From Terasakiella sp. SH-1 (GTDB taxonomy: Bacteria > Pseudomonadota > Alphaproteobacteria > Rhodospirillales > Terasakiellaceae), in the NCBI RefSeq assembly GCF_004564135.1, contig NZ_CP038255.1, forward strand, positions 1,909,501 through 1,973,500: DNA of 64,000 bases, given 5' to 3'. This document shows positions 1 to 64,000 of this stretch, in pieces; position 1 is the first letter of the stretch, and each line of letters opens with the position of its first letter. The notes beneath the pieces were generated by a model. That model saw nothing but the letters and a program-made list of their open reading frames with translations. It was not told where the DNA came from and searched no databases. A program made the position numbers and the translations under genes.

Positions 1-2171
1 CCACGCACACCAGTGGAATTACGCCCCGCAAAGACACGAATATCTTCAACCTTAAAGCGGATACACTGACCATCACGCGTTGTCAGGAAGACATGATCTT
101 CCGGCTTACAAACGGAAACAGCCACCATGGAATCACCCTCATCCAGCTTCATGGCAATCTTGCCATTGGCTTTCACATTGGTGAAATCGGACAACAGGTT
201 ACGACGCGCCCCGCCCGATGCGGTAGAGAACATGATATGCATGTCCTTGGCCTGGCTTTCATCTTCCGGCAACTCCATCACGGTTGAAATGGTTTCGCCT
301 TCATCCAGTGGCAACAGGTTGACCATCGCCTTACCCTTGGACTGTGGATTGCCCAGCGGCAGTTTATAGACTTTCATCTTATAAACCATGCCTGTGGAGC
401 TAAAGAACAACAGCGGCGTATGGGTATTGGCGACAAAGACATTTTCAACGATATCTTCGTCTTTGGTGCTCATGCCTGAACGCCCCTTACCACCGCGACG
501 TTGCGCACGGTACGTATCCAGCGGCACACGTTTGATGTAACCGGAACTTGTCACCGTCACAACCATATCTTCGCGTTGGATCAGGTCTTCAATATCATGT
601 TCGAATTCTGCTTCCTGAATTTCAGAGCGACGCGGTGTAGCAAACTGGGCATGCATGTCCAGCAGCTCGTTGCGCATCAAGGTCATCAGTTTTTCACGCG
701 AACGCAGGATAGAGAGATATTCTTCGATCTGATCGCCCAACTCACGTAAATCACCCGCGATCTTTTCACGTTCCAGCCCCGTCAAACGGTGCAGGCGCAG
801 TTCCAGAATCGCTTTGGCCTGTGTTTCAGACAACATATAAGAGCCATCAACCACCTGACGGTCCGGTTCATCCAGCAATTGGATCAACGGTTCAACCTGA
901 CCTGCGCGCCATTTACGGTCCATCAACTGGGCACGGGCCGTTTGCGGGTCCGGTGCGGCGCGGATCAACTCAATCACCTCGTCGATATTTTCAACGGCCA
1001 CAGCCAAACCAGCCAAGACATGAGCCTTGTCACGCGCCTTACCCAGTTCATAAATGGTACGGCGTGTAATAACCTCTTCACGGAACTCAAGGAAAGCCTG
1101 CAGGATTTTCTTCAAATCCATCTGTTCCGGCTTGCCTTTATTCAGGGCCAGCATATTGACACCAAAGCTGGTTTGCAGCGGTGTAAATTTAAACAGCTGG
1201 TTCAGAACGATTTCCGGCTGGTGGCCTTTTTTGATTTCAACAACCACGCGTACGCCTTGGCGATCAGATTCATCACGCAGATCACCAATGCCCTCGATCT
1301 TCTTATCACGCACCAGCGCCGCCATCTGTTCGATCATGCGCGCCTTGTTGACCTGATAGGGGATCTCGGTGATGATAATCGCCATACGGTCTTTGCGAAT
1401 TTCTTCAATCGCCGTTTTACCGCGCATCACCACAGAACCGCGACCTGTATGGAAAGCAGAACGCAACCCAGTTTGCCCCAGGATAATCCCGCCAGTTGGG
1501 AAATCCGGGCCAAAGACATAATCACGGATCAAATCATCAATGGTCAGATTCGGATTATCAATCAAGGCACAACAGGCATCAATCAACTCCCCCAAGTTAT
1601 GAGGCGGGATATTTGTTGCCATACCAACGGCAATACCACCTGCACCATTCACCAGCAGGTTCGGATATTGCGCGGGCAGAACAGAAGGTTCCAGCGTGGT
1701 ATCGTCATAGTTGGCTTTAAAATCAACCGTGTCTTTATCAATATCAGCGATGAGGTTATGAGCCGCCTTATCCATACGCGCTTCGGTATAACGCATAGCT
1801 GCTGGTGGATCACCATCCATGGAACCAAAGTTCCCTTGCCCGTCAATCAAGGGCAAACGCATGGAGAAATCCTGCGCCATACGAACCATGGCATCATAAA
1901 TCGCGCTATCGCCATGGGGGTGGTATTTACCCATCACATCCCCGACGATACGAGCCGATTTACGGAAAGGCTTGTTATATTCGTAGCCACCTTCCTTCAT
2001 GGCATAGAGAATGCGCCGGTGAACCGGCTTCAACCCGTCACGTACATCCGGCAACGCACGCGAAACAATTACACTCATGGCATAATCGAGATAGCTGCTG
2101 CGCATTTCATCTTCAATGGAAACCGGGGCAATATCCATGCCCGAAGGCGTCTGTTCGTTGTCGCTCGTCAA
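1..2171 (-). CDS. gyrA: DNA gyrase subunit A, 5' part (cut by window edge)
   Basis: Translation of the minus strand gives the N-terminal 720 or so residues of GyrA, the breakage-reunion subunit of the type II topoisomerase that introduces negative supercoils. Seen: the start-proximal [24 protein letters not shown] block, the [12 protein letters not shown] quinolone-resistance region with Ser and Asp at the positions of E. coli Ser83 and Asp87 (the sensitive state), the active-site [10 protein letters not shown] segment, and the start of the C-terminal DNA-wrapping repeats. I chose a TTG start at 2171 because an in-frame stop lies seven codons upstream and homologues have a short tail before [10 protein letters not shown]; an ATG at 2138 is the alternative. 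No clear Shine-Dalgarno. The C-terminus lies outside the window. Divergent from the kinase gene at 2404 across a 232-bp gap in which I see no other gene. Confidence 0.97.
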
Positions 2172-2403
2172 TTGAGTAACCCAATCTATTTATTTGCGTC
2201 TTTGAAGGCCGAAGTTTTCCTTTTTTTCAAAAGGATAATCTACGTCCCTCGATTTTGCCCAAAGGTATAGCAATTTTCAAATCCAACAACAACAAAACTA
2301 TGCCCTTCATATAAAGAAAAACACCTTATTCTCGTCTTGCGGGCTTTGCGAGTGATAGGCAATGAGATAGAGTACCCAAATGGCATTTTCCTAAACCATA
2401 AGA

Positions 2404-5400
2404 ATGATTTTCTCGATGGCGACAAAACTGGTAAAGATCACATCCACTGCTTTAAGCTTTTGCGCCACAGCAGCCCCCCATTACGCCCTGGCCCAAGACG
2501 TACCTGCAGACAGCTTTGTTGAAAACACCGCAATTGTCCTTTTATTTATCCCTCTCCTGATTCTGATCGGGATTGTTCTCTATCGAACACAAAATCAAAA
2601 AACGCCCCCTTTACCACTCGCCAACAAATACCTGGCAGCCCTTGAACAAGCCTCTCAGGGCTTTGCCCCTTTTATGCGCCCGGAGCAAAAACATTCCACC
2701 AAAGAAGCAATGGGATGGCTATTAAAGGAAACCGCCCGCACACTTGATGTTTCCCAAGTTTGTTACTGGAGCTTTGAACGGGAACAATCCTCCTTGATGA
2801 TCAAGCATTTTTTTGATGCACATGGGGACCCCCTGCCGACAAACCAAATTCTGTCACGCCAAAAGCATCCTAACTTTTTTGCAGCTTTGGAAGCGGGCCG
2901 CACCATCTGCTTTTCCGATGCGCCCAATGATCCGCGCTGTGCAAAACTGATGGACCCCTTACCCCCTCAGACCTTACCTAAGTCCATCATGGCGGCAACG
3001 GTTGGCATTGATAAAGAGGCCCACGGCGTTTTATTGATCTCCGCCAAAAGAAAACAGCGCTACTGGGAGGAAAGTGAACAGCAATATGCCGGGGCAATTG
3101 CAGACCTTGCTGCGTTTTATCTCACCACCCAAGATTTACAAACTGCCCAAAAAGCCTTTGAAAAAAGTGAAACCCGCTTTCGCGATCTTGTTGACGCCAG
3201 TTCTGACTGGTACTGGGAAACCGATAGGGAACACCGTTTCAGCTATTTTTCAGAACAATTCACGGCCTTGACAGGTATCCCGCAACAAACATTGCTGGGC
3301 AAGACACGTAATATTTTTGCAAAAGAATCCGCCATGTCCCCCAAATGGATCAACCATTGGGATGACCTGCAAAACCACCGCCCCTTTCGTGACTTTAAAT
3401 ATTCCACCCCTGTCGGAGAACGGATCTTGCGGGTTTCCATTAATGGCAAACCCCATTTCGATAAAGAAGGAAAGTTTCTTGGCTATCGGGGAACAGGCTC
3501 AGACGTCACAGAAACAGCAGCCTTTAAAACCCGTTTTGAAGAAGGGATCAATGCCCTGCCCAATGGGTTCCTCATGTGGGATGCAGATGACCATCTGGTG
3601 ATGTGGAATAAAACCATTCTCGATATTTTCCCCATCCTTGAACCTTATACCAAGCGCCCCCTCAGCTACCTTGAACTTGTAAAATTATGCGGGCAGGAAG
3701 AGGCAATTAAATACCCCCGCCCCTTAGATGACAGCTTATGCGACGATATCCTCAAACGCCATAAAGCAGGCGGAACAACCGAGGTTGAACTGACAAACGG
3801 TAAATACTTGCTGGTCAATGAACAGCCAACCTCAGAAGGCGGCATTATTGGCATTTACACAGATATCACGACCTTAAAAGAACGCGAAAAAGAACTTATT
3901 CGTAACAAACGCTATTCAGAGGCCCAGACACAATGCAGTAACGTGCTTTTCCATGCACGCAACGAAAGCTTTATCCTGTCTGAGGTCTGCCGCATTATTA
4001 CGGAAACAGACCCATTTGACGTTGCCTGGATTTCCCTTTTCAACACGCCGGGACAATTACCTGAATTCTTGAAAGTCAACGTGCAAAAAGGCATGGCTGA
4101 CGATCTATATGAACATCGCCCCTCCAGCACCTTAAAGCAAGTTTTCATAAAACAGGAACATATTGAATTTTCCATCAAACTCATGGTGCAGGCATACCCG
4201 GATTTCAAAAAGCACATTGAAAAGGCCGACATCAAATATGCAGGTATCTTCCCCATCTGGATTGATACGAAGATTGCGGGCTTTCTGAATGTTGCCACCA
4301 GCCAGCGTTCAAATTTCAGGCAACGTCACGTCAGCTTGTTGATGCGTCTTGCCAATGACATCGGTTATGGTCTGTCCAGCCTCAGAAGTGAACAAAGCCG
4401 CCTGATTGCCGAAGAAGCCCTGCGTGAAAGCGAAGGCCGCTATCGCAGTCTTGTAGAAATGTCCCCGGATGCCATTCTGGTTTTAGATGAAAACCAGAAA
4501 ATCGTTTTCTCCAATCCGGAAAGCTATAACCTTTTCGCAACGATCAAGCGCAATGACATCATTAACCAGCCCTTCAGCAGCTTTACAAAAAGCTCCAGCA
4601 ACCTGTTTAAAGCCCCTCCGGCCGTTGATGATAAAGACCCGGCGCAATATTTGACCTCAGTAAAGCTCCTGAAACTGGATGGGACAGAATTTGAGGCCGA
4701 CATCACCGCCCAGCCTGTTTCTTATGCGGGGCTTACAACCCGCCTGCTCATTATCCGGGATGTGACAGAACGCAACCGGATGAATGAACATCTTGCTCAA
4801 ACCTCCAAACTTGCCACACTTGGCGAAATGGCTGCGGGTATTACCCATGAACTTAGCCAACCGCTTAACATCATGCGCTTTGCCGCCGAAGGCAGCTTGT
4901 TGAAGATGGACAAAAACACCCTGAGTGAAAAAGATGTTCAAAAGCAGCTCAACCTCATCAGTATGCAAAGTGCACGCATGGCCGATATTATTGACCATAT
5001 GCGTGTCTTCAGCCGTAAAGACACAGGGGAAATTGAAACATTTGACCCCACCCTTGTGGTGCGCCAATCGGTTGATATGGTTGAGGCGCAATTCTTTGCC
5101 GAAGGCATTATTTTAGAAGCGCGCTACCCCTCTTATTATGGCAAAGTCAAAGGGCGCCCCATTCAGCTTGAACAGGTTATCCTTAACCTGATCAATAATG
5201 CACGCGATGCCATTAACCAACGTTATGAACAACTGGACAACGGCAAAAACGAAGAAAAACGCATTATCGTCATTATGACCTATGATCAGGCTGATGATGA
5301 AATCAACATTGCTGTTACAGACAACGGTGGCGGTATCGAAGACGATGTTATCGCCAAACTGTTTGACCCTTTCTTCACCACAAAAGAAGTTGGCAAAGGA

Positions 5401-5982
5401 ACCGGGTTGGGACTATCGGTCAGTTACGGCATTATTGCGGCCATGGGCGGAACAATTCAGGCTCGCAATATTCATAAAGGGGCACGTTTTGATATTTGCC
5501 TCCCCTGTTTTGACCCACAAACAGAAACCACAACCCCAGCGCAGCCCCCCTTGGAAACAGAAGATGAAATTGAAGAAGACCTCGGCATTAATTTCGGGGA
5601 AGGTGAAGGTAATATTCTCGTCGTTGATGATGAAATCTATGCCGCCGAAGCCATGATGGAGTACCTGCTGGAAAACGGATATTTCGTAAATATTGCCAGC
5701 GATGGCGAAGAAGCCCTCAACCTTTTTGATCAGGAGCCTGCCGATGTGGTCGTTACAGATATGCGCATGCCTAAAATGGATGGCTATATCCTTTTGAAAA
5801 ACCTGAAAAAAAGAAATCCGGATATCCCTGTCATTATCGTCACAGGCCATACAGGAATAGAAGAGTCGAACATGGAAGAACTACATACATTGGCATTCAA
5901 TGTCCTAAAAAAACCTGTAAGTTTGTCACAATTATCATCAGAAGTTGAGAAAGCCCTTCAGACGGTTCAAAAGTATAATTAA
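2404..5982 (+). CDS. Membrane hybrid histidine kinase (GAF, PAS repeats, HisKA, HATPase, REC)
   Basis: A 1192-residue sensor kinase. Order: signal-peptide-like segment (about 1-31), one membrane span (about 43-62), GAF-like domain (about 95-240), PAS (about 255-375), second PAS-like region (about 380-490), another GAF-like region (about 500-660), PAS (about 675-795), HisKA with phospho-acceptor His815 in GITHELSQPL, HATPase with N box NNARDAIN and G boxes DNGGGIEDD and GTGLGLS, then a C-terminal receiver with Asp1119 in VVVTDMRMP. The alternative start ATG at 2416 cannot be excluded because neither has a strong ribosome site. It is followed 75 bp later by a LuxR-type response regulator, its probable output partner. 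The tandem PAS part closely resembles that of the kinase at 26980-29991, so the two are paralogues. The signal sensed is unknown. Confidence 0.93.
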   Translation: MIFSMATKLVKITSTALSFCATAAPHYALAQDVPADSFVENTAIVLLFIPLLILIGIVLYRTQNQKTPPLPLANKYLAALEQASQGFAPFMRPEQKHSTKEAMGWLLKETARTLDVSQVCYWSFEREQSSLMIKHFFDAHGDPLPTNQILSRQKHPNFFAALEAGRTICFSDAPNDPRCAKLMDPLPPQTLPKSIMAATVGIDKEAHGVLLISAKRKQRYWEESEQQYAGAIADLAAFYLTTQDLQTAQKAFEKSETRFRDLVDASSDWYWETDREHRFSYFSEQFTALTGIPQQTLLGKTRNIFAKESAMSPKWINHWDDLQNHRPFRDFKYSTPVGERILRVSINGKPHFDKEGKFLGYRGTGSDVTETAAFKTRFEEGINALPNGFLMWDADDHLVMWNKTILDIFPILEPYTKRPLSYLELVKLCGQEEAIKYPRPLDDSLCDDILKRHKAGGTTEVELTNGKYLLVNEQPTSEGGIIGIYTDITTLKEREKELIRNKRYSEAQTQCSNVLFHARNESFILSEVCRIITETDPFDVAWISLFNTPGQLPEFLKVNVQKGMADDLYEHRPSSTLKQVFIKQEHIEFSIKLMVQAYPDFKKHIEKADIKYAGIFPIWIDTKIAGFLNVATSQRSNFRQRHVSLLMRLANDIGYGLSSLRSEQSRLIAEEALRESEGRYRSLVEMSPDAILVLDENQKIVFSNPESYNLFATIKRNDIINQPFSSFTKSSSNLFKAPPAVDDKDPAQYLTSVKLLKLDGTEFEADITAQPVSYAGLTTRLLIIRDVTERNRMNEHLAQTSKLATLGEMAAGITHELSQPLNIMRFAAEGSLLKMDKNTLSEKDVQKQLNLISMQSARMADIIDHMRVFSRKDTGEIETFDPTLVVRQSVDMVEAQFFAEGIILEARYPSYYGKVKGRPIQLEQVILNLINNARDAINQRYEQLDNGKNEEKRIIVIMTYDQADDEINIAVTDNGGGIEDDVIAKLFDPFFTTKEVGKGTGLGLSVSYGIIAAMGGTIQARNIHKGARFDICLPCFDPQTETTTPAQPPLETEDEIEEDLGINFGEGEGNILVVDDEIYAAEAMMEYLLENGYFVNIASDGEEALNLFDQEPADVVVTDMRMPKMDGYILLKNLKKRNPDIPVIIVTGHTGIEESNMEELHTLAFNVLKKPVSLSQLSSEVEKALQTVQKYN

Positions 5983-6057
5983 TTTTCTTTTCAGCATTGT
6001 GAAACCCCTCACATTCCAATATGATGTGTCAGCTTTTTAAATCGGAATAGATTACAC

Positions 6058-6720
6058 ATGAAAATCCTAGTTGCGGATGACCATAATCTTGTACGCGAAG
6101 GGTTAAAACCTTTCCTTGAAGAATTGGACCCAAACGTTGAAACTGTCGAAGCTGCGTCATTTGATGAAGCTTTTCTGGTTGCACAGAACACAGCTGGCCT
6201 TGACCTGATTTTGATGGACCTCAAAATGCCGGGGATGAACGGATTTGATGGCTTGGTCAAAATGTGTGAAACCTACACATCTGTACCCATCGTAATTTTA
6301 TCCGGTCATTTCAATCGCCATGATGTGCTAGAGGCTGTTGAACGTGGTGCTGCGGGCTACGTCCCCAAAACAATCAGCGGCTCTGCCATGGTGAACGCCT
6401 TACGGCTGGTTTTATCCGGTGAAAAATACATCCCGTCTGCCGCCTTTCAGGAAACACCAGAAGACAATGATGACAGCCCCATTGGTCGCAGTGCAGCCAG
6501 CACAGATATGACCGACGGCCCACTTTCGCGTTTAAGTGAACGTGAAAAAGAAATTTTAGGGCACTTGATTGAAGGCAATACCAATAAAGAGATTGCCCGC
6601 AAACTTGGCCTGCAAGAAATCACTGTCAAAGTGCATTTGCGTAACATCTATCGCAAAATGGATGCGGCCAACCGTGCACAGGCTGTTCGCATCGCCCTTC
6701 AAAACGGCTGGCAAGGCTGA
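6058..6720 (+). CDS. NarL/FixJ-family response regulator
   Basis: A 220-residue two-component regulator. The N-terminal receiver starts with ILVADDHN and has phospho-acceptor Asp54 in LILMDLKMPGMNG. The C-terminal LuxR helix-turn-helix (about 155-215) reads LSEREKEILGHLIEGNTNKEIARKLGLQ. It follows the hybrid kinase at 2404-5982 on the same strand and is likely its phosphorylation target, so the pair forms a transcription-controlling phosphorelay. Whether a separate histidine phosphotransferase is needed cannot be seen here. A terminator follows 27 bp after the stop. Confidence 0.93.
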   Translation: MKILVADDHNLVREGLKPFLEELDPNVETVEAASFDEAFLVAQNTAGLDLILMDLKMPGMNGFDGLVKMCETYTSVPIVILSGHFNRHDVLEAVERGAAGYVPKTISGSAMVNALRLVLSGEKYIPSAAFQETPEDNDDSPIGRSAASTDMTDGPLSRLSEREKEILGHLIEGNTNKEIARKLGLQEITVKVHLRNIYRKMDAANRAQAVRIALQNGWQG

Positions 6721-6746
6721 TTGTAGACAAGACCATCAAATAAAAG

Positions 6747-6778
6747 AAAAGCCCCTCACCAATGTGAAGGGCTTTTTT
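6747..6778. terminator. Bidirectional intrinsic terminator
   Basis: The hairpin GCCCCTCAC-caat-GTGAAGGGC lies between two convergent genes, with a T-run on the plus side and an A-rich flank that gives a T-rich tract on the minus side. The single plus-strand C/A mismatch becomes a U-G wobble in the minus transcript, so it fits best as the trcR terminator while also serving the response regulator. Confidence 0.8.
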
Positions 6779-6800
6779 CATACGTTCAGCAAGGCGAAAC

Positions 6801-7394
6801 TTATTCTTCAGAAGCAACTTCTTCTGACTGAACGCGTGCTTCAGCTTTTTCACCTGCTTTTTCCAGCTTGGAAATACGTGCACGAGCAACAATCACCTGC
6901 TTTTCAATATCCGCTTCTGTACACAACCCCAAAGTCACCGGGTTACGTGGTGTAATATTGGCAGAGTTCCAGTGGCTCTTGTCATCAATGGCTTTAATGG
7001 TCGGCTTTGTTGTCCCCAACAGCTTTGCAATTTGTGTATGCTGCAATTCCGGGTGATTTTTCAACAACCATGCAATCCCGTCCGGACGGTCCTGACGTTT
7101 GGACACAGGTGTGTAACGCGCACCCTTACCACGTGCCTTGGGGATCGGGTTGGTGGATTTTTGCAGCTTCAAGCGTTTTGTTGCATCAGCTGCACAACGG
7201 TCAATTTCATCTTGCGTCAACTGACCATTGGCAATCGGATCAAGACCTTGCATGCCCATACCAACTTCACCATCAGCAATCGCCTGAATTTCCAGCTCAT
7301 GCAAACCACAAAAGTCTGCAATTTGAATAAAACTCAAAGCGGTATTTTCGACAAGCCAAACGGCCGTCGCCTTGGGCATAAGAGGCAGCGCCAT
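6801..7394 (-). CDS. trcR: Cell cycle transcriptional regulator TrcR (DUF1013 family)
   Basis: A 197-residue protein matching the alphaproteobacterial DUF1013/TrcR family from end to end. It starts MALPLMPKATAVWLVENTALSF, has the IADFCGLHELEIQAIADGE segment, a central basic linker, and a second helical block DRPDGIAWLLKNHPELQHTQIAKLLGTTKPTIK that looks like a helix-turn-helix. The tail is acidic and helical (about 165-197). The family is conserved in alphaproteobacteria and is named as a cell-cycle regulator, but its detailed mechanism is little described. A dyad GTCGAT-9 nt-ATCGAC lies just upstream at 7423-7443 and may be an operator. The gene stands alone, downstream of the quinone oxidoreductase. 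Confidence 0.85.
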   Translation of the reverse strand: MALPLMPKATAVWLVENTALSFIQIADFCGLHELEIQAIADGEVGMGMQGLDPIANGQLTQDEIDRCAADATKRLKLQKSTNPIPKARGKGARYTPVSKRQDRPDGIAWLLKNHPELQHTQIAKLLGTTKPTIKAIDDKSHWNSANITPRNPVTLGLCTEADIEKQVIVARARISKLEKAGEKAEARVQSEEVASEE

Positions 7395-7511
7395 CTTCTT
7401 TATCCTTTTCTTAAACTAAGATGTCGATTGAAGCATCATCGACCAAATTGATCTTTGCCTACTATATAGTCGACTTTTCGCTCAGGTCAAACCACTTCGT
7501 ATCACTTGGGC

Positions 7512-8510
7512 TTAACTTTCCACTTTAAGGACGATTTTCCCAATATGTTGTGAACTTTCCATCAAAACATGCGATTGGGCAGCATCCCCCATATCAAAGC
7601 TGGAATGTAGCACGGGCTTTACCTTACCCGCCTCAATCAACGGCCAGACAGTGTCCTTAAGCTCTTGTGCAATTTGCGATTTTACGGCCAAAGGCTGCTG
7701 ACGCAGGGTGGACCCCGTGATCTGCAACTGCTTCATCATCACACTCATGAAATTGACTTCAGCTTTAGACCCTTGCAGATAGGCGATATTGATCAGGCGT
7801 CCCTTGCGGGCAAGGCATTTAATGTTACGTGCAATATACTCCCCACCAACCATGTCGAGAATCATATTCACGCCTTTGCCCCCCGTGGCCTCTTTCATCA
7901 CCTCAACAAAATCGGCTGTCTTATAATTAATCGCCTGAACTGCACCTAGCTCTTCACAAGCCTTGCACTTTTCATCTGACCCGGCCGTCGTATAGACCTT
8001 CACACCCAAAGCTGTCGCCAATTGGATTGCGGTTGTCCCGATTCCACTCGTTCCCCCGTGCACCAACAGGCTTTGACCTTCTTTCAGCCCCCCTTGCACA
8101 TACAGGTTAAACCACACAGTAAAAAATGTTTCCGGTACAACAGCAGCCTCTTCCATACTCAAGCCAGCAGGAATCGCCAAACATTGTTCGGCCGGGACAT
8201 TACAATATTGCGCATAGCCACCACCATTGGTCAGTGCACAAACCTTATCACCAATTTTCAGTGTTTCCACACCATCAGAAACGGCAACAACCTCACCGGA
8301 AATTTCCAGTCCCGGCAGGTCAGAAGCCCCTGGGGGCGGCGGATAAAGCCCTTTGCGTTGAATAACATCCGGTCGATTGACCCCCGCAGCCCCAACCTTG
8401 ATCAACACCTCACCATCGGTCAAATCCGGTACAGTGCGTTCCACAAGTTTCAAGACGTCGGGGCCACCCGGTTCACTGATTTCCACGCATTTCATTGTCT
8501 GATCATTCAT
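7512..8510 (-). CDS. NAD(P)H quinone oxidoreductase, PIG3-type MDR
   Basis: A 332-residue zinc-independent medium-chain dehydrogenase/reductase. The N-terminal GroES-like half contains MKCVEISEPGGPDVLKLVE and GVNRPDVIQRKGLYPPPPGAS, which is the quinone oxidoreductase PIG3 signature. The Rossmann half has LLVHGGTSGIGTTAIQLA for NAD(P)H. The family reduces quinones or similar carbonyls in the cytoplasm; the physiological substrate is unknown. A divergent 337-bp region with an FNR/CRP-type dyad lies upstream, raising the possibility of oxygen- or redox-linked control. Confidence 0.88.
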   Translation of the reverse strand: MNDQTMKCVEISEPGGPDVLKLVERTVPDLTDGEVLIKVGAAGVNRPDVIQRKGLYPPPPGASDLPGLEISGEVVAVSDGVETLKIGDKVCALTNGGGYAQYCNVPAEQCLAIPAGLSMEEAAVVPETFFTVWFNLYVQGGLKEGQSLLVHGGTSGIGTTAIQLATALGVKVYTTAGSDEKCKACEELGAVQAINYKTADFVEVMKEATGGKGVNMILDMVGGEYIARNIKCLARKGRLINIAYLQGSKAEVNFMSVMMKQLQITGSTLRQQPLAVKSQIAQELKDTVWPLIEAGKVKPVLHSSFDMGDAAQSHVLMESSQHIGKIVLKVES

Positions 8511-8621
8511 AACGCACGTACCTAAAAAAATTTATTGCCAAAACAGTCTCTATCTATTTGTAAAAGAAACAAGTTGCATATACAAATGTCAATTATTGTT
8601 GCGATGCAGCAACTATTTTTC

Positions 8622-8635
8622 TTGACCTAAGTCAT
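8622..8635. promoter_or_regulatory. FNR/CRP-family type operator, TTGAC-N4-GTCAT
   Basis: TTGACCTAAGTCAT matches nine of ten positions of the TTGAC-N4-GTCAA dyad bound by FNR/Dnr-type regulators. It sits about 112 bp upstream of the quinone oxidoreductase start on one side and about 215 bp upstream of hisZ on the other. Which transcript it controls is not evident. A single short motif can arise by chance. Confidence 0.4.
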
Positions 8636-8698
8636 GCCAGCCCCCTAGATTGCGCCTGCCCACAAAGGCAAGTTTGACAGGTTGAGGCCAAATAATAA

Positions 8699-8728
8699 GG
8701 GCTGTCGTTTTTCATTAAGCGACAGCCC
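8699..8728. terminator. Orphan strong hairpin in a divergent promoter region
   Basis: GGGCTGTCG and CGACAGCCC form a perfect 9-bp stem around a 12-nt loop. On the minus strand it is followed by TTATTATTT, which makes it terminator-like in that direction, and on the plus strand by AAAATTATTTC. No annotated gene ends here, so it may end or form part of a small RNA, or attenuate a leader. Confidence 0.5.
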
Positions 8729-8847
8729 AAAATTATTTCAGGCTCCCTTAAAATAGTTTTTTGAATTAACCATTGCCGTCAGCGATAGTTTTGGGCTAGA
8801 AAGCCGCGTTTGGAATTTTTTCGCGAAAGTCGCGCGGGAATAGGGAT

Positions 8848-9981
8848 ATGACTGACAGAGCGTTATTGCCTACGGGCCTACAGGATATGTTGCCAATTGA
8901 TGCACAATATGAAGCATCTGTTGTTGATCATCTCATGACTTCCTTTGCCTCCCAAGGCTATGACCGCGTCAAGCCCCCGCTTATTGAATTTGAAGAGAAC
9001 CTGCTCCAAAGCAATGGCGCTGCGCTTAAAGCACAAACATTCCGGGTGATGGACCCGATTTCACAGCGTATGTTGGGGATTCGCCCTGATATCACTGTAC
9101 AGGTTGAACGGATAGCCTGTAGTCGTCTGGTGAATGAACCCCGCCCCTTGCGCCTGAGTTACACCGGGCAAGTTTTGCGGGTCAAAGGCTCACAACTGCG
9201 CCCGGAACGCCAGTTTGCTCAAACAGGGATCGAACTCATCGGCTCAGATGCACAAACAGCAGATTGCGAAGTTGTTCTTCTGGCCGTGGAAGCCTTAACC
9301 AAAGCTGGTGCAAAAAATCTCAGCGTTGATCTGGGCTTACCCCCATTGGTGCCTGCGATCTGCGATAGTTTGAATATGGATGAGCAAACGAAAGCTCAAT
9401 TACGCACGGCACTGGATCGCAAAGACGCTGCCGAAGTCAAAGCCCTTGGCGGGGAAGCTGCTGATTTGTTCGGCCGGCTTCTTGATAGCGCAGGCCCGGC
9501 AAAAGAAGCGATTGCAACGCTTAAAGAGTTAAATTTATCCGGTCTGGCCAAGGAATTATGCCAAAACCTGATCAATGTCTATGACCTGATTTCAAGCCAA
9601 AGCCCTGAGCTACGCATCACCGTTGATACGGTTGAAAATCGCAGCTACGAATATCACAGCGGTGTGTCCTACACCTTCTTTGCTAAAGGGGCGCGTGGTG
9701 AACTGGGCCGTGGTGGCCGCTACGTGACTGGTTCTGGGGAAGCAGCTACGGGTGTGACACTATTTATTGATACCCTGATGCGTGCACTTCCAAAAGCGAG
9801 CGCCTCTGAAAAAGTTTTCGTACCTCTGGGTACAGATGCACAAGCAAGTGCACAATTGCGCCAAAACGGCAATATTACAGTTAACGGTTTGCAAGAGGTC
9901 ACTGACCAGAAGGACGAAGCCAAGCGTCTGGGATGCAGCCACATTTTCTTAAACGGGAAGATTGAACCGCTGGCAGTCTAA
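8848..9981 (+). CDS. hisZ: ATP phosphoribosyltransferase regulatory subunit HisZ
   Basis: A 377-residue class II histidyl-tRNA-synthetase-like protein without a tRNA-binding domain, which is the HisZ form. It starts LLPTGLQDMLPIDAQYE and contains the motif-2-like RPLRLSYTGQVLRV and RQFAQTGIELIG, and SYTFFAKGARGELGRGGRY near the C-terminus. HisZ complexes with short-form HisG to catalyse and feedback-regulate the first step of histidine synthesis in the cytoplasm. hisG is not in the window. purA follows after 27 bp; the hisZ-purA order is common in alphaproteobacteria, and the two probably share a transcript. Confidence 0.93.
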   Translation: MTDRALLPTGLQDMLPIDAQYEASVVDHLMTSFASQGYDRVKPPLIEFEENLLQSNGAALKAQTFRVMDPISQRMLGIRPDITVQVERIACSRLVNEPRPLRLSYTGQVLRVKGSQLRPERQFAQTGIELIGSDAQTADCEVVLLAVEALTKAGAKNLSVDLGLPPLVPAICDSLNMDEQTKAQLRTALDRKDAAEVKALGGEAADLFGRLLDSAGPAKEAIATLKELNLSGLAKELCQNLINVYDLISSQSPELRITVDTVENRSYEYHSGVSYTFFAKGARGELGRGGRYVTGSGEAATGVTLFIDTLMRALPKASASEKVFVPLGTDAQASAQLRQNGNITVNGLQEVTDQKDEAKRLGCSHIFLNGKIEPLAV

Positions 9982-10008
9982 AGCGGGCAAGACGGAGTAT
10001 TTCATCAA

Positions 10009-11301
10009 ATGACAAACGTAGTCGTAGTCGGGACCCAGTGGGGGGACGAAGGTAAAGGCAAGATTGTTGACTGGCTTTCAGAACGTGCAGATGTAGTTGT
10101 ACGTTTCCAAGGTGGCCATAATGCAGGTCACACTCTCGTCATTGACGGCGTGAAATACAAGCTCAGCCTGCTGCCATCAGGCATCGTGCGTGGGGGCAAA
10201 CTGTCCGTGATTGGTAACGGTGTGGTGATTGACCCGGCTGCCTTGCTCCAAGAAATCGACACGATCCGGGGTCAAGGTGTGGATATTACACCTGATAACC
10301 TTGCGATTGCTGAAAATGCCTGCTTGATCCTGCCGGTTCACCAGAAACTGGACAATGTGCGTGAAGAAGCTCTGGGCAAAGCCAAGATCGGCACCACAGG
10401 ACGTGGCATTGGCCCGGCTTATGAAGATAAAGTCGGCCGTCGTGCCATTCGTTTTGGTGATCTCGCTGATACGGCAACTCTTCCGGCAAAAGTTGAAAAA
10501 CTGCTGGAACACCATAATGCAATCCTGCGTGGCTTGGGTAAAGACGAATGGACAGCAGATGAAATCCTGCAACCGCTTCTGGAAATGGCACACAAACTGA
10601 TGCCTTACTCTCAAATCGTTTGGCAACTGCTTGATGATGCGAAATCCAAAGGCCAGCAAATCCTGTTTGAAGGTGCGCAAGGCACATTGCTCGATATCGA
10701 CCACGGGACTGTTCCATTTGTGACTTCCTCCAACACAGTCGCAGGTCAAGCCTCTGCCGGTTCCGGTATGGGGCCTAATGCCCTGTCTTATGTGTTGGGC
10801 ATCACCAAAGCCTATACGACACGTGTAGGTTCTGGCCCGTTCCCAACAGAATTGTTTGACGAAGTCGGCCAAGGCTTGGGCGAGCGCGGCCATGAATTTG
10901 GCACAGTTACCGGACGTGAGCGTCGCTGTGGCTGGTTTGATGCCGTTCTGGTTCGCCAGGCTGTCAAGGTCAATGGTATTGACGGTATTGCCCTGATGAA
11001 ACTGGACGTTCTGGATGGCATGAAAGAACTGAAAATCTGCACAGGCTACAAGCTGAACGGTGAAGTGATCAAACACCTGCCATCCAACCCGGCCGAACAG
11101 GCCGAAGTTGAACCAATCCTTGAAGTGATGGAAGGCTGGTCTGAAAGCACCGAAGGTGCCCGTACCTGGGCAGATCTGCCGGCAACCTGCGTTAAATACA
11201 TCAAACGCATTGAAGAGCTGATTGAAACACCTGTTGCGGTTTGTTCCACAAGCCCGGAACGTGATGACACAATTTTGGTGACAGACCCATTCAACGGCTA
11301 A
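10009..11301 (+). CDS. purA: Adenylosuccinate synthetase
   Basis: A 430-residue enzyme of the usual family length that makes adenylosuccinate from IMP, aspartate and GTP in AMP synthesis. Visible signatures are the N-terminal P-loop-like [24 protein letters not shown] with the catalytic His, [14 protein letters not shown] for IMP binding, and the late [10 protein letters not shown] and STSPERDD segments. It is cytoplasmic, downstream of hisZ, and followed by an intrinsic terminator. Confidence 0.98.
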
Positions 11302-11326
11302 TCTGAAAGAACAGACTTTCAATTAT

Positions 11327-11354
11327 AAAGGTCCGGTTCGTCCGGGCCTTTTTC
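11327..11354 (+). terminator. Intrinsic terminator of hisZ-purA
   Basis: AAAGGTCCGG-ttcg-TCCGGGCCTTT forms a GC-rich stem with a UUCG tetraloop and runs into TTTTTC, 25 bp after the purA stop. The UUCG loop and U-tract are classic for Rho-independent termination. Confidence 0.9.
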
Positions 11355-11538
11355 TTTGGGTGTTTTCTTGGGTCAAACCTCGCTGAAGCACATAAGATCA
11401 TTTTTTATATTTTATTCACATCCCTTTAACTGTTTATCTTTTATGATCTATAAGATTTTCGTTAGTATATCTGATACGATGTGCACAATCGTAGAAGAAA
11501 ACTTACGACCAAGGGCGTTATACAGAAAAGATCCATAA

Positions 11539-13602
11539 ATGGCCGATCAAGAAGACCAGAATGCACAAGCTCAGGCGCAGGGCGATGAAGCCGCTCAATC
11601 TGCCCCTGAGCCCCCAAAGGAAAAGGCAAAGCCAATTCCACCTGTTGCGCTGGACCGCTATTCCATTCACCCCAGCCTTCCGATTGCAGAACTGAGCACC
11701 CCATCGGCCAAAGCCTATGTGGCCGAAGATAAACGAAATACCGAACGCAAACTCTTTGCCCTTGTTTGCCCGCCCTTTCTTGGGGCCAGAACAGGTGTTA
11801 TGGATGTTCTTAAAGGGGCCAATATTCGTGGTTCCATGAACCTGGTTGAATGGGGAACCGTCTTTTGGCCCCCGATCAGTCAACGAACGGTTATCGTCAT
11901 TTATGAACGTCCCGGCGGCGGTCGCCTTCTGGATCACCTGGGCCAAATCAACCAGCATGAATGGGTGCGTAAGATTATCGAGCCCCTTTGTCATGGGTTG
12001 ATGGAACTTTCTTCTCGTGGGGTGACACACCGCCAAATCCGCCCTTCCAACCTGTATTTCCTTGATGGGTCAATGGACCGCCTTGTTCTGGGGGACTGTA
12101 CCTGCGTCCCCTCCGGATATGATCAGCCGATCCTGTTTGAAACACTGGAACGCGGGGCCGCCCCACCACAAGGACGGGGGGCCGGCGACATTGCCGATGA
12201 TATGTATGCCCTGGGTGTTTCCATCATGTTTGCCATTGCCGGGGGCAACCCGGTTCCCCATTTGCGAACCGATGATGATATTCTCTATGCCAAGATGGTT
12301 GATGGCTCTTACGCCACCCTTGTCGGGCAAGAAGCCGTTCCGGTAAATATGGTGGAATGTCTGCGTGGCCTGCTTTCTGATGACGAGCGTGAACGTTGGA
12401 GTCTGGAACAGCTTGATCTCTGGATTAACGGTCGCCGCCTGACCCCGATCCAGAAAAAAGCAGCCCCAAAGGCCAAACGCTATATTGATTATGCCGGACG
12501 TGAACATTTCAATACACGGACATTGGCACTGGCTGTCACCCGTATGCCCAGTCAGGTTGACAAGCTGGTCAAAGACGACATGCTAGAAACCTGGCTCAAG
12601 CGAGATTTGGAAGATTCTGATTTGGCGGCGCGGGCCTCAAACGCCATTCATATGGCGCAAAATCAGGCTGGTGATAAAGATGTGATGGCCGCCCGTATCG
12701 GGATTGTTTTAGACCCATCCCTGCCCATCCGATATAAAGACGTCTGGTGTATGCCGGATGGCTTTGGTACAACGCTGGCCCATTCGATTTTACATAAAGG
12801 CAATGCCAATAACCCGATTGAACTGGTCACACGTGGCCTGCCCCGTGCCTGGTTTGATGCACAAGATCTCTATAACCCAGTCCATGTTGCCCTTGAAAAG
12901 AACTTTGATCAGCTTCAGGATTTTGTCCAGCAACGCAAAATTGGCTATGGGGTAGAACGGGTCCTTTATGAAACCAACCCAACGATTGCCTGCCAAAGTC
13001 CTTTAATTCTGGAAGAATACGTCACGACCATCAAGGAACTGATGCCTGCCTTGGAACGGGTTTCTGCAAAAATTGATAAAAAGAAAAAACCGATTGATCG
13101 TCATATCGTGGCCTTTATCGCAGCCCGATTGAACCAAAATATTGATCCTCACCTTAAATCCGTTGGCGATGAACGCGAAGATATTGCCACCTTGGGAATG
13201 ATCAGCCTTCTAGCCCTTGTCCAATGGCGGACAAAAGCCGGGACGCTCATGGCCTTTACCAGCTGGGTCGGTGCCCATATGGGGCCTGCAATTAAAGCTT
13301 ATCACAGTAAGTCCATCCGCGAAGAATTGGAAAAAGAAGTTCCAAAACTGATCCGCAAAGGCAACCTTGCCGACCTGTTTAACCTGCTGGATAACCCCGA
13401 ACAGCGTGCACAGGATCAAATGGAATTTGACGAGGCACGCAAAGAATTTGAAGATGCTGAAATTGAGGTCAAAGATATCGAAGGCAACGAAAAATCCATG
13501 CAGAAAAATTCCAGCCGTATGGGGGAACAAGCCGCTGCCATGACCTCGATTGTCATTTCTCTTTTAATTATTACCGTGACATTCTTTGGTAAACTCTGGT
13601 AA
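11539..13602 (+). CDS. Tail-anchored protein with degenerate kinase domain (predicted pseudokinase)
   Basis: A 687-residue protein with a Ser/Thr-kinase-like fold at about 40-305. The catalytic-loop motif reads HRQIRPSN (164-171), so the catalytic Asp is Gln166 while the loop Asn is kept. The DFG position reads GDC, with Asp186 retained but followed by Cys-Thr. The ATP-anchoring Lys of the VAIK strand is not recognisable (FALVC, about 73-77). The subdomain IX pattern ADDMYALG is intact. Residues 310-600 are a helical region of unknown family, followed by a coiled-coil-prone acidic segment (about 600-655) and a single C-terminal span, so the protein is probably inserted with the bulk in the cytoplasm. 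The N-terminal 35 residues are Ala/Gln/Pro-rich. It is probably co-transcribed with the membrane protein 12 bp downstream. Function unknown. Confidence 0.7.
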   Translation: MADQEDQNAQAQAQGDEAAQSAPEPPKEKAKPIPPVALDRYSIHPSLPIAELSTPSAKAYVAEDKRNTERKLFALVCPPFLGARTGVMDVLKGANIRGSMNLVEWGTVFWPPISQRTVIVIYERPGGGRLLDHLGQINQHEWVRKIIEPLCHGLMELSSRGVTHRQIRPSNLYFLDGSMDRLVLGDCTCVPSGYDQPILFETLERGAAPPQGRGAGDIADDMYALGVSIMFAIAGGNPVPHLRTDDDILYAKMVDGSYATLVGQEAVPVNMVECLRGLLSDDERERWSLEQLDLWINGRRLTPIQKKAAPKAKRYIDYAGREHFNTRTLALAVTRMPSQVDKLVKDDMLETWLKRDLEDSDLAARASNAIHMAQNQAGDKDVMAARIGIVLDPSLPIRYKDVWCMPDGFGTTLAHSILHKGNANNPIELVTRGLPRAWFDAQDLYNPVHVALEKNFDQLQDFVQQRKIGYGVERVLYETNPTIACQSPLILEEYVTTIKELMPALERVSAKIDKKKKPIDRHIVAFIAARLNQNIDPHLKSVGDEREDIATLGMISLLALVQWRTKAGTLMAFTSWVGAHMGPAIKAYHSKSIREELEKEVPKLIRKGNLADLFNLLDNPEQRAQDQMEFDEARKEFEDAEIEVKDIEGNEKSMQKNSSRMGEQAAAMTSIVISLLIITVTFFGKLW

Positions 13603-13614
13603 GGCAATAGCGTC

Positions 13615-14187
13615 ATGGCAAAAACAACAGTAACAGTTACCAAAAAACCGGGAAGTGGCAGCAGCGGCGGATTAATGCTGCTGGGGATGGTTGCCCTTTT
13701 TGCAGCCGTCATCCTGATGCTGGTGTCCATGGCCTCTTTGGTTCTGGTCTGTTTTGGGATGCTCCCCACCTTTGTGGCGGTTTTGATTGATCGTTCGCCC
13801 CAACGCTTTGCTTTTATCAGTGTGCTGGCGATGAACTTTGCCGGAGTGTTCCCCTACCTTCTTGACCTTTGGATGGGCAGCAACAGCATGTCTGTTGCCA
13901 TCGACACACTGACCGATGTCTTTTCCCTTTTTGTCATGTACGGCCTGGCTGGATTGGGCTGGCTTCTCTTTATCGTTACCCCGCCTATTGTCACAACGAT
14001 TTTGACCTTCATTGCCCAACGCCGCGTTTCAACATTGCGTGCCAACCAGAAAAAACTGCTGCAAGAATGGGGCGACGATATCACCGATGATGATGGAATT
14101 GGTAGTAGCGCTGCTCCCGGCGAGATGAAAGAACCCGGCGCCCCACCATCTGGAGAGCCAAAGGCACCACAAGCCCCTAAAAAATAA
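13615..14187 (+). CDS. Small polytopic membrane protein, partner of the pseudokinase gene
   Basis: A 190-residue protein with about four hydrophobic spans (about 18-46, 50-62, 65-83 and 97-126), a basic cytoplasmic stretch (RRVSTLRANQKKLLQEW) and a Pro/Gly-rich hydrophilic tail (about 160-190). I do not recognise the family. It begins 12 bp after the tail-anchored pseudokinase with the same orientation, suggesting a membrane complex. No enzymatic motif is visible. Confidence 0.75.
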   Translation: MAKTTVTVTKKPGSGSSGGLMLLGMVALFAAVILMLVSMASLVLVCFGMLPTFVAVLIDRSPQRFAFISVLAMNFAGVFPYLLDLWMGSNSMSVAIDTLTDVFSLFVMYGLAGLGWLLFIVTPPIVTTILTFIAQRRVSTLRANQKKLLQEWGDDITDDDGIGSSAAPGEMKEPGAPPSGEPKAPQAPKK

Positions 14188-14213
14188 CCGCCCTGATCAT
14201 TCATTCAGGACGG
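14188..14213. terminator. Weak bidirectional terminator candidate
   Basis: CCGCCCTGA-tcattca-TTCAGGACGG, with one internal mismatch, lies between convergent genes (the membrane protein and rpoH). It lacks a strong T-run on the plus side, so confidence is modest. Confidence 0.4.
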
Positions 14214-14259
14214 CTTGGAAAACAGACTTAGGGCGTAAACTCATAAAAAACGGGCTTGC

Positions 14260-15165
14260 TTAATAGCGCTCCCGCATTTCCTTTTCTTTCATGCGTTGTT
14301 CAAGCATTGCATTTTTCATTGATTTTTGCAGTTTTTCAAACGCACGAACTTCAATTTGGCGGATACGCTCACGCGAAACCCCATATTGCTGGGATAAATC
14401 TTCAAGAGTGGTCGCACGCTCTTGCAGGCGGCGTTCCATCAAGATATGGCGCTCACGCTCATTTAACACACCAAGCCCGGCTTCCAGCATAACGCGGCGG
14501 TTATCCAGCTCTTCGCGTTTTGCCAGTTCTTTTTCCTGATTGGGTGTTTCATCAACCAGCCAGTCAATCCATTCACCATCCCCGTCCATGCGCAAAGCTG
14601 AATTCAGGCTATGGTCAGAACTCGCCAAACGGCGGTTCATCTGAATGACTTCTTCTTCTGGAACGTTGAGCTTATCCGCAATCTGCGTCACATGTTCCGG
14701 GTGTAAGTCCCCTTCTTCAATCGCCTGCATTTGGCCTTTCAGCTTGCGCAGGTTGAAGAATAGTTTTTTCTGAGCTGCCGTGGTTCCCATTTTGACCAAA
14801 GACCAGGAATGCAGGATATATTCCTGAATGGAAGCCCTGATCCACCACATTGCATAAGTGGCCAGACGGAAGCCTCTTTCAGGGTCAAATCGCTTGACGG
14901 CTTGCATCATTCCCACATTGCCTTCGGAAATGAGTTCGCCAACAGGCAGGCCGTAGCCACGATAGCCCATAGCAATTTTTGCAACAAGCCGCAGGTGACT
15001 GGTGACGAGTTTATGGGCAGAAGCGTGATCTTCAGCCTCGCGCCAACGAACGGCCAGATTATATTCTTCCTCGACACTGAGCATCGGGAAACGTCGAATT
15101 TCACTAAGGTACCGTGAAAGATTGCTTTCAGGTGTAAATGTAAGTCCTAAGGTATTTGTCGCCAT
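14260..15165 (-). CDS. rpoH: RNA polymerase sigma-32 factor RpoH
   Basis: A 301-residue group 3-like heat-shock sigma factor. Region 2 includes ELISEGNVGMMQAVKRFDPERGFRLATYAMWWIRASIQEYI. The RpoH-specific box QKKLFFNLRKLKGQM follows, and region 4.2 reads QYGVSRERIRQIEVRAFEKLQ. It directs transcription of chaperone and protease genes. A 10-codon leader ORF with a near-perfect ribosome site lies 26 nt upstream, whereas rpoH itself has only a G-rich stretch (AGGGGGAT) before its ATG; translational control is therefore plausible. Several alphaproteobacteria carry two rpoH genes; only one is seen here. Confidence 0.95.
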   Translation of the reverse strand: MATNTLGLTFTPESNLSRYLSEIRRFPMLSVEEEYNLAVRWREAEDHASAHKLVTSHLRLVAKIAMGYRGYGLPVGELISEGNVGMMQAVKRFDPERGFRLATYAMWWIRASIQEYILHSWSLVKMGTTAAQKKLFFNLRKLKGQMQAIEEGDLHPEHVTQIADKLNVPEEEVIQMNRRLASSDHSLNSALRMDGDGEWIDWLVDETPNQEKELAKREELDNRRVMLEAGLGVLNERERHILMERRLQERATTLEDLSQQYGVSRERIRQIEVRAFEKLQKSMKNAMLEQRMKEKEMRERY

Positions 15166-15191
15166 GTGCCAATCCCCCTATCGGATCTGGA

Positions 15192-15224
15192 TTACACGGA
15201 TAGCTCGGCGGAACCACCCGTCAT
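15192..15224 (-). CDS. Ten-codon leader ORF upstream of rpoH
   Basis: The minus strand reads AAAGGAGGGCATCC then ATG, encoding MTGGSAELSV and a stop. The Shine-Dalgarno is far stronger than that of rpoH, whose start is 26 nt after this stop. The spacing and ribosome site suggest a translated leader, possibly controlling access of ribosomes to rpoH. The peptide itself resembles nothing I know. It could be fortuitous. Confidence 0.45.
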   Translation of the reverse strand: MTGGSAELSV

Positions 15225-15293
15225 GGATGCCCTCCTTTGAAATCCCCTTCACATTTATAGTACCTAACTACAGCACTCAGGTATAGATAAAAA

Positions 15294-16259
15294 TTAAATT
15301 TTCTTCAAAATTTTAGATAAATTACTGATTTCCCTTGGTAACTGATTTTCAAACCGTAAGAATTCCTGTGTTCGCGGGTGCAAAAACCCTATAATATATG
15401 CGTGTAAAGCATGGCGCTTAAAGGTGCTAAATTCCGCCCTTTCTTCAGGACTGAGCGCCCGCACAAAGCGGGTCGGTGTTTTTCCATAAAGCGCATCCCC
15501 AACGACCGTATGTCCCTTCGTTGACATATGCACCCGGATTTGATGGGTCCGTCCGGTTTCAAGGCGACATTCCACCAAAGACGCCATAGACCCCAAGGGT
15601 TGAACCAGGGCGTAATTGGTCATTGCCTCTTTACCGCCCCTTGTCACCACAGCCATTTTTTTCCGATTCTGCGGACTACGGCCAATATTACCTTCAATGC
15701 GCCCCTCTTTTGGTGAAGGCATCCCCCACACCACAGCCAGATAAGCCCGTTCCAGTGAATGGGCGGCAAACTGTTCTGACAAAGCCACATGGGCAATGTC
15801 ATTTTTTGCCACTACCATCAGCCCGCTGGTTTCCTTATCCAGGCGGTGTACAATCCCCGGACGCTTCACCCCGCCCACACCTGATAAGCTGTCCCCACAA
15901 TGATGCAGCAAGGCGTTCACCAGCGTACCTGTATAATTTCCAGCCGCAGGATGCACCACCATGCCCGCTGGCTTATTCAGGACAATGACATCATCATCTT
16001 CAAAAACAATCTCTAAAGGAATGTCTTCGGCTTCGGGCTCATATTCCTTGGCTTCGGGAATTTCGAAAGAAAAACACTGTCCGGGTTTGACCCGAAGGGA
16101 CGGGTCGGTTATGGTCTCGCCACACAGCGTAACAGCCCCTTCTTCGATGAGGGATTTCAGGCGCGAACGCGACAAGCCGCTTTCACCAAAAGAAAGAAGT
16201 TTGTCCAGTCGAATGCCTTTGTCTTCATCACGGGCGGTTATGGTAAATTTATCGGTCAT
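15294..16259 (-). CDS. rluD: RluA/RluD-family 23S rRNA pseudouridine synthase
   Basis: A 321-residue enzyme with an N-terminal S4 RNA-binding domain (about 10-75; RLDKLLSFGESGLSRSRLKSLIEEGAVTL) and a catalytic domain whose GIVHRLDKETSGLMVVAKN motif contains the essential Asp. LNKPAGMVVHPAAGN precedes it and GRTHQIRVHMSTKGHTVVGD follows. It isomerises uridines in 23S rRNA, by analogy at the 1911/1915/1917 positions. The ATG at 16259 is preferred over a GTG two codons upstream. It is divergent from the gene at 16283, and the common RluD-rpoH neighbourhood of alphaproteobacteria is seen here. Confidence 0.9.
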   Translation of the reverse strand: MTDKFTITARDEDKGIRLDKLLSFGESGLSRSRLKSLIEEGAVTLCGETITDPSLRVKPGQCFSFEIPEAKEYEPEAEDIPLEIVFEDDDVIVLNKPAGMVVHPAAGNYTGTLVNALLHHCGDSLSGVGGVKRPGIVHRLDKETSGLMVVAKNDIAHVALSEQFAAHSLERAYLAVVWGMPSPKEGRIEGNIGRSPQNRKKMAVVTRGGKEAMTNYALVQPLGSMASLVECRLETGRTHQIRVHMSTKGHTVVGDALYGKTPTRFVRALSPEERAEFSTFKRHALHAYIIGFLHPRTQEFLRFENQLPREISNLSKILKKI

Positions 16260-16282
16260 GATCACAAGCTAGAGTAAAACAG

Positions 16283-16711
16283 ATGGGAAGAACAGTACTG
16301 GTTTCTGCCGTAGTCGGCATGGGAATTTTAATCATTCTGGGTATGGTTGCTCTGGTTTACGGCCTAATGCAGAAGGCAGACAACCCCGATTTTAAATTTT
16401 TTGACCTTGCCAAGGAAGCCCCGGAACTGGAAAAAGCCCTAAAAGAGGTTGAAGTCCCGCTGGTTGGGCAGGTTAAAGAAGACAAAACCACCCCAACAAC
16501 AACACCCGCACCTGTTGCTGCTGTTCCGGCGCGTGCCTTTGGTGATATGCGCCTTGAAATCCCGACAGGCTATAAAGTGGTAGAAACAGACATGGATTCT
16601 CAACGTCTTGTTCTGCGCCTGATCAATGAGGCTGGTATCAACCGCCTGATGGTTTTGGATATCAATACGGGGGCAAAACTGGGCGGTCTTTCCCTTCACC
16701 CCGCCCAATGA
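16283..16711 (+). CDS. Small single-span membrane protein (DUF6476-like)
   Basis: A 142-residue protein with one N-terminal span (about 5-28), a Thr/Pro/Ala-rich linker (about 70-85) and a compact beta-rich C-terminal part ending INRLMVLDINTGAKLGGLSL. This architecture and location next to rluD match a conserved alphaproteobacterial family of unknown function that I associate with DUF6476. It overlaps the following JAMM peptidase gene by four bases (ATGA), so the two are translationally coupled. Confidence 0.7.
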   Translation: MGRTVLVSAVVGMGILIILGMVALVYGLMQKADNPDFKFFDLAKEAPELEKALKEVEVPLVGQVKEDKTTPTTTPAPVAAVPARAFGDMRLEIPTGYKVVETDMDSQRLVLRLINEAGINRLMVLDINTGAKLGGLSLHPAQ

Positions 16712-17097
16712 TTATCAAACAGTCAGACCTTGACTGTTTATTAGAGCTTACAAGACAAGCTCATCCAGAAGAATGCTGCGGACTGATCGTCGGTGACGGT
16801 GAGACAGTCGAACGCCTGATGCCATCAGCCAATATCACAACAGGTGATAAGACCAGAAGTTTTGAACTTGATCCCAAGGTCCGTTTTGAGCTGATCCGCG
16901 AAAGTGGGGAACGTGCCCTGATGGGGTTTTATCACTCCCATCCCAACGGTTCCCCCTTCCCCTCAGAAACCGATAAATCCATGGTCTATGAACCTGAACT
17001 ACTTTGGGTCATTACCACACTGGATAAAATCAAGGCTTTTCGCTTTTGTGAAGTAAATCAGGACTTTGAAGAGATTCCCATTCAGGTTAAGCTATAA
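16708..17097 (+). CDS. JAMM/M67-family metallopeptidase
   Basis: A 129-residue single-domain Mov34/MPN/PAD-1 protein. The full zinc signature is present: a Glu in HPEECCG (21/22), then His76-Ser-His78, seven residues, Ser86 and Asp89. Bacterial family members cleave C-terminal tails of ubiquitin-like sulfur carriers such as ThiS, MoaD or CysO, or process other isopeptide-like bonds. No sulfur-carrier gene is adjacent. It is coupled by overlap to the membrane protein upstream. Confidence 0.88.
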   Translation: MIIKQSDLDCLLELTRQAHPEECCGLIVGDGETVERLMPSANITTGDKTRSFELDPKVRFELIRESGERALMGFYHSHPNGSPFPSETDKSMVYEPELLWVITTLDKIKAFRFCEVNQDFEEIPIQVKL

Positions 17098-17127
17098 CCA
17101 TAAGAACCACAATAAGAGGAGGGCGGG

Positions 17128-18153
17128 ATGAATTTCTGTAGCGACAATACGGCAGGCGTCTCCCCCGATATTCTGGAAGCCCTTGCCAAGGCCAATGAAG
17201 GACCGTCCATGCCCTATGGGCAAGATGACCTCACTCTCAAGGTTGAACGCCATTTCAACGATATATTTGAATGTGAAACCACTGTCTTTTTAACGGGGAC
17301 AGGTACCGCTGCCAATGCGTTGGCCCTAAGTACCCTGACACCACCTTATGGCAGTATCTATTGTCATAAGGATGCCCATATCAATTGCGATGAATGCGGC
17401 GCACCGGAAATGTTCACAGGCGGGGCCAAACTGATCACCCTGCCCGGACCTAATGGCAAACTTCATTCCGGTGAACTTGAAACCGCACTGGCGGCCACCA
17501 GTGATGATGTCCATCAAACCCAACCCGCTGCACTCAGTATTTCCCAGGCAAGTGAAGCTGGAACCGTCTATGGGCCATCAGAAATCCATCACCTCAGTGC
17601 AATCGCCAAGGAATATGGCCTCTATATGCATATGGATGGGGCCCGTTTTACCAATGCCCTATGCACATTGGAATGTAGCCCTGCTGAGCTAACCTGGAAG
17701 GCAGGCATTGATGTACTCTCCTTCGGGGCGACCAAGAACGGTGCCATGAATGCAGAAGCCATCGTCTTTTTCAATCGCGATCTGGGGGCTGATGTTGGCT
17801 ATAAGCGCAAACGTTCCGGCCACCTCCATTCCAAAATGCGTTTTATTGCAGCCCAATGGGATGCTTATTTAAACAACAGCCTCTGGCTTAAGAATGCCCG
17901 CCATGCCAATGCGATGGCACAAAGACTTAAAAGCGGCTTGGAAACTGTTTCAGGTGCAGAGCTATATTTCCCGGTTGAAGCCAATGAAATCTTTCTTTCC
18001 TTACCTGAAAACACATTGCAAACCTTGGAAAAAGGCGGCTACAGCTTCTATCGCTGGCATGATTCTGCCTCTCCACTGATACGGCTTGTCACCAGCTTCA
18101 ATACAGAAGAAAGCGATGTAGATGGTTTTATAAAAACCGCTCAAAGCGCATAA
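17128..18153 (+). CDS. ltaE: Low-specificity threonine aldolase
   Basis: A 341-residue PLP fold-type I enzyme that cleaves L-threonine/L-allo-threonine to glycine and acetaldehyde. It has FCSDNTAGVSPDILEAL at the start, LTGTGTAANALALS for phosphate contacts, HMDGARFTNAL with the PLP-ring Asp, and Lys203 in SFGATKNGAMNAEA as the Schiff-base lysine. A strong ribosome site (GAGGAGGG) precedes the ATG. It probably shares a transcript with the two genes upstream and ends at a terminator. Confidence 0.93.
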   Translation: MNFCSDNTAGVSPDILEALAKANEGPSMPYGQDDLTLKVERHFNDIFECETTVFLTGTGTAANALALSTLTPPYGSIYCHKDAHINCDECGAPEMFTGGAKLITLPGPNGKLHSGELETALAATSDDVHQTQPAALSISQASEAGTVYGPSEIHHLSAIAKEYGLYMHMDGARFTNALCTLECSPAELTWKAGIDVLSFGATKNGAMNAEAIVFFNRDLGADVGYKRKRSGHLHSKMRFIAAQWDAYLNNSLWLKNARHANAMAQRLKSGLETVSGAELYFPVEANEIFLSLPENTLQTLEKGGYSFYRWHDSASPLIRLVTSFNTEESDVDGFIKTAQSA

Positions 18154-18154
18154 A

Positions 18155-18187
18155 AAAAGAGCCCTGTCATCTCAGCAGGGCTCTTTT
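18155..18187. terminator. Bidirectional intrinsic terminator
   Basis: AAAAGAGCCCTG and CAGGGCTCTTTT form a perfect 12-bp stem with a 9-nt loop between convergent ltaE and the chemoreceptor gene. T-runs on both sides allow termination from either direction. Confidence 0.92.
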
Positions 18188-18194
18188 ATTTTAC

Positions 18195-20291
18195 TTACAT
18201 GGTATATCCAAGTCGCAGGCCACCCCAATGGCGTCCCTTGACATTAATTGGTGCAGAAACATCTTTCATAATCACGACATTACCCCCACCCATATCACGC
18301 AGATAAGTCTGTAACAAATAAGGTTCTTCATTACGCGCGGCTGAGAAACACGTGCGATCTTTAAAGAAGCGACGGTTACGGCAATGGGCATTGTTCCAGA
18401 CTGGATCACTGCCTTGTTCTTCTGAATAGACCTTGTTATGGGTTGGAATAAATCCATCCAGATTTGCTGCTACACAGAACGCAACACGATCATCAAACGT
18501 CAAAGCCGGTTCGGCAATTGGCGTAAAGATACGGTCCGTAATCGGGACAAAGCGTGTCATATGTTGCAGGGGATCACTTCCTGGAATTTCTTCATATTGT
18601 TCATCAAACAGGTCTTCAATTTGAATTGTACCTGCGTTGATTTCACGCTCCAGCGCGTCTTCAATCTGTTTGGCACGCGCCTGCACTTCCTGAATGAAGG
18701 GTTGGTCAGCAGCTTCATGCCCATAAAGATAATCCCCCAGACGAACAGCGAGATAATCATCCAGTTCAAAGTTCACCGTGACCTGAGAGCCATCGACATC
18801 GGCAATCGTTGCAAACAGAAAGCCAACATTTTCAAGATCGAAGGAGACTTCGTGTCCCACTTCTGGCTTTCCGCCATCCAGCTTCATCACCGCATATTCC
18901 TGCGTCAGGCTAAGTACTTCATACCCAAAGCTCTGCCCGTGAAGGGTCAGCTTACCAGTCTCACGCGCATCAGGTGAACGTTTGTGGTGCGCAGATACGT
19001 CTGAGCTTTCCATAATGATTTTGAAGCGATCAACCATGTCTTGCAACATGCTCATCACCTCATCAGAAGAGGTCCGCACCTCATTGGTCACACTGCTGAC
19101 CTGAGCCGATTTTTCCAAAATCACGCCGACACGTTCAGAAACACCACGGGTGTTATCCGCAGCCGTTTGGGCGTTGGAGCTGATTTCCTGTGTACTGGCT
19201 TCTTGCTGCTCTACAGCCCCGGCGATATTGACAGAAATGGCATTGATCTCATCAATGGTATCAGAGACCCCCTTGATCGACTTGGCCGCCCCTTCCGTCA
19301 TATCCTGAACATGATAAATCTGGGTGCGAATTTCATCGGTGGCCTGTGCCGTCTGGTTAGCCAGCGTTTTCACTTCGCTGGCAACAACGGCAAACCCCTT
19401 CCCCGCATCCCCGGCACGCGAGGCTTCAATAGTTGCGTTCAGGGCCAACAGGTTGGTTTGTTCGGCAATGGTGTTGATCAAATTCACGATCTCACCGATT
19501 TTTTGCGTTGCCGTTAACAGGTCATTCACGGTTGTGGTCGCATGGGAAGACTGTTCCACAGCATCACTGGCAATCAAGGTTGTGCGCGACATCTGCGTTG
19601 CAATTTCCCGACTGGAAGCCGCCAGTTCTTCTGTCGCTGCAGCTACAGCCTGCACATTTTCAGAAGCCTGTTCAGCCGATGCCGCAGCTTCATTGGATTG
19701 CACATCCACATCCCCGGTGGCATCAATCGCATCTTGCGTCGCTGTTTGGAGCGTCTGGCTTTGACGTACAGCCTCAGCAACCGTACCGTTGACCTCCCCT
19801 TCCAACGCATCTGACAAAGACATCATTTCACGTTTAAGCGCAACTTCACGGTCTTTTTCAGCCTTTAAGACCTCAACACCGCGTAGCTCATTGGCATTGG
19901 TCTTAAAAACCTCCAACGTGCGGGCCATGGAACCAATTTCATCTTGTTGCTTTGTGCGTGGAATGGAAACTTCATTGTTGCCTTTGCTCAATTGCGTCAT
20001 CACATCACGAATATCCGTGATTGGGGCAAGAAGGCGAACCCGTGTAAACCAAATAAAGAAAAGAAGAAGTGACAGCAAAAGCAAAGCATACAAGACGCTG
20101 GCTGCTGTCAGGATTTGCCCCAGATCTTCCACACCTGAGATAATATCCTGTAGTTCATTGCGTTCTGATACGTCTGACATGAAGCTGAGCAGGTACATAG
20201 ATGCCCCTGTCCCTACCAGCATCAAAAAGGCAAGCAGACTTGGAATTACAAGCCCAATTGTCTTAATTTTCATATCCTGAATGAAAGACAT
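18195..20291 (-). CDS. Methyl-accepting chemotaxis protein with C-terminal sensor-like region
   Basis: A 698-residue chemoreceptor. Two membrane spans (about 10-35 and 60-83) enclose only a short periplasmic loop, then HAMP (about 84-140) and the signalling hairpin with the conserved tip [34 protein letters not shown] (described in parts, about 268-300). After the receptor core come a PilZ-like beta-rich stretch (about 430-520) and a C-terminal module of about 150 residues with FIPTHN, CRNRRFF and [11 protein letters not shown]. Because the periplasmic loop is tiny, the input domain is probably the cytoplasmic C-terminal module. The ligand is unknown; a redox, cofactor or c-di-GMP-like input is possible. 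Confidence 0.92.
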
Positions 20292-20419
20292 ATAGTGTCC
20301 CCTAGCATTTTTATTATCAATTATAATTTTTTGTAATTAATAATATAGGAAAAGGGGGAGGATATTCAATTACCACTAGGTATTAGGTGCCTTGCAGCAA
20401 TTATCTACATATGTACACA

Positions 20420-20450
20420 TAAAAAATGACGTAAATACAGTTATGTCATT
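20420..20450 (-). terminator. Intrinsic terminator after the rhodanese gene
   Basis: On the minus strand AATGACATAA-ctgtat-TTACGTCATT (one mismatch) runs into TTTTTT, starting 23 nt after the rhodanese stop. It separates the nadABC/rhodanese transcript from the chemoreceptor gene. The rest of the gap to 20292 is AT-rich, probably the chemoreceptor promoter. Confidence 0.65.
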
Positions 20451-20473
20451 CGTTTTATAGATGTTTTTACAAG

Positions 20474-20782
20474 TCAGGAACGCAGCCAGGCGTCAATACC
20501 GCCCCGCAAATTCGTGGTATTATCGTAGCCCTGCTGACGCAGCCAGCCCGTCACCTGCATGGATCGACCACCCAGATGGCACATGACAACCACAGTCTTA
20601 TCCTGCGGGATTTTATCCAGATTTTGCGGAACCTCATTCATTGGAATTTCCAAAGCCCCGTCAAAAGACTGTGCCGCTGTTTCCGCAGGCTCACGGACAT
20701 CCAGCACCACATGGTCATGGCTGTCGGCCCGGTATTGCTTCAATGTTGCAATATCAATTTCAAGGGGTAAGAGATCAGTCAT
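20474..20782 (-). CDS. Single-domain rhodanese-like protein
   Basis: A 102-residue rhodanese with LDVREPAET at the N-terminal side and the active-site loop MCHLGGRS, in which Cys is the sulfur-accepting residue. GLRGGIDAW-type ending (LRGGIDAWLRS) is typical. It is a cytoplasmic sulfurtransferase or sulfur carrier; the acceptor is unknown. The ATG at 20782 has GGAGGG five bases upstream. It lies 56 bp after nadC on the same strand and may belong to that operon. Confidence 0.88.
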   Translation of the reverse strand: MTDLLPLEIDIATLKQYRADSHDHVVLDVREPAETAAQSFDGALEIPMNEVPQNLDKIPQDKTVVVMCHLGGRSMQVTGWLRQQGYDNTTNLRGGIDAWLRS

Positions 20783-20838
20783 GAGGCCCTCCAATCATCA
20801 GTTAGCGCTAATATAATAAGCAGCCGGACTGAAATCAA

Positions 20839-21699
20839 TTAAAAATCCATCCCCAAATCCAGACAAGGCGAACTGTGGGTCAACCAGCCAATGGAGATCA
20901 CATCGACCCCGCTTTCTGCAATTGCAGGGGCTGTATCCAGTGTCACCCCGCCTGACGCTTCTGCAACAGCGCGCCCGTCAATCATTTTGACGGCTTCTTT
21001 CAACAGGTCCGGCCCCATATTATCCAGCAAGATCACATCAGCTCCCGCCTTGAGACCTTCTTCAAGCTGGGTCAGGTTATCGACTTCCAGTTCGATCTTC
21101 ACCATATGGCCGACTTTGGCTTTGGCACGTTCAACAGCCTGTGTAATCCCACCACAAGCAGCAATGTGGTTATCCTTGATCATCAAGCCGTCATCCAGAC
21201 CAAAACGGTGATTAAAGCCCCCGCCACAACGCACCGCATATTTTTCAAAGGCCCGCAACCCCGGCGTTGTCTTACGTGTACAGGTAATGCGCACATCCGT
21301 ATGGGCAACCGCATCAACAATCTTGCGCGTTTCAGAAGCAATGCCAGATAAATGCCCCAGATAGTTCAGTGCCACACGTTCTGCCGTCAGGATCACACGG
21401 GCTGGCCCTTCCAAAACAGCGACTGTATCACCGGGCTGTACACGTCCGCCATCGGCAATATAGACTTCCATATCCACACGCGGGTCAATCAGGTCAAAGG
21501 CCATTTCGGCGAAGTCAATACCAGACAGCGCCCCGACCTGACGGGCATTGATGGATGCCTTCACCCAGGCATCATCGTCGATCACCATATCTGTGGTTAA
21601 GTCTCCACCCCGGCCTAAATCTTCTGCCAAGGCTGCACGAACCGCCGGTTCAATCAGGATCGGTGATAACGGTTCAACTTTTACGCCGGCTTCTGACAT
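20839..21699 (-). CDS. nadC: Nicotinate-nucleotide pyrophosphorylase (carboxylating)
   Basis: A 286-residue quinolinate phosphoribosyltransferase converting quinolinate and PRPP to nicotinate mononucleotide. Visible are ALAEDLGRGGDLTTD near the N-terminus, CTRKTTPGLRAFEKYAVRCGGGFNHRFGL, DGLMIKDNHIA, EVDNLTQLEEGL and the terminal SGVDVISIGWLTHS. It overlaps the end of nadB by 19 bases, so translation is coupled. Confidence 0.97.
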   Translation of the reverse strand: MSEAGVKVEPLSPILIEPAVRAALAEDLGRGGDLTTDMVIDDDAWVKASINARQVGALSGIDFAEMAFDLIDPRVDMEVYIADGGRVQPGDTVAVLEGPARVILTAERVALNYLGHLSGIASETRKIVDAVAHTDVRITCTRKTTPGLRAFEKYAVRCGGGFNHRFGLDDGLMIKDNHIAACGGITQAVERAKAKVGHMVKIELEVDNLTQLEEGLKAGADVILLDNMGPDLLKEAVKMIDGRAVAEASGGVTLDTAPAIAESGVDVISIGWLTHSSPCLDLGMDF

Positions 21700-23261
21700 G
21701 ATTTTTCTGCCCCTTGAATATCAGTTCCGAGATTAAGGCCGCGAATAAACGCGTCTGTTTCTCTAAGTGTAATTTTATGGCGACGTGCCTGTTTGGGATC
21801 GGTTTGCGGATAATCGTTTCTAAAATGCCCCCCGCGACTTTCGCGGCGTTCCAGTGCAGAAACGATTATCATTTTTGCTACGATCAGCTTATTGGCAAAG
21901 GAAGGAGTAAAACTGCCTTTTTGGTCTTGCCAGTCAACGATTTGCGCCAAAGCCTCATAAAGCCCACTTTCACTGCGCTCAACACCACATGCCTTATAGA
22001 GCAGGTCTGCCAGCGGCTGGCTTAAATCACGTGTCCCTGAAGATGTCGGTTGAGGGTCCGTATAAATCGGATCCTTATAATTCTTCATCAAAATATCTTT
22101 GGCAACACGACGACCAAAGACGATCGCTTCCAACAAGGAATTACTGGCTAAACGATTTGCCCCATGCACCCCGGTGCAGGCCGCTTCGCCAACAGCCCAA
22201 AGGCCAAACAGGCTGCTGCGCCCGTCCAGGTCCACATCAATCCCGCCCATATGGTAATGGGCAGCAGGGGTCACAGGAATAGCTTCCTCACGTGGGTCTA
22301 ACCCAGAATTACGGCAATAGCCCCAAACCGTTGGGAAACGATCAGGAAAAGCCGCACCAACGGCTTTGGTCGCATCCAGATAGACTTTTTCCCCAGCCTT
22401 GGTGCGTCGCCAAATAGCGCGTGCAACCACATCGCGTGGGGCAAGTTCTGCATCATCGTGGATAGCTGGCATAAAGCGAACACCCCGGCTATCAAGCAGT
22501 TCAGCCCCCTCGCCACGCAGGGCTTCTGTCGCCAGCGGCATGGGCTTGATCCCCACATCAATAGCCGTGGGATGAAACTGCACAAATTCCATATCGGCCA
22601 AACGTGCCCCGGCCCGCGCCGCCATAGCTAACCCTTCACCGCAGGCTGTTTGTGGATTGGTCGTATAGCCAAACAAACCACCCACCCCCCCTGTCGCCAT
22701 CACCACAGCGCCAGCCGTAATTTGCAGGTCATTGCCTAAAGCATCCTTGGCAAAAGCCCCTTTCACACGGGCATTTTCCACAATCAGTTCATACGCGTGG
22801 CAGTTTTCCAGCACATTGATTTGGGGCGTACGCATCAAAGCCTGCCCCAAAGCACGCATCAGTTCCTTGCCTGTGCTATCCCCATTGGCATGCAAGATAC
22901 GACGAAATGAATGAGCCGCCTCACGCCCAAGTCGCAACTTGCCGACATCACAGCGATCAAAATTCATCCCCCATTGGATCAAAGCCTCAATCAATTCAGG
23001 CCCTTCATGGGTGATCACCCGTGCAGCATCCTTGCACGACAGCTCCACACCAACATCCAACGTATCTTTTAAATGATGTTCGGGGTGATCATCTTCCCCC
23101 ATTGCCGCAGCAATACCGCCTTGCGCCCAGGCACTGCTGGAACCTTCCCCAAGGGGGGCCTTTGCAACAACGCATACGTCCAGACCTTCCAGTTCAAGCG
23201 CGCAGACAAGACCTGCGGCACCCGCCCCGATGATCAGAACATCTGTGGAAATCTGTTCCAT
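21681..23261 (-). CDS. nadB: L-aspartate oxidase
   Basis: A 526-residue FAD enzyme that oxidises L-aspartate to iminoaspartate, the first step of de novo NAD synthesis. The FAD dinucleotide motif VLIIGAGAAGLVCALE is at the start, followed by SSSAWAQGGIAAA, the active-site region FVQFHPTA and the HYHMGGIDVD segment. The ATG at 23261 is preferred to a TTG immediately before it. It lies 14 bp downstream of nadA and overlaps nadC. Confidence 0.96.
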   Translation of the reverse strand: MEQISTDVLIIGAGAAGLVCALELEGLDVCVVAKAPLGEGSSSAWAQGGIAAAMGEDDHPEHHLKDTLDVGVELSCKDAARVITHEGPELIEALIQWGMNFDRCDVGKLRLGREAAHSFRRILHANGDSTGKELMRALGQALMRTPQINVLENCHAYELIVENARVKGAFAKDALGNDLQITAGAVVMATGGVGGLFGYTTNPQTACGEGLAMAARAGARLADMEFVQFHPTAIDVGIKPMPLATEALRGEGAELLDSRGVRFMPAIHDDAELAPRDVVARAIWRRTKAGEKVYLDATKAVGAAFPDRFPTVWGYCRNSGLDPREEAIPVTPAAHYHMGGIDVDLDGRSSLFGLWAVGEAACTGVHGANRLASNSLLEAIVFGRRVAKDILMKNYKDPIYTDPQPTSSGTRDLSQPLADLLYKACGVERSESGLYEALAQIVDWQDQKGSFTPSFANKLIVAKMIIVSALERRESRGGHFRNDYPQTDPKQARRHKITLRETDAFIRGLNLGTDIQGAEKSCQKPA

Positions 23262-23275
23262 CAAAAATGCTTTTC

Positions 23276-24295
23276 TTAGCTCGCGTCAATCATCGCTTCA
23301 ATAGAAGCGCGTGCAGGTTCGGCAATGGCTTCATCCACAAACACTTCGTTGGACATATCGCGCAGGCAATCAACGATTTTTTGTAATGTAATCTTCTTCA
23401 TGTGTGGGCACATGGAACAAGACATGATGAATTCCGTATCCGGGCAATCGGCACGAATATTATCCGACATGGAACATTCTGTAATGAGAGCCGCCATTTC
23501 CGGTTTTTTCTCTTTTACAAAATCAGCCATTCCGGTTGTGGAACCTGAAAAGTCAGCTGCATCCAAAACATCCGGCGGGCATTCCGGATGGGCCAAAATC
23601 ACACATTCCGGGTAGTCTTTACGGATTTGTTCGATGTCTTCTTTCTTATAAAGTTCATGAACTTCGCACTGGCCTGCCCATGTCAGAATTTCGACATCTG
23701 TTGTCTTGGCGACATTGGCTGCCAGGAACTGATCAGGGATCAACAAAACCTTGTCACTATCCAGTGATTCCACAATCTGCTTGGCATTGGCAGATGTACA
23801 GCAAATATCCACATAGGCTTTCACATCAGCCGATGTATTCACATAGGTACAAATCGGCACCCCCGGATTATCTTCACGCAGCTTCTGGACATCGGCCCCG
23901 GTGATAGATTCAGCCAGCGAACAGCCTGCTTCCGGGTCAGGGATCAGAACTTTTTTGGATGGGTTCAGCAATTTTGCTGTTTCAGCCATAAAATGCACAC
24001 CACAAACCACCATCACATCGGCATCAACTTCCTTAGCCTTTACCGCCAGTGCCAAAGAGTCGCCCACAATATCGGAAACACAATGGAAAATATCACGTGT
24101 TTGATAGTTATGTGCCAGAATCACCGCATTGCGTTCTTTTTTAAGACGCAGGATTTCATCCACATAAGGGGCAATGACAGGCCATTCTTCAGCGCTGATA
24201 TGTTCTTTTACACGCTCATAGACAGGTTGCATGCGTTCCGCAACTTCTGCTGTAAATTCAAACTCTTCAACGGCCTTTTGGACAGCGACATTCAT
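23276..24295 (-). CDS. nadA: Quinolinate synthase A
   Basis: A 339-residue [4Fe-4S] enzyme condensing iminoaspartate with dihydroxyacetone phosphate. Seen: KERNAVILAHNYQ, the cluster Cys in VVCGVHFMAET, YVNTSADVKAYVDICCTSANA, the second Cys in HPECPPDV and the last in MSCSMCPHMKKITLQ. I place the start at 24295 because TAAGGAG lies nine bases upstream and family members begin there; longer upstream extensions overlap the operator. It is the first gene of nadA-nadB-nadC and has two palindromic operators in its leader. Confidence 0.96.
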   Translation of the reverse strand: MNVAVQKAVEEFEFTAEVAERMQPVYERVKEHISAEEWPVIAPYVDEILRLKKERNAVILAHNYQTRDIFHCVSDIVGDSLALAVKAKEVDADVMVVCGVHFMAETAKLLNPSKKVLIPDPEAGCSLAESITGADVQKLREDNPGVPICTYVNTSADVKAYVDICCTSANAKQIVESLDSDKVLLIPDQFLAANVAKTTDVEILTWAGQCEVHELYKKEDIEQIRKDYPECVILAHPECPPDVLDAADFSGSTTGMADFVKEKKPEMAALITECSMSDNIRADCPDTEFIMSCSMCPHMKKITLQKIVDCLRDMSNEVFVDEAIAEPARASIEAMIDAS

Positions 24296-24310
24296 AATTC
24301 TTTGGCTCCT

Positions 24311-24329
24311 TATGCTCAAAACGAGCATA
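24311..24329. promoter_or_regulatory. Palindromic operator 1 in the nadA leader
   Basis: TATGCTCAAAACGAGCATA is a perfect 7-5-7 dyad sixteen bases upstream of the nadA start. It shares its right half with a second copy 50 bp upstream. The adjacent Nudix/winged-helix regulator gene makes a NadQ/NrtR-type repressor the likely ligand. Confidence 0.75.
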
Positions 24330-24360
24330 TATGACGGAAAAATTGAGGGAGATTTTTCAT

Positions 24361-24379
24361 TAACCTCCATTTGAGCATA
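24361..24379. promoter_or_regulatory. Operator 2 upstream of nadA (degenerate copy)
   Basis: TAACCTCCATTTGAGCATA has a perfect right half-site GAGCATA and matches five of seven bases in the left half of operator 1. Its centre is 50 bp, about five helical turns, from operator 1, and it covers the predicted transcription start. Confidence 0.6.
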
Positions 24380-24407
24380 AGCTATGCATGCAGTGCACAA
24401 TCGTCAA
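24379..24407 (-). promoter_or_regulatory. Predicted nadABC promoter
   Basis: On the minus strand TTGACG is followed after 17 bp by TAGCTT, a reasonable -35 with a weak -10. Operator 2 begins at the -10 edge, so a bound repressor would block initiation. Confidence 0.5.
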
Positions 24408-24496
24408 GTTTTTTCTGGAACCACTCACAAAAGCGATATCTAACATACTGAAAAGTAAGAAGAGTTATTTTAAAGTTTTTGACAAAACATTCTTGT

Positions 24497-25528
24497 TTAA
24501 CGCTTGCCCACAGGTAATTTAGGGCCTGCTGTCAAACGTTCTGCCAAAATATCACGCACATAACGAAAGGTTTCTGCCGGGCGCCCACCTGTTCGGCTTT
24601 CATATTTCCCCGTGCCTTCCACAAGGCCGCTCTTTTCCACCAGGCGACGAAAATTTTGCTTATGAAGTAAGTTACCTGTAATGGCCTCAACTGTTTTTTG
24701 CAGTTCCAGCAAGGTAAAAGTCGGTGGTAAAAGCTCGAACACAACCGGGCGGTATTTCAGCTTACCACGCAAGCGTCCCATCGCTGTTGCCAGAATACGC
24801 CTGTGATCCAACACCATGGTATGGCTGTGATCATGGGCAGAAATTTCTTCATCTTGGTCGCGTTGCGCCTCTGTGACCAAGCCAGCTTCATAGAGCAATT
24901 CGTAACGTTCCAAAACCCGGTCTTCATTCCAGCGGACTTGCTCAGACCCAAAACAGGCATCAATACGGGCAAAACGTTCCCGAATTTCAGCCGGGTTATT
25001 TCCGTTTGCCGCCCATTCTTCAAGGCCGGGTTCAATTTCTTCACTGATGATTGCTGGCTTACCCGCTCGCCAATCCTCCCAGGGGAAATAACGATACCAG
25101 TTTTGCCACAGCGCATCACCTGCACCTGCCGGGTTGGCTTCTTGTGCCAGTGCAAGATAACCAATGGAAAGAACGCGTGCACCCAATTCCTGTTCACGTG
25201 GGTCACGCCCCCGATCACCAAAGGTATAGAGCTGTTCCACATAACCAAGGGCAAGTTCGGTCTGTTCTTCCACCCAGGTGCGCAAGCCCATATCAAGGGT
25301 ACGGTGATGTTCTGGATAAAACGGGCCATAAGGCAAAGCCTCTAGTGTATTTTCACTAATGGCTTCGCCAACACGGGCAACACCGTCTTCATTAGAAGCC
25401 AGTGCATGATCGACCCTGCGCACAACAAGGATGCGCGGCTCAGCATCCGTCACCGCAACGATGACGGCTGTCAAACCGATCTGCACACTTCCTGCATTAT
25501 TAAAATCGTCAGAGCCAAACGCCGTCAT
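24497..25528 (-). CDS. nadQ: NadQ/NrtR-like regulator (Nudix-like domain plus winged helix)
   Basis: A 343-residue protein with an N-terminal Nudix-like region (about 15-150; VQIGLTAVIVAVTDAEPRILVVRR) and a C-terminal winged-helix segment (about 265-335) with FTLLELQKTVEAI, KQNFRRLVEKSGLV and GGRPAETFRYV, typical of the NrtR/NadQ group of NAD-metabolism repressors. The canonical Nudix catalytic box is not evident, consistent with a sensor rather than a hydrolase. It lies just upstream of nadABC on the same strand, whose leader has two matching palindromes. The assignment to NadQ (COG4111) is from memory of the family; NrtR-like is the safe label. It is preceded by a DUF1244 gene four bases away. 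Confidence 0.75.
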   Translation of the reverse strand: MTAFGSDDFNNAGSVQIGLTAVIVAVTDAEPRILVVRRVDHALASNEDGVARVGEAISENTLEALPYGPFYPEHHRTLDMGLRTWVEEQTELALGYVEQLYTFGDRGRDPREQELGARVLSIGYLALAQEANPAGAGDALWQNWYRYFPWEDWRAGKPAIISEEIEPGLEEWAANGNNPAEIRERFARIDACFGSEQVRWNEDRVLERYELLYEAGLVTEAQRDQDEEISAHDHSHTMVLDHRRILATAMGRLRGKLKYRPVVFELLPPTFTLLELQKTVEAITGNLLHKQNFRRLVEKSGLVEGTGKYESRTGGRPAETFRYVRDILAERLTAGPKLPVGKR

Positions 25529-25531
25529 AAA

Positions 25532-25846
25532 TTAATCAAGACCTTTAATCACCGCGTGACCGGACGTATCGGCGAACTTATCCAACTGTTCTTGTGTGGC
25601 TTTTTCCTGATACTTATCCTTATATTCACTATAAGGCATGCCATAGATGACTTCCTTGGCCTCATCCATAGACAGCTCAACGTCTTGCTGATTGGCAGCA
25701 GCCTTGTACCATTTTGCCAAACAGTTACGGCAAAAACCCGCCAAATTCATAATATCAATATTCTGCACATCACTTCGATTTTGCAAATGCGCCACTAACC
25801 CGCGAAAAGCTGCAGCTTCCAGTTCTGTGCGTGTTTTATCGTCCAT
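25532..25846 (-). CDS. DUF1244 family protein
   Basis: A 104-residue small cytoplasmic protein with the family's AAAFRGLVAHLQNRSDVQNIDIMNLAGFCRNCLAKWY and GMPYSEYKDKYQEKA segments. The function is unknown; conserved Cys residues in FCRNCLAKW could bind metal. It sits four bases before the NadQ/NrtR-like gene and is probably co-transcribed with it. Confidence 0.87.
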   Translation of the reverse strand: MDDKTRTELEAAAFRGLVAHLQNRSDVQNIDIMNLAGFCRNCLAKWYKAAANQQDVELSMDEAKEVIYGMPYSEYKDKYQEKATQEQLDKFADTSGHAVIKGLD

Positions 25847-25877
25847 TTTCTTTTCCTTATATTTTCACAAGACTTGT

Positions 25878-26948
25878 TTATTCGTAATCATCATCTTCAA
25901 CAGCCACCGGGCTTGAAGCCAAATAAGCTGAACTGTTCATCACCAAACTCACCAGTTCCGGCTGGCGGTTTGTTCCGGTTTTGCGAAAAACCTGCTTGAG
26001 ATGCGAGCGCACCGTATTCATGGAAACACCGACTTCATCGGCAAAGGTTTCCAGTTTTTTCCCGACAATCAAACCTTGAAGCAAGCGGGCTTCTGCTTCG
26101 GTCAAACCATAGAGGCGCGCCAACACATTAGTGGGCGGTTCATTAAACTTTTCCGGATCATTGATAAAAACAGCGACCTTGCCTTCATCAGAGGAAATAT
26201 CGTCTTCATCCGGCAAAGGCACAACCAGCAGAGAAAAAGAACGACGCATGGATGGACGTGACACGATCATCGCCCCCCCTTCACGGTCTTCGTCTTCACC
26301 AATGTCGATGGCCGCATCTGCGATCATGGTATGAAGGTTTTTGGTTTCCCCAACCTTGGCCGTTCGAAAAACACCCGTTGGCCCCACATCCACCCCATCG
26401 CTTTGGGCAAAAATATCGCTGGCATTATTGTTCATAAACAGAACTTGTGCCGATTTATCAACAATAACGACCCCCATAGGCAGCTTGTTTAAGGCAGCTG
26501 CACCAAAATCTGTTTTCCTGTCATCGGCAAATTCGTCCCCGCTGAACATTTCTGTATTGGCATCAGGGACGAAAGTTTCCCCTTCCAAAACAGTTTCAAC
26601 AGCCTTAAGCATCTGGTCCTGACTAAAGGATTTAAACATATAGCCAGCCACACCACATTCCAGCGTCTTGTTGATGGCCTTTTGGCTTTCCGTTGCTGAA
26701 ATAATGATAATGGGGACTTCAGGGCGTTTGCTTTGAACCGCCCGAATACCGTCCAGCCCCGCCATCCCCGGCATATTCAGGTCGGCAATAACCAAAGAAA
26801 AATCAATATCTTGAGATAAGACCGATAGCAGGTCCGGATAACTGGTAGCCTGCAAGATTTCAGCATCGGGCTCAATCTCCCGAAGGACCCCTTTTACACC
26901 CTCCAATAAAAGTGGATGATCATCGGCGACGACAAATGTTGTTTTCAT
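25878..26948 (-). CDS. Response regulator with REC, PAS-like and LuxR domains
   Basis: A 356-residue regulator. The receiver (1-125) has VVADDHPLL and phospho-acceptor Asp56 in LVIADLNMPGMAG. A PAS-like domain (about 150-275; NKLPMGVVIVDKSAQVLFMNNNASDIF) follows, then a LuxR-type helix-turn-helix (about 288-345; LTEAEARLLQGLIVGKKLETFADEVGVSMNTVRSHLKQVFRKTGT). The internal PAS is unusual for this class and offers a second input besides phosphorylation. It is 31 bp downstream of the hybrid kinase, its probable partner. Confidence 0.9.
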   Translation of the reverse strand: MKTTFVVADDHPLLLEGVKGVLREIEPDAEILQATSYPDLLSVLSQDIDFSLVIADLNMPGMAGLDGIRAVQSKRPEVPIIIISATESQKAINKTLECGVAGYMFKSFSQDQMLKAVETVLEGETFVPDANTEMFSGDEFADDRKTDFGAAALNKLPMGVVIVDKSAQVLFMNNNASDIFAQSDGVDVGPTGVFRTAKVGETKNLHTMIADAAIDIGEDEDREGGAMIVSRPSMRRSFSLLVVPLPDEDDISSDEGKVAVFINDPEKFNEPPTNVLARLYGLTEAEARLLQGLIVGKKLETFADEVGVSMNTVRSHLKQVFRKTGTNRQPELVSLVMNSSAYLASSPVAVEDDDYE

Positions 26949-26979
26949 TGTTCCTCATACACCCTGTTAATCTTTATTA

Positions 26980-29900
26980 TTATGTCCGTTGCGGAAAGTT
27001 TTTAACCTGCACGCTACGGATGAGTTGTCGCAGCTTAGCTGGACGCAACGGTTTATGCAACAAGACGAAGCCACTGGACTTTGCCTCTTGAATACGATCA
27101 GGCGCTGTATCCCCGGTAATAATGGCAGCCGGTATCTGTTCACCCAGTTTTTCATGGATTTTGCGAATGGAATCAGCCCCTGTCATCTCTTCCTGCAAAC
27201 GGTAATCTGCCAAAATCAAACTTGGCATTTCATCTGTTGTATCAATGGCCTCCAAAGCTTCCTGTGTAGAACCTGCTGCCAGTACATTGTATTTCCACCC
27301 GGAAATCAGCTGCTTCATCCCGTCCAGAATATCAGGTTCATCATCAATCACCACAATCAATGGCACTTCCGATCCACTTAAGGCAACTTCGATTGGCTTT
27401 TCTTCGGCCTCAATCACTTGAAGTTCATCTTTGGGAACCTGCAATGTAAAGGTTGTCCCCTTCCCATGAACCGACTTCACCCCCAGATTATGGTTCAACA
27501 GGGCCACTACACGTTCCACAATGGCCAACCCGAGGCCAAGACCACGGCGGCGATCACGTGCCGGGTTGTCCAGTTGCTGGAATTCGACAAAAATATCATT
27601 CACTTTGTCTTTTGGAATGCCCACCCCGGTATCAGAAACCTGTAACAAAACCTCATCACCACGACGGCGTGCCCCCAGCAAAATACCGCCTTCTTGCGTA
27701 TAACGCACCGCATTGGACATCAAATTAGACAGCACGCGCTCCAACAAAACAGGGTCACTATGAACAGCCAAATCAGGACAGAATGATTTCAGGATCAGTC
27801 CTTTTTCTTCGGCCAGTGCACTATATTGTTTAATCAAGCGTTCCACCAGCGGGCGTAACATGACGGGTTCTTTTTCCGCCTTCATCACTCCTGCATCCAG
27901 CTTGGAAATATCCAACAGGGCATTCAACAATCCACGTAAGGCTTCAAGGCTATCAGAAATATTATTGATAATACGCAAGTCCCCTTGGGCATTATCCGTA
28001 TTGACCTTACGGCGGCGGTCTTCCAACGCAGACAAAAACATGCCAATGGCGTGCAGCGGTTGGCGCAAGTCATGACTGGCCGCAGCCAGAAACTTGGATT
28101 TCGCCTTGTTGGCATTTTCCGATTCAAGACGAGCCTGTTCCAAACGATCTTCGGCCTCAATCCGGTCTGTGATATCAATAACGAGTGATACCGTCCCGCC
28201 ATCCAGCGTCGGTGCTTCACTGACTTGCAGATATCGCCCATTTGACAGAGCCTCCATAAAGACACCTGTCGGTTTGTGGCGGAATTTGCGACGACGATCG
28301 GCATATCCTTGCCCATCGCGAATACCGCCACGTTCTTCCATCTGCATAACCAGTTCTTCAAAGGTCACACCTGGGCGGATACGATCATTGAGCAATTTAT
28401 AATACTGGTAATATTTACGATTACACAGAACCAGACGGTTTTCATGATCCCAAAGGGCGAAAGCCCCCGGCATAATCTCGTTTGCCGCCATCAAACGGCT
28501 GCGGGCCTGTGTTTCTGCCGTAATATCGGCCCCGGTCCCCCGATAACCCAAAAATTCACCATCGGTACTGAAAATTGGCTTACCACTAAGCTTGACCTGC
28601 CGCCAAATCCCGTCAGGACATTTAATGGAATAAGAAAATTCCCGAAAACGTCTGCGGTTTTTCAAATCATTTTCATGATGGATCCACTTATCAGGGTCAT
28701 CCACATCACTACAGGTCAGCTTGCCAAATTCTGATTGGGTTTTGCCCAGAATGTCATCACGGGAAAACCCGGTAATGTCATAAAAACGATCAGACAGGAG
28801 TGAGTATTTCAGTTCCCGATCCGTTTCCCATAACCAGTCTGAGGTTGCTTCGGCCACATCGCGAAAACGGGCCTCACTGATTTTCATATCTTCTTCGCGC
28901 CGTGCAATTTCATCAACCAAATAGCGCAAGGCGTCAGCCATGTCAGAGATTTCATCCTGCCCCTGTGTGGGAATTTCAGCTTCCCCACCTTCTGCATGAG
29001 TTCGCATTGACTGTTTCAAGGCATTCAGGCGGGTTAAAATTCGCCAGATAAACGCCCCGCCAATCAAACTGAGAACAACCACCGCACCCAACACAATGTT
29101 TGTCAGAAGTGTGGTTCGACTTTCAACAAGATGCTGGAACTCCAGACTATTTTGTTCAATCCCTTCACGCATGCGCCGGATCAAATCATTCACAGAATAA
29201 ACGAAGCGGCTGGACAAGCGTTCATTTACCGCCAAAATACCGGAAACCCGTTGCAAAATAAGCGCATGACGGGCTTGCAACGCAATCAACCCATCTTCAC
29301 CCAATGCAATATTGCGCAAACGCTGCATCGTCTCTTTTTGCACAGGCTTATCTTTCAAAGCCTCTTCATAGGCTTTTAATTTTTGGAGTTTTGCCAACAA
29401 ACCGATGCGGTATTTTTCAAAACTTGCCTGATCCTTGATGGTTTCAAAAATCAACAATCGTTCAATTAAATCATTAAATAAATCGAACCAGACGGCTTTT
29501 TCAAAATCACGGTGAGCTGTTTTTTCACGAACAAGCCCTTGCAACTCCAAATTTCTTTTTTGCTTCAAGCCGGTTACTTCAATGCGTTCCTGAACCAGTT
29601 GATCCAGACGCCCGTAATTTTCCAAAAGCTGTTCACGCGTTAAGTTAATGACCTTAAGAACATCAGTATCAACCTCATAGGCGCGCAAAGAACCCACGAT
29701 TTCCTGTAACCAGCGCACCCGGTCTGCGATACGAAATGAAATGGTTTCACGTTGGGCCTGTGTTGTGACACGAACCAACATAGGAGCACTGGCAACAATT
29801 GCCTCACTTTGCTGCCCCAACTGATAAGCCAGCGTCATGGCGGGCAGACGTGACAGGGCAACCTCTTCAATCCCTTTGTTAAATTTCTGGATTGAAAAAA

Positions 29901-29991
29901 TACCAACACCAGCCGCTGCAATCGTGAACACCACAGCAAGCGTGAAACTGGTAATCAACTGAGCAAATACACCGAAGCGAAAGCCACCCAT
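26980..29991 (-). CDS. Membrane hybrid histidine kinase (HAMP, PAS, HisKA, HATPase, REC)
   Basis: A 1003-residue kinase. Two membrane spans (about 11-34 and 292-315) enclose a helical periplasmic sensor of about 255 residues. Then come HAMP (about 315-368), two PAS domains (about 375-505 and 505-620), HisKA with His640 in AAASHDLRQPLHAIG, HATPase with NAVRYTQEGG and DTGVGIPKD, and a C-terminal receiver with Asp929 in LILADYRLQ. The helical periplasmic domain with cytoplasmic relay recalls TorS-like sensors. The RR gene follows directly. The three 181-bp repeats with terminators lie in its upstream leader. Confidence 0.93.
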   Translation of the reverse strand: MGGFRFGVFAQLITSFTLAVVFTIAAAGVGIFSIQKFNKGIEEVALSRLPAMTLAYQLGQQSEAIVASAPMLVRVTTQAQRETISFRIADRVRWLQEIVGSLRAYEVDTDVLKVINLTREQLLENYGRLDQLVQERIEVTGLKQKRNLELQGLVREKTAHRDFEKAVWFDLFNDLIERLLIFETIKDQASFEKYRIGLLAKLQKLKAYEEALKDKPVQKETMQRLRNIALGEDGLIALQARHALILQRVSGILAVNERLSSRFVYSVNDLIRRMREGIEQNSLEFQHLVESRTTLLTNIVLGAVVVLSLIGGAFIWRILTRLNALKQSMRTHAEGGEAEIPTQGQDEISDMADALRYLVDEIARREEDMKISEARFRDVAEATSDWLWETDRELKYSLLSDRFYDITGFSRDDILGKTQSEFGKLTCSDVDDPDKWIHHENDLKNRRRFREFSYSIKCPDGIWRQVKLSGKPIFSTDGEFLGYRGTGADITAETQARSRLMAANEIMPGAFALWDHENRLVLCNRKYYQYYKLLNDRIRPGVTFEELVMQMEERGGIRDGQGYADRRRKFRHKPTGVFMEALSNGRYLQVSEAPTLDGGTVSLVIDITDRIEAEDRLEQARLESENANKAKSKFLAAASHDLRQPLHAIGMFLSALEDRRRKVNTDNAQGDLRIINNISDSLEALRGLLNALLDISKLDAGVMKAEKEPVMLRPLVERLIKQYSALAEEKGLILKSFCPDLAVHSDPVLLERVLSNLMSNAVRYTQEGGILLGARRRGDEVLLQVSDTGVGIPKDKVNDIFVEFQQLDNPARDRRRGLGLGLAIVERVVALLNHNLGVKSVHGKGTTFTLQVPKDELQVIEAEEKPIEVALSGSEVPLIVVIDDEPDILDGMKQLISGWKYNVLAAGSTQEALEAIDTTDEMPSLILADYRLQEEMTGADSIRKIHEKLGEQIPAAIITGDTAPDRIQEAKSSGFVLLHKPLRPAKLRQLIRSVQVKNFPQRT

Positions 29992-30087
29992 CGTGTCACA
30001 GCACCATCTACATTATTTTTACAATTGAAATGATAGTAATTAGTTTTGGTTGAAATTTGAAACATTTAATCAAAAACATACCGGATA

Positions 30088-30268
30088 AAAAAAATGGGTG
30101 ATAAGAAATCTTATCACCCCAAGTCCGCCGAGAAACTACGTCGTACTCAGAACCCCAATATGGAGAACTGTTTAGATACTGCCTGAAAAGTTTGGCATTG
30201 CCTTCACCCATATAGGTGAAAATACATATTTTTTGTAAAAATAAACGACATCCCCCTGACAGACAGAC
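30088..30268 (-). repeat. Tandem repeat copy 1 (kinase-proximal) with terminator
   Basis: Complete 181-bp unit. Its hairpin (30096-30119) is a perfect GGGTGATAAG/CTTATCACCC stem. Read on the minus strand, the unit runs AT-rich leader, TTCACC/GGTGAA hairpin, about 85 nt of invariant core, then the terminator with a T-run (interrupted by one A here). The other copies differ by only a few bases. Confidence 0.9.
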
Positions 30269-30449
30269 AAAAAAAAGGGTGACAAGAAACCTTATCACCC
30301 CAAGTCCGCCGAGAAACTACGTCGTACTCAGAACCCCAATATGGAGAACTGTTTAGATACTGCCTGAAAAGTTTGGCATTGCCTTCACCCATATAGGTGA
30401 AAATACATATTTTTTGTAAAAATAAACGACATCCCCTTGATATACAGAC
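30269..30449 (-). repeat. Tandem repeat copy 2 with terminator
   Basis: Complete 181-bp unit. In its hairpin (30277-30300) the minus-strand arms are GGGTGATAAG and CTTGTCACCC, so the substitution keeps a U-G pair in the minus transcript but would give a C-A mismatch in the plus transcript. Eight T follow on the minus strand. Core identical to copy 1. Confidence 0.9.
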
Positions 30450-30605
30450 AAAAAAAAGGGTGACAAGAAATCTTATCACCCCAAGTCCGCCGAGAAACTA
30501 CGTCGTACTCAGAACCCCAATATGGAGAACTGTTTAGATACTGCCTGAAAAGTTTGGCACTGCCTTCACCCATATAGGTGAAAATACATATTTTTTGTAA
30601 AAGAA
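30450..30605 (-). repeat. Tandem repeat copy 3 (ctpA-proximal), truncated linker
   Basis: Lacks the last 25 bp of linker found in copies 1 and 2, beginning eight bases after the ctpA stop. Its hairpin (30458-30481) has the same minus-strand-favouring U-G substitution as copy 2. One core change (GGCAGTGCC instead of GGCAATGCC on the minus strand). It can serve as the ctpA terminator. Confidence 0.88.
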
Positions 30606-30612
30606 AAGATCC

Positions 30613-32181
30613 TTAGCCTTTTTCAATCGGCTGAAGCCCTGCTAAAAATTTCTTTGCTGTCCCCGCCTTCAAAAACTCCAAAGCACATCCCAGTTCTTTA
30701 TCCTTTTTGTCACTGACCTCAGGGCAGGCTTCAATAGATGTATTCCCCAAAACCCCATCTTTATTCTGCACCTTCCCTTTATTAAAGGATTTGGCATGGA
30801 TCACATTGGGCAAATCCGCTTCGCGCGGGGCCTTGAATTCTTTCTGTGCTCCTTCGGCTGTTTTTTCCTCAACCTTGGGCACATCAAGACGAATATCCGG
30901 GGCCACACCGACTTTTTGAATGGTACGCCCTGACGGCAAATAATAAAGGGCTGTTGTCAGACGCACGGCCCCTTCTTTCAACAAAGGCATAATGGTCTGT
31001 ACAGACCCTTTACCAAAGGTTCGACGCCCCATCAAGATCGCCCGGTTGTGATCCTGTAAAGCGCCTGAAACAATTTCAGAAGCAGAAGCCGACCCACCAT
31101 TAATCAAGACAACGACAGGAAGCCCTTCGGCAATATCACCACTGCCCGCCCCATAACGGCGCACATCATCAGCAGCACGCCCGCGAATGGAAACCACATC
31201 CCCATCATCAAGGAACAAGTCACTCAACGCGACAGATTGCTGTAATAAACCACCGGGATTATTACGCAGATCAAGAACAACACCTTTTAAATTGCCATCT
31301 GTATCTTCATATGCCTTGTCAAAGGCTTTGCGTACATCACTTTCCATTCGTTCAGAAAAAGACACAACACGCAAATGGAGGTAATCCTCATAAAGCGCAT
31401 GTTTAACCGCACGAACCTGAATAATATCGCGCACAATCGTCACATCAAAAGGTGCACGCTTTTCACGATCCACCGTCACCGTCACAGGTGTGCCCGGTTT
31501 GCCCCGCAAGGTGCGCACTGTTTTCGTCAGTGTCCATTCCTTAATAGATACCCCTTCAATATGGGTAATATGGTCCCCCGGCTTCAAACCGGCACGATCT
31601 GCGGGCGTATCTTCAATGGGGGAGACGACTTTTAAAAAACCATCCCCTTGCTGAACCTCAATCCCCAGACCACCAAACTCACCACTGGTATCGACCATCA
31701 GCTCCTGAAATTCAGCAGGGGTCATATAACCGGAATGAGGGTCCAGTTTTTCCATCATCGCATCAAGGGCAACTTCCACGACCTTGGCTGGCTGAGCCAC
31801 CCCTTTGGGCGTACCATCAGCGGCTTCTGCCCAAGCCGTGTCCTTGCCATTCAGCCCCTCAATCGCATAAGTGATCAGGTCCTGATCAGAAACCTGTTTG
31901 ACATAGCTGCGACGCACCACCTTGAAAGCATCAACAAACTGATTAAACTGGTCCTGACGCGTCCCGTCATCTACAGATTTTTCGTGGTAGACGTTCTGAA
32001 AGCGGGCCAAGTCCTCCATCGCTTCTTTTGGCAGACCATGCGTCCCTGTCAGCGAAGAGACCCAGCGCCCCACAGGACCATCATCAATCGCGCATCCGCT
32101 TAATGTCGGCAAGAAAACGGTTGCAGTTCCCAAAGCGAGAACAACCATCATAATGGAAGGCAGGCGTGACCAGATTTTCAT
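30613..32181 (-). CDS. ctpA: C-terminal processing protease CtpA (S41), lipoprotein
   Basis: A 522-residue periplasmic S41 peptidase. The signal ends in a lipobox LSGC with Cys30. A PDZ domain (about 165-245; GGLGIEVQQGDGFLKVVSPIEDTPADRAGLKPGD) precedes the catalytic core, in which the central Ser of GGSASASEI and the Lys of RTFGKGSVQT, 25 residues later, form the dyad. It trims C-termini of envelope proteins. The usual soluble or membrane form is here lipid-anchored. A 7-13-7 dyad lies in its promoter. Confidence 0.94.
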   Translation of the reverse strand: MKIWSRLPSIMMVVLALGTATVFLPTLSGCAIDDGPVGRWVSSLTGTHGLPKEAMEDLARFQNVYHEKSVDDGTRQDQFNQFVDAFKVVRRSYVKQVSDQDLITYAIEGLNGKDTAWAEAADGTPKGVAQPAKVVEVALDAMMEKLDPHSGYMTPAEFQELMVDTSGEFGGLGIEVQQGDGFLKVVSPIEDTPADRAGLKPGDHITHIEGVSIKEWTLTKTVRTLRGKPGTPVTVTVDREKRAPFDVTIVRDIIQVRAVKHALYEDYLHLRVVSFSERMESDVRKAFDKAYEDTDGNLKGVVLDLRNNPGGLLQQSVALSDLFLDDGDVVSIRGRAADDVRRYGAGSGDIAEGLPVVVLINGGSASASEIVSGALQDHNRAILMGRRTFGKGSVQTIMPLLKEGAVRLTTALYYLPSGRTIQKVGVAPDIRLDVPKVEEKTAEGAQKEFKAPREADLPNVIHAKSFNKGKVQNKDGVLGNTSIEACPEVSDKKDKELGCALEFLKAGTAKKFLAGLQPIEKG

Positions 32182-32200
32182 AGGTGTAAACTTTCAGTTC

Positions 32201-32227
32201 GTTCGACCTCTCATATATATGTCGAAC
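32201..32227. promoter_or_regulatory. Dyad in the ctpA promoter
   Basis: GTTCGAC and GTCGAAC flank a 13-bp AT-rich spacer, 20 bases upstream of the ctpA start. The perfect 7-bp arms suggest a dimeric regulator; the identity of the regulator is unknown. Confidence 0.4.
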
Positions 32228-32255
32228 GGTACACATACTCAACAGTCTTAGGGCA

Positions 32256-32292
32256 AAAACAGGCCCCCATGAACACCACAGGAGCCTGTTTT
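32256..32292 (-). terminator. Intrinsic terminator of the DHH phosphoesterase gene
   Basis: AAAACAGGC and GCCTGTTTT form a 9-bp stem with a 19-nt loop, 20 bases after the stop, followed by T on the minus strand. Confidence 0.75.
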
Positions 32293-32311
32293 AAGATTGA
32301 AAACGACAGTT

Positions 32312-33241
32312 TTATCCGTCCGCGTTCATCTGCTTGATGATTGCTTCCAGGGTTTCAACCGCCTTGTCATTGGCAACCTGACAGGTCCCTGCATTTTCAT
32401 GACCGCCGCCATTATAGTTCAACATCAATTCTCCAACATTGGTCTGAGACCCCTTGTTGAGAATGGATTTGCCACAAGCAAAGACCGTATTTTGTTTTTT
32501 CAACCCCCACAAAACATGGATCGAGATATTGGTATCAGGATAGAGCGCATAAATCATGAAACGGTTGCCCGTATAGATAATATCTTCATTGCGCAGATCC
32601 AACACCACCACATTGCCATGAACCTGACTGCAACGTTGCAGCTGTTCAATAAATTTGGGCTGATGTTCATTATACATATCCACACGTTCTTTGACGTCTG
32701 GCAATTCAAGGATTTCCTGAATGGACATGCTGGCACAGCTTTCAATCAAATCCATCATCAATTGATAATTGGAAATGCGAAAATCACGAAAACGCCCCAG
32801 CCCTGTACGCGCATCCATCAGAAAGTTCAACAGTACCCAGTTTTCAGCCTTGAGAATTTCTTCACGGGAGAACTGGGCGGCATCGCCTTTGTCCACGGCT
32901 TCCATCATCTCATCCCAGCTTTCCGGGAATTCACCATGACCGCCATAATAACGCCAAACCACACGTGCCGCAGACGGAGCGTCCGGATCAATAACATGAT
33001 TTTCAGGATCACCGCCCACACGAACCGTTTCACTCAGGTGATGGTCAAAGGCCAGATGGACCCCATCCACATAAGGCAGGTTGGTCGTGATATCACGATC
33101 CGTAATCGCAACCTTGCCATCCTGCATATCCTTTGGATGCACAAAGGTAATCTCGTCAATGAGGTCCATTTTTTTCAACAAAACCGCACAAACCAGACCA
33201 TCAAAGTCGCTTCGCGTTACCAGTCGAAACTTTTCCCCCAT
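32312..33241 (-). CDS. DHH-family phosphoesterase
   Basis: A 309-residue phosphoesterase. Metal motifs are RSDFDGLVCAVLL (N-terminal Asp pair), AFDHHLSE (the DHH) and the C-terminal DHHA1-like YNGGGHENAGTC. The family includes exopolyphosphatases and oligoribonucleases/c-di-nucleotide hydrolases; the exact substrate cannot be told. The ATG at 33241 has AAGGAG upstream and is preferred over a longer N-terminus. It is downstream of the TauE-like permease on the same strand. Confidence 0.85.
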   Translation of the reverse strand: MGEKFRLVTRSDFDGLVCAVLLKKMDLIDEITFVHPKDMQDGKVAITDRDITTNLPYVDGVHLAFDHHLSETVRVGGDPENHVIDPDAPSAARVVWRYYGGHGEFPESWDEMMEAVDKGDAAQFSREEILKAENWVLLNFLMDARTGLGRFRDFRISNYQLMMDLIESCASMSIQEILELPDVKERVDMYNEHQPKFIEQLQRCSQVHGNVVVLDLRNEDIIYTGNRFMIYALYPDTNISIHVLWGLKKQNTVFACGKSILNKGSQTNVGELMLNYNGGGHENAGTCQVANDKAVETLEAIIKQMNADG

Positions 33242-33371
33242 ATCACAACTCCTTCTTTCATGCACCGAGGCTTTAATTTCCTCAATGGGTATTACATAAT
33301 TTGTTTAACGTTATCCTAAAAATAAAACTATTTCAAAGCTTTCCAACTAAATATTTAAAATTTTATATATT

Positions 33372-34202
33372 TTAAAAAGTTCCAGCGAACATTTTGATAC
33401 TGGTGATTAAAAGGAAAACCGCAAAAGCTTTTTTCAAATAGGTCGGGTTCACACTATGGGCAATACGTGCCCCCAACGGGGCACACAAAACGGTCATGGG
33501 TACGATCAGGACAAACCCCAATAAATTCACATACCCGATAGAGCCAACAGGCAACCCTGCGGCCCCAAAGCCAGAGATAATAAAACCGACCGCACCGGGG
33601 ATCGCAATCACCAGTCCAATCCCTGATGCACAGGCAACCGCCTTGCGCATGGGGAAATTATAAGCACTCAGGATCGGCACACTGATGGACCCGCCGCCGA
33701 TTCCCACCATAACCGAGATTGAACCGATGATAAAAGCAAAGACAAATTCAAGGGGCTGACCGGGTAAACCATCACGAAAATGGCCACCTGTTTTTGAAAA
33801 CAGCATGCGCAAAGCCACAATAAAAGCCAGAATGGAAAACATCACCGTCAGCACCTCCCCTTTCAGGAAAGAGGCTAAAACAGTCCCGGCGATCACCCCG
33901 ACGACAACACCTGGGGTCCAATTTTTCAACAAGGTCCAGTCCACGGCCCCCTTTTTATGATGGGAGCGCACCGATGACACAGAAGTTGCAATGATTGTGG
34001 CCAGTGATGTTCCAACAGCAACAAACATGGAAACATCCGCACTGACACCAAACGTCTGAAACAGGAAATATAAGACAGGAACAATCACAATTCCCCCGCC
34101 GACCCCTAACAGGCCAGCCAGAATGCCTGCAACAACACCTGTCGCCCCCAAGGAGGCGACAATTTGCATTAAAAATAAGGGGTCAGAAAATAAATTTGCC
34201 AA
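33372..34202 (-). CDS. TauE/SafE-family sulfite/anion exporter
   Basis: About 276 residues with eight predicted spans. The two family halves start with GILAGLLGVGGGIVIVPVL and VGIGGGSISVPILS, the glycine-rich repeats of TauE/SafE (UPF0721) carriers. They export sulfite, sulfoacetate or related anions across the inner membrane. I chose a TTG at 34202 with AAGGGA just upstream; a TTG at 34217 or ATG at 34169 are alternatives. It is divergent from the phosphate symporter gene. Confidence 0.85.
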   Translation of the reverse strand: MANLFSDPLFLMQIVASLGATGVVAGILAGLLGVGGGIVIVPVLYFLFQTFGVSADVSMFVAVGTSLATIIATSVSSVRSHHKKGAVDWTLLKNWTPGVVVGVIAGTVLASFLKGEVLTVMFSILAFIVALRMLFSKTGGHFRDGLPGQPLEFVFAFIIGSISVMVGIGGGSISVPILSAYNFPMRKAVACASGIGLVIAIPGAVGFIISGFGAAGLPVGSIGYVNLLGFVLIVPMTVLCAPLGARIAHSVNPTYLKKAFAVFLLITSIKMFAGTF

Positions 34203-34355
34203 GTTCTTCCCTTTCAATCGAGCAAGGCGGTCATTTTTGATTCAATTTCGCGCATTTCCATTTAAAAAGCCACGGTTTTTATCCGGCATTATTGCACTGG
34301 TAATCTTTTTAAATTACACTTTTGCGATAAAACACCGTTTAACTGGGGATCAATC

Positions 34356-36068
34356 ATGGCAAACGGCGCCGAACTCGACATTTTCAACATTTCCTCTGGC
34401 CTGTTAGGCGGGCTTGCAATTTTCCTGTTTGGACTGGAACAACTTTCCGGCGGGCTTAAGGCTGTCGCTGGTGAGAAAATGAAGACCATCCTTGCCAAGC
34501 TAACTTCCAACCGCTTTATGGGGATGTTTACAGGCGCTTTTGTCACCGCCATCATTCAAAGTTCATCGGTCACAACGGTTCTTGTCGTCGGGTTCATCAG
34601 CGCCGGATTGATGAAACTTTCCCAATCCATCGGGATCATTATGGGGGCGAACGTTGGCACAACCATCACCGCCCAGATTATTGCCTTTAAAATCACCCAT
34701 TTTGCAATGGTGATGGTGGCTGTCGGCTTTTTCATGTTCTTTTTCAGCAAGATCGACAAAATCAAGCAATATGGCAATATGCTGATGGGGCTGGGCATGG
34801 TGTTTTTGGGCATGAACCTGATGTCTGACGCCATGAAGCCCCTGCGCAGCTTTGAACCTTTCCTTGATCTAATGGTCAGTATGGAAAACCCGTTCTTTGG
34901 CCTGTTGGTTGGCGCAGCCTTTACCGCTTTGGTTCAATCATCTTCTGCTACAACCGGGATCGTCATTGCATTGGCAACACAGGGATTGCTATCCCTGCCC
35001 GGTGGGATTGCCCTGATTTTTGGGGCCAATGTGGGCACCTGCGTGACCGCCATGCTTGCCTCCATCGGGAAACCACGCGAAGCCATCCGCGCCGCTGTCG
35101 TCCATGTCCTGTTCAACATTGCCGGGGTGTTGCTCTGGATTGGTTTTGTAGATCAACTGGCAAGTGTTGTGCGTGATATTGGTGGGGACACCAGCGGCAC
35201 AGCGCGAGACATCGCCAATGCCCATACAATTTTTAACGTCGCCAATGCCATCCTGTTCATCTGGTTTGTTACCCCATTTGCCAGACTGGTCGAACGGCTG
35301 GTCCCCCTGGAAGACAAAGACACAGGCCCGTCTGTTAAGCCCAAATACCTTGAAGAGGATATTATCTCCACTCCCTCCATTGCCTTAAATGCCGTGCGTC
35401 TGGAAATTGGTGAACTGGGGCGCCACGTCCAAAGAATGATGGGAAGTATTTTACCTGCCACACTTAGCGGCACACGCGGTTCTTTGGATAAAGTGGCTGA
35501 TCTGGATGAAAATGTCGATCAGCTCCATATGTCGATCATTAAATATGTGCGCAAAATCGGTGCTCAATCCCTTGGGGAAAATGATATGCGCGAGGTTGTG
35601 CGCCTCATGTCAGCTGCCAATCATGTGGAAAATATTGGCGATATTATTGAACGCGATCTTGTGGAAATCGGCAAGCACCGTATTGAAGAAAAAATCACCG
35701 TCAGCCCACAAACAACCCATTTGCTCAAATCCTTCCACGGTAAAGTCGAAGAAGCTCTGGACCTTGCTCTGGAAGCCCTTCACACAGATGACCCGGATGT
35801 GGCACGCAAAGTCATCGCCATGAAAGGCCCCCTGACCCATGAAGCCAAACATATCACCAAACATGGGGCTGAACGCCTGATGCAAGACGGCGAAAACCGC
35901 CATTATTCCTATTCACGGGAAATGGAAACCGTAGAACGCCTGCGCCGTATTTACTATTTTGCCAAACGCATTGCCAAAGGGGTTATTGCCAAGGCTGAGG
36001 AAATTGAACGAGAAAACTGGGAAGAAGATAAAAACCTGTCTGAAATGCAGGCTCTAAGCGCTGAGTAA
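34356..36068 (+). CDS. Na+/phosphate symporter (NptA/PhoU-like tail)
   Basis: A 570-residue protein with a membrane half containing two inverted QSSS repeats (VTAIIQSSSVTTVLVVGFI and TALVQSSSATTGIVIALA), the signature of SLC34-type Na/Pi cotransporters, and a C-terminal PhoU-like helical domain (about 340-560; LMSAANHVENIGDIIERDL). It takes up phosphate with Na+, fitting a marine lifestyle. GGGGAT precedes the start. Confidence 0.92.
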   Translation: MANGAELDIFNISSGLLGGLAIFLFGLEQLSGGLKAVAGEKMKTILAKLTSNRFMGMFTGAFVTAIIQSSSVTTVLVVGFISAGLMKLSQSIGIIMGANVGTTITAQIIAFKITHFAMVMVAVGFFMFFFSKIDKIKQYGNMLMGLGMVFLGMNLMSDAMKPLRSFEPFLDLMVSMENPFFGLLVGAAFTALVQSSSATTGIVIALATQGLLSLPGGIALIFGANVGTCVTAMLASIGKPREAIRAAVVHVLFNIAGVLLWIGFVDQLASVVRDIGGDTSGTARDIANAHTIFNVANAILFIWFVTPFARLVERLVPLEDKDTGPSVKPKYLEEDIISTPSIALNAVRLEIGELGRHVQRMMGSILPATLSGTRGSLDKVADLDENVDQLHMSIIKYVRKIGAQSLGENDMREVVRLMSAANHVENIGDIIERDLVEIGKHRIEEKITVSPQTTHLLKSFHGKVEEALDLALEALHTDDPDVARKVIAMKGPLTHEAKHITKHGAERLMQDGENRHYSYSREMETVERLRRIYYFAKRIAKGVIAKAEEIERENWEEDKNLSEMQALSAE

Positions 36069-36090
36069 CAGCCCCTATAGGCATCACCCC

Positions 36091-36471
36091 CTACCCCATC
36101 ACGCGTTCAATTTTTTCCAGTAAGGCATCAGTTTTAAAAGGCTTGATCAAATAACTGGATGCCCCGGCCTTTTTGGTTTGATGGACAATTTCCTGGCGTT
36201 TTTCAGCAGAAATAATAATCACGGGAAGCTGTTCCAGCTGTTCATCCGCCCGAATGGCATTCAGCAATTCTGTCCCTGACATAGGTTCCATATTCCAGTC
36301 AGTGATCACTAGATCGCATTCACCTTTTCGGACCTCTTCCAACGCAAGCTCAGCAGAATTGAATTCCTGCACATTTTCAAAACCCAAAATTTCCAATTGT
36401 GAGGCAATTGCCAAGGTCATGACTTCATAATCATCGACAATGATAATTTTAGAATCTTTATCAACCGCCAT
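36091..36471 (-). CDS. CheY-like single-domain response regulator
   Basis: A 126-residue receiver with no output domain. IIIVDDYEVMTLAI carries the acidic pair, Asp58 in LVITDWNMEPMSG is the phospho-acceptor, then the Ser and Lys of IISAEK and LIKPFKTD. A strong GAGGGAG lies before the ATG. CheY-like proteins control flagellar motors or relay phosphate; no chemotaxis kinase is adjacent. Confidence 0.92.
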   Translation of the reverse strand: MAVDKDSKIIIVDDYEVMTLAIASQLEILGFENVQEFNSAELALEEVRKGECDLVITDWNMEPMSGTELLNAIRADEQLEQLPVIIISAEKRQEIVHQTKKAGASSYLIKPFKTDALLEKIERVMG

Positions 36472-36644
36472 TTAACTCCCTCAAGTCCCTAGAAATAATC
36501 TTTTTAGTTTAAATACATACATTATTTTTACCACAAATAAGATTGAAACACGAGATCAAACCACGCCTTGTGTATTGCAGTCTTGTTACATTTCACCCCA
36601 GTTTAGAGTCGACCCTTCCCCAAGAACGCGATACATATGCCTGC

Positions 36645-37754
36645 ATGAACAAAGAACTTAATATAGAAATTTTTCTGGTTGCCGTCCCCGGTCTGGAAGA
36701 TGCCTTGCTCAATGAAACCCGTGCACACGGATTTCGCAGTCCAAAGCGCAGCAAAGGCGGCATTACAATTGAAGGACGCTGGCATGATGTGTGGCGTGCC
36801 AATCTTGTCTTGCGCGGTGCCAGCAAGGTTTTGGCCCGTATCGGTTCGTTTCGCGCCATGCATCTGGCACAGCTGGATAAACGGGCGCGTAAATTTAACT
36901 GGTCCGATTTCCTGCGCCCGGATGTGCCTGTGCGCATTGAAGTTAGCTGTAAAAAATCCAAGATCTATCATCAAAAAGCCGCAGCCCAACGCATAGAGCG
37001 CGCCATCACAGAAGAACTCGGCGCGCCTGTTTCTGCGGAAGCTGAGATTTGCATCAAAGTGCGCATCCTTGAAGACCTCTGCACCATCAGCATTGATACC
37101 TCCGGTGAGGGCCTGCATAAACGCGGTCATAAAGAGGCCCTGAACAAAGCCCCCATGCGCGAAACATTGGCTTCCCTGATCCTGCGCCAATGTGGCTTTG
37201 ATGGAAGTGAGCCCGTCATTGATCCCATGTGCGGGTCCGGCACCTTTGTGATGGAAGCCGCTGAAATGGCAAGCCAACTGGCGCCGGGGCGCAGTCGTAG
37301 CTTTGCCTTTGAACAGCTTGTCACCTTTGATCCGGCCCGCTGGCATGAGATCAAAGACAAACAAACCTCTCTACAACCATCTGTACATTTTTACGGGTTT
37401 GATCGCGATGGCGGGGCCATTCAACGCAGCCAAGCCAATGCAAAACGTGCAGGCATCACGGAAAGCTGCACCTTTACCCGTCAAACCATCAGCCAACTCA
37501 AAGCCCCCGACGGGCCAAAAGGGCTCATCGTCATCAATCCCCCTTATGGCGTACGTATTGGCGAGGTCAAGAAGCTTTTCCCGCTCTATCAATCCTTAGG
37601 CAATAAGTTAAAAGATGGGTTCTCTGGCTGGCGTGTCGGGATTGTCACCAATTCAGATAAACTGGCCAAAGCAACCGGACTGAAATTTAACAACACCAAA
37701 ACCGCCTTTTCCCATGGCGGGATACGTGTCACGCTCTATCAGGCTGAGCTTTAG
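36645..37754 (+). CDS. THUMP-domain class I rRNA methyltransferase (RlmL/RlmK-like)
   Basis: A 369-residue protein with an N-terminal ferredoxin-like/THUMP RNA-binding part (about 10-155; IFLVAVPGLEDALLNETRAHGF) and a C-terminal Rossmann methyltransferase (UPF0020; PMCGSGTFVMEAAEMA, and catalytic INPPYGVRIGE). It is expected to methylate a guanine N2 in 23S rRNA. ATG 36645 fits family starts; there is no clear ribosome site, and upstream codons are in frame. It overlaps the convergent CXXCW gene by four bases. Confidence 0.87.
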   Translation: MNKELNIEIFLVAVPGLEDALLNETRAHGFRSPKRSKGGITIEGRWHDVWRANLVLRGASKVLARIGSFRAMHLAQLDKRARKFNWSDFLRPDVPVRIEVSCKKSKIYHQKAAAQRIERAITEELGAPVSAEAEICIKVRILEDLCTISIDTSGEGLHKRGHKEALNKAPMRETLASLILRQCGFDGSEPVIDPMCGSGTFVMEAAEMASQLAPGRSRSFAFEQLVTFDPARWHEIKDKQTSLQPSVHFYGFDRDGGAIQRSQANAKRAGITESCTFTRQTISQLKAPDGPKGLIVINPPYGVRIGEVKKLFPLYQSLGNKLKDGFSGWRVGIVTNSDKLAKATGLKFNNTKTAFSHGGIRVTLYQAEL

Positions 37755-38287
37755 GACTTATGAGGATGTGGCCGTATAGGGACAAGTTTATAGCCGTTTT
37801 CAGCCCAGCCCTCTGTGCCTGCTGGAAACCAATATACTTTCCCATATCCCAGTAAGCTTGCCCGTTTGACCGCATTCCACGACATCCAGCAGTCCTTTAA
37901 GCAAAAAAAGACCAAGGGTTGCTGTTGATCACCTTTGCTAAAAGTCTCTAGCCCCTGTTTAAAATAAGCCTTCTGTTTTGGCGTTAAGGCCCCACGGCCC
38001 ACATCCGGCAACCATTGACTGTTGGGAATGCTTCTACGTGGGCGAATCGTCAACCAGTCCCCATCAATCCCATCGGTTAAAAAACCATTTGCACTGATAA
38101 CATCAATGAAAACAGCCTGCCCCTTTTCGTGCATAGCCTGTGCCTGTTCCACACTCAGCACTTGCCCCCCCGGCACACGATCAGGCACAGGGGCCTTATA
38201 ACGGTTCATGCGAAACCCATCAGGCAAGGGCACTGTGGCAACACAGGCAGAAACCATCAAAGTAAAAACGAGAACCAGCCTTTTCAT
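37751..38287 (-). CDS. PQQ-associated CXXCW rhodanese-like lipoprotein
   Basis: A 178-residue exported protein. A short signal ends in SAC (Cys15), suggesting a lipoprotein. The rhodanese-like fold carries FFCLKDCWMSW, so Cys129-x-x-x-Cys133-Trp134; the family name CXXCW describes a slightly different count, and the sequence reads C-L-K-D-C-W. Members occur only with PQQ alcohol dehydrogenase loci. The role is unknown, possibly redox or metal handling. It is the last gene of the five-gene minus-strand operon and overlaps the permease gene by four bases. Confidence 0.83.
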   Translation of the reverse strand: MKRLVLVFTLMVSACVATVPLPDGFRMNRYKAPVPDRVPGGQVLSVEQAQAMHEKGQAVFIDVISANGFLTDGIDGDWLTIRPRRSIPNSQWLPDVGRGALTPKQKAYFKQGLETFSKGDQQQPLVFFCLKDCWMSWNAVKRASLLGYGKVYWFPAGTEGWAENGYKLVPIRPHPHKS

Positions 38288-39081
38288 TTTTTGCCCCCTT
38301 TCTGCATCAACCCCTTCGCCGGGTCATAGCCAATAATGGCAATGACAATAAACAATAGGGTCGCAGCACAAGTAATACCCAATGCCTCAGGGTTAAATTT
38401 ACCATAAAGGGCAAAGCGGATCATCTCCACCGCATAGGTAAAAGGATTGACGTGACAGATTTGCACCAGAAACTCACTGGATTCTGCAATTTTCCATAAC
38501 GGATACAGGGCAGAAGACAGAAAGAACATGGGGAAAATGACAAAATTCATAATCCCGGCGAAATTCTCCAGCTGCTTGACCCAGGAAGACAGCACCATCC
38601 CCAAGGCCCCCAACATGACACCGGTTACAATCAACACCGGGAAAATGCGCACATACCCATCCAGCGGCAATTCAATTCCAAAAGAAAACGCAATTGCCAG
38701 AAAGACATAGACTTGCAAGATGGAAACCAGTGCCCCGGCGATCAGTTTGCTTGATAACAAAAACCAGCGCGGCATGGGGGATGTCATCAGCACCCGCATA
38801 CTCCCCATTTCCCGGTCATACACCATGGAAAGGGAGCTTTGCATGCCATTAAACAACTGGATCATCCCCAACAGGCCGGGGATAATATAAACCTCATAGG
38901 TGATATAGGTTTCATAAGGCGGGATGATCGAAACCCCAAGCGCAGCACGAAACCCTGCGGCAAACACAAACAGCCACATCAAAGGGCGTACAAGGGCGGC
39001 AAAAAACCGCTCACGCTGTTGTAAAAAACGCAATAACTCGCGTGTCACCACCCCTGAAAAACAGACCCAATATTGGTTCAT
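38284..39081 (-). CDS. ABC transporter permease, PQQ alcohol dehydrogenase-associated
   Basis: A 265-residue ABC-2-type permease with six spans, consistent with the PedC-like family that accompanies PQQ alcohol dehydrogenases. It starts MNQYWVCFSGVVTRELLRFLQQRERFFAALVRPLMW (partial) and has DREMGSMRVLMTSPMPRWFLLSSKL. Overlaps of four bases on both sides show tight coupling. It pairs with the adjacent ATPase and probably exports an unknown compound. Confidence 0.88.
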   Translation of the reverse strand: MNQYWVCFSGVVTRELLRFLQQRERFFAALVRPLMWLFVFAAGFRAALGVSIIPPYETYITYEVYIIPGLLGMIQLFNGMQSSLSMVYDREMGSMRVLMTSPMPRWFLLSSKLIAGALVSILQVYVFLAIAFSFGIELPLDGYVRIFPVLIVTGVMLGALGMVLSSWVKQLENFAGIMNFVIFPMFFLSSALYPLWKIAESSEFLVQICHVNPFTYAVEMIRFALYGKFNPEALGITCAATLLFIVIAIIGYDPAKGLMQKGGKK

Positions 39082-39824
39082 AAGGCCCCCTTGTCTTGCG
39101 TAAAATTCACAAAGGCAGCTTCCACAGAGCCATATTCACCACAAAGCTGTTCAACTGAATTTGTGGTTTTAATCTCCCCCTGATGCAGGATCACCACATC
39201 ATCGCCCATTGCAATTTCATCAATCAAATGGGTTGCCCATAAAACGGCGATATTGTCATCGCGACAAAGCTGATGGACATGTTCCACAATATTTTTGCGT
39301 GTAGGCACATCCAGCCCGACGGTAGCTTCATCAAGGAGTAGGATTTCCGGTTTATGCAGCAAGGCACGTGCGATCTCCACCCGGCGTTTATGCCCCCCAT
39401 TCAGCTGGCGGACCTTTTCATGGCGACGTTCAAACATATCAAGGCGAGTGAGTTCCTTTTCAATCCGCTCATTGGTTTCTTTGCGCGCCAAACCATGAAG
39501 AGAAGCTGCATATTTCAGGTTTTGCACAACAGTTAGGTCCAAATCCAGCGTGGTTTGCTGGAACACCACCCCAATCCTGGCCAATGCCGAACGGGTCTGC
39601 TTGCTGATATCCACCCCATCAATACACAGGCGACCTTCCTGCGCAGAAATCAGAGCTGTTGCAATCGAAAACAGGGTGGATTTCCCCGCCCCATTGGGAC
39701 CGAGTAATGCCGTCACCCTGCCCTTTTGCAAATCAAAACTGATTGAACGCAAAGCGGCCTTCCCATTCCCGTAAGAATAGGAAAGCCCCTCTACCTGAAA
39801 TACAGACCCGTTTTTTTGTGTCAT
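39078..39824 (-). CDS. ABC transporter ATP-binding protein, PQQ-associated
   Basis: A 248-residue ATPase with Walker A GPNGAGKST, signature LNGGHKRRVEIARALL (a variant of LSGGQ), and Walker B ILLLDEATVGLD. Domain order and neighbours match the ABC set of Ped-type alcohol oxidation loci. It overlaps the permease gene by four bases and abuts the propeller gene. Confidence 0.9.
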   Translation of the reverse strand: MTQKNGSVFQVEGLSYSYGNGKAALRSISFDLQKGRVTALLGPNGAGKSTLFSIATALISAQEGRLCIDGVDISKQTRSALARIGVVFQQTTLDLDLTVVQNLKYAASLHGLARKETNERIEKELTRLDMFERRHEKVRQLNGGHKRRVEIARALLHKPEILLLDEATVGLDVPTRKNIVEHVHQLCRDDNIAVLWATHLIDEIAMGDDVVILHQGEIKTTNSVEQLCGEYGSVEAAFVNFTQDKGAL

Positions 39825-40790
39825 TTACGGCTTCACCGCCACACCCCAAGGGTAGCGCCCAACTTTAACAGACTTAATCGCCTTGAGCGTATCCACATCC
39901 ACCAATGAGATATCCCCGCTAACCCCATTGGTGGTCAGCAATTGTTTTTCACCGGGCAGGAATTCCATATGCCAGACCCGACGGCCTACAAGGATATATT
40001 TTTCCACCTCAAAAGTCTTGCGGTTGACCACAGCCACATGGTTTGCCGGGCCAAGCGCGATAAAGGCATATTTGCCATCAGATGTCAGGCGCATGCCCAC
40101 AGGCTGCACGCGGTCTTGGTGAATGCCCTTGATGGCAAACTTAATCTTTTTCTTAATGGTGAAATTTTCCGTCTCAATCACAGAGACCGTCCCACCGATT
40201 TCAGAAGATGCCCACAACAGGCTGTCATCCTGTTCAAACACGGCATAACGCGGGCGTTGGTCAACCAGTGTATTTTCAAACAGCTCATTTTTCGCTGTAT
40301 CAATCCAATGGACCATATTGGTGGTTTCTGATGTGGTAATCGCCCATTTACCATGATGGCTAACGGCCATACCTTCTGGTTCCACCCCCACATCAATCTG
40401 GGCCAGAACCTCAGAACTTTCCACATCCACCACGGTTGTCAGCGCATCATCTTCATTAGCGATATAAAGGCGGCGGTTATCTGGATGCAGTGCAAACAAT
40501 TCCGGGTCCGCCCCTGAGGGCAATTCCCCAATTTTCTTTTCCGTTGCCGTATCATAAACTTCCACCGTGTCATCATCAGATGTACAGATGAACAGCTTTT
40601 TATTATCCTTGCTTAAAATAATCCCGCGCGGGCGTTGACCAACTTCGATTGTGCGCACCACTTCCATGGTTTTACTATCCAAAATGGAAACCGTATCGTC
40701 TTTTTCGTTAGAGACATAAATGGTCGCCGCCGTTGCCATGGTAGAGGCCATCAAGGTAGCACTAAAAGCGGATAAAAAGAGTTTCTTCAT
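39825..40790 (-). CDS. YVTN beta-propeller protein, PQQ-associated
   Basis: A 321-residue secreted protein with a signal peptide (about 1-21) and about seven YVTN repeats (for example IYVSNEKDDTVSILDSKTMEVVRTIEVGQRPRGI). Propeller proteins of this family are found only in PQQ alcohol dehydrogenase loci; the activity is unknown. It overlaps the binding protein gene by four bases. Confidence 0.88.
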   Translation of the reverse strand: MKKLFLSAFSATLMASTMATAATIYVSNEKDDTVSILDSKTMEVVRTIEVGQRPRGIILSKDNKKLFICTSDDDTVEVYDTATEKKIGELPSGADPELFALHPDNRRLYIANEDDALTTVVDVESSEVLAQIDVGVEPEGMAVSHHGKWAITTSETTNMVHWIDTAKNELFENTLVDQRPRYAVFEQDDSLLWASSEIGGTVSVIETENFTIKKKIKFAIKGIHQDRVQPVGMRLTSDGKYAFIALGPANHVAVVNRKTFEVEKYILVGRRVWHMEFLPGEKQLLTTNGVSGDISLVDVDTLKAIKSVKVGRYPWGVAVKP

Positions 40791-41965
40791 TGTGATGAAT
40801 CCATTTTACAAGTCGTTTCCGGCTGATCAAAGCCAAGGGTATCAAGTTCATTTGATTGATGCATAAAGCCTTCCAGCGGCGGTTGTGCCACCAGCGAACG
40901 CGCAGCCGTCACCGCAACAGGTTGGCGCAATTGCCCACTCCAGCTGCGATAAGACAGTTTACGCCCCTTAAAGGCTGCCAGTTCAAATTCCGATCCACGG
41001 ATATAGGCATTGAGTGTTTTATAATCGTTTGATTTGGTGCGCGTTGCCGCCTCACCAATCGTGCGCACCGCCGCCCAGGCCGCATAATCACGCCCGATCA
41101 TGCGGCGTTTGGCTTTTTTATAAAAACGTTTTTGAAGCTGGGCTGCGCCCCATTGTTCCACCGTCCAGTACCAGGCCGTGGGAAATAAACCTTGCGTGCC
41201 AGCCACCGGGCGCGGATCAAAGGTGCGATACATCATATATTCCCCAAAATCGCCCAACTCATCAGCCACCATCAACACATCATAGTCTTTGCCTTGCGTT
41301 AAAAGCGGGACTTCGGCCTGGGCCGTGCGTCGTGCATCACGTCCGCCATCCCATTTCTTATCGACAACAATCTTGGCACCAAATTTTTTGGCAGAACGTT
41401 TCAAGGAGGCTGCAAACAGCTGATCGCCTTCGCGCTGCCCGGCAATCAAAAACCATTTATTCCAGCGTTTCTTGACCAGATATTGCGTCAAGGCATCGGT
41501 TAACATGGCACGGGAAGGAATGGTATGCAGGACGCGTTTGTCACAAGCATTCTGGCGTAAATCATTGGCCTGTGCCTGCACATTAAAGAACAGAACATCT
41601 GTCTCTTTTACCCCGTCCACAACCTTCTTGAAAACCTTGGCAGGCAGGTCAAGGATCAGCAGTTTATGACCTTTGTCGATCATCGCTTTTACCGCAGCAA
41701 CCGCATCTTCATCTTCGCGCAGGCGGGCATCTTCCACACTGAAAGACTGCTTTAAAAAGCGCCCTGTCGTGTTGTTATCTTTCAGGGCAACCTTCACCCC
41801 TTGCCACCCCAGATCATCAGGGCGTTCTTCAATATTGGAGAGAACCGGCGGCATTTCCATTTCCTGCGAAACATAAGCCATCCGGATATCTAACTTATCC
41901 TGTGCCCATGCACTGCTTACCATGGTTAGAAACAGGGCCAAAGCCCCACTTAATAAAGAACGCAT
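40787..41965 (-). CDS. Periplasmic ABC substrate-binding protein, PQQ-associated
   Basis: A 392-residue exported protein (signal to about residue 21, SSAWA) resembling branched-chain amino acid-type binding proteins, with IRMAYVSQEMEMPPVLSNIEERPDDLG and LVKKRWNKWFLIAGQREGDQLFAASLKRS. It is the first gene of the minus operon, with GAGGAC upstream. The ligand is unknown. The permease and ATPase here are of the ABC-2 export type, so the pairing of a binding-protein-like gene is odd and it may be a sensor or chaperone. Confidence 0.85.
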   Translation of the reverse strand: MRSLLSGALALFLTMVSSAWAQDKLDIRMAYVSQEMEMPPVLSNIEERPDDLGWQGVKVALKDNNTTGRFLKQSFSVEDARLREDEDAVAAVKAMIDKGHKLLILDLPAKVFKKVVDGVKETDVLFFNVQAQANDLRQNACDKRVLHTIPSRAMLTDALTQYLVKKRWNKWFLIAGQREGDQLFAASLKRSAKKFGAKIVVDKKWDGGRDARRTAQAEVPLLTQGKDYDVLMVADELGDFGEYMMYRTFDPRPVAGTQGLFPTAWYWTVEQWGAAQLQKRFYKKAKRRMIGRDYAAWAAVRTIGEAATRTKSNDYKTLNAYIRGSEFELAAFKGRKLSYRSWSGQLRQPVAVTAARSLVAQPPLEGFMHQSNELDTLGFDQPETTCKMDSSQ

Positions 41966-42114
41966 TAGGTCCTCAAATTTACAACTTTCATTTCAGCTAT
42001 TAGAGCAACGCATGACAGACCCTACAACTCTACCTTTGTCGAATGGAACCATACAAACCATCTTGATAAAGTTTGTGAAAATGAAATAACTAACTTTGAA
42101 AACAGGACTCAGAT
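41966..42114. promoter_or_regulatory. Divergent promoter region of the two quinoprotein operons
   Basis: The 149-bp gap between start codons contains TTTGTCGAAT at 42035-42044, related to AAAGTCGAAT sites found before two other genes of the cluster, and GAAATGAAA-like motifs in inverted orientation near 41990 and 42080. I could not settle on -35/-10 hexamers. Confidence 0.45.
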
Positions 42115-42558
42115 ATGTTTGTCAAAAAACGCCTTCTTTCTTTTGCTGCCGCCTTCACACTGGGTGCCGTCGCCCTGACTTCCATGGCTGATGCCAAAGG
42201 TTATCTGGCACGTAAATCCGTTGAACTGCCCGATCTGGTTCTGGGCACAGATGAAGCGGGCTATCAGGTCAGCACAAAGGAATATAACCTGGAAACAGGC
42301 AAGTCCTATGCGCTTAAAATCATCAGCTCCGGACGTAAAGAATATGCGATGACAGGCGATGATTTCTTCAACTTCATCTGGCTGCGCAAAGTCGAAGCAG
42401 GTGGTATGGAAATTAAGGCCACACATCTTTATGAACTGGAATTTGAAGATGAAGGCGAAGCTGAAATTTACTTCGTGCCGATCAAGCCGGGTAAATACAT
42501 CCTCAAGGCTGAAGGTCTTGAAGCAAAAGGTACATTCACAACAATCAATGTGAAATAA
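42115..42558 (+). CDS. Small secreted protein, cupredoxin-like, first gene of the plus quinoprotein operon
   Basis: A 147-residue protein with a signal peptide (to about 26, SMADA). The mature part is beta-rich and has a plastocyanin-like pattern (YNLETGKSYALKIISSGRKEYAMTGDDFF, EIYFVPIKPGKYILKAEGLEAKG), but the usual copper ligands are incomplete. I do not know the family. Because it sits first in a PQQ dehydrogenase operon without a cytochrome, it might carry electrons or metal. This is inference. Confidence 0.7.
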   Translation: MFVKKRLLSFAAAFTLGAVALTSMADAKGYLARKSVELPDLVLGTDEAGYQVSTKEYNLETGKSYALKIISSGRKEYAMTGDDFFNFIWLRKVEAGGMEIKATHLYELEFEDEGEAEIYFVPIKPGKYILKAEGLEAKGTFTTINVK

Positions 42559-42866
42559 TGCCAAAACGTTTCACGGCCCTCATCACAGCAGCCTTACTTG
42601 CCTGCCTCCCTTCCATATCTGAGGCAGGCAGTATTGTGGTGCACAATAACTCAGCCCATAAGATCAAGGTGGCCTCTATTGGGGGCAGTGGAACTGTTGA
42701 GCCAAACAGCAGCAAGACCATTGACTTCAAAAACGAAGAAAATGGCGCAGATATTAACATCTGGTGGCTTAAGAACGCACGGGAACTCTGCCAAATCTAC
42801 ACCCCATGGGACCGCACCATCCGGGTGAGTGGGAAATACACCATTGCCTGCCTTTCCAGAAATTGA
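42558..42866 (+). CDS. Small secreted protein in the quinoprotein operon
   Basis: A 102-residue protein with a signal (to about 23, SEAGS) and a short beta-rich mature domain containing NIWWLKNARELCQIYTPWDRTIRV and two Cys (about 78 and 98) that could pair. The start overlaps the previous stop by one base (TAATG), so it is coupled. Function unknown; specific to this context as far as I can tell. Confidence 0.68.
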   Translation: MPKRFTALITAALLACLPSISEAGSIVVHNNSAHKIKVASIGGSGTVEPNSSKTIDFKNEENGADINIWWLKNARELCQIYTPWDRTIRVSGKYTIACLSRN

Positions 42867-42888
42867 ATAACTCGTCCGAAAGTCGAAT

Positions 42889-43818
42889 ATGAAAAGTTTT
42901 TTGCACGTGCTAACTTCAAATCATCGAGCAGCTAAAATCCCTAACCGTTCGATCTATGACGTCACAAGTTTTTTGACACTCATAGCCTCCCTGTTAATAC
43001 TTGTATGCGCAAGTCCACGCGTTGGGCTTGCGCTTTCTTTTGATGAAATTCAGGATAAAGGCGAAATCATCATCGCCGTTTACCGCGACTTCCCACCCTT
43101 TTCCTATAAAGAAAAAGGTAAGATGAAAGGCGTGGATGTGGATATCGCTAAACATATCGCCCAAAAACTTGATGTACGCCTCAACCTAATTGAACAAACA
43201 GCCGATGAAAGCGTCGATGATGATTTGCGCAATGCCGTCTGGAAAGGCCATTATCTAGGAGGGCTTGTAGCTGATGTGATGCTGCATGTGCCTTATGACA
43301 GCCAGCTTGCCAAACGTAACGACCTTGTGGTGCTGTTTGGCCCCTATTATCGCGAAGACATGGTACTGGCTCGTGATATCAAAAAGGTCGGCAAGGATGC
43401 TACACTGGCCGTGTACCGTTATGAAAAAATCGGGGTGGAGCTGGATTCACTGGCTGATATGTATCTGTCCGGGGCCTTTGGTGGCACTATTCGCAAGAAT
43501 TTAGTCCATTACACCACGACCTATAAAGCGGCTGATCACATGATTGCCGGGGAAACTCACGGGCTAATGGGACCACGCAGCCTTGTAGAAGGCGCTATTG
43601 GTTCCCATAAAGATAAATATGATATCGGCAAAGTCCCCACACCGGGCCTGATCAAGGATAACTGGCTGATTGGAGCCGCTATTAAAAACACCTACCGCCA
43701 ATTAGGGTACGCCGTGGGCGACATCATCGGTGAGATGGTGCGCAGCGGCAAGATCAAAGAAATCTTTGAAAAGCATGGATTGAGCTACACCCCGCCACCA
43801 GACAGTTTTTACAATTAA
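42889..43818 (+). CDS. Quinoprotein dehydrogenase-associated solute-binding-like protein (XoxJ/MoxJ type)
   Basis: A 309-residue exported protein (hydrophobic segment about 27-45) of the periplasmic amino acid-binding fold. KGEIIIAVYRDFPPFSYKEKGKMKGVDVDIAKHIAQKL is typical. Members encoded with quinoprotein dehydrogenases are thought to help maturation of the enzyme rather than transport. The 5' side carries AAAGTCGAAT right against the ATG, and the SoxYZ-like gene follows at eight bases. Confidence 0.85.
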   Translation: MKSFLHVLTSNHRAAKIPNRSIYDVTSFLTLIASLLILVCASPRVGLALSFDEIQDKGEIIIAVYRDFPPFSYKEKGKMKGVDVDIAKHIAQKLDVRLNLIEQTADESVDDDLRNAVWKGHYLGGLVADVMLHVPYDSQLAKRNDLVVLFGPYYREDMVLARDIKKVGKDATLAVYRYEKIGVELDSLADMYLSGAFGGTIRKNLVHYTTTYKAADHMIAGETHGLMGPRSLVEGAIGSHKDKYDIGKVPTPGLIKDNWLIGAAIKNTYRQLGYAVGDIIGEMVRSGKIKEIFEKHGLSYTPPPDSFYN

Positions 43819-43826
43819 GGAATCGT

Positions 43827-44597
43827 GTGATGAAACGCTTTCTTGCCAGCACCATCATAAGCCTTTGTGCCCTCAGTCATGCCCATGCAGGCTCTATCCC
43901 CAAAGACCCCTGGCAATCACCCATGTGGGAATATTTGGCAGCCGAAACCTTTGGCAAAACCGCTGATATCCGTGTGGATGAACGCATAAAGATCTATGCG
44001 CCCTTAAATGCTGAAAGCAATTTCACCGTACCCGTCTCTGTGGATGCCAGTGGGATCAAAGGGGTGGAAGAGATTGTGCTTTTGACCGACCTCAACCCCT
44101 TCCCCATTGCCGCACGTTTTTATCCAAAATCGGCCAAAGCCTATTTCGCCACGCAGGTGAAGCTTAATGAAGGCAGCGTCATTCACGCGGTTGCCAAACT
44201 GCCAGATGGCAGCTGGGCCATGAGCGGGACATTTGTCTGGGCCCAAGGTGGGGGCTGTGCGGCCCCCAGTGTGCAAATGGCATCCTCAGACTGGTCTGAT
44301 CATTTACTGGAAGTTCAGGCCAAGGTCTGGCCGACAGATGATAATCACAACCGCCTGCGCCTGCGTATTCGCCACCCGATGGATACGGGCCTCTCGGGCA
44401 ATGTGGCGACCTTCATTTTAGAAGAGGTCAATGTCTATGATGCAGAAGAAAACCTGCTGACCCGATTTGAACCGAAAGAACCCATCAGTGAAGACCCGAT
44501 CTTTACTTTTGAGCTGCCAAAAACAACGGGCAACCTGCGCATCACCGGGCGCGATAACAATGGCAATGAATTTGATGTGAAGGTGGCAACACAATGA
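43827..44597 (+). CDS. Quinoprotein dehydrogenase-associated SoxYZ-like carrier
   Basis: A 256-residue exported fused SoxY/SoxZ-like protein. The signal ends near 22 (HAHAG). SoxY-like part: FTVPVSVDASGIKGVEEIVLLTDLNPFPIAARFYPKSAKAYFATQVKLNEG; the Cys in GGGCAAPS lies before a SoxZ-like half (LRLRIRHPMDTG). In Sox proteins a C-terminal Cys carries sulfur; the role here in a quinoprotein locus is unknown. AAGGAATCG precedes the ATG. Overlaps the hydrolase gene by four bases. Confidence 0.85.
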   Translation: MMKRFLASTIISLCALSHAHAGSIPKDPWQSPMWEYLAAETFGKTADIRVDERIKIYAPLNAESNFTVPVSVDASGIKGVEEIVLLTDLNPFPIAARFYPKSAKAYFATQVKLNEGSVIHAVAKLPDGSWAMSGTFVWAQGGGCAAPSVQMASSDWSDHLLEVQAKVWPTDDNHNRLRLRIRHPMDTGLSGNVATFILEEVNVYDAEENLLTRFEPKEPISEDPIFTFELPKTTGNLRITGRDNNGNEFDVKVATQ

Positions 44598-45535
44598 AAT
44601 TTCTCGGCGCACTGATTGCACTGTTTCTCTATTCACAAACGGGTCTAGCAAAGGAGTTAACCTACAACCTGACCCCGATAGAGGTCGCCAAAGATGTTTA
44701 TTTTTTCATGGGGGAAAAACAATATTTCAGCCGTGAGAACGGGGGGAACATTGTCAATACAGGCTTCATCATTGGCACAGATAGTGTGATCGTCATTGAT
44801 AGCGGCCCCTCTCTTCGCTATGGCAACGAAATGAAACGCGCCATTGGCAAAATCACGCCCAAACCTGTACGCCACCTGATTCTCACCCATCATCACCCGG
44901 ATCATTTTTTCGGTAACAGTGCCTTTGATGGGGCGGATATCTACGCCTTGCCAGAAACCCTTCAAGCCATGAAAACCGAAGGCGATGGCCTGTTGGAAAA
45001 TATGTTCCATATGGTCGGTGACTGGATGATGGATACAGAAATCAAACTGCCCAATAAAACGGTCAATGTCTCAAAAGCCAGCATGGCGGGGCGCAATTTA
45101 CGCTTTATCCCGCTGCAAGGTCATACGGTTGGGGATTTGGCCATTTTGGATGAACAAACAGGTACACTCTTTGCCGGTGATCTGGCTTTTTATGAACGCA
45201 CGGCCACCACGCCGCATGCCCATCTCCACGATTGGTATGCCTCCCTTGATATCTTAATGGACATTCCTTTTAAGACGGTTGTTCCCGGTCATGGCCCTAT
45301 TGACCGGGATGGGCGCTCCCTGCGTCAGACATTGGATTATCTGCAATGGCTGGAAACCGTCTTAAAAAACGCGGCACAAAACGGATTGGAAATGACAGAA
45401 GCCATGCGCCTTGATATCCCGGACCGTTTTCAACAGCTTGCCCTTCATCGCGATGAGTTTCAACGTTCTGTCTCGCACCTGTGGGCGGGCATTATGAAAG
45501 AAACCCTGCCCCTGCTTCCTTCTGAACTCGACTAA
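44594..45535 (+). CDS. Quinoprotein relay system zinc metallohydrolase
   Basis: A 313-residue exported metallo-beta-lactamase-fold hydrolase. The signal ends near 19. The zinc motif HHHPDHFFGN and downstream His in LQGHTVGD, Asp in LFAGDLAFY and His in VPGHGPI are all present. SoxH-like relatives accompany PQQ dehydrogenases; the substrate is unknown. The stop codon is within a perfect TCGACT/AGTCGA palindrome. Confidence 0.87.
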   Translation: MKFLGALIALFLYSQTGLAKELTYNLTPIEVAKDVYFFMGEKQYFSRENGGNIVNTGFIIGTDSVIVIDSGPSLRYGNEMKRAIGKITPKPVRHLILTHHHPDHFFGNSAFDGADIYALPETLQAMKTEGDGLLENMFHMVGDWMMDTEIKLPNKTVNVSKASMAGRNLRFIPLQGHTVGDLAILDEQTGTLFAGDLAFYERTATTPHAHLHDWYASLDILMDIPFKTVVPGHGPIDRDGRSLRQTLDYLQWLETVLKNAAQNGLEMTEAMRLDIPDRFQQLALHRDEFQRSVSHLWAGIMKETLPLLPSELD

Positions 45536-45588
45536 AGTCGAATACGGTTTTGACTTAAATCAACGCGTAAAAAACCAAATTCGACTTT
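45528..45588. promoter_or_regulatory. Inverted GTCGA motifs upstream of the alcohol dehydrogenase gene
   Basis: TCGACTAAAGTCGA (45528-45541) is a perfect palindrome. AAAGTCGAAT (45534-45543) recurs inverted as ATTCGACTTT at 45579-45588, 45 bp centre to centre. The pair could be operators for the LuxR-type regulator, or an elongated hairpin ending the upstream operon. Confidence 0.45.
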
Positions 45589-45616
45589 TTGCCAATTGTT
45601 CAAAAAGCCCCCGTTT

Positions 45617-45638
45617 TCCCATACTGAAAAATATGGGA
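45617..45638. promoter_or_regulatory. Dyad in the alcohol dehydrogenase leader
   Basis: TCCCATA and TATGGGA form 7-bp arms around an 8-nt A-rich loop, 62 bp before the dehydrogenase start. It may be an operator or an RNA hairpin in the leader. Confidence 0.4.
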
Positions 45639-45699
45639 GAGGCATTTTCTCTACTGACTTTATTTAAGATTTTTAGAACCCCATGAAAGGGAGATGTGG

Positions 45700-47433
45700 A
45701 TGAAACGGGCATTATTGGCCACAGCTGCTGTAAGCATGCTTGCGGTATCTGCTTTTGCAACAGACGCCAAGGCTGGCGTCACAAATGATGAAATTCTCAA
45801 CGACCATAAAAACACCAAACAGGTTGTTACAGATGGTATGGGCCTGCAAGCACAACGCTTCAGCCCGCTGAACCAGATCAACAAGAAAACCATTTCCAAG
45901 CTGGTTCCAGCCTGGAGCTTCTCTTTTGGTGGTGAAAAGCAACGCGGTCAGGAAGCGCAGCCGCTTGTGGCTGATGGTGTGATGTATGTGACGGGTTCTT
46001 ACTCTCGCATGTTCGCCATCGACGTCAAAACAGGTGAAGAACTGTGGCAGTATGATGCGCGTCTTCCCGATGGCATCATGCCATGCTGTGACGTGATCAA
46101 CCGCGGTGCGGCCCTTTACGAAGACATGGTTTACTTCGGCACACTGGATGCAAAAATCGTCGCACTGGACGCCAAGACAGGTAAGGTAAAGTGGAAAAAG
46201 AAAGTTGGCGATTACAAAGCCGGCTATTCTTTGACAGCCACACCGCTGATCGTTGAAGGCAAGGTTGTGACAGGCGTTTCCGGTGGTGAATTCGGTATCG
46301 TCGGTAAAGTTGAAGCCCGCGATGCGAAGACTGGTAAACTGGTTTGGTCACGCCCGACTGTTGAAGGCCACATGGGGACGCTCAATGGTAAAGAGAGCAC
46401 CATGACAGGTACGAAAAACGCGACCTGGCCGGGTGACATGTGGAAATACGGTGGTGGTGCAACTTGGCTCGGCGGCACGTACGACCCTGAAACACGCCAG
46501 CTGTTCTTCGGTACAGGTAACCCCGCGCCGTGGAACTCCCACCTGCGTCCTGGCGACAACCTTTACACAGCATCCCGTCTGGCCATCGACATTGATACAG
46601 GCGAAATCAACTGGCACTATCAAACAACACCGAACGACGGTTGGGACTTTGACGGTGTGAACGAAGTTGTGTCTTACAACCTTGATGGCAAGAAACTGGC
46701 AGCAACCGCTGACCGTAACGGTTTCTTCTACGTTCTGGACCGCACAAACGGTAAACTGCAAAATGCAACACCGTTTATCCGTGACATCACATGGGCAAAA
46801 TCTATCGACCTTAAGACAGGTCGCCCGAACTACGCATCTGATGGCCGTCCGGGTAACCCGGCTGACACCAAAGATGGTAAAAAAGGCAAGTCCATCTTCT
46901 CTATCCCGTCCTTCCTGGGTGGTAAAAACTGGATGCCGATGGCTTACAGCCCGAAAACAGAAATGTTCTACGTCCCCTCAAACGAATGGGGCATGGACAT
47001 CTGGAACGAGCCGGTATCCTACAAAAAAGGTGCTGCTTACCTCGGTGCTGGTTTCACCATCAAACCGTTGTTTGAAGATTACATCGGTTCTTTGAAAGCG
47101 ATTGACCCGCGTACAGGTAACATCAAGTGGGAATACCGCAACAACTCCCCGCTTTGGGGTGGTGTCATGACAACGCCTGAGCTGGTTTTTACCGGCACAC
47201 CGGAAGGCTACCTGAAAGCGTTTGACGCACAAACAGGTAAAGAAGTTTGGAAATTCCAAACGGGTTCCGGCATCGTGGGTTCCCCGATCACTTGGGAACA
47301 AGATGGCGAACAGTATATCTCTGTTGTCTCAGGTTGGGGCGGTGCTGTTCCGCTCTGGGGTGGCGACGTAGCTAAACGCATTAAAAACCTGAACCAAGGT
47401 GGTAGCGTTTGGGTCTTCAAACTGGTCAAGTAA
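45700..47433 (+). CDS. pedH: Lanthanide-type PQQ alcohol dehydrogenase (PedH/ExaA family)
   Basis: A 577-residue periplasmic quinoprotein (signal to about 27) with an eight-bladed propeller. The family-typical [29 protein letters not shown] with adjacent Cys129-Cys130, [13 protein letters not shown] and [19 protein letters not shown] place it with ethanol-type ExaA/PedE/PedH rather than with methanol-type XoxF. The catalytic Asp316 is followed two residues later by Asp318 in [11 protein letters not shown]; this extra Asp marks lanthanide-dependent members, whereas calcium enzymes usually have Ser, Thr or Ala. The ATG at 45700 is spaced six bases from AAGGGAG; an ATG two codons upstream is too close. 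It oxidises alcohols, passing electrons to a cytochrome c not encoded nearby. Codon use looks optimised for high expression. Confidence 0.9.
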
Positions 47434-47470
47434 GACGTAAAAGCTACAGGCTTTAACTACGTTGTTTGAA

Positions 47471-47514
47471 AGAGGGTGGTACCAAAGTCGGGTATCACCC
47501 TCTTTCTTTTTTTA
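47471..47514 (+). terminator. Intrinsic terminator of the alcohol dehydrogenase gene
   Basis: AGAGGGTG-gTACC...GGTAt-CACCCTCT forms a long stem, then TTCTTTTTTT. It separates the dehydrogenase from the regulator downstream. Confidence 0.9.
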
Positions 47515-47611
47515 ACCAACCCCAGTGATTTCTGGTAAAATGACCTGACTTGCGATACAACTGGTGTTAAATACCCAAGAAAAAATATCTTGCAGGAAGG
47601 CTGAACAACGT

Positions 47612-48244
47612 ATGTATAAATTTCTTGTCGCTGATGACCATCCCCTGTTTCGCGATGCCTTGAAACAGGTCATTGACGGACGCTGGGATGATGCGGAAAT
47701 CGTCGAAGTATCCGATCTCGATTCTGCTCAAGAAGTGGCACAAAATGATGACGACCTGGATATGATCCTGCTGGATCTGAACATGCCCGGTGCAGAAGGT
47801 TTTTCCGGCCTGCTCAGCCTGCGTAATTACGCCCCGATGCTGCCTGTGGTCATCGTATCAGCTGAAGAAAGCCCGGATGTGATCCAGCGTGCCCTGACCT
47901 GTGGGGCGTTAGGCTTTATTCCAAAATCATCGTCAAAAGAACGTATTGGCGAGGCTATTCAGGCCGTTTTATCTGGTAATTCATTTGTGCCACCGGAACT
48001 GGCCGAAGCTATTGAAGAAAAACGTCGCTTGGATGATGAGTTACGGGAAAAAGCGGCCCTGCTCACACCTGCAGAACTCGGCGTTCTCAAACTGCTTACA
48101 GAAGGCAAACCAAACAAGATCATCGCGTATGAACTGGATATCAAAGAATCCACCGTTAAAGCGCATATCTCCCAGATTTTACGCAAACTCGGCGTTCACA
48201 GCCGCACACAGGCTGTTTTAGTCGCCAAAAACCTGACCTTTTAG
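47612..48244 (+). CDS. LuxR-type response regulator, alcohol oxidation-associated (ExaE/PedR-like)
   Basis: A 210-residue regulator with a receiver (VADDHPLFRD; phospho-acceptor Asp55 in MILLDLNMPG) and LuxR HTH (LTPAELGVLKLLTEGKPNKIIAYELDIKESTVKAHISQILRKLGV). Regulators of this type control ExaA/PedE/PedH genes in pseudomonads. The ATG at 47612 lies eleven bases after AGGAAGG. It is separated from the dehydrogenase by a terminator and has no adjacent kinase. Confidence 0.88.
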   Translation: MYKFLVADDHPLFRDALKQVIDGRWDDAEIVEVSDLDSAQEVAQNDDDLDMILLDLNMPGAEGFSGLLSLRNYAPMLPVVIVSAEESPDVIQRALTCGALGFIPKSSSKERIGEAIQAVLSGNSFVPPELAEAIEEKRRLDDELREKAALLTPAELGVLKLLTEGKPNKIIAYELDIKESTVKAHISQILRKLGVHSRTQAVLVAKNLTF

Positions 48245-48248
48245 GGGT

Positions 48249-48274
48249 GATGTCATCCTCGCGAATGCAGGGAT
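48249..48274. repeat. Dispersed palindromic repeat-like element
   Basis: The sequence begins GTCATCCTCGCG and ends GCAGGGATC, an imperfect inverted repeat very like the GTCATCCCCGCG...GCGGGGATC elements scattered between genes in many alphaproteobacteria. A single copy in this window, so identification is by resemblance only. Confidence 0.4.
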
Positions 48275-48601
48275 CTCTATAAATCAGAAAGAGTTACGGA
48301 ACGGGTCCATCTGCTCACCAGGATATTGTGCGTTAAATAAGCTGATCTCATCTTCAAGAATGATCATAAACCTGTAATATTTCCTCGACACTCGCATCCT
48401 TTTCAGCAGCTTCTTTCAAAGCTTGGGAATTCAAACTATTCGAGTTCGGCAAGCAAGTTGAAACCAGATCAACACAGCGATTATGAAAATCTGTGCAGTT
48501 TCTCTCATGTTCACTTGTCCCAACTTTTTCCTTCAAGTCAGACTACGCTAAATCGAAATGTTTAGTCACTCCGATTTTGTAAGCCAAGAAAACTAACATT
48601 T

Positions 48602-48627
48602 CGTGTGGCCCACCAAAGTGGGACACG
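48602..48627 (-). terminator. Hairpin after the epimerase gene
   Basis: A near-perfect CGTGTCCCAC-tttg-GTGGGCCACACG stem on the minus strand begins 15 bases after the stop. The T-tract is poor, so termination may be weak or Rho-assisted. Confidence 0.5.
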
Positions 48628-48641
48628 TCACAGATCACGTC

Positions 48642-49580
48642 TTATTCTGCAGCATGTGAGGTTGGGCCTAGTTGGGAAAGGACGGTTTCTTTTAAGCCTT
48701 CTGACAAATTAGTTATGGAACCGACTTTCAGTTTTTTTCGGGCTTTTTCGGGGTTTCCCAGTGACATCTGGATATCGCCTCCCCTTGCAGGGTAGCGGTC
48801 AATCGACGGGGTAAAGCCTGCGATTGTTGCAATCGCTTTTGCCAACTGGTTGATGCTTGTCGTTTGTCCGGTGCAAACATTAAACACATCGGCTTCAGTG
48901 GTGGTTCGCTCCATTGCAGCGACGAGAAAACGCACGACATCACCGACATAGACAAAATCACGCACCTGTTGCCCATCTCCAAAAATTTTTAACGTCTTTC
49001 CAGCGAGCAACCGATCAATAAAAATGGATATCACACCGGAATAAGGTGATTTTGGATCTTGCCGTGGGCCAAAGACATTAAAAAAGCGCAAGCCTGTCGT
49101 CGGCACACCATGAATTAATCCAGCGACTTTTGCATGATATTCACACCCTAGTTTGTCAGCACCATAGGCACTTAGCGGGCGTGTACGATCTGTTTCACTT
49201 AACGGCACATTGGCATTATCCCCATAAACAGCAGCAGAAGAAGCATAGACAACCGGAACTTTTCGTATTCTAGCCACATCAAAAATATTGATGGTGCCGC
49301 TCAGGTTTACTTTATGTGTTTGCGGCCAATCTTCTATTGATTTTTCAACAGAGGCAATGGCGGCAAGATGAAAACAGCCGTCAACCCCAGCCATAGCCTT
49401 TTCAACATCCTGATAATCAGCTACATCCCCCACCTGTAAATCAATCCCATCCATCAAGTTTTCTCTTTTTCCAGTGCTTAAATTATCCAGCACCACAACT
49501 GAATGACCTCCTCTAAGGAGTGCCTCACATAAATGGGAACCAATAAACCCACATCCGCCAGTTACCAGATATTTTGCCAT
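48642..49580 (-). CDS. NAD-dependent nucleotide-sugar epimerase (GalE/WbpP-like)
   Basis: A 312-residue extended short-chain dehydrogenase with VTGGCGFIGSHLCEALL for NAD binding, a catalytic Ser/Tyr-Lys set in YASSAAVYGD and SAYGADKLGCEYHA, and GLRFFNVFGPRQDPKSPYSGVISIFIDRL as in UDP-GlcNAc/glucose 4-epimerases. It supplies sugar nucleotides to the polysaccharide locus. AAAGGAG precedes the ATG. A sigma-54 promoter on the minus strand, back-to-back with one for the glycosyltransferase gene, drives it. Confidence 0.9.
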   Translation of the reverse strand: MAKYLVTGGCGFIGSHLCEALLRGGHSVVVLDNLSTGKRENLMDGIDLQVGDVADYQDVEKAMAGVDGCFHLAAIASVEKSIEDWPQTHKVNLSGTINIFDVARIRKVPVVYASSAAVYGDNANVPLSETDRTRPLSAYGADKLGCEYHAKVAGLIHGVPTTGLRFFNVFGPRQDPKSPYSGVISIFIDRLLAGKTLKIFGDGQQVRDFVYVGDVVRFLVAAMERTTTEADVFNVCTGQTTSINQLAKAIATIAGFTPSIDRYPARGGDIQMSLGNPEKARKKLKVGSITNLSEGLKETVLSQLGPTSHAAE

Positions 49581-49614
49581 TTTTTTCTCCTTTGAATATG
49601 TTTACTCAAGGAAT

Positions 49615-49630
49615 TGCAAATGGCTTGCCA
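49615..49630 (-). promoter_or_regulatory. Sigma-54 promoter of the epimerase gene
   Basis: The minus strand reads TGGCAAGCCATTTGCA: GG and GC are separated by exactly ten bases, as required for a -24/-12 promoter. The predicted start near 49604 leaves a 24-base leader before the ATG. Confidence 0.8.
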
Positions 49631-49685
49631 CAACATAAGATATTGATATAAAAAGAAATTACAAAAGAAACTTCTCAAAATCATC

Positions 49686-49717
49686 TCGCAAAATTTAAAA
49701 CGAGTCGCATTCTGAGA
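49686..49717. promoter_or_regulatory. Enhancer-like motifs shared by two divergent sigma-54 promoters
   Basis: TCGCAAAAT (49686-49694) and TCGCATTCTGAGA (49705-49717) resemble the TCGCAAAATGAGA motif seen before the other two sigma-54 promoters of the locus. They sit between the divergent promoters, as expected of a shared activator site. Similarity is partial. Confidence 0.55.
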
Positions 49718-49726
49718 AAAATAAAC

Positions 49727-49742
49727 TGGCAACAAATTTGCT
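49727..49742 (+). promoter_or_regulatory. Sigma-54 promoter of the first EPS operon
   Basis: TGGCAACAAATTTGCT has GG-N10-GC with the conserved TGGCA and TTGC elements. The start near 49753 precedes the glycosyltransferase ATG (49782) with its GGGAG ribosome site. Confidence 0.82.
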
Positions 49743-49781
49743 GGTTATCTCCCAACACTCATTCATTACGGGAGATTTCCA

Positions 49782-50798
49782 ATGGACAAATCACAACAAA
49801 CAATCTGGCAACTACTCGATAGTCGCCAACCTGGTGGTATTGAAAGCCATATTCTTGAACTTTGCATCGGCTTGAAAGAGGCTGGCTGGGCTGTCAAAGT
49901 CGTTTTTTTGACAGATTATGGTCGCCATCCCCTCAAAGAACAGCTTGGGGCTCATTCCATTGCCTATAAATGTCTGGACGGTAAAGCAAACAGCCTATGG
50001 GAAGCCCTGTCAGATGAAAAACCACTGGTCCTTCATACCCATGGTTATAAGGCCGGTTTTTTAGGACGGTTTTTTGGCAATTTTCACCGCGTTCCGGTTA
50101 TTTCTACCTATCATGCCGGGGAAGAAACCAAAGGGAAACTGGCGCTTTATACTTTTTTGGACCGCCTGAGTGCACCACTGTCCACCCCGATTGCGGTAAG
50201 CAAGCAAATTGCAAAGAAACTGCCCAAAAAAACCCACTGCATTAACAATTTCGTCTCAATCCCAGATCATAGCCCCACTCCTTATCAAGGTCGCGTGGCC
50301 TTTGTGGGTCGCCTATCAGAAGAAAAGGGGCCAGACCTGTTTTGCAAAATTGCCCAACGTAGCCCTCAGCTGTCTTTTCACCTTTATGGTGATGGTCCAA
50401 TGAGAAAAGAGTTAGAAGAAACCTATGGCAATCACGTCACCTTCCACGGTCAGGTCAATATGGAAGACCATTGGCAAAACATTGACCTTTTATGCATGCC
50501 ATCGCGCTTTGAAGGGCTTCCAATGGCGGCACTGGAAGCGATGGCTAGATCCATTCCTGTCTTAGCCTCAAATGTCGGGGCCTTTCCCGTCTTGATTGAG
50601 CAGAACCAAACAGGCTGGGTTCTGCCTTTAGAGCAATTATCCGAATTCAACACAGCCCTAAACCATTGGCACCATATGGATACACACTTGCGCCAGATGA
50701 TTGGGCAAACAGCACGTCAGAAAGTCAAAGCCCTTTATAGCCCACAGGCTATCATCCCTCAGATCGAAGAAATCTACCTTCAAGCTGCAGGGGAATAA
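49782..50798 (+). CDS. Family 4-type glycosyltransferase
   Basis: A 338-residue GT-B enzyme. The N-terminal part has LDSRQPGGIESHILELCIGL and HTHGYKAGFLGRFFG, and the C-terminal nucleotide-sugar site has VAFVGRLSEEKGPDLFCKIA and PSRFEGLPMAALEAMARSIPVLAS with the conserved E-x7-E. It adds a sugar to the polysaccharide repeat unit on the cytoplasmic side. The donor is unknown. It is two bases before the exosortase-like gene. The protein encoded at the window's right end shares its N-terminal pattern (PGGIE). Confidence 0.9.
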   Translation: MDKSQQTIWQLLDSRQPGGIESHILELCIGLKEAGWAVKVVFLTDYGRHPLKEQLGAHSIAYKCLDGKANSLWEALSDEKPLVLHTHGYKAGFLGRFFGNFHRVPVISTYHAGEETKGKLALYTFLDRLSAPLSTPIAVSKQIAKKLPKKTHCINNFVSIPDHSPTPYQGRVAFVGRLSEEKGPDLFCKIAQRSPQLSFHLYGDGPMRKELEETYGNHVTFHGQVNMEDHWQNIDLLCMPSRFEGLPMAALEAMARSIPVLASNVGAFPVLIEQNQTGWVLPLEQLSEFNTALNHWHHMDTHLRQMIGQTARQKVKALYSPQAIIPQIEEIYLQAAGE

Positions 50799-50799
50799 G

Positions 50800-51582
50800 A
50801 TGACACCTGCACCTTATCCCCTGCTCACACTCTGGGCCTGTTTGATCAGTGCGCTCTACCGCCCTGTGGTCATTGATTTTGAAACAGGGGGACTGGCGCA
50901 GGTTCTCTCAAATGGTATGGGGGCAAACTATATTGTCTGGTTCTCCCTCCTTACCGGGACAATTTTGCTGAAAAGGCACCCTATTCATATCCCAGTTACG
51001 GTTTTATGGCTGGCTTTGGCCTTGATGCTTTATCCATCGGCAACCTTGTCCTGGATTGCAGCCAGCTTCATTGCCCTGCACCTGTTTCTTTACAGCCACA
51101 AAAGCATGGCTGCCCTTCTGTTACTCGCGGCATGCCTCAGGGAACCGCTAACAGCTGTTCTAATGAAAATTTTTGCCGGAAACATTCTCGGTTTTGATGC
51201 GCTGTTAGCCAACATAGCCTTAACCCTTATGGGGCAAAATGCCTTGTTAAACTCAAACATTATCATGGTAGATGCTGCACAGCCCCTCTTAATTTTGACG
51301 GGCTGTTCCGTCTTTGCCAACCTGTCCTACATCAGCCTTTTATGGTTGAGCCTTCATGTCTTTTTTGACTGTAAGATCACCCCGACAAGCTGGATTTTAT
51401 TGATAGGGGTAACTGGTTTAACCTTGGCCTCAAATGCCTTTCGCCTTGCTCTCATGACCCCATCCCAGGAAGCCTACCTTTTCTATCATGATGGGATGGG
51501 CAGTCAATTTTTTGAATGGGGATTAATGGTTCTGAGCCTTATCATCATCGTCGGGGGGTGCCATTATGCCAAACGTCCATAA
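50800..51582 (+). CDS. Exosortase-type transpeptidase (Xrt family)
   Basis: A 260-residue protein with about eight membrane spans. Residues matching the exosortase catalytic set are Cys169 in LTGCSVFANLS, Arg215 in SNAFRLALM and His230 in FYHDGMGSQFFEW. Exosortases cut C-terminal PEP-CTERM-type tails and attach proteins to the envelope or matrix, and are often encoded in EPS loci as here. A substrate candidate with a PAPG tail is encoded two genes downstream. ATG 50800 is preferred (GGGGAATAAG before it). I cannot assign it to a named subclass. Confidence 0.8.
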   Translation: MTPAPYPLLTLWACLISALYRPVVIDFETGGLAQVLSNGMGANYIVWFSLLTGTILLKRHPIHIPVTVLWLALALMLYPSATLSWIAASFIALHLFLYSHKSMAALLLLAACLREPLTAVLMKIFAGNILGFDALLANIALTLMGQNALLNSNIIMVDAAQPLLILTGCSVFANLSYISLLWLSLHVFFDCKITPTSWILLIGVTGLTLASNAFRLALMTPSQEAYLFYHDGMGSQFFEWGLMVLSLIIIVGGCHYAKRP

Positions 51583-52012
51583 ACCCTACCTATTCTTGTT
51601 GGTTCTGGTCTTTTCAACGTCGCTCTATTTCAAGACATCAGGGTCTGTTCCATCGACAGAAACAGAAAGTTATCAACTGGATCACAACGACCTGACCCTG
51701 ACCAACAGTATAAAGCCGGTGAACCGAGGCAATTTCACCATTCATTTTTATGAAAGCCAGTCCTGTCTTGGCCTGCTTGCAGTCATCGCCCTGAATAAAA
51801 ATGAAGAAGGGGCTGCGATTTTAGCCTATTACCTGAAACGTCCCCTGTCTGATATTCAATTTATATTCAAAGGCAAGGTTTATAATCATTTTCCCGCCTT
51901 CTCTTACTGGCTATCTTCTCTTCACCCGTGGCAAGCCCCCTCTTATGTATGGGCCGTTAAAGAATTTGGCCGTTGCAAATTGATAGAGAACATTAACTGG
52001 GCACACATTTAA
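51566..52012 (+). CDS. Small membrane-anchored exosortase-associated protein
   Basis: A 148-residue protein with an N-terminal span (about 7-24) and a periplasmic domain (ESYQLDHNDLTLTNSIKPVNRGNFTIHFYESQSCLGLL; NHFPAFSYWLSSLHPWQAPSYVWAVKEFGRCKL) bearing two Cys. It overlaps the exosortase gene by 17 bases, so it is translationally coupled. Not the EpsI family as far as I can see. Probably an accessory of sorting, by position. Confidence 0.72.
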   Translation: MPNVHKPYLFLLVLVFSTSLYFKTSGSVPSTETESYQLDHNDLTLTNSIKPVNRGNFTIHFYESQSCLGLLAVIALNKNEEGAAILAYYLKRPLSDIQFIFKGKVYNHFPAFSYWLSSLHPWQAPSYVWAVKEFGRCKLIENINWAHI

Positions 52013-52014
52013 AC

Positions 52015-52043
52015 TCTCATTTTGCGATTTTCTCATTTTGCAA
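52015..52043 (+). promoter_or_regulatory. Direct-repeat enhancer motif before the DUF4114 gene
   Basis: TCTCATTTTGCGA (52015-52027) and TCTCATTTTGCAA (52031-52043) are direct repeats 16 bp apart, the reverse complement of TCGCAAAATGAGA. They lie about 45 bp upstream of a sigma-54 promoter and are probably sites for its activator. Confidence 0.7.
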
Positions 52044-52076
52044 CATTGAAATCCCCCCTTTATTCGCTGAAATTTC

Positions 52077-52092
52077 TGGCATGAGCCTTGCG
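52077..52092 (+). promoter_or_regulatory. Sigma-54 promoter of the DUF4114-flippase-polymerase operon
   Basis: TGGCATGAGCCTTGCG: GG and GC are ten bases apart, with the strong TGGCA and TTGC elements. The start near 52103 gives a leader of about 20 bases with AAGGAGG ribosome site before ATG 52124. Confidence 0.88.
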
Positions 52093-52123
52093 CTAATCTC
52101 TTTAAACAAACAAGGAGGTTTCC

Positions 52124-53044
52124 ATGCGTATGACTTATCACCTCGCCGTCTCTAGCATCGGCATTGTCTTTTTCACTCAAGTTGCCCAGGCCCAGGAAGC
52201 AATTACCCATGTGGAATTGGAAGACGGTTTGCTCTCCTCCATCCAAACTGCCCTGCCCGAACGCAGCAACGTGGATATGGATTTTCTCAACCCGTCCTAC
52301 GACCCCACCATCCGCTTTAGTCAGGACACTCAAGTTGGTGTCACCTTTATTGATGAGGGTGCTGGTTATCGCAACAGTCTGGGATATTTCACCTTTAATG
52401 ATAACACGTTTGACAATCTCTCCTTTGGCGATATCGACACCAACAACAACGGTATGGTGACGATTGGGGAACTGTCGAACCTGAATGGTGTGAACACTGG
52501 CATGATTTTCAATAATGCCTCAAAAGCGGGTGGTGGTGGAAACTTGCGTGCCGGAGACACCGTTGTTTTGGGGGGTGGAACAGCCATTGCCAATGGCACG
52601 GATTTCTCCATGGAAAATGGCACCACTTTTTCTTCGGGCACCAATATGGGCTTCTTCCTGTTGCAAAACGCCTATTCCCGAAGCGGCGTGAACGAAAATG
52701 CCATGACGATGTATAGTGTTGACTTCCTCAATCCGGAAAATACCGCCAGCGCGACTTATGATGATGTTGCAGGAAATTCCCGTCACGTCGCCATGATGTT
52801 TACTGATTATGAACAAGACGAACTGGTACTGGCCTATGAAGACCTGTATCGCAATGCCTACAGCGACGAAGATTTCAATGATGCAGTCTTTCGCATTCGT
52901 ACCGATCCTGTTGAGGCCATATCAGGTACAAATGTCACCATTATGGCAGCTCCAGCCCCCGGACTGGGGGGCGGTTTGGCCGGATTAATTGGCCTCACGG
53001 GTGTTTTTGCCCTCACTCGCAGAAAACGGAGTGATGATCAATGA
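52124..53044 (+). CDS. Secreted DUF4114-like protein with PAPG-type C-terminal sorting tail
   Basis: A 306-residue protein. Signal peptide to about 23 (AQAQ). The body has VTFIDEGAGYRNSLGYFTFND, FFLLQNAYSRSGVNENAMTMYS and VLAYEDLYRNAYSDEDFNDAVFRIRTD, which fit DUF4114. Residues 105-116 (DTNNNGMVTIGE) form an EF-hand-type calcium loop. The tail is APAPGLGGG (from about 276), hydrophobic residues to about 298, then RRKR (299-302), the tripartite plan of exosortase substrates though with Pro-Ala-Pro-Gly in place of Pro-Glu-Pro. It is the probable substrate of the exosortase at 50800. It overlaps the flippase gene by four bases. Confidence 0.85.
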   Translation: MRMTYHLAVSSIGIVFFTQVAQAQEAITHVELEDGLLSSIQTALPERSNVDMDFLNPSYDPTIRFSQDTQVGVTFIDEGAGYRNSLGYFTFNDNTFDNLSFGDIDTNNNGMVTIGELSNLNGVNTGMIFNNASKAGGGGNLRAGDTVVLGGGTAIANGTDFSMENGTTFSSGTNMGFFLLQNAYSRSGVNENAMTMYSVDFLNPENTASATYDDVAGNSRHVAMMFTDYEQDELVLAYEDLYRNAYSDEDFNDAVFRIRTDPVEAISGTNVTIMAAPAPGLGGGLAGLIGLTGVFALTRRKRSDDQ

Positions 53045-54471
53045 CACTCCTTAAACGCCTGCCCCCCGCCCTGCAACAGTCTGCCATTTACGCACTGGCT
53101 CTAGCTGGAGCCAAAGGCATTTCATTATTGATGGTGCCGATTTTCACGCATTATCTTAGTCCAGCAGATTATGGACGTTTAGATGTTTTGCAAACATTGG
53201 CCGATATCCTGAGCATCATTATCGGGCTGGGGCTTGCTGATACTTTATTTAGATTTTGTAACGACGAGCGCCTTTCCAAAGCCGGAGAAACTGCCGCCCA
53301 GCTTTACGGGCTCGCCTGGGTGATTGCAATTTGTTCCTTTATCCTCACGCAACTTGCCGCCCCGCTGATTACCAAAGCCTTGCCCGGTAATATTACTCTC
53401 ACTCAAACCCGACTGATCTTAACCAGCCTGTCTCTATCCGGGACGATCCTTGTCCCCCTTGCCTGGTTGCGTTTTAGAGGGAAAGCCTTTCTTTTCTTAG
53501 GCGGCAGTCTTGGGCGCACAACCTTTCAAGCCTTGCTTGCCACCCTGTTTTTGATGGCAGGCTTTAGCGTCACGGGTTTTGTCATGGCTGGCTTTATTGC
53601 CTGTGTCTCCCTCTCTCTATTCTTGGGATATATCCAACTTAAAGACACAGGCATTCGATTTAGCTTCACTGCCATAAAAACCTATGGTCCTTATGGGGGG
53701 CCACTGATTTTTGCAGGTTTTGCGGGCTTTATCCTGGGCAGTTTTGATCGCTGGATCTTGGCAGAAACCATCGGTACAGCAGAAATGGCCCAATATGCAT
53801 TGGCCGCCAAATTCGGCCTGATTACAGCTGTCTTGATCCAACCCTACGATATGTGGTGGCATGCCAAACGCTTTAGTGTCCTGACCCAACCAAATGGGCC
53901 AGCTCGCTGTGCTCATTATTCAACGATTGCCATGATGGTCGTCTGTAGCGCCTCCCTCATCGTTTGTGCGATCTCACCGCTCTTAATCACATGGCTGACA
54001 CCACAGACATATCACCAGTCTATAGCCTATGTGCCTTATCTCGTGTTATTTGCCGCCTTGCATAATCTGACACAGACATTGGGCTTTGGTATTTACACCG
54101 AAAAGACGACCCGCCTGCCCGCCCTGATTGACGGGGGTAGTGCCGTAATTGCCTTGATTGCCTATTTCAGTCTGATCCCACCTTTTGGCATTACGGGGGC
54201 CATTGGGGCCACCTTCATTGCTTTAAGCCTGCGTTTTCTGATCACCATCTTTATGGCACAAAAAACATATTATCTGCCCTATTCTATCTGGAAATTAAGC
54301 ATATTTGCTGGATATAGCTTGCTTTCAGGGACCTTCATCAGTTTTGCCCCAAATATGCACTGGCAAACAGGTCTCGGGCTTTTGACCCTTAGTGGGGTCG
54401 CGCTGCTTGGCTTTTTATTCAACCTGATCACCTTTCCAGAGAAACGCCATGACCTTGCCGAGACTGCATAG
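53041..54471 (+). CDS. Polysaccharide repeat-unit flippase (Wzx-like)
   Basis: A 476-residue integral membrane protein with about 12-14 spans of the MOP superfamily (Wzx/RfbX): ALAGAKGISLLMVPIFTHYLSPADYGRLDVL at the start, and GSFDRWILAETIGTAEMAQYALAAKFG in the middle. It flips lipid-linked repeats to the periplasm. The stop-start overlap with the DUF4114 gene indicates one transcript, under sigma-54 control. Confidence 0.9.
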   Translation: MTLLKRLPPALQQSAIYALALAGAKGISLLMVPIFTHYLSPADYGRLDVLQTLADILSIIIGLGLADTLFRFCNDERLSKAGETAAQLYGLAWVIAICSFILTQLAAPLITKALPGNITLTQTRLILTSLSLSGTILVPLAWLRFRGKAFLFLGGSLGRTTFQALLATLFLMAGFSVTGFVMAGFIACVSLSLFLGYIQLKDTGIRFSFTAIKTYGPYGGPLIFAGFAGFILGSFDRWILAETIGTAEMAQYALAAKFGLITAVLIQPYDMWWHAKRFSVLTQPNGPARCAHYSTIAMMVVCSASLIVCAISPLLITWLTPQTYHQSIAYVPYLVLFAALHNLTQTLGFGIYTEKTTRLPALIDGGSAVIALIAYFSLIPPFGITGAIGATFIALSLRFLITIFMAQKTYYLPYSIWKLSIFAGYSLLSGTFISFAPNMHWQTGLGLLTLSGVALLGFLFNLITFPEKRHDLAETA

Positions 54472-55858
54472 GCGTTTTACGCAACTTTTATGTGCCCTTA
54501 TCGGCTGTCTGATCATTTGGGGAGCGTGGCTGGTCCTGCCCCATCCAGTACTTGTCGTTGCCTTGGCCCTGGTTCCGGTGGTGGGTTTCATTGCCCTTAA
54601 ATTCCCTTTTTTAATGGTCTTAGGCTTCGTTATTTTTTCTTTTTTCCGCATTCACGAAGTTTTCCCCCAACTTTATCCGCTACGCATTCCCCAGTTACTT
54701 GCCATGGGGACCCTGGCATCACTTGCCTTTAACTTCACCACCCAGCGCATTAAAATTTATTGGCGTGATGAACTGAGTGTTTTCATGATTTTTTTCAGCC
54801 TTGTCACCATAGGTGTCTTTCTTGCCACCAATCGCAGCGAAGCCATGGGCAGTTGGAGTGGGACCTACGTTAAAATCATGATTATGGTTTTTGCCATTGC
54901 CTGGCTGTCTCAGTCCATTCGCTCCTTTGCCATTTTGATATACAGTATGCTGGGGGCTGGCGTTGTGGTGGGGGCTGTAACCTTATCCAATAAAATCAAA
55001 GGCATCGGACTTGTCGAAGGTACACGGGTTACAATTGGGCGTGATATCGGTTCCATGCTAGGAGATCCCAATGACCTAGCCCTTGTTTTACTGTTCCCCG
55101 CCTCCTTTGCCCTTGCCCTAATCTTTACGCCTAAGTCAGGATGGCTGGCAAAACTTTGCGGTATTTTATGTTTCATAACCGTGCTCAGCGCCATCATCGC
55201 CACCCAAAGCCGAGGTGGCCTTTTGGGCATCACCGCCGTCATGTCGGTCTTTGGCTATCGTAAAATTAAAAACAAGGCATTATTCTTTTCCTTAGGAGGC
55301 ATTGCCTTAGTCTGTCTTTTTATTCTTGCCGGTGTCAGTGATCGAGCCTCCGGCGGGGCACATGAAGAAGGCATTGATGAATCAGCCATGGGACGCATCC
55401 ATGCCTGGAATGCGGCTATCGGCATGGCCTTACACCACCCTCTCACCGGGGTGGGGATTAATAATTTTCTATCCAATTATTATATGTATAGCGATTTTTG
55501 GGATGGGAAAAACCATGCGGTCCATAGCACATGGTTTGGTGTTTTGGCAGAAACCGGGCTTCTTGGTCTTCTGATCTTTTTAGGGTTGATTTTCCTGTTA
55601 TTGCGCAATGGGCTAAACACCATGAACCGTTTACAAAACCACCCCAGCCCTATTGCCAATGCCATGGCACAGGCTGTTTTTGCCGGGCTCATCGGTTTTT
55701 GTACCTCCGGCACCTTCCTGACCATGGGATTTACCTGGCCTGTTTATATCCTGTTGTCCTTAAGTGTCGCAATTTCACATTTCGCACAATCTCATTCTCC
55801 TATTGCTTCGCAAAATGCGACAACCCCAACCACACAAAAACATAACACGTTGAAATAA
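54449..55858 (+). CDS. O-antigen ligase / Wzy-type polymerase family protein
   Basis: A 469-residue membrane protein with about 11-12 spans. The Wzy-C/WaaL hallmark is ATQSRGGLLGITAVMSVFGYRKI with HHPLTGVGINNFLSNYYMY and HSTWFGVLAETGLLGLLIFLGLIFLL. It polymerises repeat units in the periplasm, or ligates polymer. It overlaps the flippase gene by 23 bases. Its 3' end contains the regulatory motif for the downstream glmS promoter. Confidence 0.88.
   Translation: MTLPRLHRRFTQLLCALIGCLIIWGAWLVLPHPVLVVALALVPVVGFIALKFPFLMVLGFVIFSFFRIHEVFPQLYPLRIPQLLAMGTLASLAFNFTTQRIKIYWRDELSVFMIFFSLVTIGVFLATNRSEAMGSWSGTYVKIMIMVFAIAWLSQSIRSFAILIYSMLGAGVVVGAVTLSNKIKGIGLVEGTRVTIGRDIGSMLGDPNDLALVLLFPASFALALIFTPKSGWLAKLCGILCFITVLSAIIATQSRGGLLGITAVMSVFGYRKIKNKALFFSLGGIALVCLFILAGVSDRASGGAHEEGIDESAMGRIHAWNAAIGMALHHPLTGVGINNFLSNYYMYSDFWDGKNHAVHSTWFGVLAETGLLGLLIFLGLIFLLLRNGLNTMNRLQNHPSPIANAMAQAVFAGLIGFCTSGTFLTMGFTWPVYILLSLSVAISHFAQSHSPIASQNATTPTTQKHNTLK
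55808..55820 (+). promoter_or_regulatory. Enhancer-like motif inside the 3' end of the polymerase gene
   Basis: TCGCAAAATGCGA (55808-55820) is a palindrome-like site differing by one base from the motif before the DUF4114 gene; TTCACATTTCGCA nearby (55775-55787) is a weaker copy. It is about 55 bp upstream of the sigma-54 promoter for glmS, and lies in the codons for the end of the polymerase. Confidence 0.65.
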
Positions 55859-55872
55859 AACAATTTTTAAAT

Positions 55873-55888
55873 CGGCACGCTCCCTGCA
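55873..55888 (+). promoter_or_regulatory. Sigma-54 promoter of the glmS operon
   Basis: CGGCACGCTCCCTGCA: GG and GC are ten bases apart with the preferred GGCAC and TGC elements. The start near 55899 precedes an AAGGAGG site and the glmS ATG. Confidence 0.85.
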
Positions 55889-55924
55889 ACACCCTTTTCA
55901 GATCATTAATTCAAGGAGGTTCCC

Positions 55925-57712
55925 ATGTGCGGCATTGTCGGCGCCATTAATGGCGGCACTGTAATCAACGACCTGTTATCCGGTCTCCACCGTGTTGAAT
56001 ATCGCGGTTATGACTCTGCAGGCGTTGCCATTCTTCACAATCAGGAAATTGCGCGTCGTCGTGCAGAAGGCAAACTGAACCAACTGGAAGAGCTTTTATT
56101 TAAAGCTCCACTGGATGGGGCCGCAGGCATCGGTCATACCCGCTGGGCCACCCACGGCATGCCCTGTGTTGCCAATGCTCACCCCCATGCCACAGCTCAA
56201 GTCGCTGTTGTCCATAATGGGATTATTGAAAACTTCAAAGATATTCGCGAGCAACTCACAGCCGATGGTCATGTGTTTGAAAGCGAAACCGATACCGAGG
56301 TCATCCCACATCTCATCACTCATTATCTTGCCAAAGGCATGTCTCCTGAGGCCGCCGTACAAGAAGCAATTGAAAAACTACGTGGTGCTTATGCACTGGG
56401 TGTCTTGATGCGTGATGACCCGGACCACCTTTATGCGGCACGCAAAGGTAGCCCTCTTGTACTGGGCAAGGCAGAACACGGGGCATATCTGGCATCTGAC
56501 AGTATTGCCCTTTCAGAAAAAGCCAGTGAACTGATTTTCCTTCAAGAAGGTGACATGGCCGTTTTAGGGCGCGATCAGATTGAGATCACAGATATTTGTC
56601 ATCGCAAGGTCAAACGCAAAGTTGCCACACGCACGACCACAAATGCCGCATGTGACAAAAACGGTTATGCCCATTACATGCTGAAAGAAATTCATGAACA
56701 GCCTGACGCCGTTGAAAAGACAGTTCAGGCCAATGCCAATGCCCTTTATGACAGCGCATTGGACTTTTCAGACCTTTCACGCCTGACCATCGTGGCCTGT
56801 GGCACATCCTTTTATGCCGCCAGTGTTGCGAAATACTGGTTTGAAAAATATGCAGACTTGCCCGTTGAAACGGATATTGCCTCCGAATTCAGATATCGCA
56901 GCCCCTATATGCCACAAAATGGGGCCGCCCTGTTTATTTCCCAATCAGGCGAAACTGCAGATACTTTGGCCGCGCTTCGTTATGCCAAAGATCAGGAACA
57001 AAAAATCATTTCCTTGGTCAATGTAGCGGACAGCAGTATTGCCCGTGAAGCAGATTATGTCTTCCATACCATGGCAGGTACAGAAATTGGCGTGGCCTCC
57101 ACCAAAGCCTTTACCACGCAACTGACTTTATTGGCCCTGATCGCCCTTCAGGCAGGTCAACAACGCGGTGTTCTCTCCCATGACAAGGCGATGAAGCTGA
57201 CACAGGAACTGGATGAATTGCCACAGGCGATGAAACGCCTGCTTACCTGCGACAGCGATACCCGCCATGTCGCACAGGAACTCGAACGCGCCAGCAACGC
57301 CCTGTTTATCGGACGCAACACCAGCTTTCCCATCGCCATGGAAGGTGCCCTGAAACTCAAAGAAATTTCCTACATCCATGCCGAAGGTTTTGGCGCAGGT
57401 GAACTTAAACACGGCCCGATTGCCTTGGTAGAACAAGATACCCCTGTGATTTCACTGCTGCCCAAGGATAGCCTTTATGAAAAGACATTATCCAACATTT
57501 ATGAGGTTGAAGCACGCGGCGCACAAATCATCACCGTTGGACCAGAACCCATTGACGGCTTCCTTCATATTGATGTGGATGATATCGGCGAATTTTGCAA
57601 CCCAATCCTTTATGCCCTGCCCATGCAACTCCTTGCCTATCACACAGCTGTTGTTCGCGGCACCAATGTGGACCAGCCCCGCAACCTCGCAAAATCGGTA
57701 ACAGTCGAATGA
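55925..57712 (+). CDS. glmS: Glutamine-fructose-6-phosphate aminotransferase
   Basis: A 595-residue enzyme of usual plan: N-terminal Ntn glutaminase with nucleophile Cys after the initiator Met (MCGIVGAI), HTRWATHG and DTEVIPHLI; then two SIS domains with SQSGETADTLAAL, STKAFTTQL and the C-terminal end NVDQPRNLAKSVTVE. It makes glucosamine 6-phosphate. Its place in a sigma-54-regulated EPS operon suggests it is a dedicated copy for amino-sugar supply to the polysaccharide, with a housekeeping glmS elsewhere; that is inference. Confidence 0.96.
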   Translation: MCGIVGAINGGTVINDLLSGLHRVEYRGYDSAGVAILHNQEIARRRAEGKLNQLEELLFKAPLDGAAGIGHTRWATHGMPCVANAHPHATAQVAVVHNGIIENFKDIREQLTADGHVFESETDTEVIPHLITHYLAKGMSPEAAVQEAIEKLRGAYALGVLMRDDPDHLYAARKGSPLVLGKAEHGAYLASDSIALSEKASELIFLQEGDMAVLGRDQIEITDICHRKVKRKVATRTTTNAACDKNGYAHYMLKEIHEQPDAVEKTVQANANALYDSALDFSDLSRLTIVACGTSFYAASVAKYWFEKYADLPVETDIASEFRYRSPYMPQNGAALFISQSGETADTLAALRYAKDQEQKIISLVNVADSSIAREADYVFHTMAGTEIGVASTKAFTTQLTLLALIALQAGQQRGVLSHDKAMKLTQELDELPQAMKRLLTCDSDTRHVAQELERASNALFIGRNTSFPIAMEGALKLKEISYIHAEGFGAGELKHGPIALVEQDTPVISLLPKDSLYEKTLSNIYEVEARGAQIITVGPEPIDGFLHIDVDDIGEFCNPILYALPMQLLAYHTAVVRGTNVDQPRNLAKSVTVE

Positions 57713-58443
57713 GCACGTTACAAACATTCAAACAATGGGCGAAACATAGCCCCAGTCCGCTGGCACGTTTCGTCCGCACGCTCCATTCAAGCAGACAATC
57801 TTTGGAGATTCCGAAGGCATTCACAGTCCTCTATTCCCCTCTCTTCACTGTGCATCGGTCTCTTCAAACCTTGTTTGCCTGGATGGGGCAAACCTTCTAC
57901 TCAACCCCCTTGTTTAAAAGCCAAATTCAGGGTACGGCCCAAAAGCTCAACCTATATGGGGGGCTCCCCCTCATCAGTGGCCCGCTTGACATTACCTGTG
58001 CAGACCGATGCCGCATTTCCGGGGCAACTACTTTTTCTGGACGTACATCCGCTACAAAAAGGCCACAGCTGAAAATTGGCAATAATGTCGGTATCGGCTG
58101 GCAAACCACCATTGCGGTCGGTTCCAGCGTCATCCTGGAAGACAATGTACGCATGGGCGGAAGAAACTTTCTGGCAGGTTATCCCGGTCATCCGCTTGAT
58201 GCCCAAGAGCGCGCAGCAGGTTTAGCGGATCATGACGATCAAGTCGGAGATATCATTCTTAAAAAAGATGTCTGGATTGGAACAGGGGCGATGATCATGG
58301 CCGGTGTCACCATTGGGGAAGGCACCATTGTGGCAGCAGGCAGTATCGTAACGAAACCCCTACCCGCCCACGTCTTGGCGGGGGGAAACCCTGCACGCGT
58401 GATTAAGCAATTACCCAAAACAGAATGGGAGGCCGCCCAATGA
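57709..58443 (+). CDS. Hexapeptide-repeat acyltransferase
   Basis: A 244-residue left-handed beta-helix transferase. The repeats run from about 105 (KIGNNVGIGWQTTIAVGSSVILEDNVRMGG) to GDIILKKDVWIGTGAMIMAGVTIGEGTIVAAGSIVTKPLPAHVLAGGNPARVIK, the ending of maltose/chloramphenicol-type O-acetyltransferases. It probably acetylates the polysaccharide. The start overlaps the glmS stop (ATGA). Confidence 0.9.
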   Translation: MSTLQTFKQWAKHSPSPLARFVRTLHSSRQSLEIPKAFTVLYSPLFTVHRSLQTLFAWMGQTFYSTPLFKSQIQGTAQKLNLYGGLPLISGPLDITCADRCRISGATTFSGRTSATKRPQLKIGNNVGIGWQTTIAVGSSVILEDNVRMGGRNFLAGYPGHPLDAQERAAGLADHDDQVGDIILKKDVWIGTGAMIMAGVTIGEGTIVAAGSIVTKPLPAHVLAGGNPARVIKQLPKTEWEAAQ

Positions 58444-59552
58444 AATCCGACCTTATTGTTTTTGGTGAAGATTGGGGTGGTCATCCCAGCAGCACCCAGC
58501 ATCTTGTGAAATACCTCTCTCAGAACCGTAAAACCCTTTGGATCAATTCCATCGGTCTTAGACGTCCGCGCCTTTCTTTTAAGGATGTGAAACGCTTTCT
58601 TCATAAAGGCCGTGCTATTTTCCATAAAGGAACAGCACAGAAAATTGAAGGCCCGCGTGACGTTATCGCCCCCAGAGCCTTTCCGTGGCCGGGGAACCCA
58701 CTGGCCAAACTCTGTAACAGATTGGTTTTGGCCCGTCAGTTGAAGGAGAAACTCAATGAACATGAAATTTCCAAACCAATTTTCTGGACCTCCCTACCAA
58801 CAGCAGTTGATGTCCTTGAACAATTCGATAAACAAGCTGTGGTTTATTACTGCGGCGACGATTTCGGCGCGTTGGATGGCGTCGATCACGCCCCCGTCCT
58901 GGCCTGCGAAAAACGATTAGTCGATCAAGCTGATTTGATTTTAGCCGCTAGTGAAAAGCTGGCTGCGAAATTCCCAACAGATAAAACCTTTGTGCTGCCC
59001 CATGGTGTTGATTTCAATCTTTTCTCAACACCCGCAGCCTGCGCACCGGAATGCCGAACAAAACGCCCCATTGCTGGATTTTATGGCAGCATTTCCCCTT
59101 GGGTTGATATCGCCTTGATTGTGGAAACCGCCCTGCGTCTCCCTGACTGGGATTTCATGCTGGTCGGTCCTGTTAAAACGGATGTTTCCCCCCTGCTCCA
59201 TCTGCCTAATGTGAAACTGGTTGGGCCCAAGTCACATGATCAACTGCCCTGTTATGTGCAACACTGGCAAGCCGCCTTGCTGCCTTTTAAAGACAATGAA
59301 CAAATCAGGGCCTGCAACCCATTGAAGTTACGGGAATATCTTGCAACTCCGACACCTGTTGCGACCACAGACTTTCCGGCCATTGCCCCTTATCGTGAAA
59401 AGCTTAATATTTTTTCAGATGCAAAGGGCCTCGCTGAAATTTTGGAAAATATACGCCCAAACCCGGCACAACATTTATTGGTTCAAGATGAGAGCTGGAC
59501 CCAGCGCGCTCAACAAGTCGACGATCTTCTGGGCATTTGGGACTGTGCATAA
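58440..59552 (+). CDS. Glycosyltransferase (GT-B, family 1/4-like)
   Basis: A 370-residue enzyme starting SDLIVFGEDWGGHPSSTQHLVKYL and having CGDDFGALDGVDHAPVLACEKRLVDQADLILAASEKLA, VLPHGVDFNLFS and the late LLPFKDNEQIRACNPLKLREYLATPTPVATTDFP. It resembles the group that includes TuaH and GumK. It overlaps the acyltransferase gene by four bases and abuts the following gene by one base, so translation is coupled. Confidence 0.88.
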   Translation: MKSDLIVFGEDWGGHPSSTQHLVKYLSQNRKTLWINSIGLRRPRLSFKDVKRFLHKGRAIFHKGTAQKIEGPRDVIAPRAFPWPGNPLAKLCNRLVLARQLKEKLNEHEISKPIFWTSLPTAVDVLEQFDKQAVVYYCGDDFGALDGVDHAPVLACEKRLVDQADLILAASEKLAAKFPTDKTFVLPHGVDFNLFSTPAACAPECRTKRPIAGFYGSISPWVDIALIVETALRLPDWDFMLVGPVKTDVSPLLHLPNVKLVGPKSHDQLPCYVQHWQAALLPFKDNEQIRACNPLKLREYLATPTPVATTDFPAIAPYREKLNIFSDAKGLAEILENIRPNPAQHLLVQDESWTQRAQQVDDLLGIWDCA

Positions 59553-61696
59553 TGTTGTTATATGTCCTCCTTGCCCTGATGCTCAGCCTACCCGCCCATG
59601 CACAGGACAGCTTGATCAAAAATTACGACATAGCCCCACGGCCACAAGCCCAAAGCTATTATGAGATCCGGGGGATTAACCCGACAGAGGAGCCGCAAAT
59701 TGTCGTTATTCGCATGTCTGATCGAAGAAATGCTCCTTATCACCAGCGGGTAAATGAAGAACGTTGGGTCTTGCCTGGCCCCTTTCACTTGCTGTTTCAA
59801 CCCAGTGCACTTCAAACACCATCCGGGCGTTTCCTAAATTTGTCAGAACTACAGGAAACCAAAATTTTTAGTCCGGCAAAGCTGAACTTCACAAATCTGC
59901 GCCCCCTTACCCCAGAAAAGCCCCCCTTTGCCTTTGATTTTGGCCCCACTCCTTCCCCCATTTTCAATGGGTTTCGCCCCATTACGCCTCAATCCCCTGA
60001 AATTACAGGAGGAACACCCAAAGCTTTCATTCGCAAAGGGGCCGATAGTCTCATCCGGGATGGGATCAAGGGTATCACCCGGTTTGAAATCCCCCTGCCC
60101 AATGGTCGCTGGCAAGCCTACCTGTGGACAGAAGATATTGGAGAATGGGAAACTCTTCCCTCCCTTTATGAACGCAGGGTGCGTATCAATGGAAAAGATA
60201 TCTCCCATCTTCGCCAGAACCATCAACAATGGGTAAAATCACGCTACCTCCAAGGTCAGAAGGATCTGGGGACAACACCATGGGAGAGTTTCGGCAAAAG
60301 GCGTGGTGGCTTGCTTAAAACAAGCCTGATTGTCAGCAATGGTCATTTCAAACTGGAACTGGCGGGTTCAAATGCACAGGCCACCACACTCACCGGCCTG
60401 CTGCTTGAGCCACAAGGCAGTGATTTTTTCGCAAAAGTCGAAGGTTTTCGCAAAAACTGGTTTGAAAAACGCTGGCCCTACCTTGAAGAACAGAAAGAAC
60501 GTCAAGCCTCACGACCTTCCTCCCTCGTTGCTTTTGCCGGAGAAACGCTTTTTATTCCAAGCCAAGATAAACAACCACGCCCACTCCCGACAATTAAGGT
60601 GACAAACTACGCAGTCCAGGTCGCTTTTCACCGCACAACCCCCAACAGTGGGCTGTTAGTCAAGCGATCAAAACGGTTTGCCCCCACACAAAAGAGTAAA
60701 CAAGGCTATCATCGTATCGACATTTCACCGTCCACCCCGGCAGGAACCTATGATTTAGGGGGGCTCAAAATCCATGTGGTGGCACAGACTAAACCGACTT
60801 TACAAAAATCAATCGGTATTTATCTGGAACCCCCGCCCCATTTAAACAGAGCTGATGAGATCAATATGCAGGTTTGGTGCGATCTGGATTACCTGCGTCG
60901 TTTGGGTTTAACCGCCATCGCTCCCCCCTTTTCAAAAAACATCATTGCCGATTATCAACGTGCCACATCCTTTGGTTTTCGCGATATTCTCGCCTATACC
61001 CCCATGAAGCACACCATCACTGAAGTACGCCACGCCTTACACAGTCGTCAAATTGATCAACTGATTCTTTCAATTGCCGATGAACCCTCCAACCCGGCAC
61101 AAGCCCAAAACATCAAGCGGCTGTCTGATTTTTTGCAAAATGAGACTCCTTTTGCAAAACGAGCAGGGCATCTCAACAATCCAAAAGATAAAAAACACCT
61201 CAAACATCTGGATTTCGTCTTGGTCAACAGCGGTTTTGGTGTAGATGGACGTGATATTTCAAGGCTGCGGAACCAAGGAAAGACCCCTTGGTTTTACAAT
61301 ATGGAAAACATTCGTTTGGCCGCAGGTTTCTATCTTTGGCGCACAGGTGCGCAAGGCTTCCTGCAATGGCATGGCCGGATGCCAACAGCTGATCCTTATG
61401 ATCCCACCGATGGTCGCGAAGATGATGTACAAATGCTCTATCCCAGTGATACCGTCTGTTCCCAACAGGTTGAAATTGATATTTCCCTTATAGACATGAT
61501 CAGGGGCCTGTCAGATTTACGCTGGCTCACCTGGCTGGATCAAGCCGCACAGACCCATTTGGAGGCACGGCTGATGAAAAAGCAGATCATGAAACGCATT
61601 CCCCCCATCTGGAAAAAGGCACAGTCCCTGCCTGCTGAACATTGGCACCTTTTACGTAACGACATTCAAAAACTGGCCCTTGCCTTGCAACAGTAA
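59552..61696 (+). CDS. Large secreted protein with a glycosidase-like C-terminal domain (DUF4091/GH123-like)
   Basis: A 714-residue protein with a signal peptide (to about 19, AHAQ). The N-terminal 400 residues are beta-rich and of unknown family. The C-terminal part (about 410-660) looks like a TIM barrel with Asp510-Glu511 in LILSIADEPSNPAQAQ and WFYNMENIRLAAGFYLWRTGAQGFLQWHGRM, a pattern seen in DUF4091 and GH123 N-acetylgalactosaminidase relatives, where adjacent Asp-Glu act in catalysis. It may trim or release the polysaccharide in the periplasm. Start shares one base with the upstream stop. Confidence 0.65.
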   Translation: MLLYVLLALMLSLPAHAQDSLIKNYDIAPRPQAQSYYEIRGINPTEEPQIVVIRMSDRRNAPYHQRVNEERWVLPGPFHLLFQPSALQTPSGRFLNLSELQETKIFSPAKLNFTNLRPLTPEKPPFAFDFGPTPSPIFNGFRPITPQSPEITGGTPKAFIRKGADSLIRDGIKGITRFEIPLPNGRWQAYLWTEDIGEWETLPSLYERRVRINGKDISHLRQNHQQWVKSRYLQGQKDLGTTPWESFGKRRGGLLKTSLIVSNGHFKLELAGSNAQATTLTGLLLEPQGSDFFAKVEGFRKNWFEKRWPYLEEQKERQASRPSSLVAFAGETLFIPSQDKQPRPLPTIKVTNYAVQVAFHRTTPNSGLLVKRSKRFAPTQKSKQGYHRIDISPSTPAGTYDLGGLKIHVVAQTKPTLQKSIGIYLEPPPHLNRADEINMQVWCDLDYLRRLGLTAIAPPFSKNIIADYQRATSFGFRDILAYTPMKHTITEVRHALHSRQIDQLILSIADEPSNPAQAQNIKRLSDFLQNETPFAKRAGHLNNPKDKKHLKHLDFVLVNSGFGVDGRDISRLRNQGKTPWFYNMENIRLAAGFYLWRTGAQGFLQWHGRMPTADPYDPTDGREDDVQMLYPSDTVCSQQVEIDISLIDMIRGLSDLRWLTWLDQAAQTHLEARLMKKQIMKRIPPIWKKAQSLPAEHWHLLRNDIQKLALALQQ

Positions 61697-61716
61697 CCTC
61701 AGAACCAAAACTGAGG
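61697..61716 (+). promoter_or_regulatory. Hairpin covering the ribosome site of the lipoprotein gene
   Basis: CCTCAG and CTGAGG form a 6-bp stem with an 8-nt loop; its right arm holds the GAGG of the ribosome site eight bases before ATG 61723. It could damp translation of the lipoprotein gene relative to its neighbours. Confidence 0.4.
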
Positions 61717-61722
61717 TGCAAA

Positions 61723-62202
61723 ATGAGAAAAACGCTAACGCTCACTCTTCTGGCAAGTCTTTTAAGTGGTTGCATCATGTCTGGCCCTATGGCCTTGCTG
61801 CCCCCAACGGCGAAATATTTGTTATGGAACAGCAATGACAAACCAGATGAAGAAAGCCGCCAGCCAATCTCCGTACAAGATCTGTTGAAAAATGCGCGCA
61901 AATTTTCAACCAAAAGCGCCCCACCAGCCAAAATTGAAATCGCTTATGATGATTACACCTTAACCGATGACAAAATTGAAGCCTTTATCCGTTTAAATTC
62001 ACTCATTCTAAATATGACCTGTGGTCCTTATGAATATGGTTCCCCCCTCAATGCCGCAACCATGGCCCTGCGCACCTGCGGAGCAATCAAACGCCAATTA
62101 ACAGATCGCGGCCTGAAATTAAATGTCCAGTTTGACCCGGAAGGGCCAAAGGGTAAGGCAATCCTCATCCCCGTTACAATGCGTGAGGGTAATGATGCGT
62201 AA
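61723..62202 (+). CDS. Small lipoprotein of the EPS locus
   Basis: A 159-residue protein with lipobox LLSGC (Cys17). The mature part has a beta-rich domain (IEIAYDDYTLTDDKIEAFIRLNSLILNMTCGPYEYGSPLNAATMALRTCGAIKRQL). Two Cys (about 101 and 116) may pair. I do not recognise the family. Position suggests an envelope component of polysaccharide export. It overlaps the PCP gene by 8 bases. Confidence 0.72.
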   Translation: MRKTLTLTLLASLLSGCIMSGPMALLPPTAKYLLWNSNDKPDEESRQPISVQDLLKNARKFSTKSAPPAKIEIAYDDYTLTDDKIEAFIRLNSLILNMTCGPYEYGSPLNAATMALRTCGAIKRQLTDRGLKLNVQFDPEGPKGKAILIPVTMREGNDA

Positions 62203-63631
62203 AGAACTTGTTCGTCATATTGCCATCATTTTATGGGCGGCCTGGAGACGTAGATATCTGATCTGCATGCCTATCCTGATCATGCCATTTTTAGGATTGG
62301 CCGTTGGTATTTTGTCCCCCAAGAAATATGAAACCTACACCACCATTCTTATTCAGGAAACCGCCAAGCAAAACCCGTTTTTGGAAGATTTGGCTGTGGC
62401 GACCAACTTGAAATCCCGAATGGAAGCTTTGAATGCCTTGCTCCACAGCCGCCATATCCTGACCGAGGTTGCCTTCAAGCTGGGGCTGATTAACAAGGAA
62501 ATGGATGAAACCCAGCGCCGCCGTGAAATTGCCCAACTTTCAAAAGCCCTAAGAAGCCGCTTGGTTGGCGAAGACCTGATTAAAATCACCTATACCTCCA
62601 ATACCCCCAAAGGGATGGCAGAAACACTCCAACTGGTCAGTCTGCGCTTTGTAGAACGGGTCATCGCCCCACAGCGTTCGTCCATTATGCAATCTGAAAC
62701 TTTTCTACAAAGCGAACTTGAAAAACGTCGTACTGACCTGAATGAAGCAGAAGCCCAACTCGCCGAATATAAAAGCAAATTCGCCAGTGAATTACCCGAA
62801 CTTCACAGCGCAAATGTCACACGTTTAAGTCATCTTCGCGCCCTTTTGGCAGAACGACGCACGGCCTTGGAAGGGGCACGGGCCGAAGAACAAAAGGTGC
62901 GTGAACGCTTATCCCTCACCAATCCGGTTGTGGGAAAGATTGAGGAAGCCATCGTTGAATTGATGGCGGAACTCACCACCTTGCGCGCACGCTATACAGA
63001 TCGCCATACCAGAATCCAAGCGGCCCTTCGTCGCCTTAAGGCCCTGGAAAACGAACGCACAAAAGTCATGAGTCAAACTCCTAAACTGGAGGGACAGAAT
63101 CTTGACCGTCTGTGGAATATGGCGACCTCCAACGGCTTTCAAAATCAAAATGGCGTACAACCCCTTCTCGTTTCCCAACTGGAACGCCTACAAGATGCCC
63201 AAAACAAAAATGATCGGTTGGAAGAAGAAATCACCAGCCTTGAAAGAGAACTTGAAACGTTAAGCGAAAAAGTCAACGGCTTTGGTGAACATGAACGGCG
63301 CCTCAATGAACTGCACCGTGAAATTGAAGTACGCCGTAAAATTTATGCAGACCTGGCCGAACGCCATCAATTAGCCCGCGTCACAGGCGCTTTGGGGAAG
63401 TCTGAGGAAAGTGAGCGGGTGAAGCTCATTGACCCGCCTTTCACCCCATTGGCCCCCAGTAACCTGCCGCTTATTTTCTTTGTCGCAGCAGGGGTTATCG
63501 GTGGGATTTGTTTTGGGATTGGTCTCGCTTTCATCATTGAAATGATCGACACATCAGTGCGACGCAAAGACACCCTATCGCAAATTATCAACGCCCCTGT
63601 TTTCATCCGTATCCCCCCCTTGAAGGAATGA
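62195..63631 (+). CDS. Polysaccharide co-polymerase / chain-length determinant (Wzz-GNVR)
   Basis: A 478-residue protein with an N-terminal span (about 22-43), a Wzz region (AVGILSPKKYETYTTILIQETAKQNPFL), long coiled-coil helices (about 180-380) and a second span (about 430-455), the Wzz/GNVR plan. No Walker A tyrosine-kinase domain is present, so it is a kinase-less PCP. It sets chain length and links polymerase to export. ATG 62195 is six bases after GAGGG; ATG 62192 is an alternative. Confidence 0.88.
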   Translation: MRKELVRHIAIILWAAWRRRYLICMPILIMPFLGLAVGILSPKKYETYTTILIQETAKQNPFLEDLAVATNLKSRMEALNALLHSRHILTEVAFKLGLINKEMDETQRRREIAQLSKALRSRLVGEDLIKITYTSNTPKGMAETLQLVSLRFVERVIAPQRSSIMQSETFLQSELEKRRTDLNEAEAQLAEYKSKFASELPELHSANVTRLSHLRALLAERRTALEGARAEEQKVRERLSLTNPVVGKIEEAIVELMAELTTLRARYTDRHTRIQAALRRLKALENERTKVMSQTPKLEGQNLDRLWNMATSNGFQNQNGVQPLLVSQLERLQDAQNKNDRLEEEITSLERELETLSEKVNGFGEHERRLNELHREIEVRRKIYADLAERHQLARVTGALGKSEESERVKLIDPPFTPLAPSNLPLIFFVAAGVIGGICFGIGLAFIIEMIDTSVRRKDTLSQIINAPVFIRIPPLKE

Positions 63632-63636
63632 ATAAA

Positions 63637-64000
63637 ATGACAAAAACCGTTTTACAAATCGTCCAGCATCTTAAACCCGGTGGCATTGAAACCATGGCTT
63701 TGGACCTGCAACAGCATTTGGGTAACTGCCATGTTCATATTGTCAGCCTTGAAGGTACAAAAACGCAAGCCTTGCGCAACTGGCCCCGTTTAAAAACACG
63801 CAAAGAGCAGCTACATTTTCTCAATAAAAAACCGGGTTTCAGTCTTACGACAGTTTTTAAACTGATGGGGCTGATGAAAAAGCTAAAGGTCGATGCGGTT
63901 CACACCCATCATATTGGCCCCTTAACCTATGGTGGGACAGCCGCCCGGCTTTGTCGGATCAAACATCTGGTGCATACTGAACATGACGCCTGGCATTTGG
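63637..64000 (+). CDS. Glycosyltransferase, 5' part (cut by window edge)
   Basis: 121 codons of a GT-B enzyme: VLQIVQHLKPGGIETMALDLQQHLGNCHVHIVSLEG, then VDAVHTHHIGPLTYGGTAARLC and HLVHTEHDAWHL. The N-terminal pattern is shared with the glycosyltransferase at 49782. ATG 63637 is nine bases after AAGGA; an in-frame ATG at 63628 overlaps the PCP stop and is an alternative. The C-terminal donor domain is not in the window. Confidence 0.85.
   Translation, partial: MTKTVLQIVQHLKPGGIETMALDLQQHLGNCHVHIVSLEGTKTQALRNWPRLKTRKEQLHFLNKKPGFSLTTVFKLMGLMKKLKVDAVHTHHIGPLTYGGTAARLCRIKHLVHTEHDAWHL

Follow-up and report, generated by a model that had tools for sequence, protein, structure and literature searches.

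A tandem array in the genome of Terasakiella sp. SH-1 is best read as an undescribed family of Hfq-type tandem small RNAs (sRNAs) driven by the adjacent two-component system, a reading that we consider likely. The array lies in the window, the 64,000-nucleotide stretch of contig NZ_CP038255.1 that was analysed, and its gene anatomy, the covariation in its RNA, the spacing of its operator and its linkage to the two-component system are established by computation. Each 181-bp unit is best explained as a complete predicted small-RNA gene on the minus strand. As in an intergenic trans-type sRNA gene, a promoter module of its own (judged by consensus and spacing) and an intrinsic terminator surround a conserved non-coding core.

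In the whole window, Tandem Repeats Finder detects a single tandem array, at 30088-30602, with 2.8 copies of a 181-bp period that match at 97% and contain no indels; identity at a period of 181 is about 100% from about 30090 to 30420 and at background level outside. Both results agree with an initial annotation of this DNA, which had described three near-identical 181-bp tandem units. The annotation had also given each unit its own minus-strand terminator, and terminator stems are indeed present at 30096, 30277 and 30458. In the stems of copies 2 and 3, a plus-strand C gives a G.U pair in the minus-strand RNA and C.A in the plus-strand RNA, so that the described base change, which keeps a pair in the former and loses one in the latter, is seen as reported. 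Likewise, the coordinates agree with its placement of the array between the ctpA stop (30613) and the start of a hybrid kinase gene (29991), all on the minus strand. The 3.83-Mb one-contig genome carries these three sRNA copies only. The spacer is nearly identical among the three window copies (30088-30602), unlike that of the copies of sister species, and because the copies are near-identical even there, the triplication, or its homogenisation, is recent in this genome.

The features of the array and its neighbours are listed below. Copies A and B score 104.5 bits each, and copy C 102.6 bits, against a covariance model trained on sequences that include these same copies. The sRNA length of 83 nt runs from a predicted start, placed by the position of the -10 hexamer, to the end of the U-run.

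30450-30532, minus strand: predicted sRNA gene copy A (first on the minus strand), 83 nt, conserved core and terminator
30269-30351, minus strand: predicted sRNA gene copy B
30088-30170, minus strand: predicted sRNA gene copy C
30565-30582, minus strand: candidate operator palindrome of copy A, TTCACCTATATGGGTGAA, centre about -42 (-10 spacing, conservation, no covariation)
30384-30401, minus strand: candidate operator palindrome of copy B (-10 spacing, site distribution)
30203-30220, minus strand: candidate operator palindrome of copy C (-10 spacing, site distribution)
30538-30543, minus strand: -10-like hexamer of copy A, CAGTAT (fixed 28-bp offset from the right half of the palindrome)
30357-30362, minus strand: -10-like hexamer of copy B (28-bp offset)
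30176-30181, minus strand: -10-like hexamer of copy C (28-bp offset)
30450-30482, minus strand: intrinsic terminator of copy A (fold, covariation)
30269-30301, minus strand: intrinsic terminator of copy B, equivalent to that of copy A
30088-30120, minus strand: intrinsic terminator of copy C, equivalent to that of copy A
30613-32181, minus strand: ctpA, peptidase S41 with PDZ (Pfam)
26980-29991, minus strand: hybrid histidine kinase, directly downstream of the array; TorS-type sensor match, HAMP, PAS, HisKA, HATPase and receiver (Pfam)
25878-26948, minus strand: response regulator with receiver and LuxR/GerE DNA-binding domain (Pfam), proposed activator of the sRNA promoters

The invariant core noted in each unit extends to the relatives: across 15 copies from the genus Terasakiella, 47 of the 52 core positions never vary. 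Of 114 four-fold sites in the neighbouring regulator gene, 3 are unchanged, and pairwise identity there is 37%, so these synonymous sites are close to saturation. Computation thus shows that the core is under selection. The near-frozen stretch runs from CAGTTCTCC to the U-run, 83 nt in the window copies, and contains two CU-rich segments, GUUCUCC and GUUUCUC. Its predicted fold (z -4.1) begins with a hairpin at the 5' end; a second, weak hairpin follows, whose loop, UAGUUUCU, is invariant, and the RNA closes with an intrinsic terminator that ends in U8. In the alignment, 96.3% of cells are paired and 7 pairs are changed on both sides, compared with 1.5 in shuffles; none of 500 shuffles, a control that ignores the kinship of the copies, reaches the observed covariation on any measure, and slid versions are also far lower in cells paired and covariation score. 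Most of the covariation comes from the terminator, where six pairs have changed on both sides, and the first hairpin contributes one instance; the second hairpin hardly varies, so that covariation neither backs nor contradicts it. Rather than being broken without compensation in the relatives, which would have spoken against function, the terminator pairs change on both sides. With both the core and, through compensatory changes, the terminator stem conserved, the proposal that the units are a small-RNA family in triplicate, read from the minus strand, is supported. The transcript length suggested with it, about 150 nt, is more likely to be about 85 nt, and the strand assignment holds.

The near-identity of the three window copies, spacer included, would also be expected if the array were a neutral recent tandem duplication or a functionless mobile repeat. 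We give this explanation almost no credence: two or three copies are found in all six species, the core is invariant while synonymous sites are saturated, and compensatory changes accompany a fixed operator spacing. Searches of phage, plasmid and viral collections returned no match to the array, which speaks against a mobile repeat, and the conservation refutes neutral duplication as a full account.

Tandem copies of similar length are also a feature of type I toxin-antitoxin or small-protein genes such as the Sib/QUAD or Ldr repeats, and open frames of 91-96 aa do run through the window units. However, in that frame the core changes between families all alter amino acids, with zero synonymous changes in the core; copies are out of frame with one another owing to a 38/39-nt difference in spacing and to indels in the terminator; and the frame has no Pfam match. 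Given these amino-acid changes and the shifted spacing, the open frame is not a gene. We regard a toxin or small-protein array as highly improbable, and a conserved short toxin frame of the Sib/Ldr type is ruled out by the frame shifts and non-synonymous changes.

The TTCACC/GGTGAA element had been annotated as a hairpin in each unit. For TTCACC-N6-GGTGAA, 83.3% of cells are paired, compared with a shuffled mean of 84.1%, and there is no covariation. In 17 of 18 copies, the palindrome lies exactly 28 bp upstream of the -10-like hexamer (27 bp in a lone copy outside the arrays), and this spacing is kept even in the two other families in which relatives were found, while the distance from the palindrome to the RNA core varies from 72 to 80 across copies and grows in those two families. 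Since its distance to the -10 is fixed whereas that to the RNA is not, we read the palindrome as a DNA operator; an RNA stem is ruled out by the absent covariation together with the fixed spacing, and the annotated hairpin instead behaves as an operator upstream of the promoter. The -10-like hexamers of the relatives are CATTAT, GATAAT or CATAAT, that of the window copies is weak (3 of 6 matches), and no -35 element is evident in the units. If transcription starts near CAG, the palindrome is centred near -42, which is where class II activators sit and where LuxR-type activators bind. TTCACC/GGTGAA is therefore best read as a candidate activator operator near -42, upstream of the promoter and outside the RNA. 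The palindrome is nearly private to these sRNA genes: the genome has two other exact sites, both inside coding frames, and none of the extra sites in the genus recurs between species.

In all six Terasakiella genomes examined, including Terasakiella pusilla and T. brassicae, two or three tandem copies precede the same kinase gene. The five genomes other than that of SH-1 carry 2, 3, 2, 2 and 2 copies, plus one lone extra copy in G002. An order-wide search of 317 genomes found matches beyond the genus in G018 and G009 only, which belong to two other families and carry diverged copies. G018 has a single copy directly upstream of the regulator gene; G009 has one directly before the homologous hybrid kinase, which is followed by the regulator, and a second copy elsewhere. 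The search of related genomes proposed in the initial annotation thus turned up copies in all six genus genomes and in two other families. The lone G002 copy (L019 1421-1600, G002:C6), which by eye adjoins an endonuclease-I-like gene, has a degraded left operator half and may have been relocated and be losing regulator control. In G001 and G005 (L004 from 1961; L008 from 1810), the array is preceded by a long frame, not ctpA; the two frames start alike (MVYAPSHASDHFEF... and MAYSVQTQEQNPNFDF...) and perhaps encode a large surface or adhesin-like protein.

Beyond the genus and these two relatives, a search with the exact core of 84,980 species genomes gave only coincidences that the covariance model rejects, and one-mismatch near-core matches elsewhere in the order (25 loci scored) are likewise not sRNAs by the model. 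No known riboswitch or sRNA family had been recognised in the units, and Rfam 15 over the window gives no family at the gathering threshold. At E values up to 10, only weak matches to suhB/mmgR, SorY and MicC appear, far below threshold; suhB/mmgR (RF00519) reaches 17.8 bits (E 0.44) against a curated threshold of 41 bits.

The array's position directly upstream of the kinase gene, on the same strand in six of six genus genomes, is what would be expected of three stacked attenuators or leader RNAs controlling read-through into that gene, as had been offered in the alternative. However, each copy has its own promoter module, and some copies lie at a distance from the kinase (G002, G009) or precede the regulator (G018). 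Since the palindrome shows no covariation in RNA, no 5' anti-terminator stem is supported, and three full U8-tailed terminators in series would only weaken read-through. We consider such leaders very unlikely. A possible separate kinase promoter, TTTCAA-N18-TACTAT, is common to G000 and G002, in the gap that separates the final terminator from the start of the kinase gene (window 29995-30085); if true, it would free the kinase from read-through.

Returning to the likely reading of sRNA genes driven by the two-component system, the kinase keeps its position after the array throughout the genus, and close orthologues of the regulator (E below 1e-90) are confined to the 8 of 317 order genomes that carry the sRNA, and occur in all of them; after these, the best proteins in the 317 genomes score 1e-49, with about 33% identity. 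The recognition helix VSMNTVR(S/T)HLKQ is kept in all eight orthologues and in none of 22 aligned paralogues, at whose loci no sRNA copy was found. Support in the tree for a single clade of the eight regulators is not firm, and the eight sRNA-bearing genomes come from just three families; the linkage is therefore strong, but the independent events are few. At 356 aa, the response regulator (25878-26948) is longer than usual for a receiver-GerE protein, and its middle part, which has no Pfam match, is PAS-like by eye.

The neighbouring response regulator probably turns on the sRNA copies; linkage and co-occurrence are the two observations behind this proposed control, and binding to the operator is predicted from these and from the type of motif. 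The same tandem sRNA genes could instead answer to another transcription factor, with the two-component system a mere neighbour or target, and the lone G002 copy and one of the two G009 copies do lie away from both kinase and regulator. Nevertheless, we judge another activator unlikely, given that the sRNA genes are linked to the kinase or the regulator in three families, that regulator and sRNA co-occur, that the recognition helix is near-identical among orthologues, and that the operator has the size usual for NarL/LuxR-type activators.

With the adjacent regulator as activator, each unit would place an 18-bp activator operator near -42, have a -10 but no recognisable -35, and start an RNA of ~85 nt near CAGTTCTCC. 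The hybrid kinase would sense a signal and phosphorylate the adjacent NarL/LuxR-type response regulator, which would then bind the operators and activate all copies together. The copies would add up as Hfq-dependent base-pairing RNAs: the genome encodes Hfq (111 bits), and together with a Rho-independent terminator ending in a long U tail (U8) this fits a putative Hfq-dependent sRNA. The invariant CU-rich loop GUUUCUC would probably pair with purine-rich ribosome-binding sites, as for LhrC. When targets were sought by exact matches to the 10-nt complement, CCGAGAAACT, few sites outside the arrays turned up and no recurrence was seen within the genus; predicted pairing with the mRNA starts of the kinase or regulator, as in feedback, is no better than shuffled. 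No CsrA was detected in the genome by a search that found it in 3 of 14 control genomes, and so this is not an Rsm system; the core contains one GGA.

More tentatively, and as a possibility that we favour less than the reading above, the sRNA array, hybrid kinase and NarL/LuxR-type regulator may form a self-contained cassette whose direct output is mainly or solely the tandem sRNA; it would be an alphaproteobacterial counterpart of the Gac/Rsm architecture that works independently of CsrA. Because the operator is almost confined to the sRNA genes, it suggests a two-component system given over to RNA output. The best-known example of such an architecture is gammaproteobacterial Gac/Rsm; here it comes without CsrA. 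To our knowledge, few Rhodospirillales sRNAs have an assigned regulator. Since operator, likely regulator, sensor and RNA lie side by side, the circuit is testable by one deletion and one binding assay.

Among known systems, LisR is an OmpR-type regulator, LuxO is a sigma-54 activator, GacS/GacA combines a hybrid kinase with a LuxR-type response regulator, and the Rsm RNAs titrate CsrA/RsmA through repeated GGA motifs. With two or three tandem copies in six species, the array is multicopy in the manner of LhrC, csRNAs and Qrr. LhrC1-5 of Listeria are multicopy ~110-nt sRNAs, mostly clustered, under the LisRK two-component system, and their CU-rich motifs bind the AG sequence in ribosome-binding sites (PMC12101431). 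They resemble the array as multicopy, clustered, CU-rich sRNAs beside or under one two-component system (here predicted), but come from another phylum and depend on another regulator family, and a sequence relation is not expected. In Vibrio, several near-identical Hfq sRNAs, Qrr, are a phosphorelay output (PMC4211561, PMC2680268), and their genes lie far apart from each other (PMC4211561); unlike the Qrr/LuxO system, the array has tandem copies and a promoter that looks sigma-70-type with a palindrome near -42. GacS/GacA drives several sRNAs, RsmX/Y/Z, via a palindromic upstream activating sequence (PMC2375449). The array shares the hybrid kinase, the LuxR-type regulator and the palindrome upstream of several sRNAs, but lacks the repeated loop GGA motifs and a detectable CsrA/RsmA. 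Among alphaproteobacteria, ChvR of Caulobacter is a trans-acting sRNA controlled by the two-component system ChvGI (PMC6237742); it differs in being one Hfq-independent sRNA with one target (PMC6237742), under a different two-component system. AbcR1/AbcR2 of Rhizobiales are tandem sibling sRNAs, for which the passages of PMC4211561 drawn on here describe no two-component link, and the array is without an Rfam match at threshold. The kind, a two-component-controlled multicopy sRNA, is already known, and this family, which matches no Rfam family, is a further candidate of that kind. By analogy, the array would work like the multicopy two-component-controlled sRNAs LhrC, csRNAs and Qrr, as these are presented in PMC4211561.
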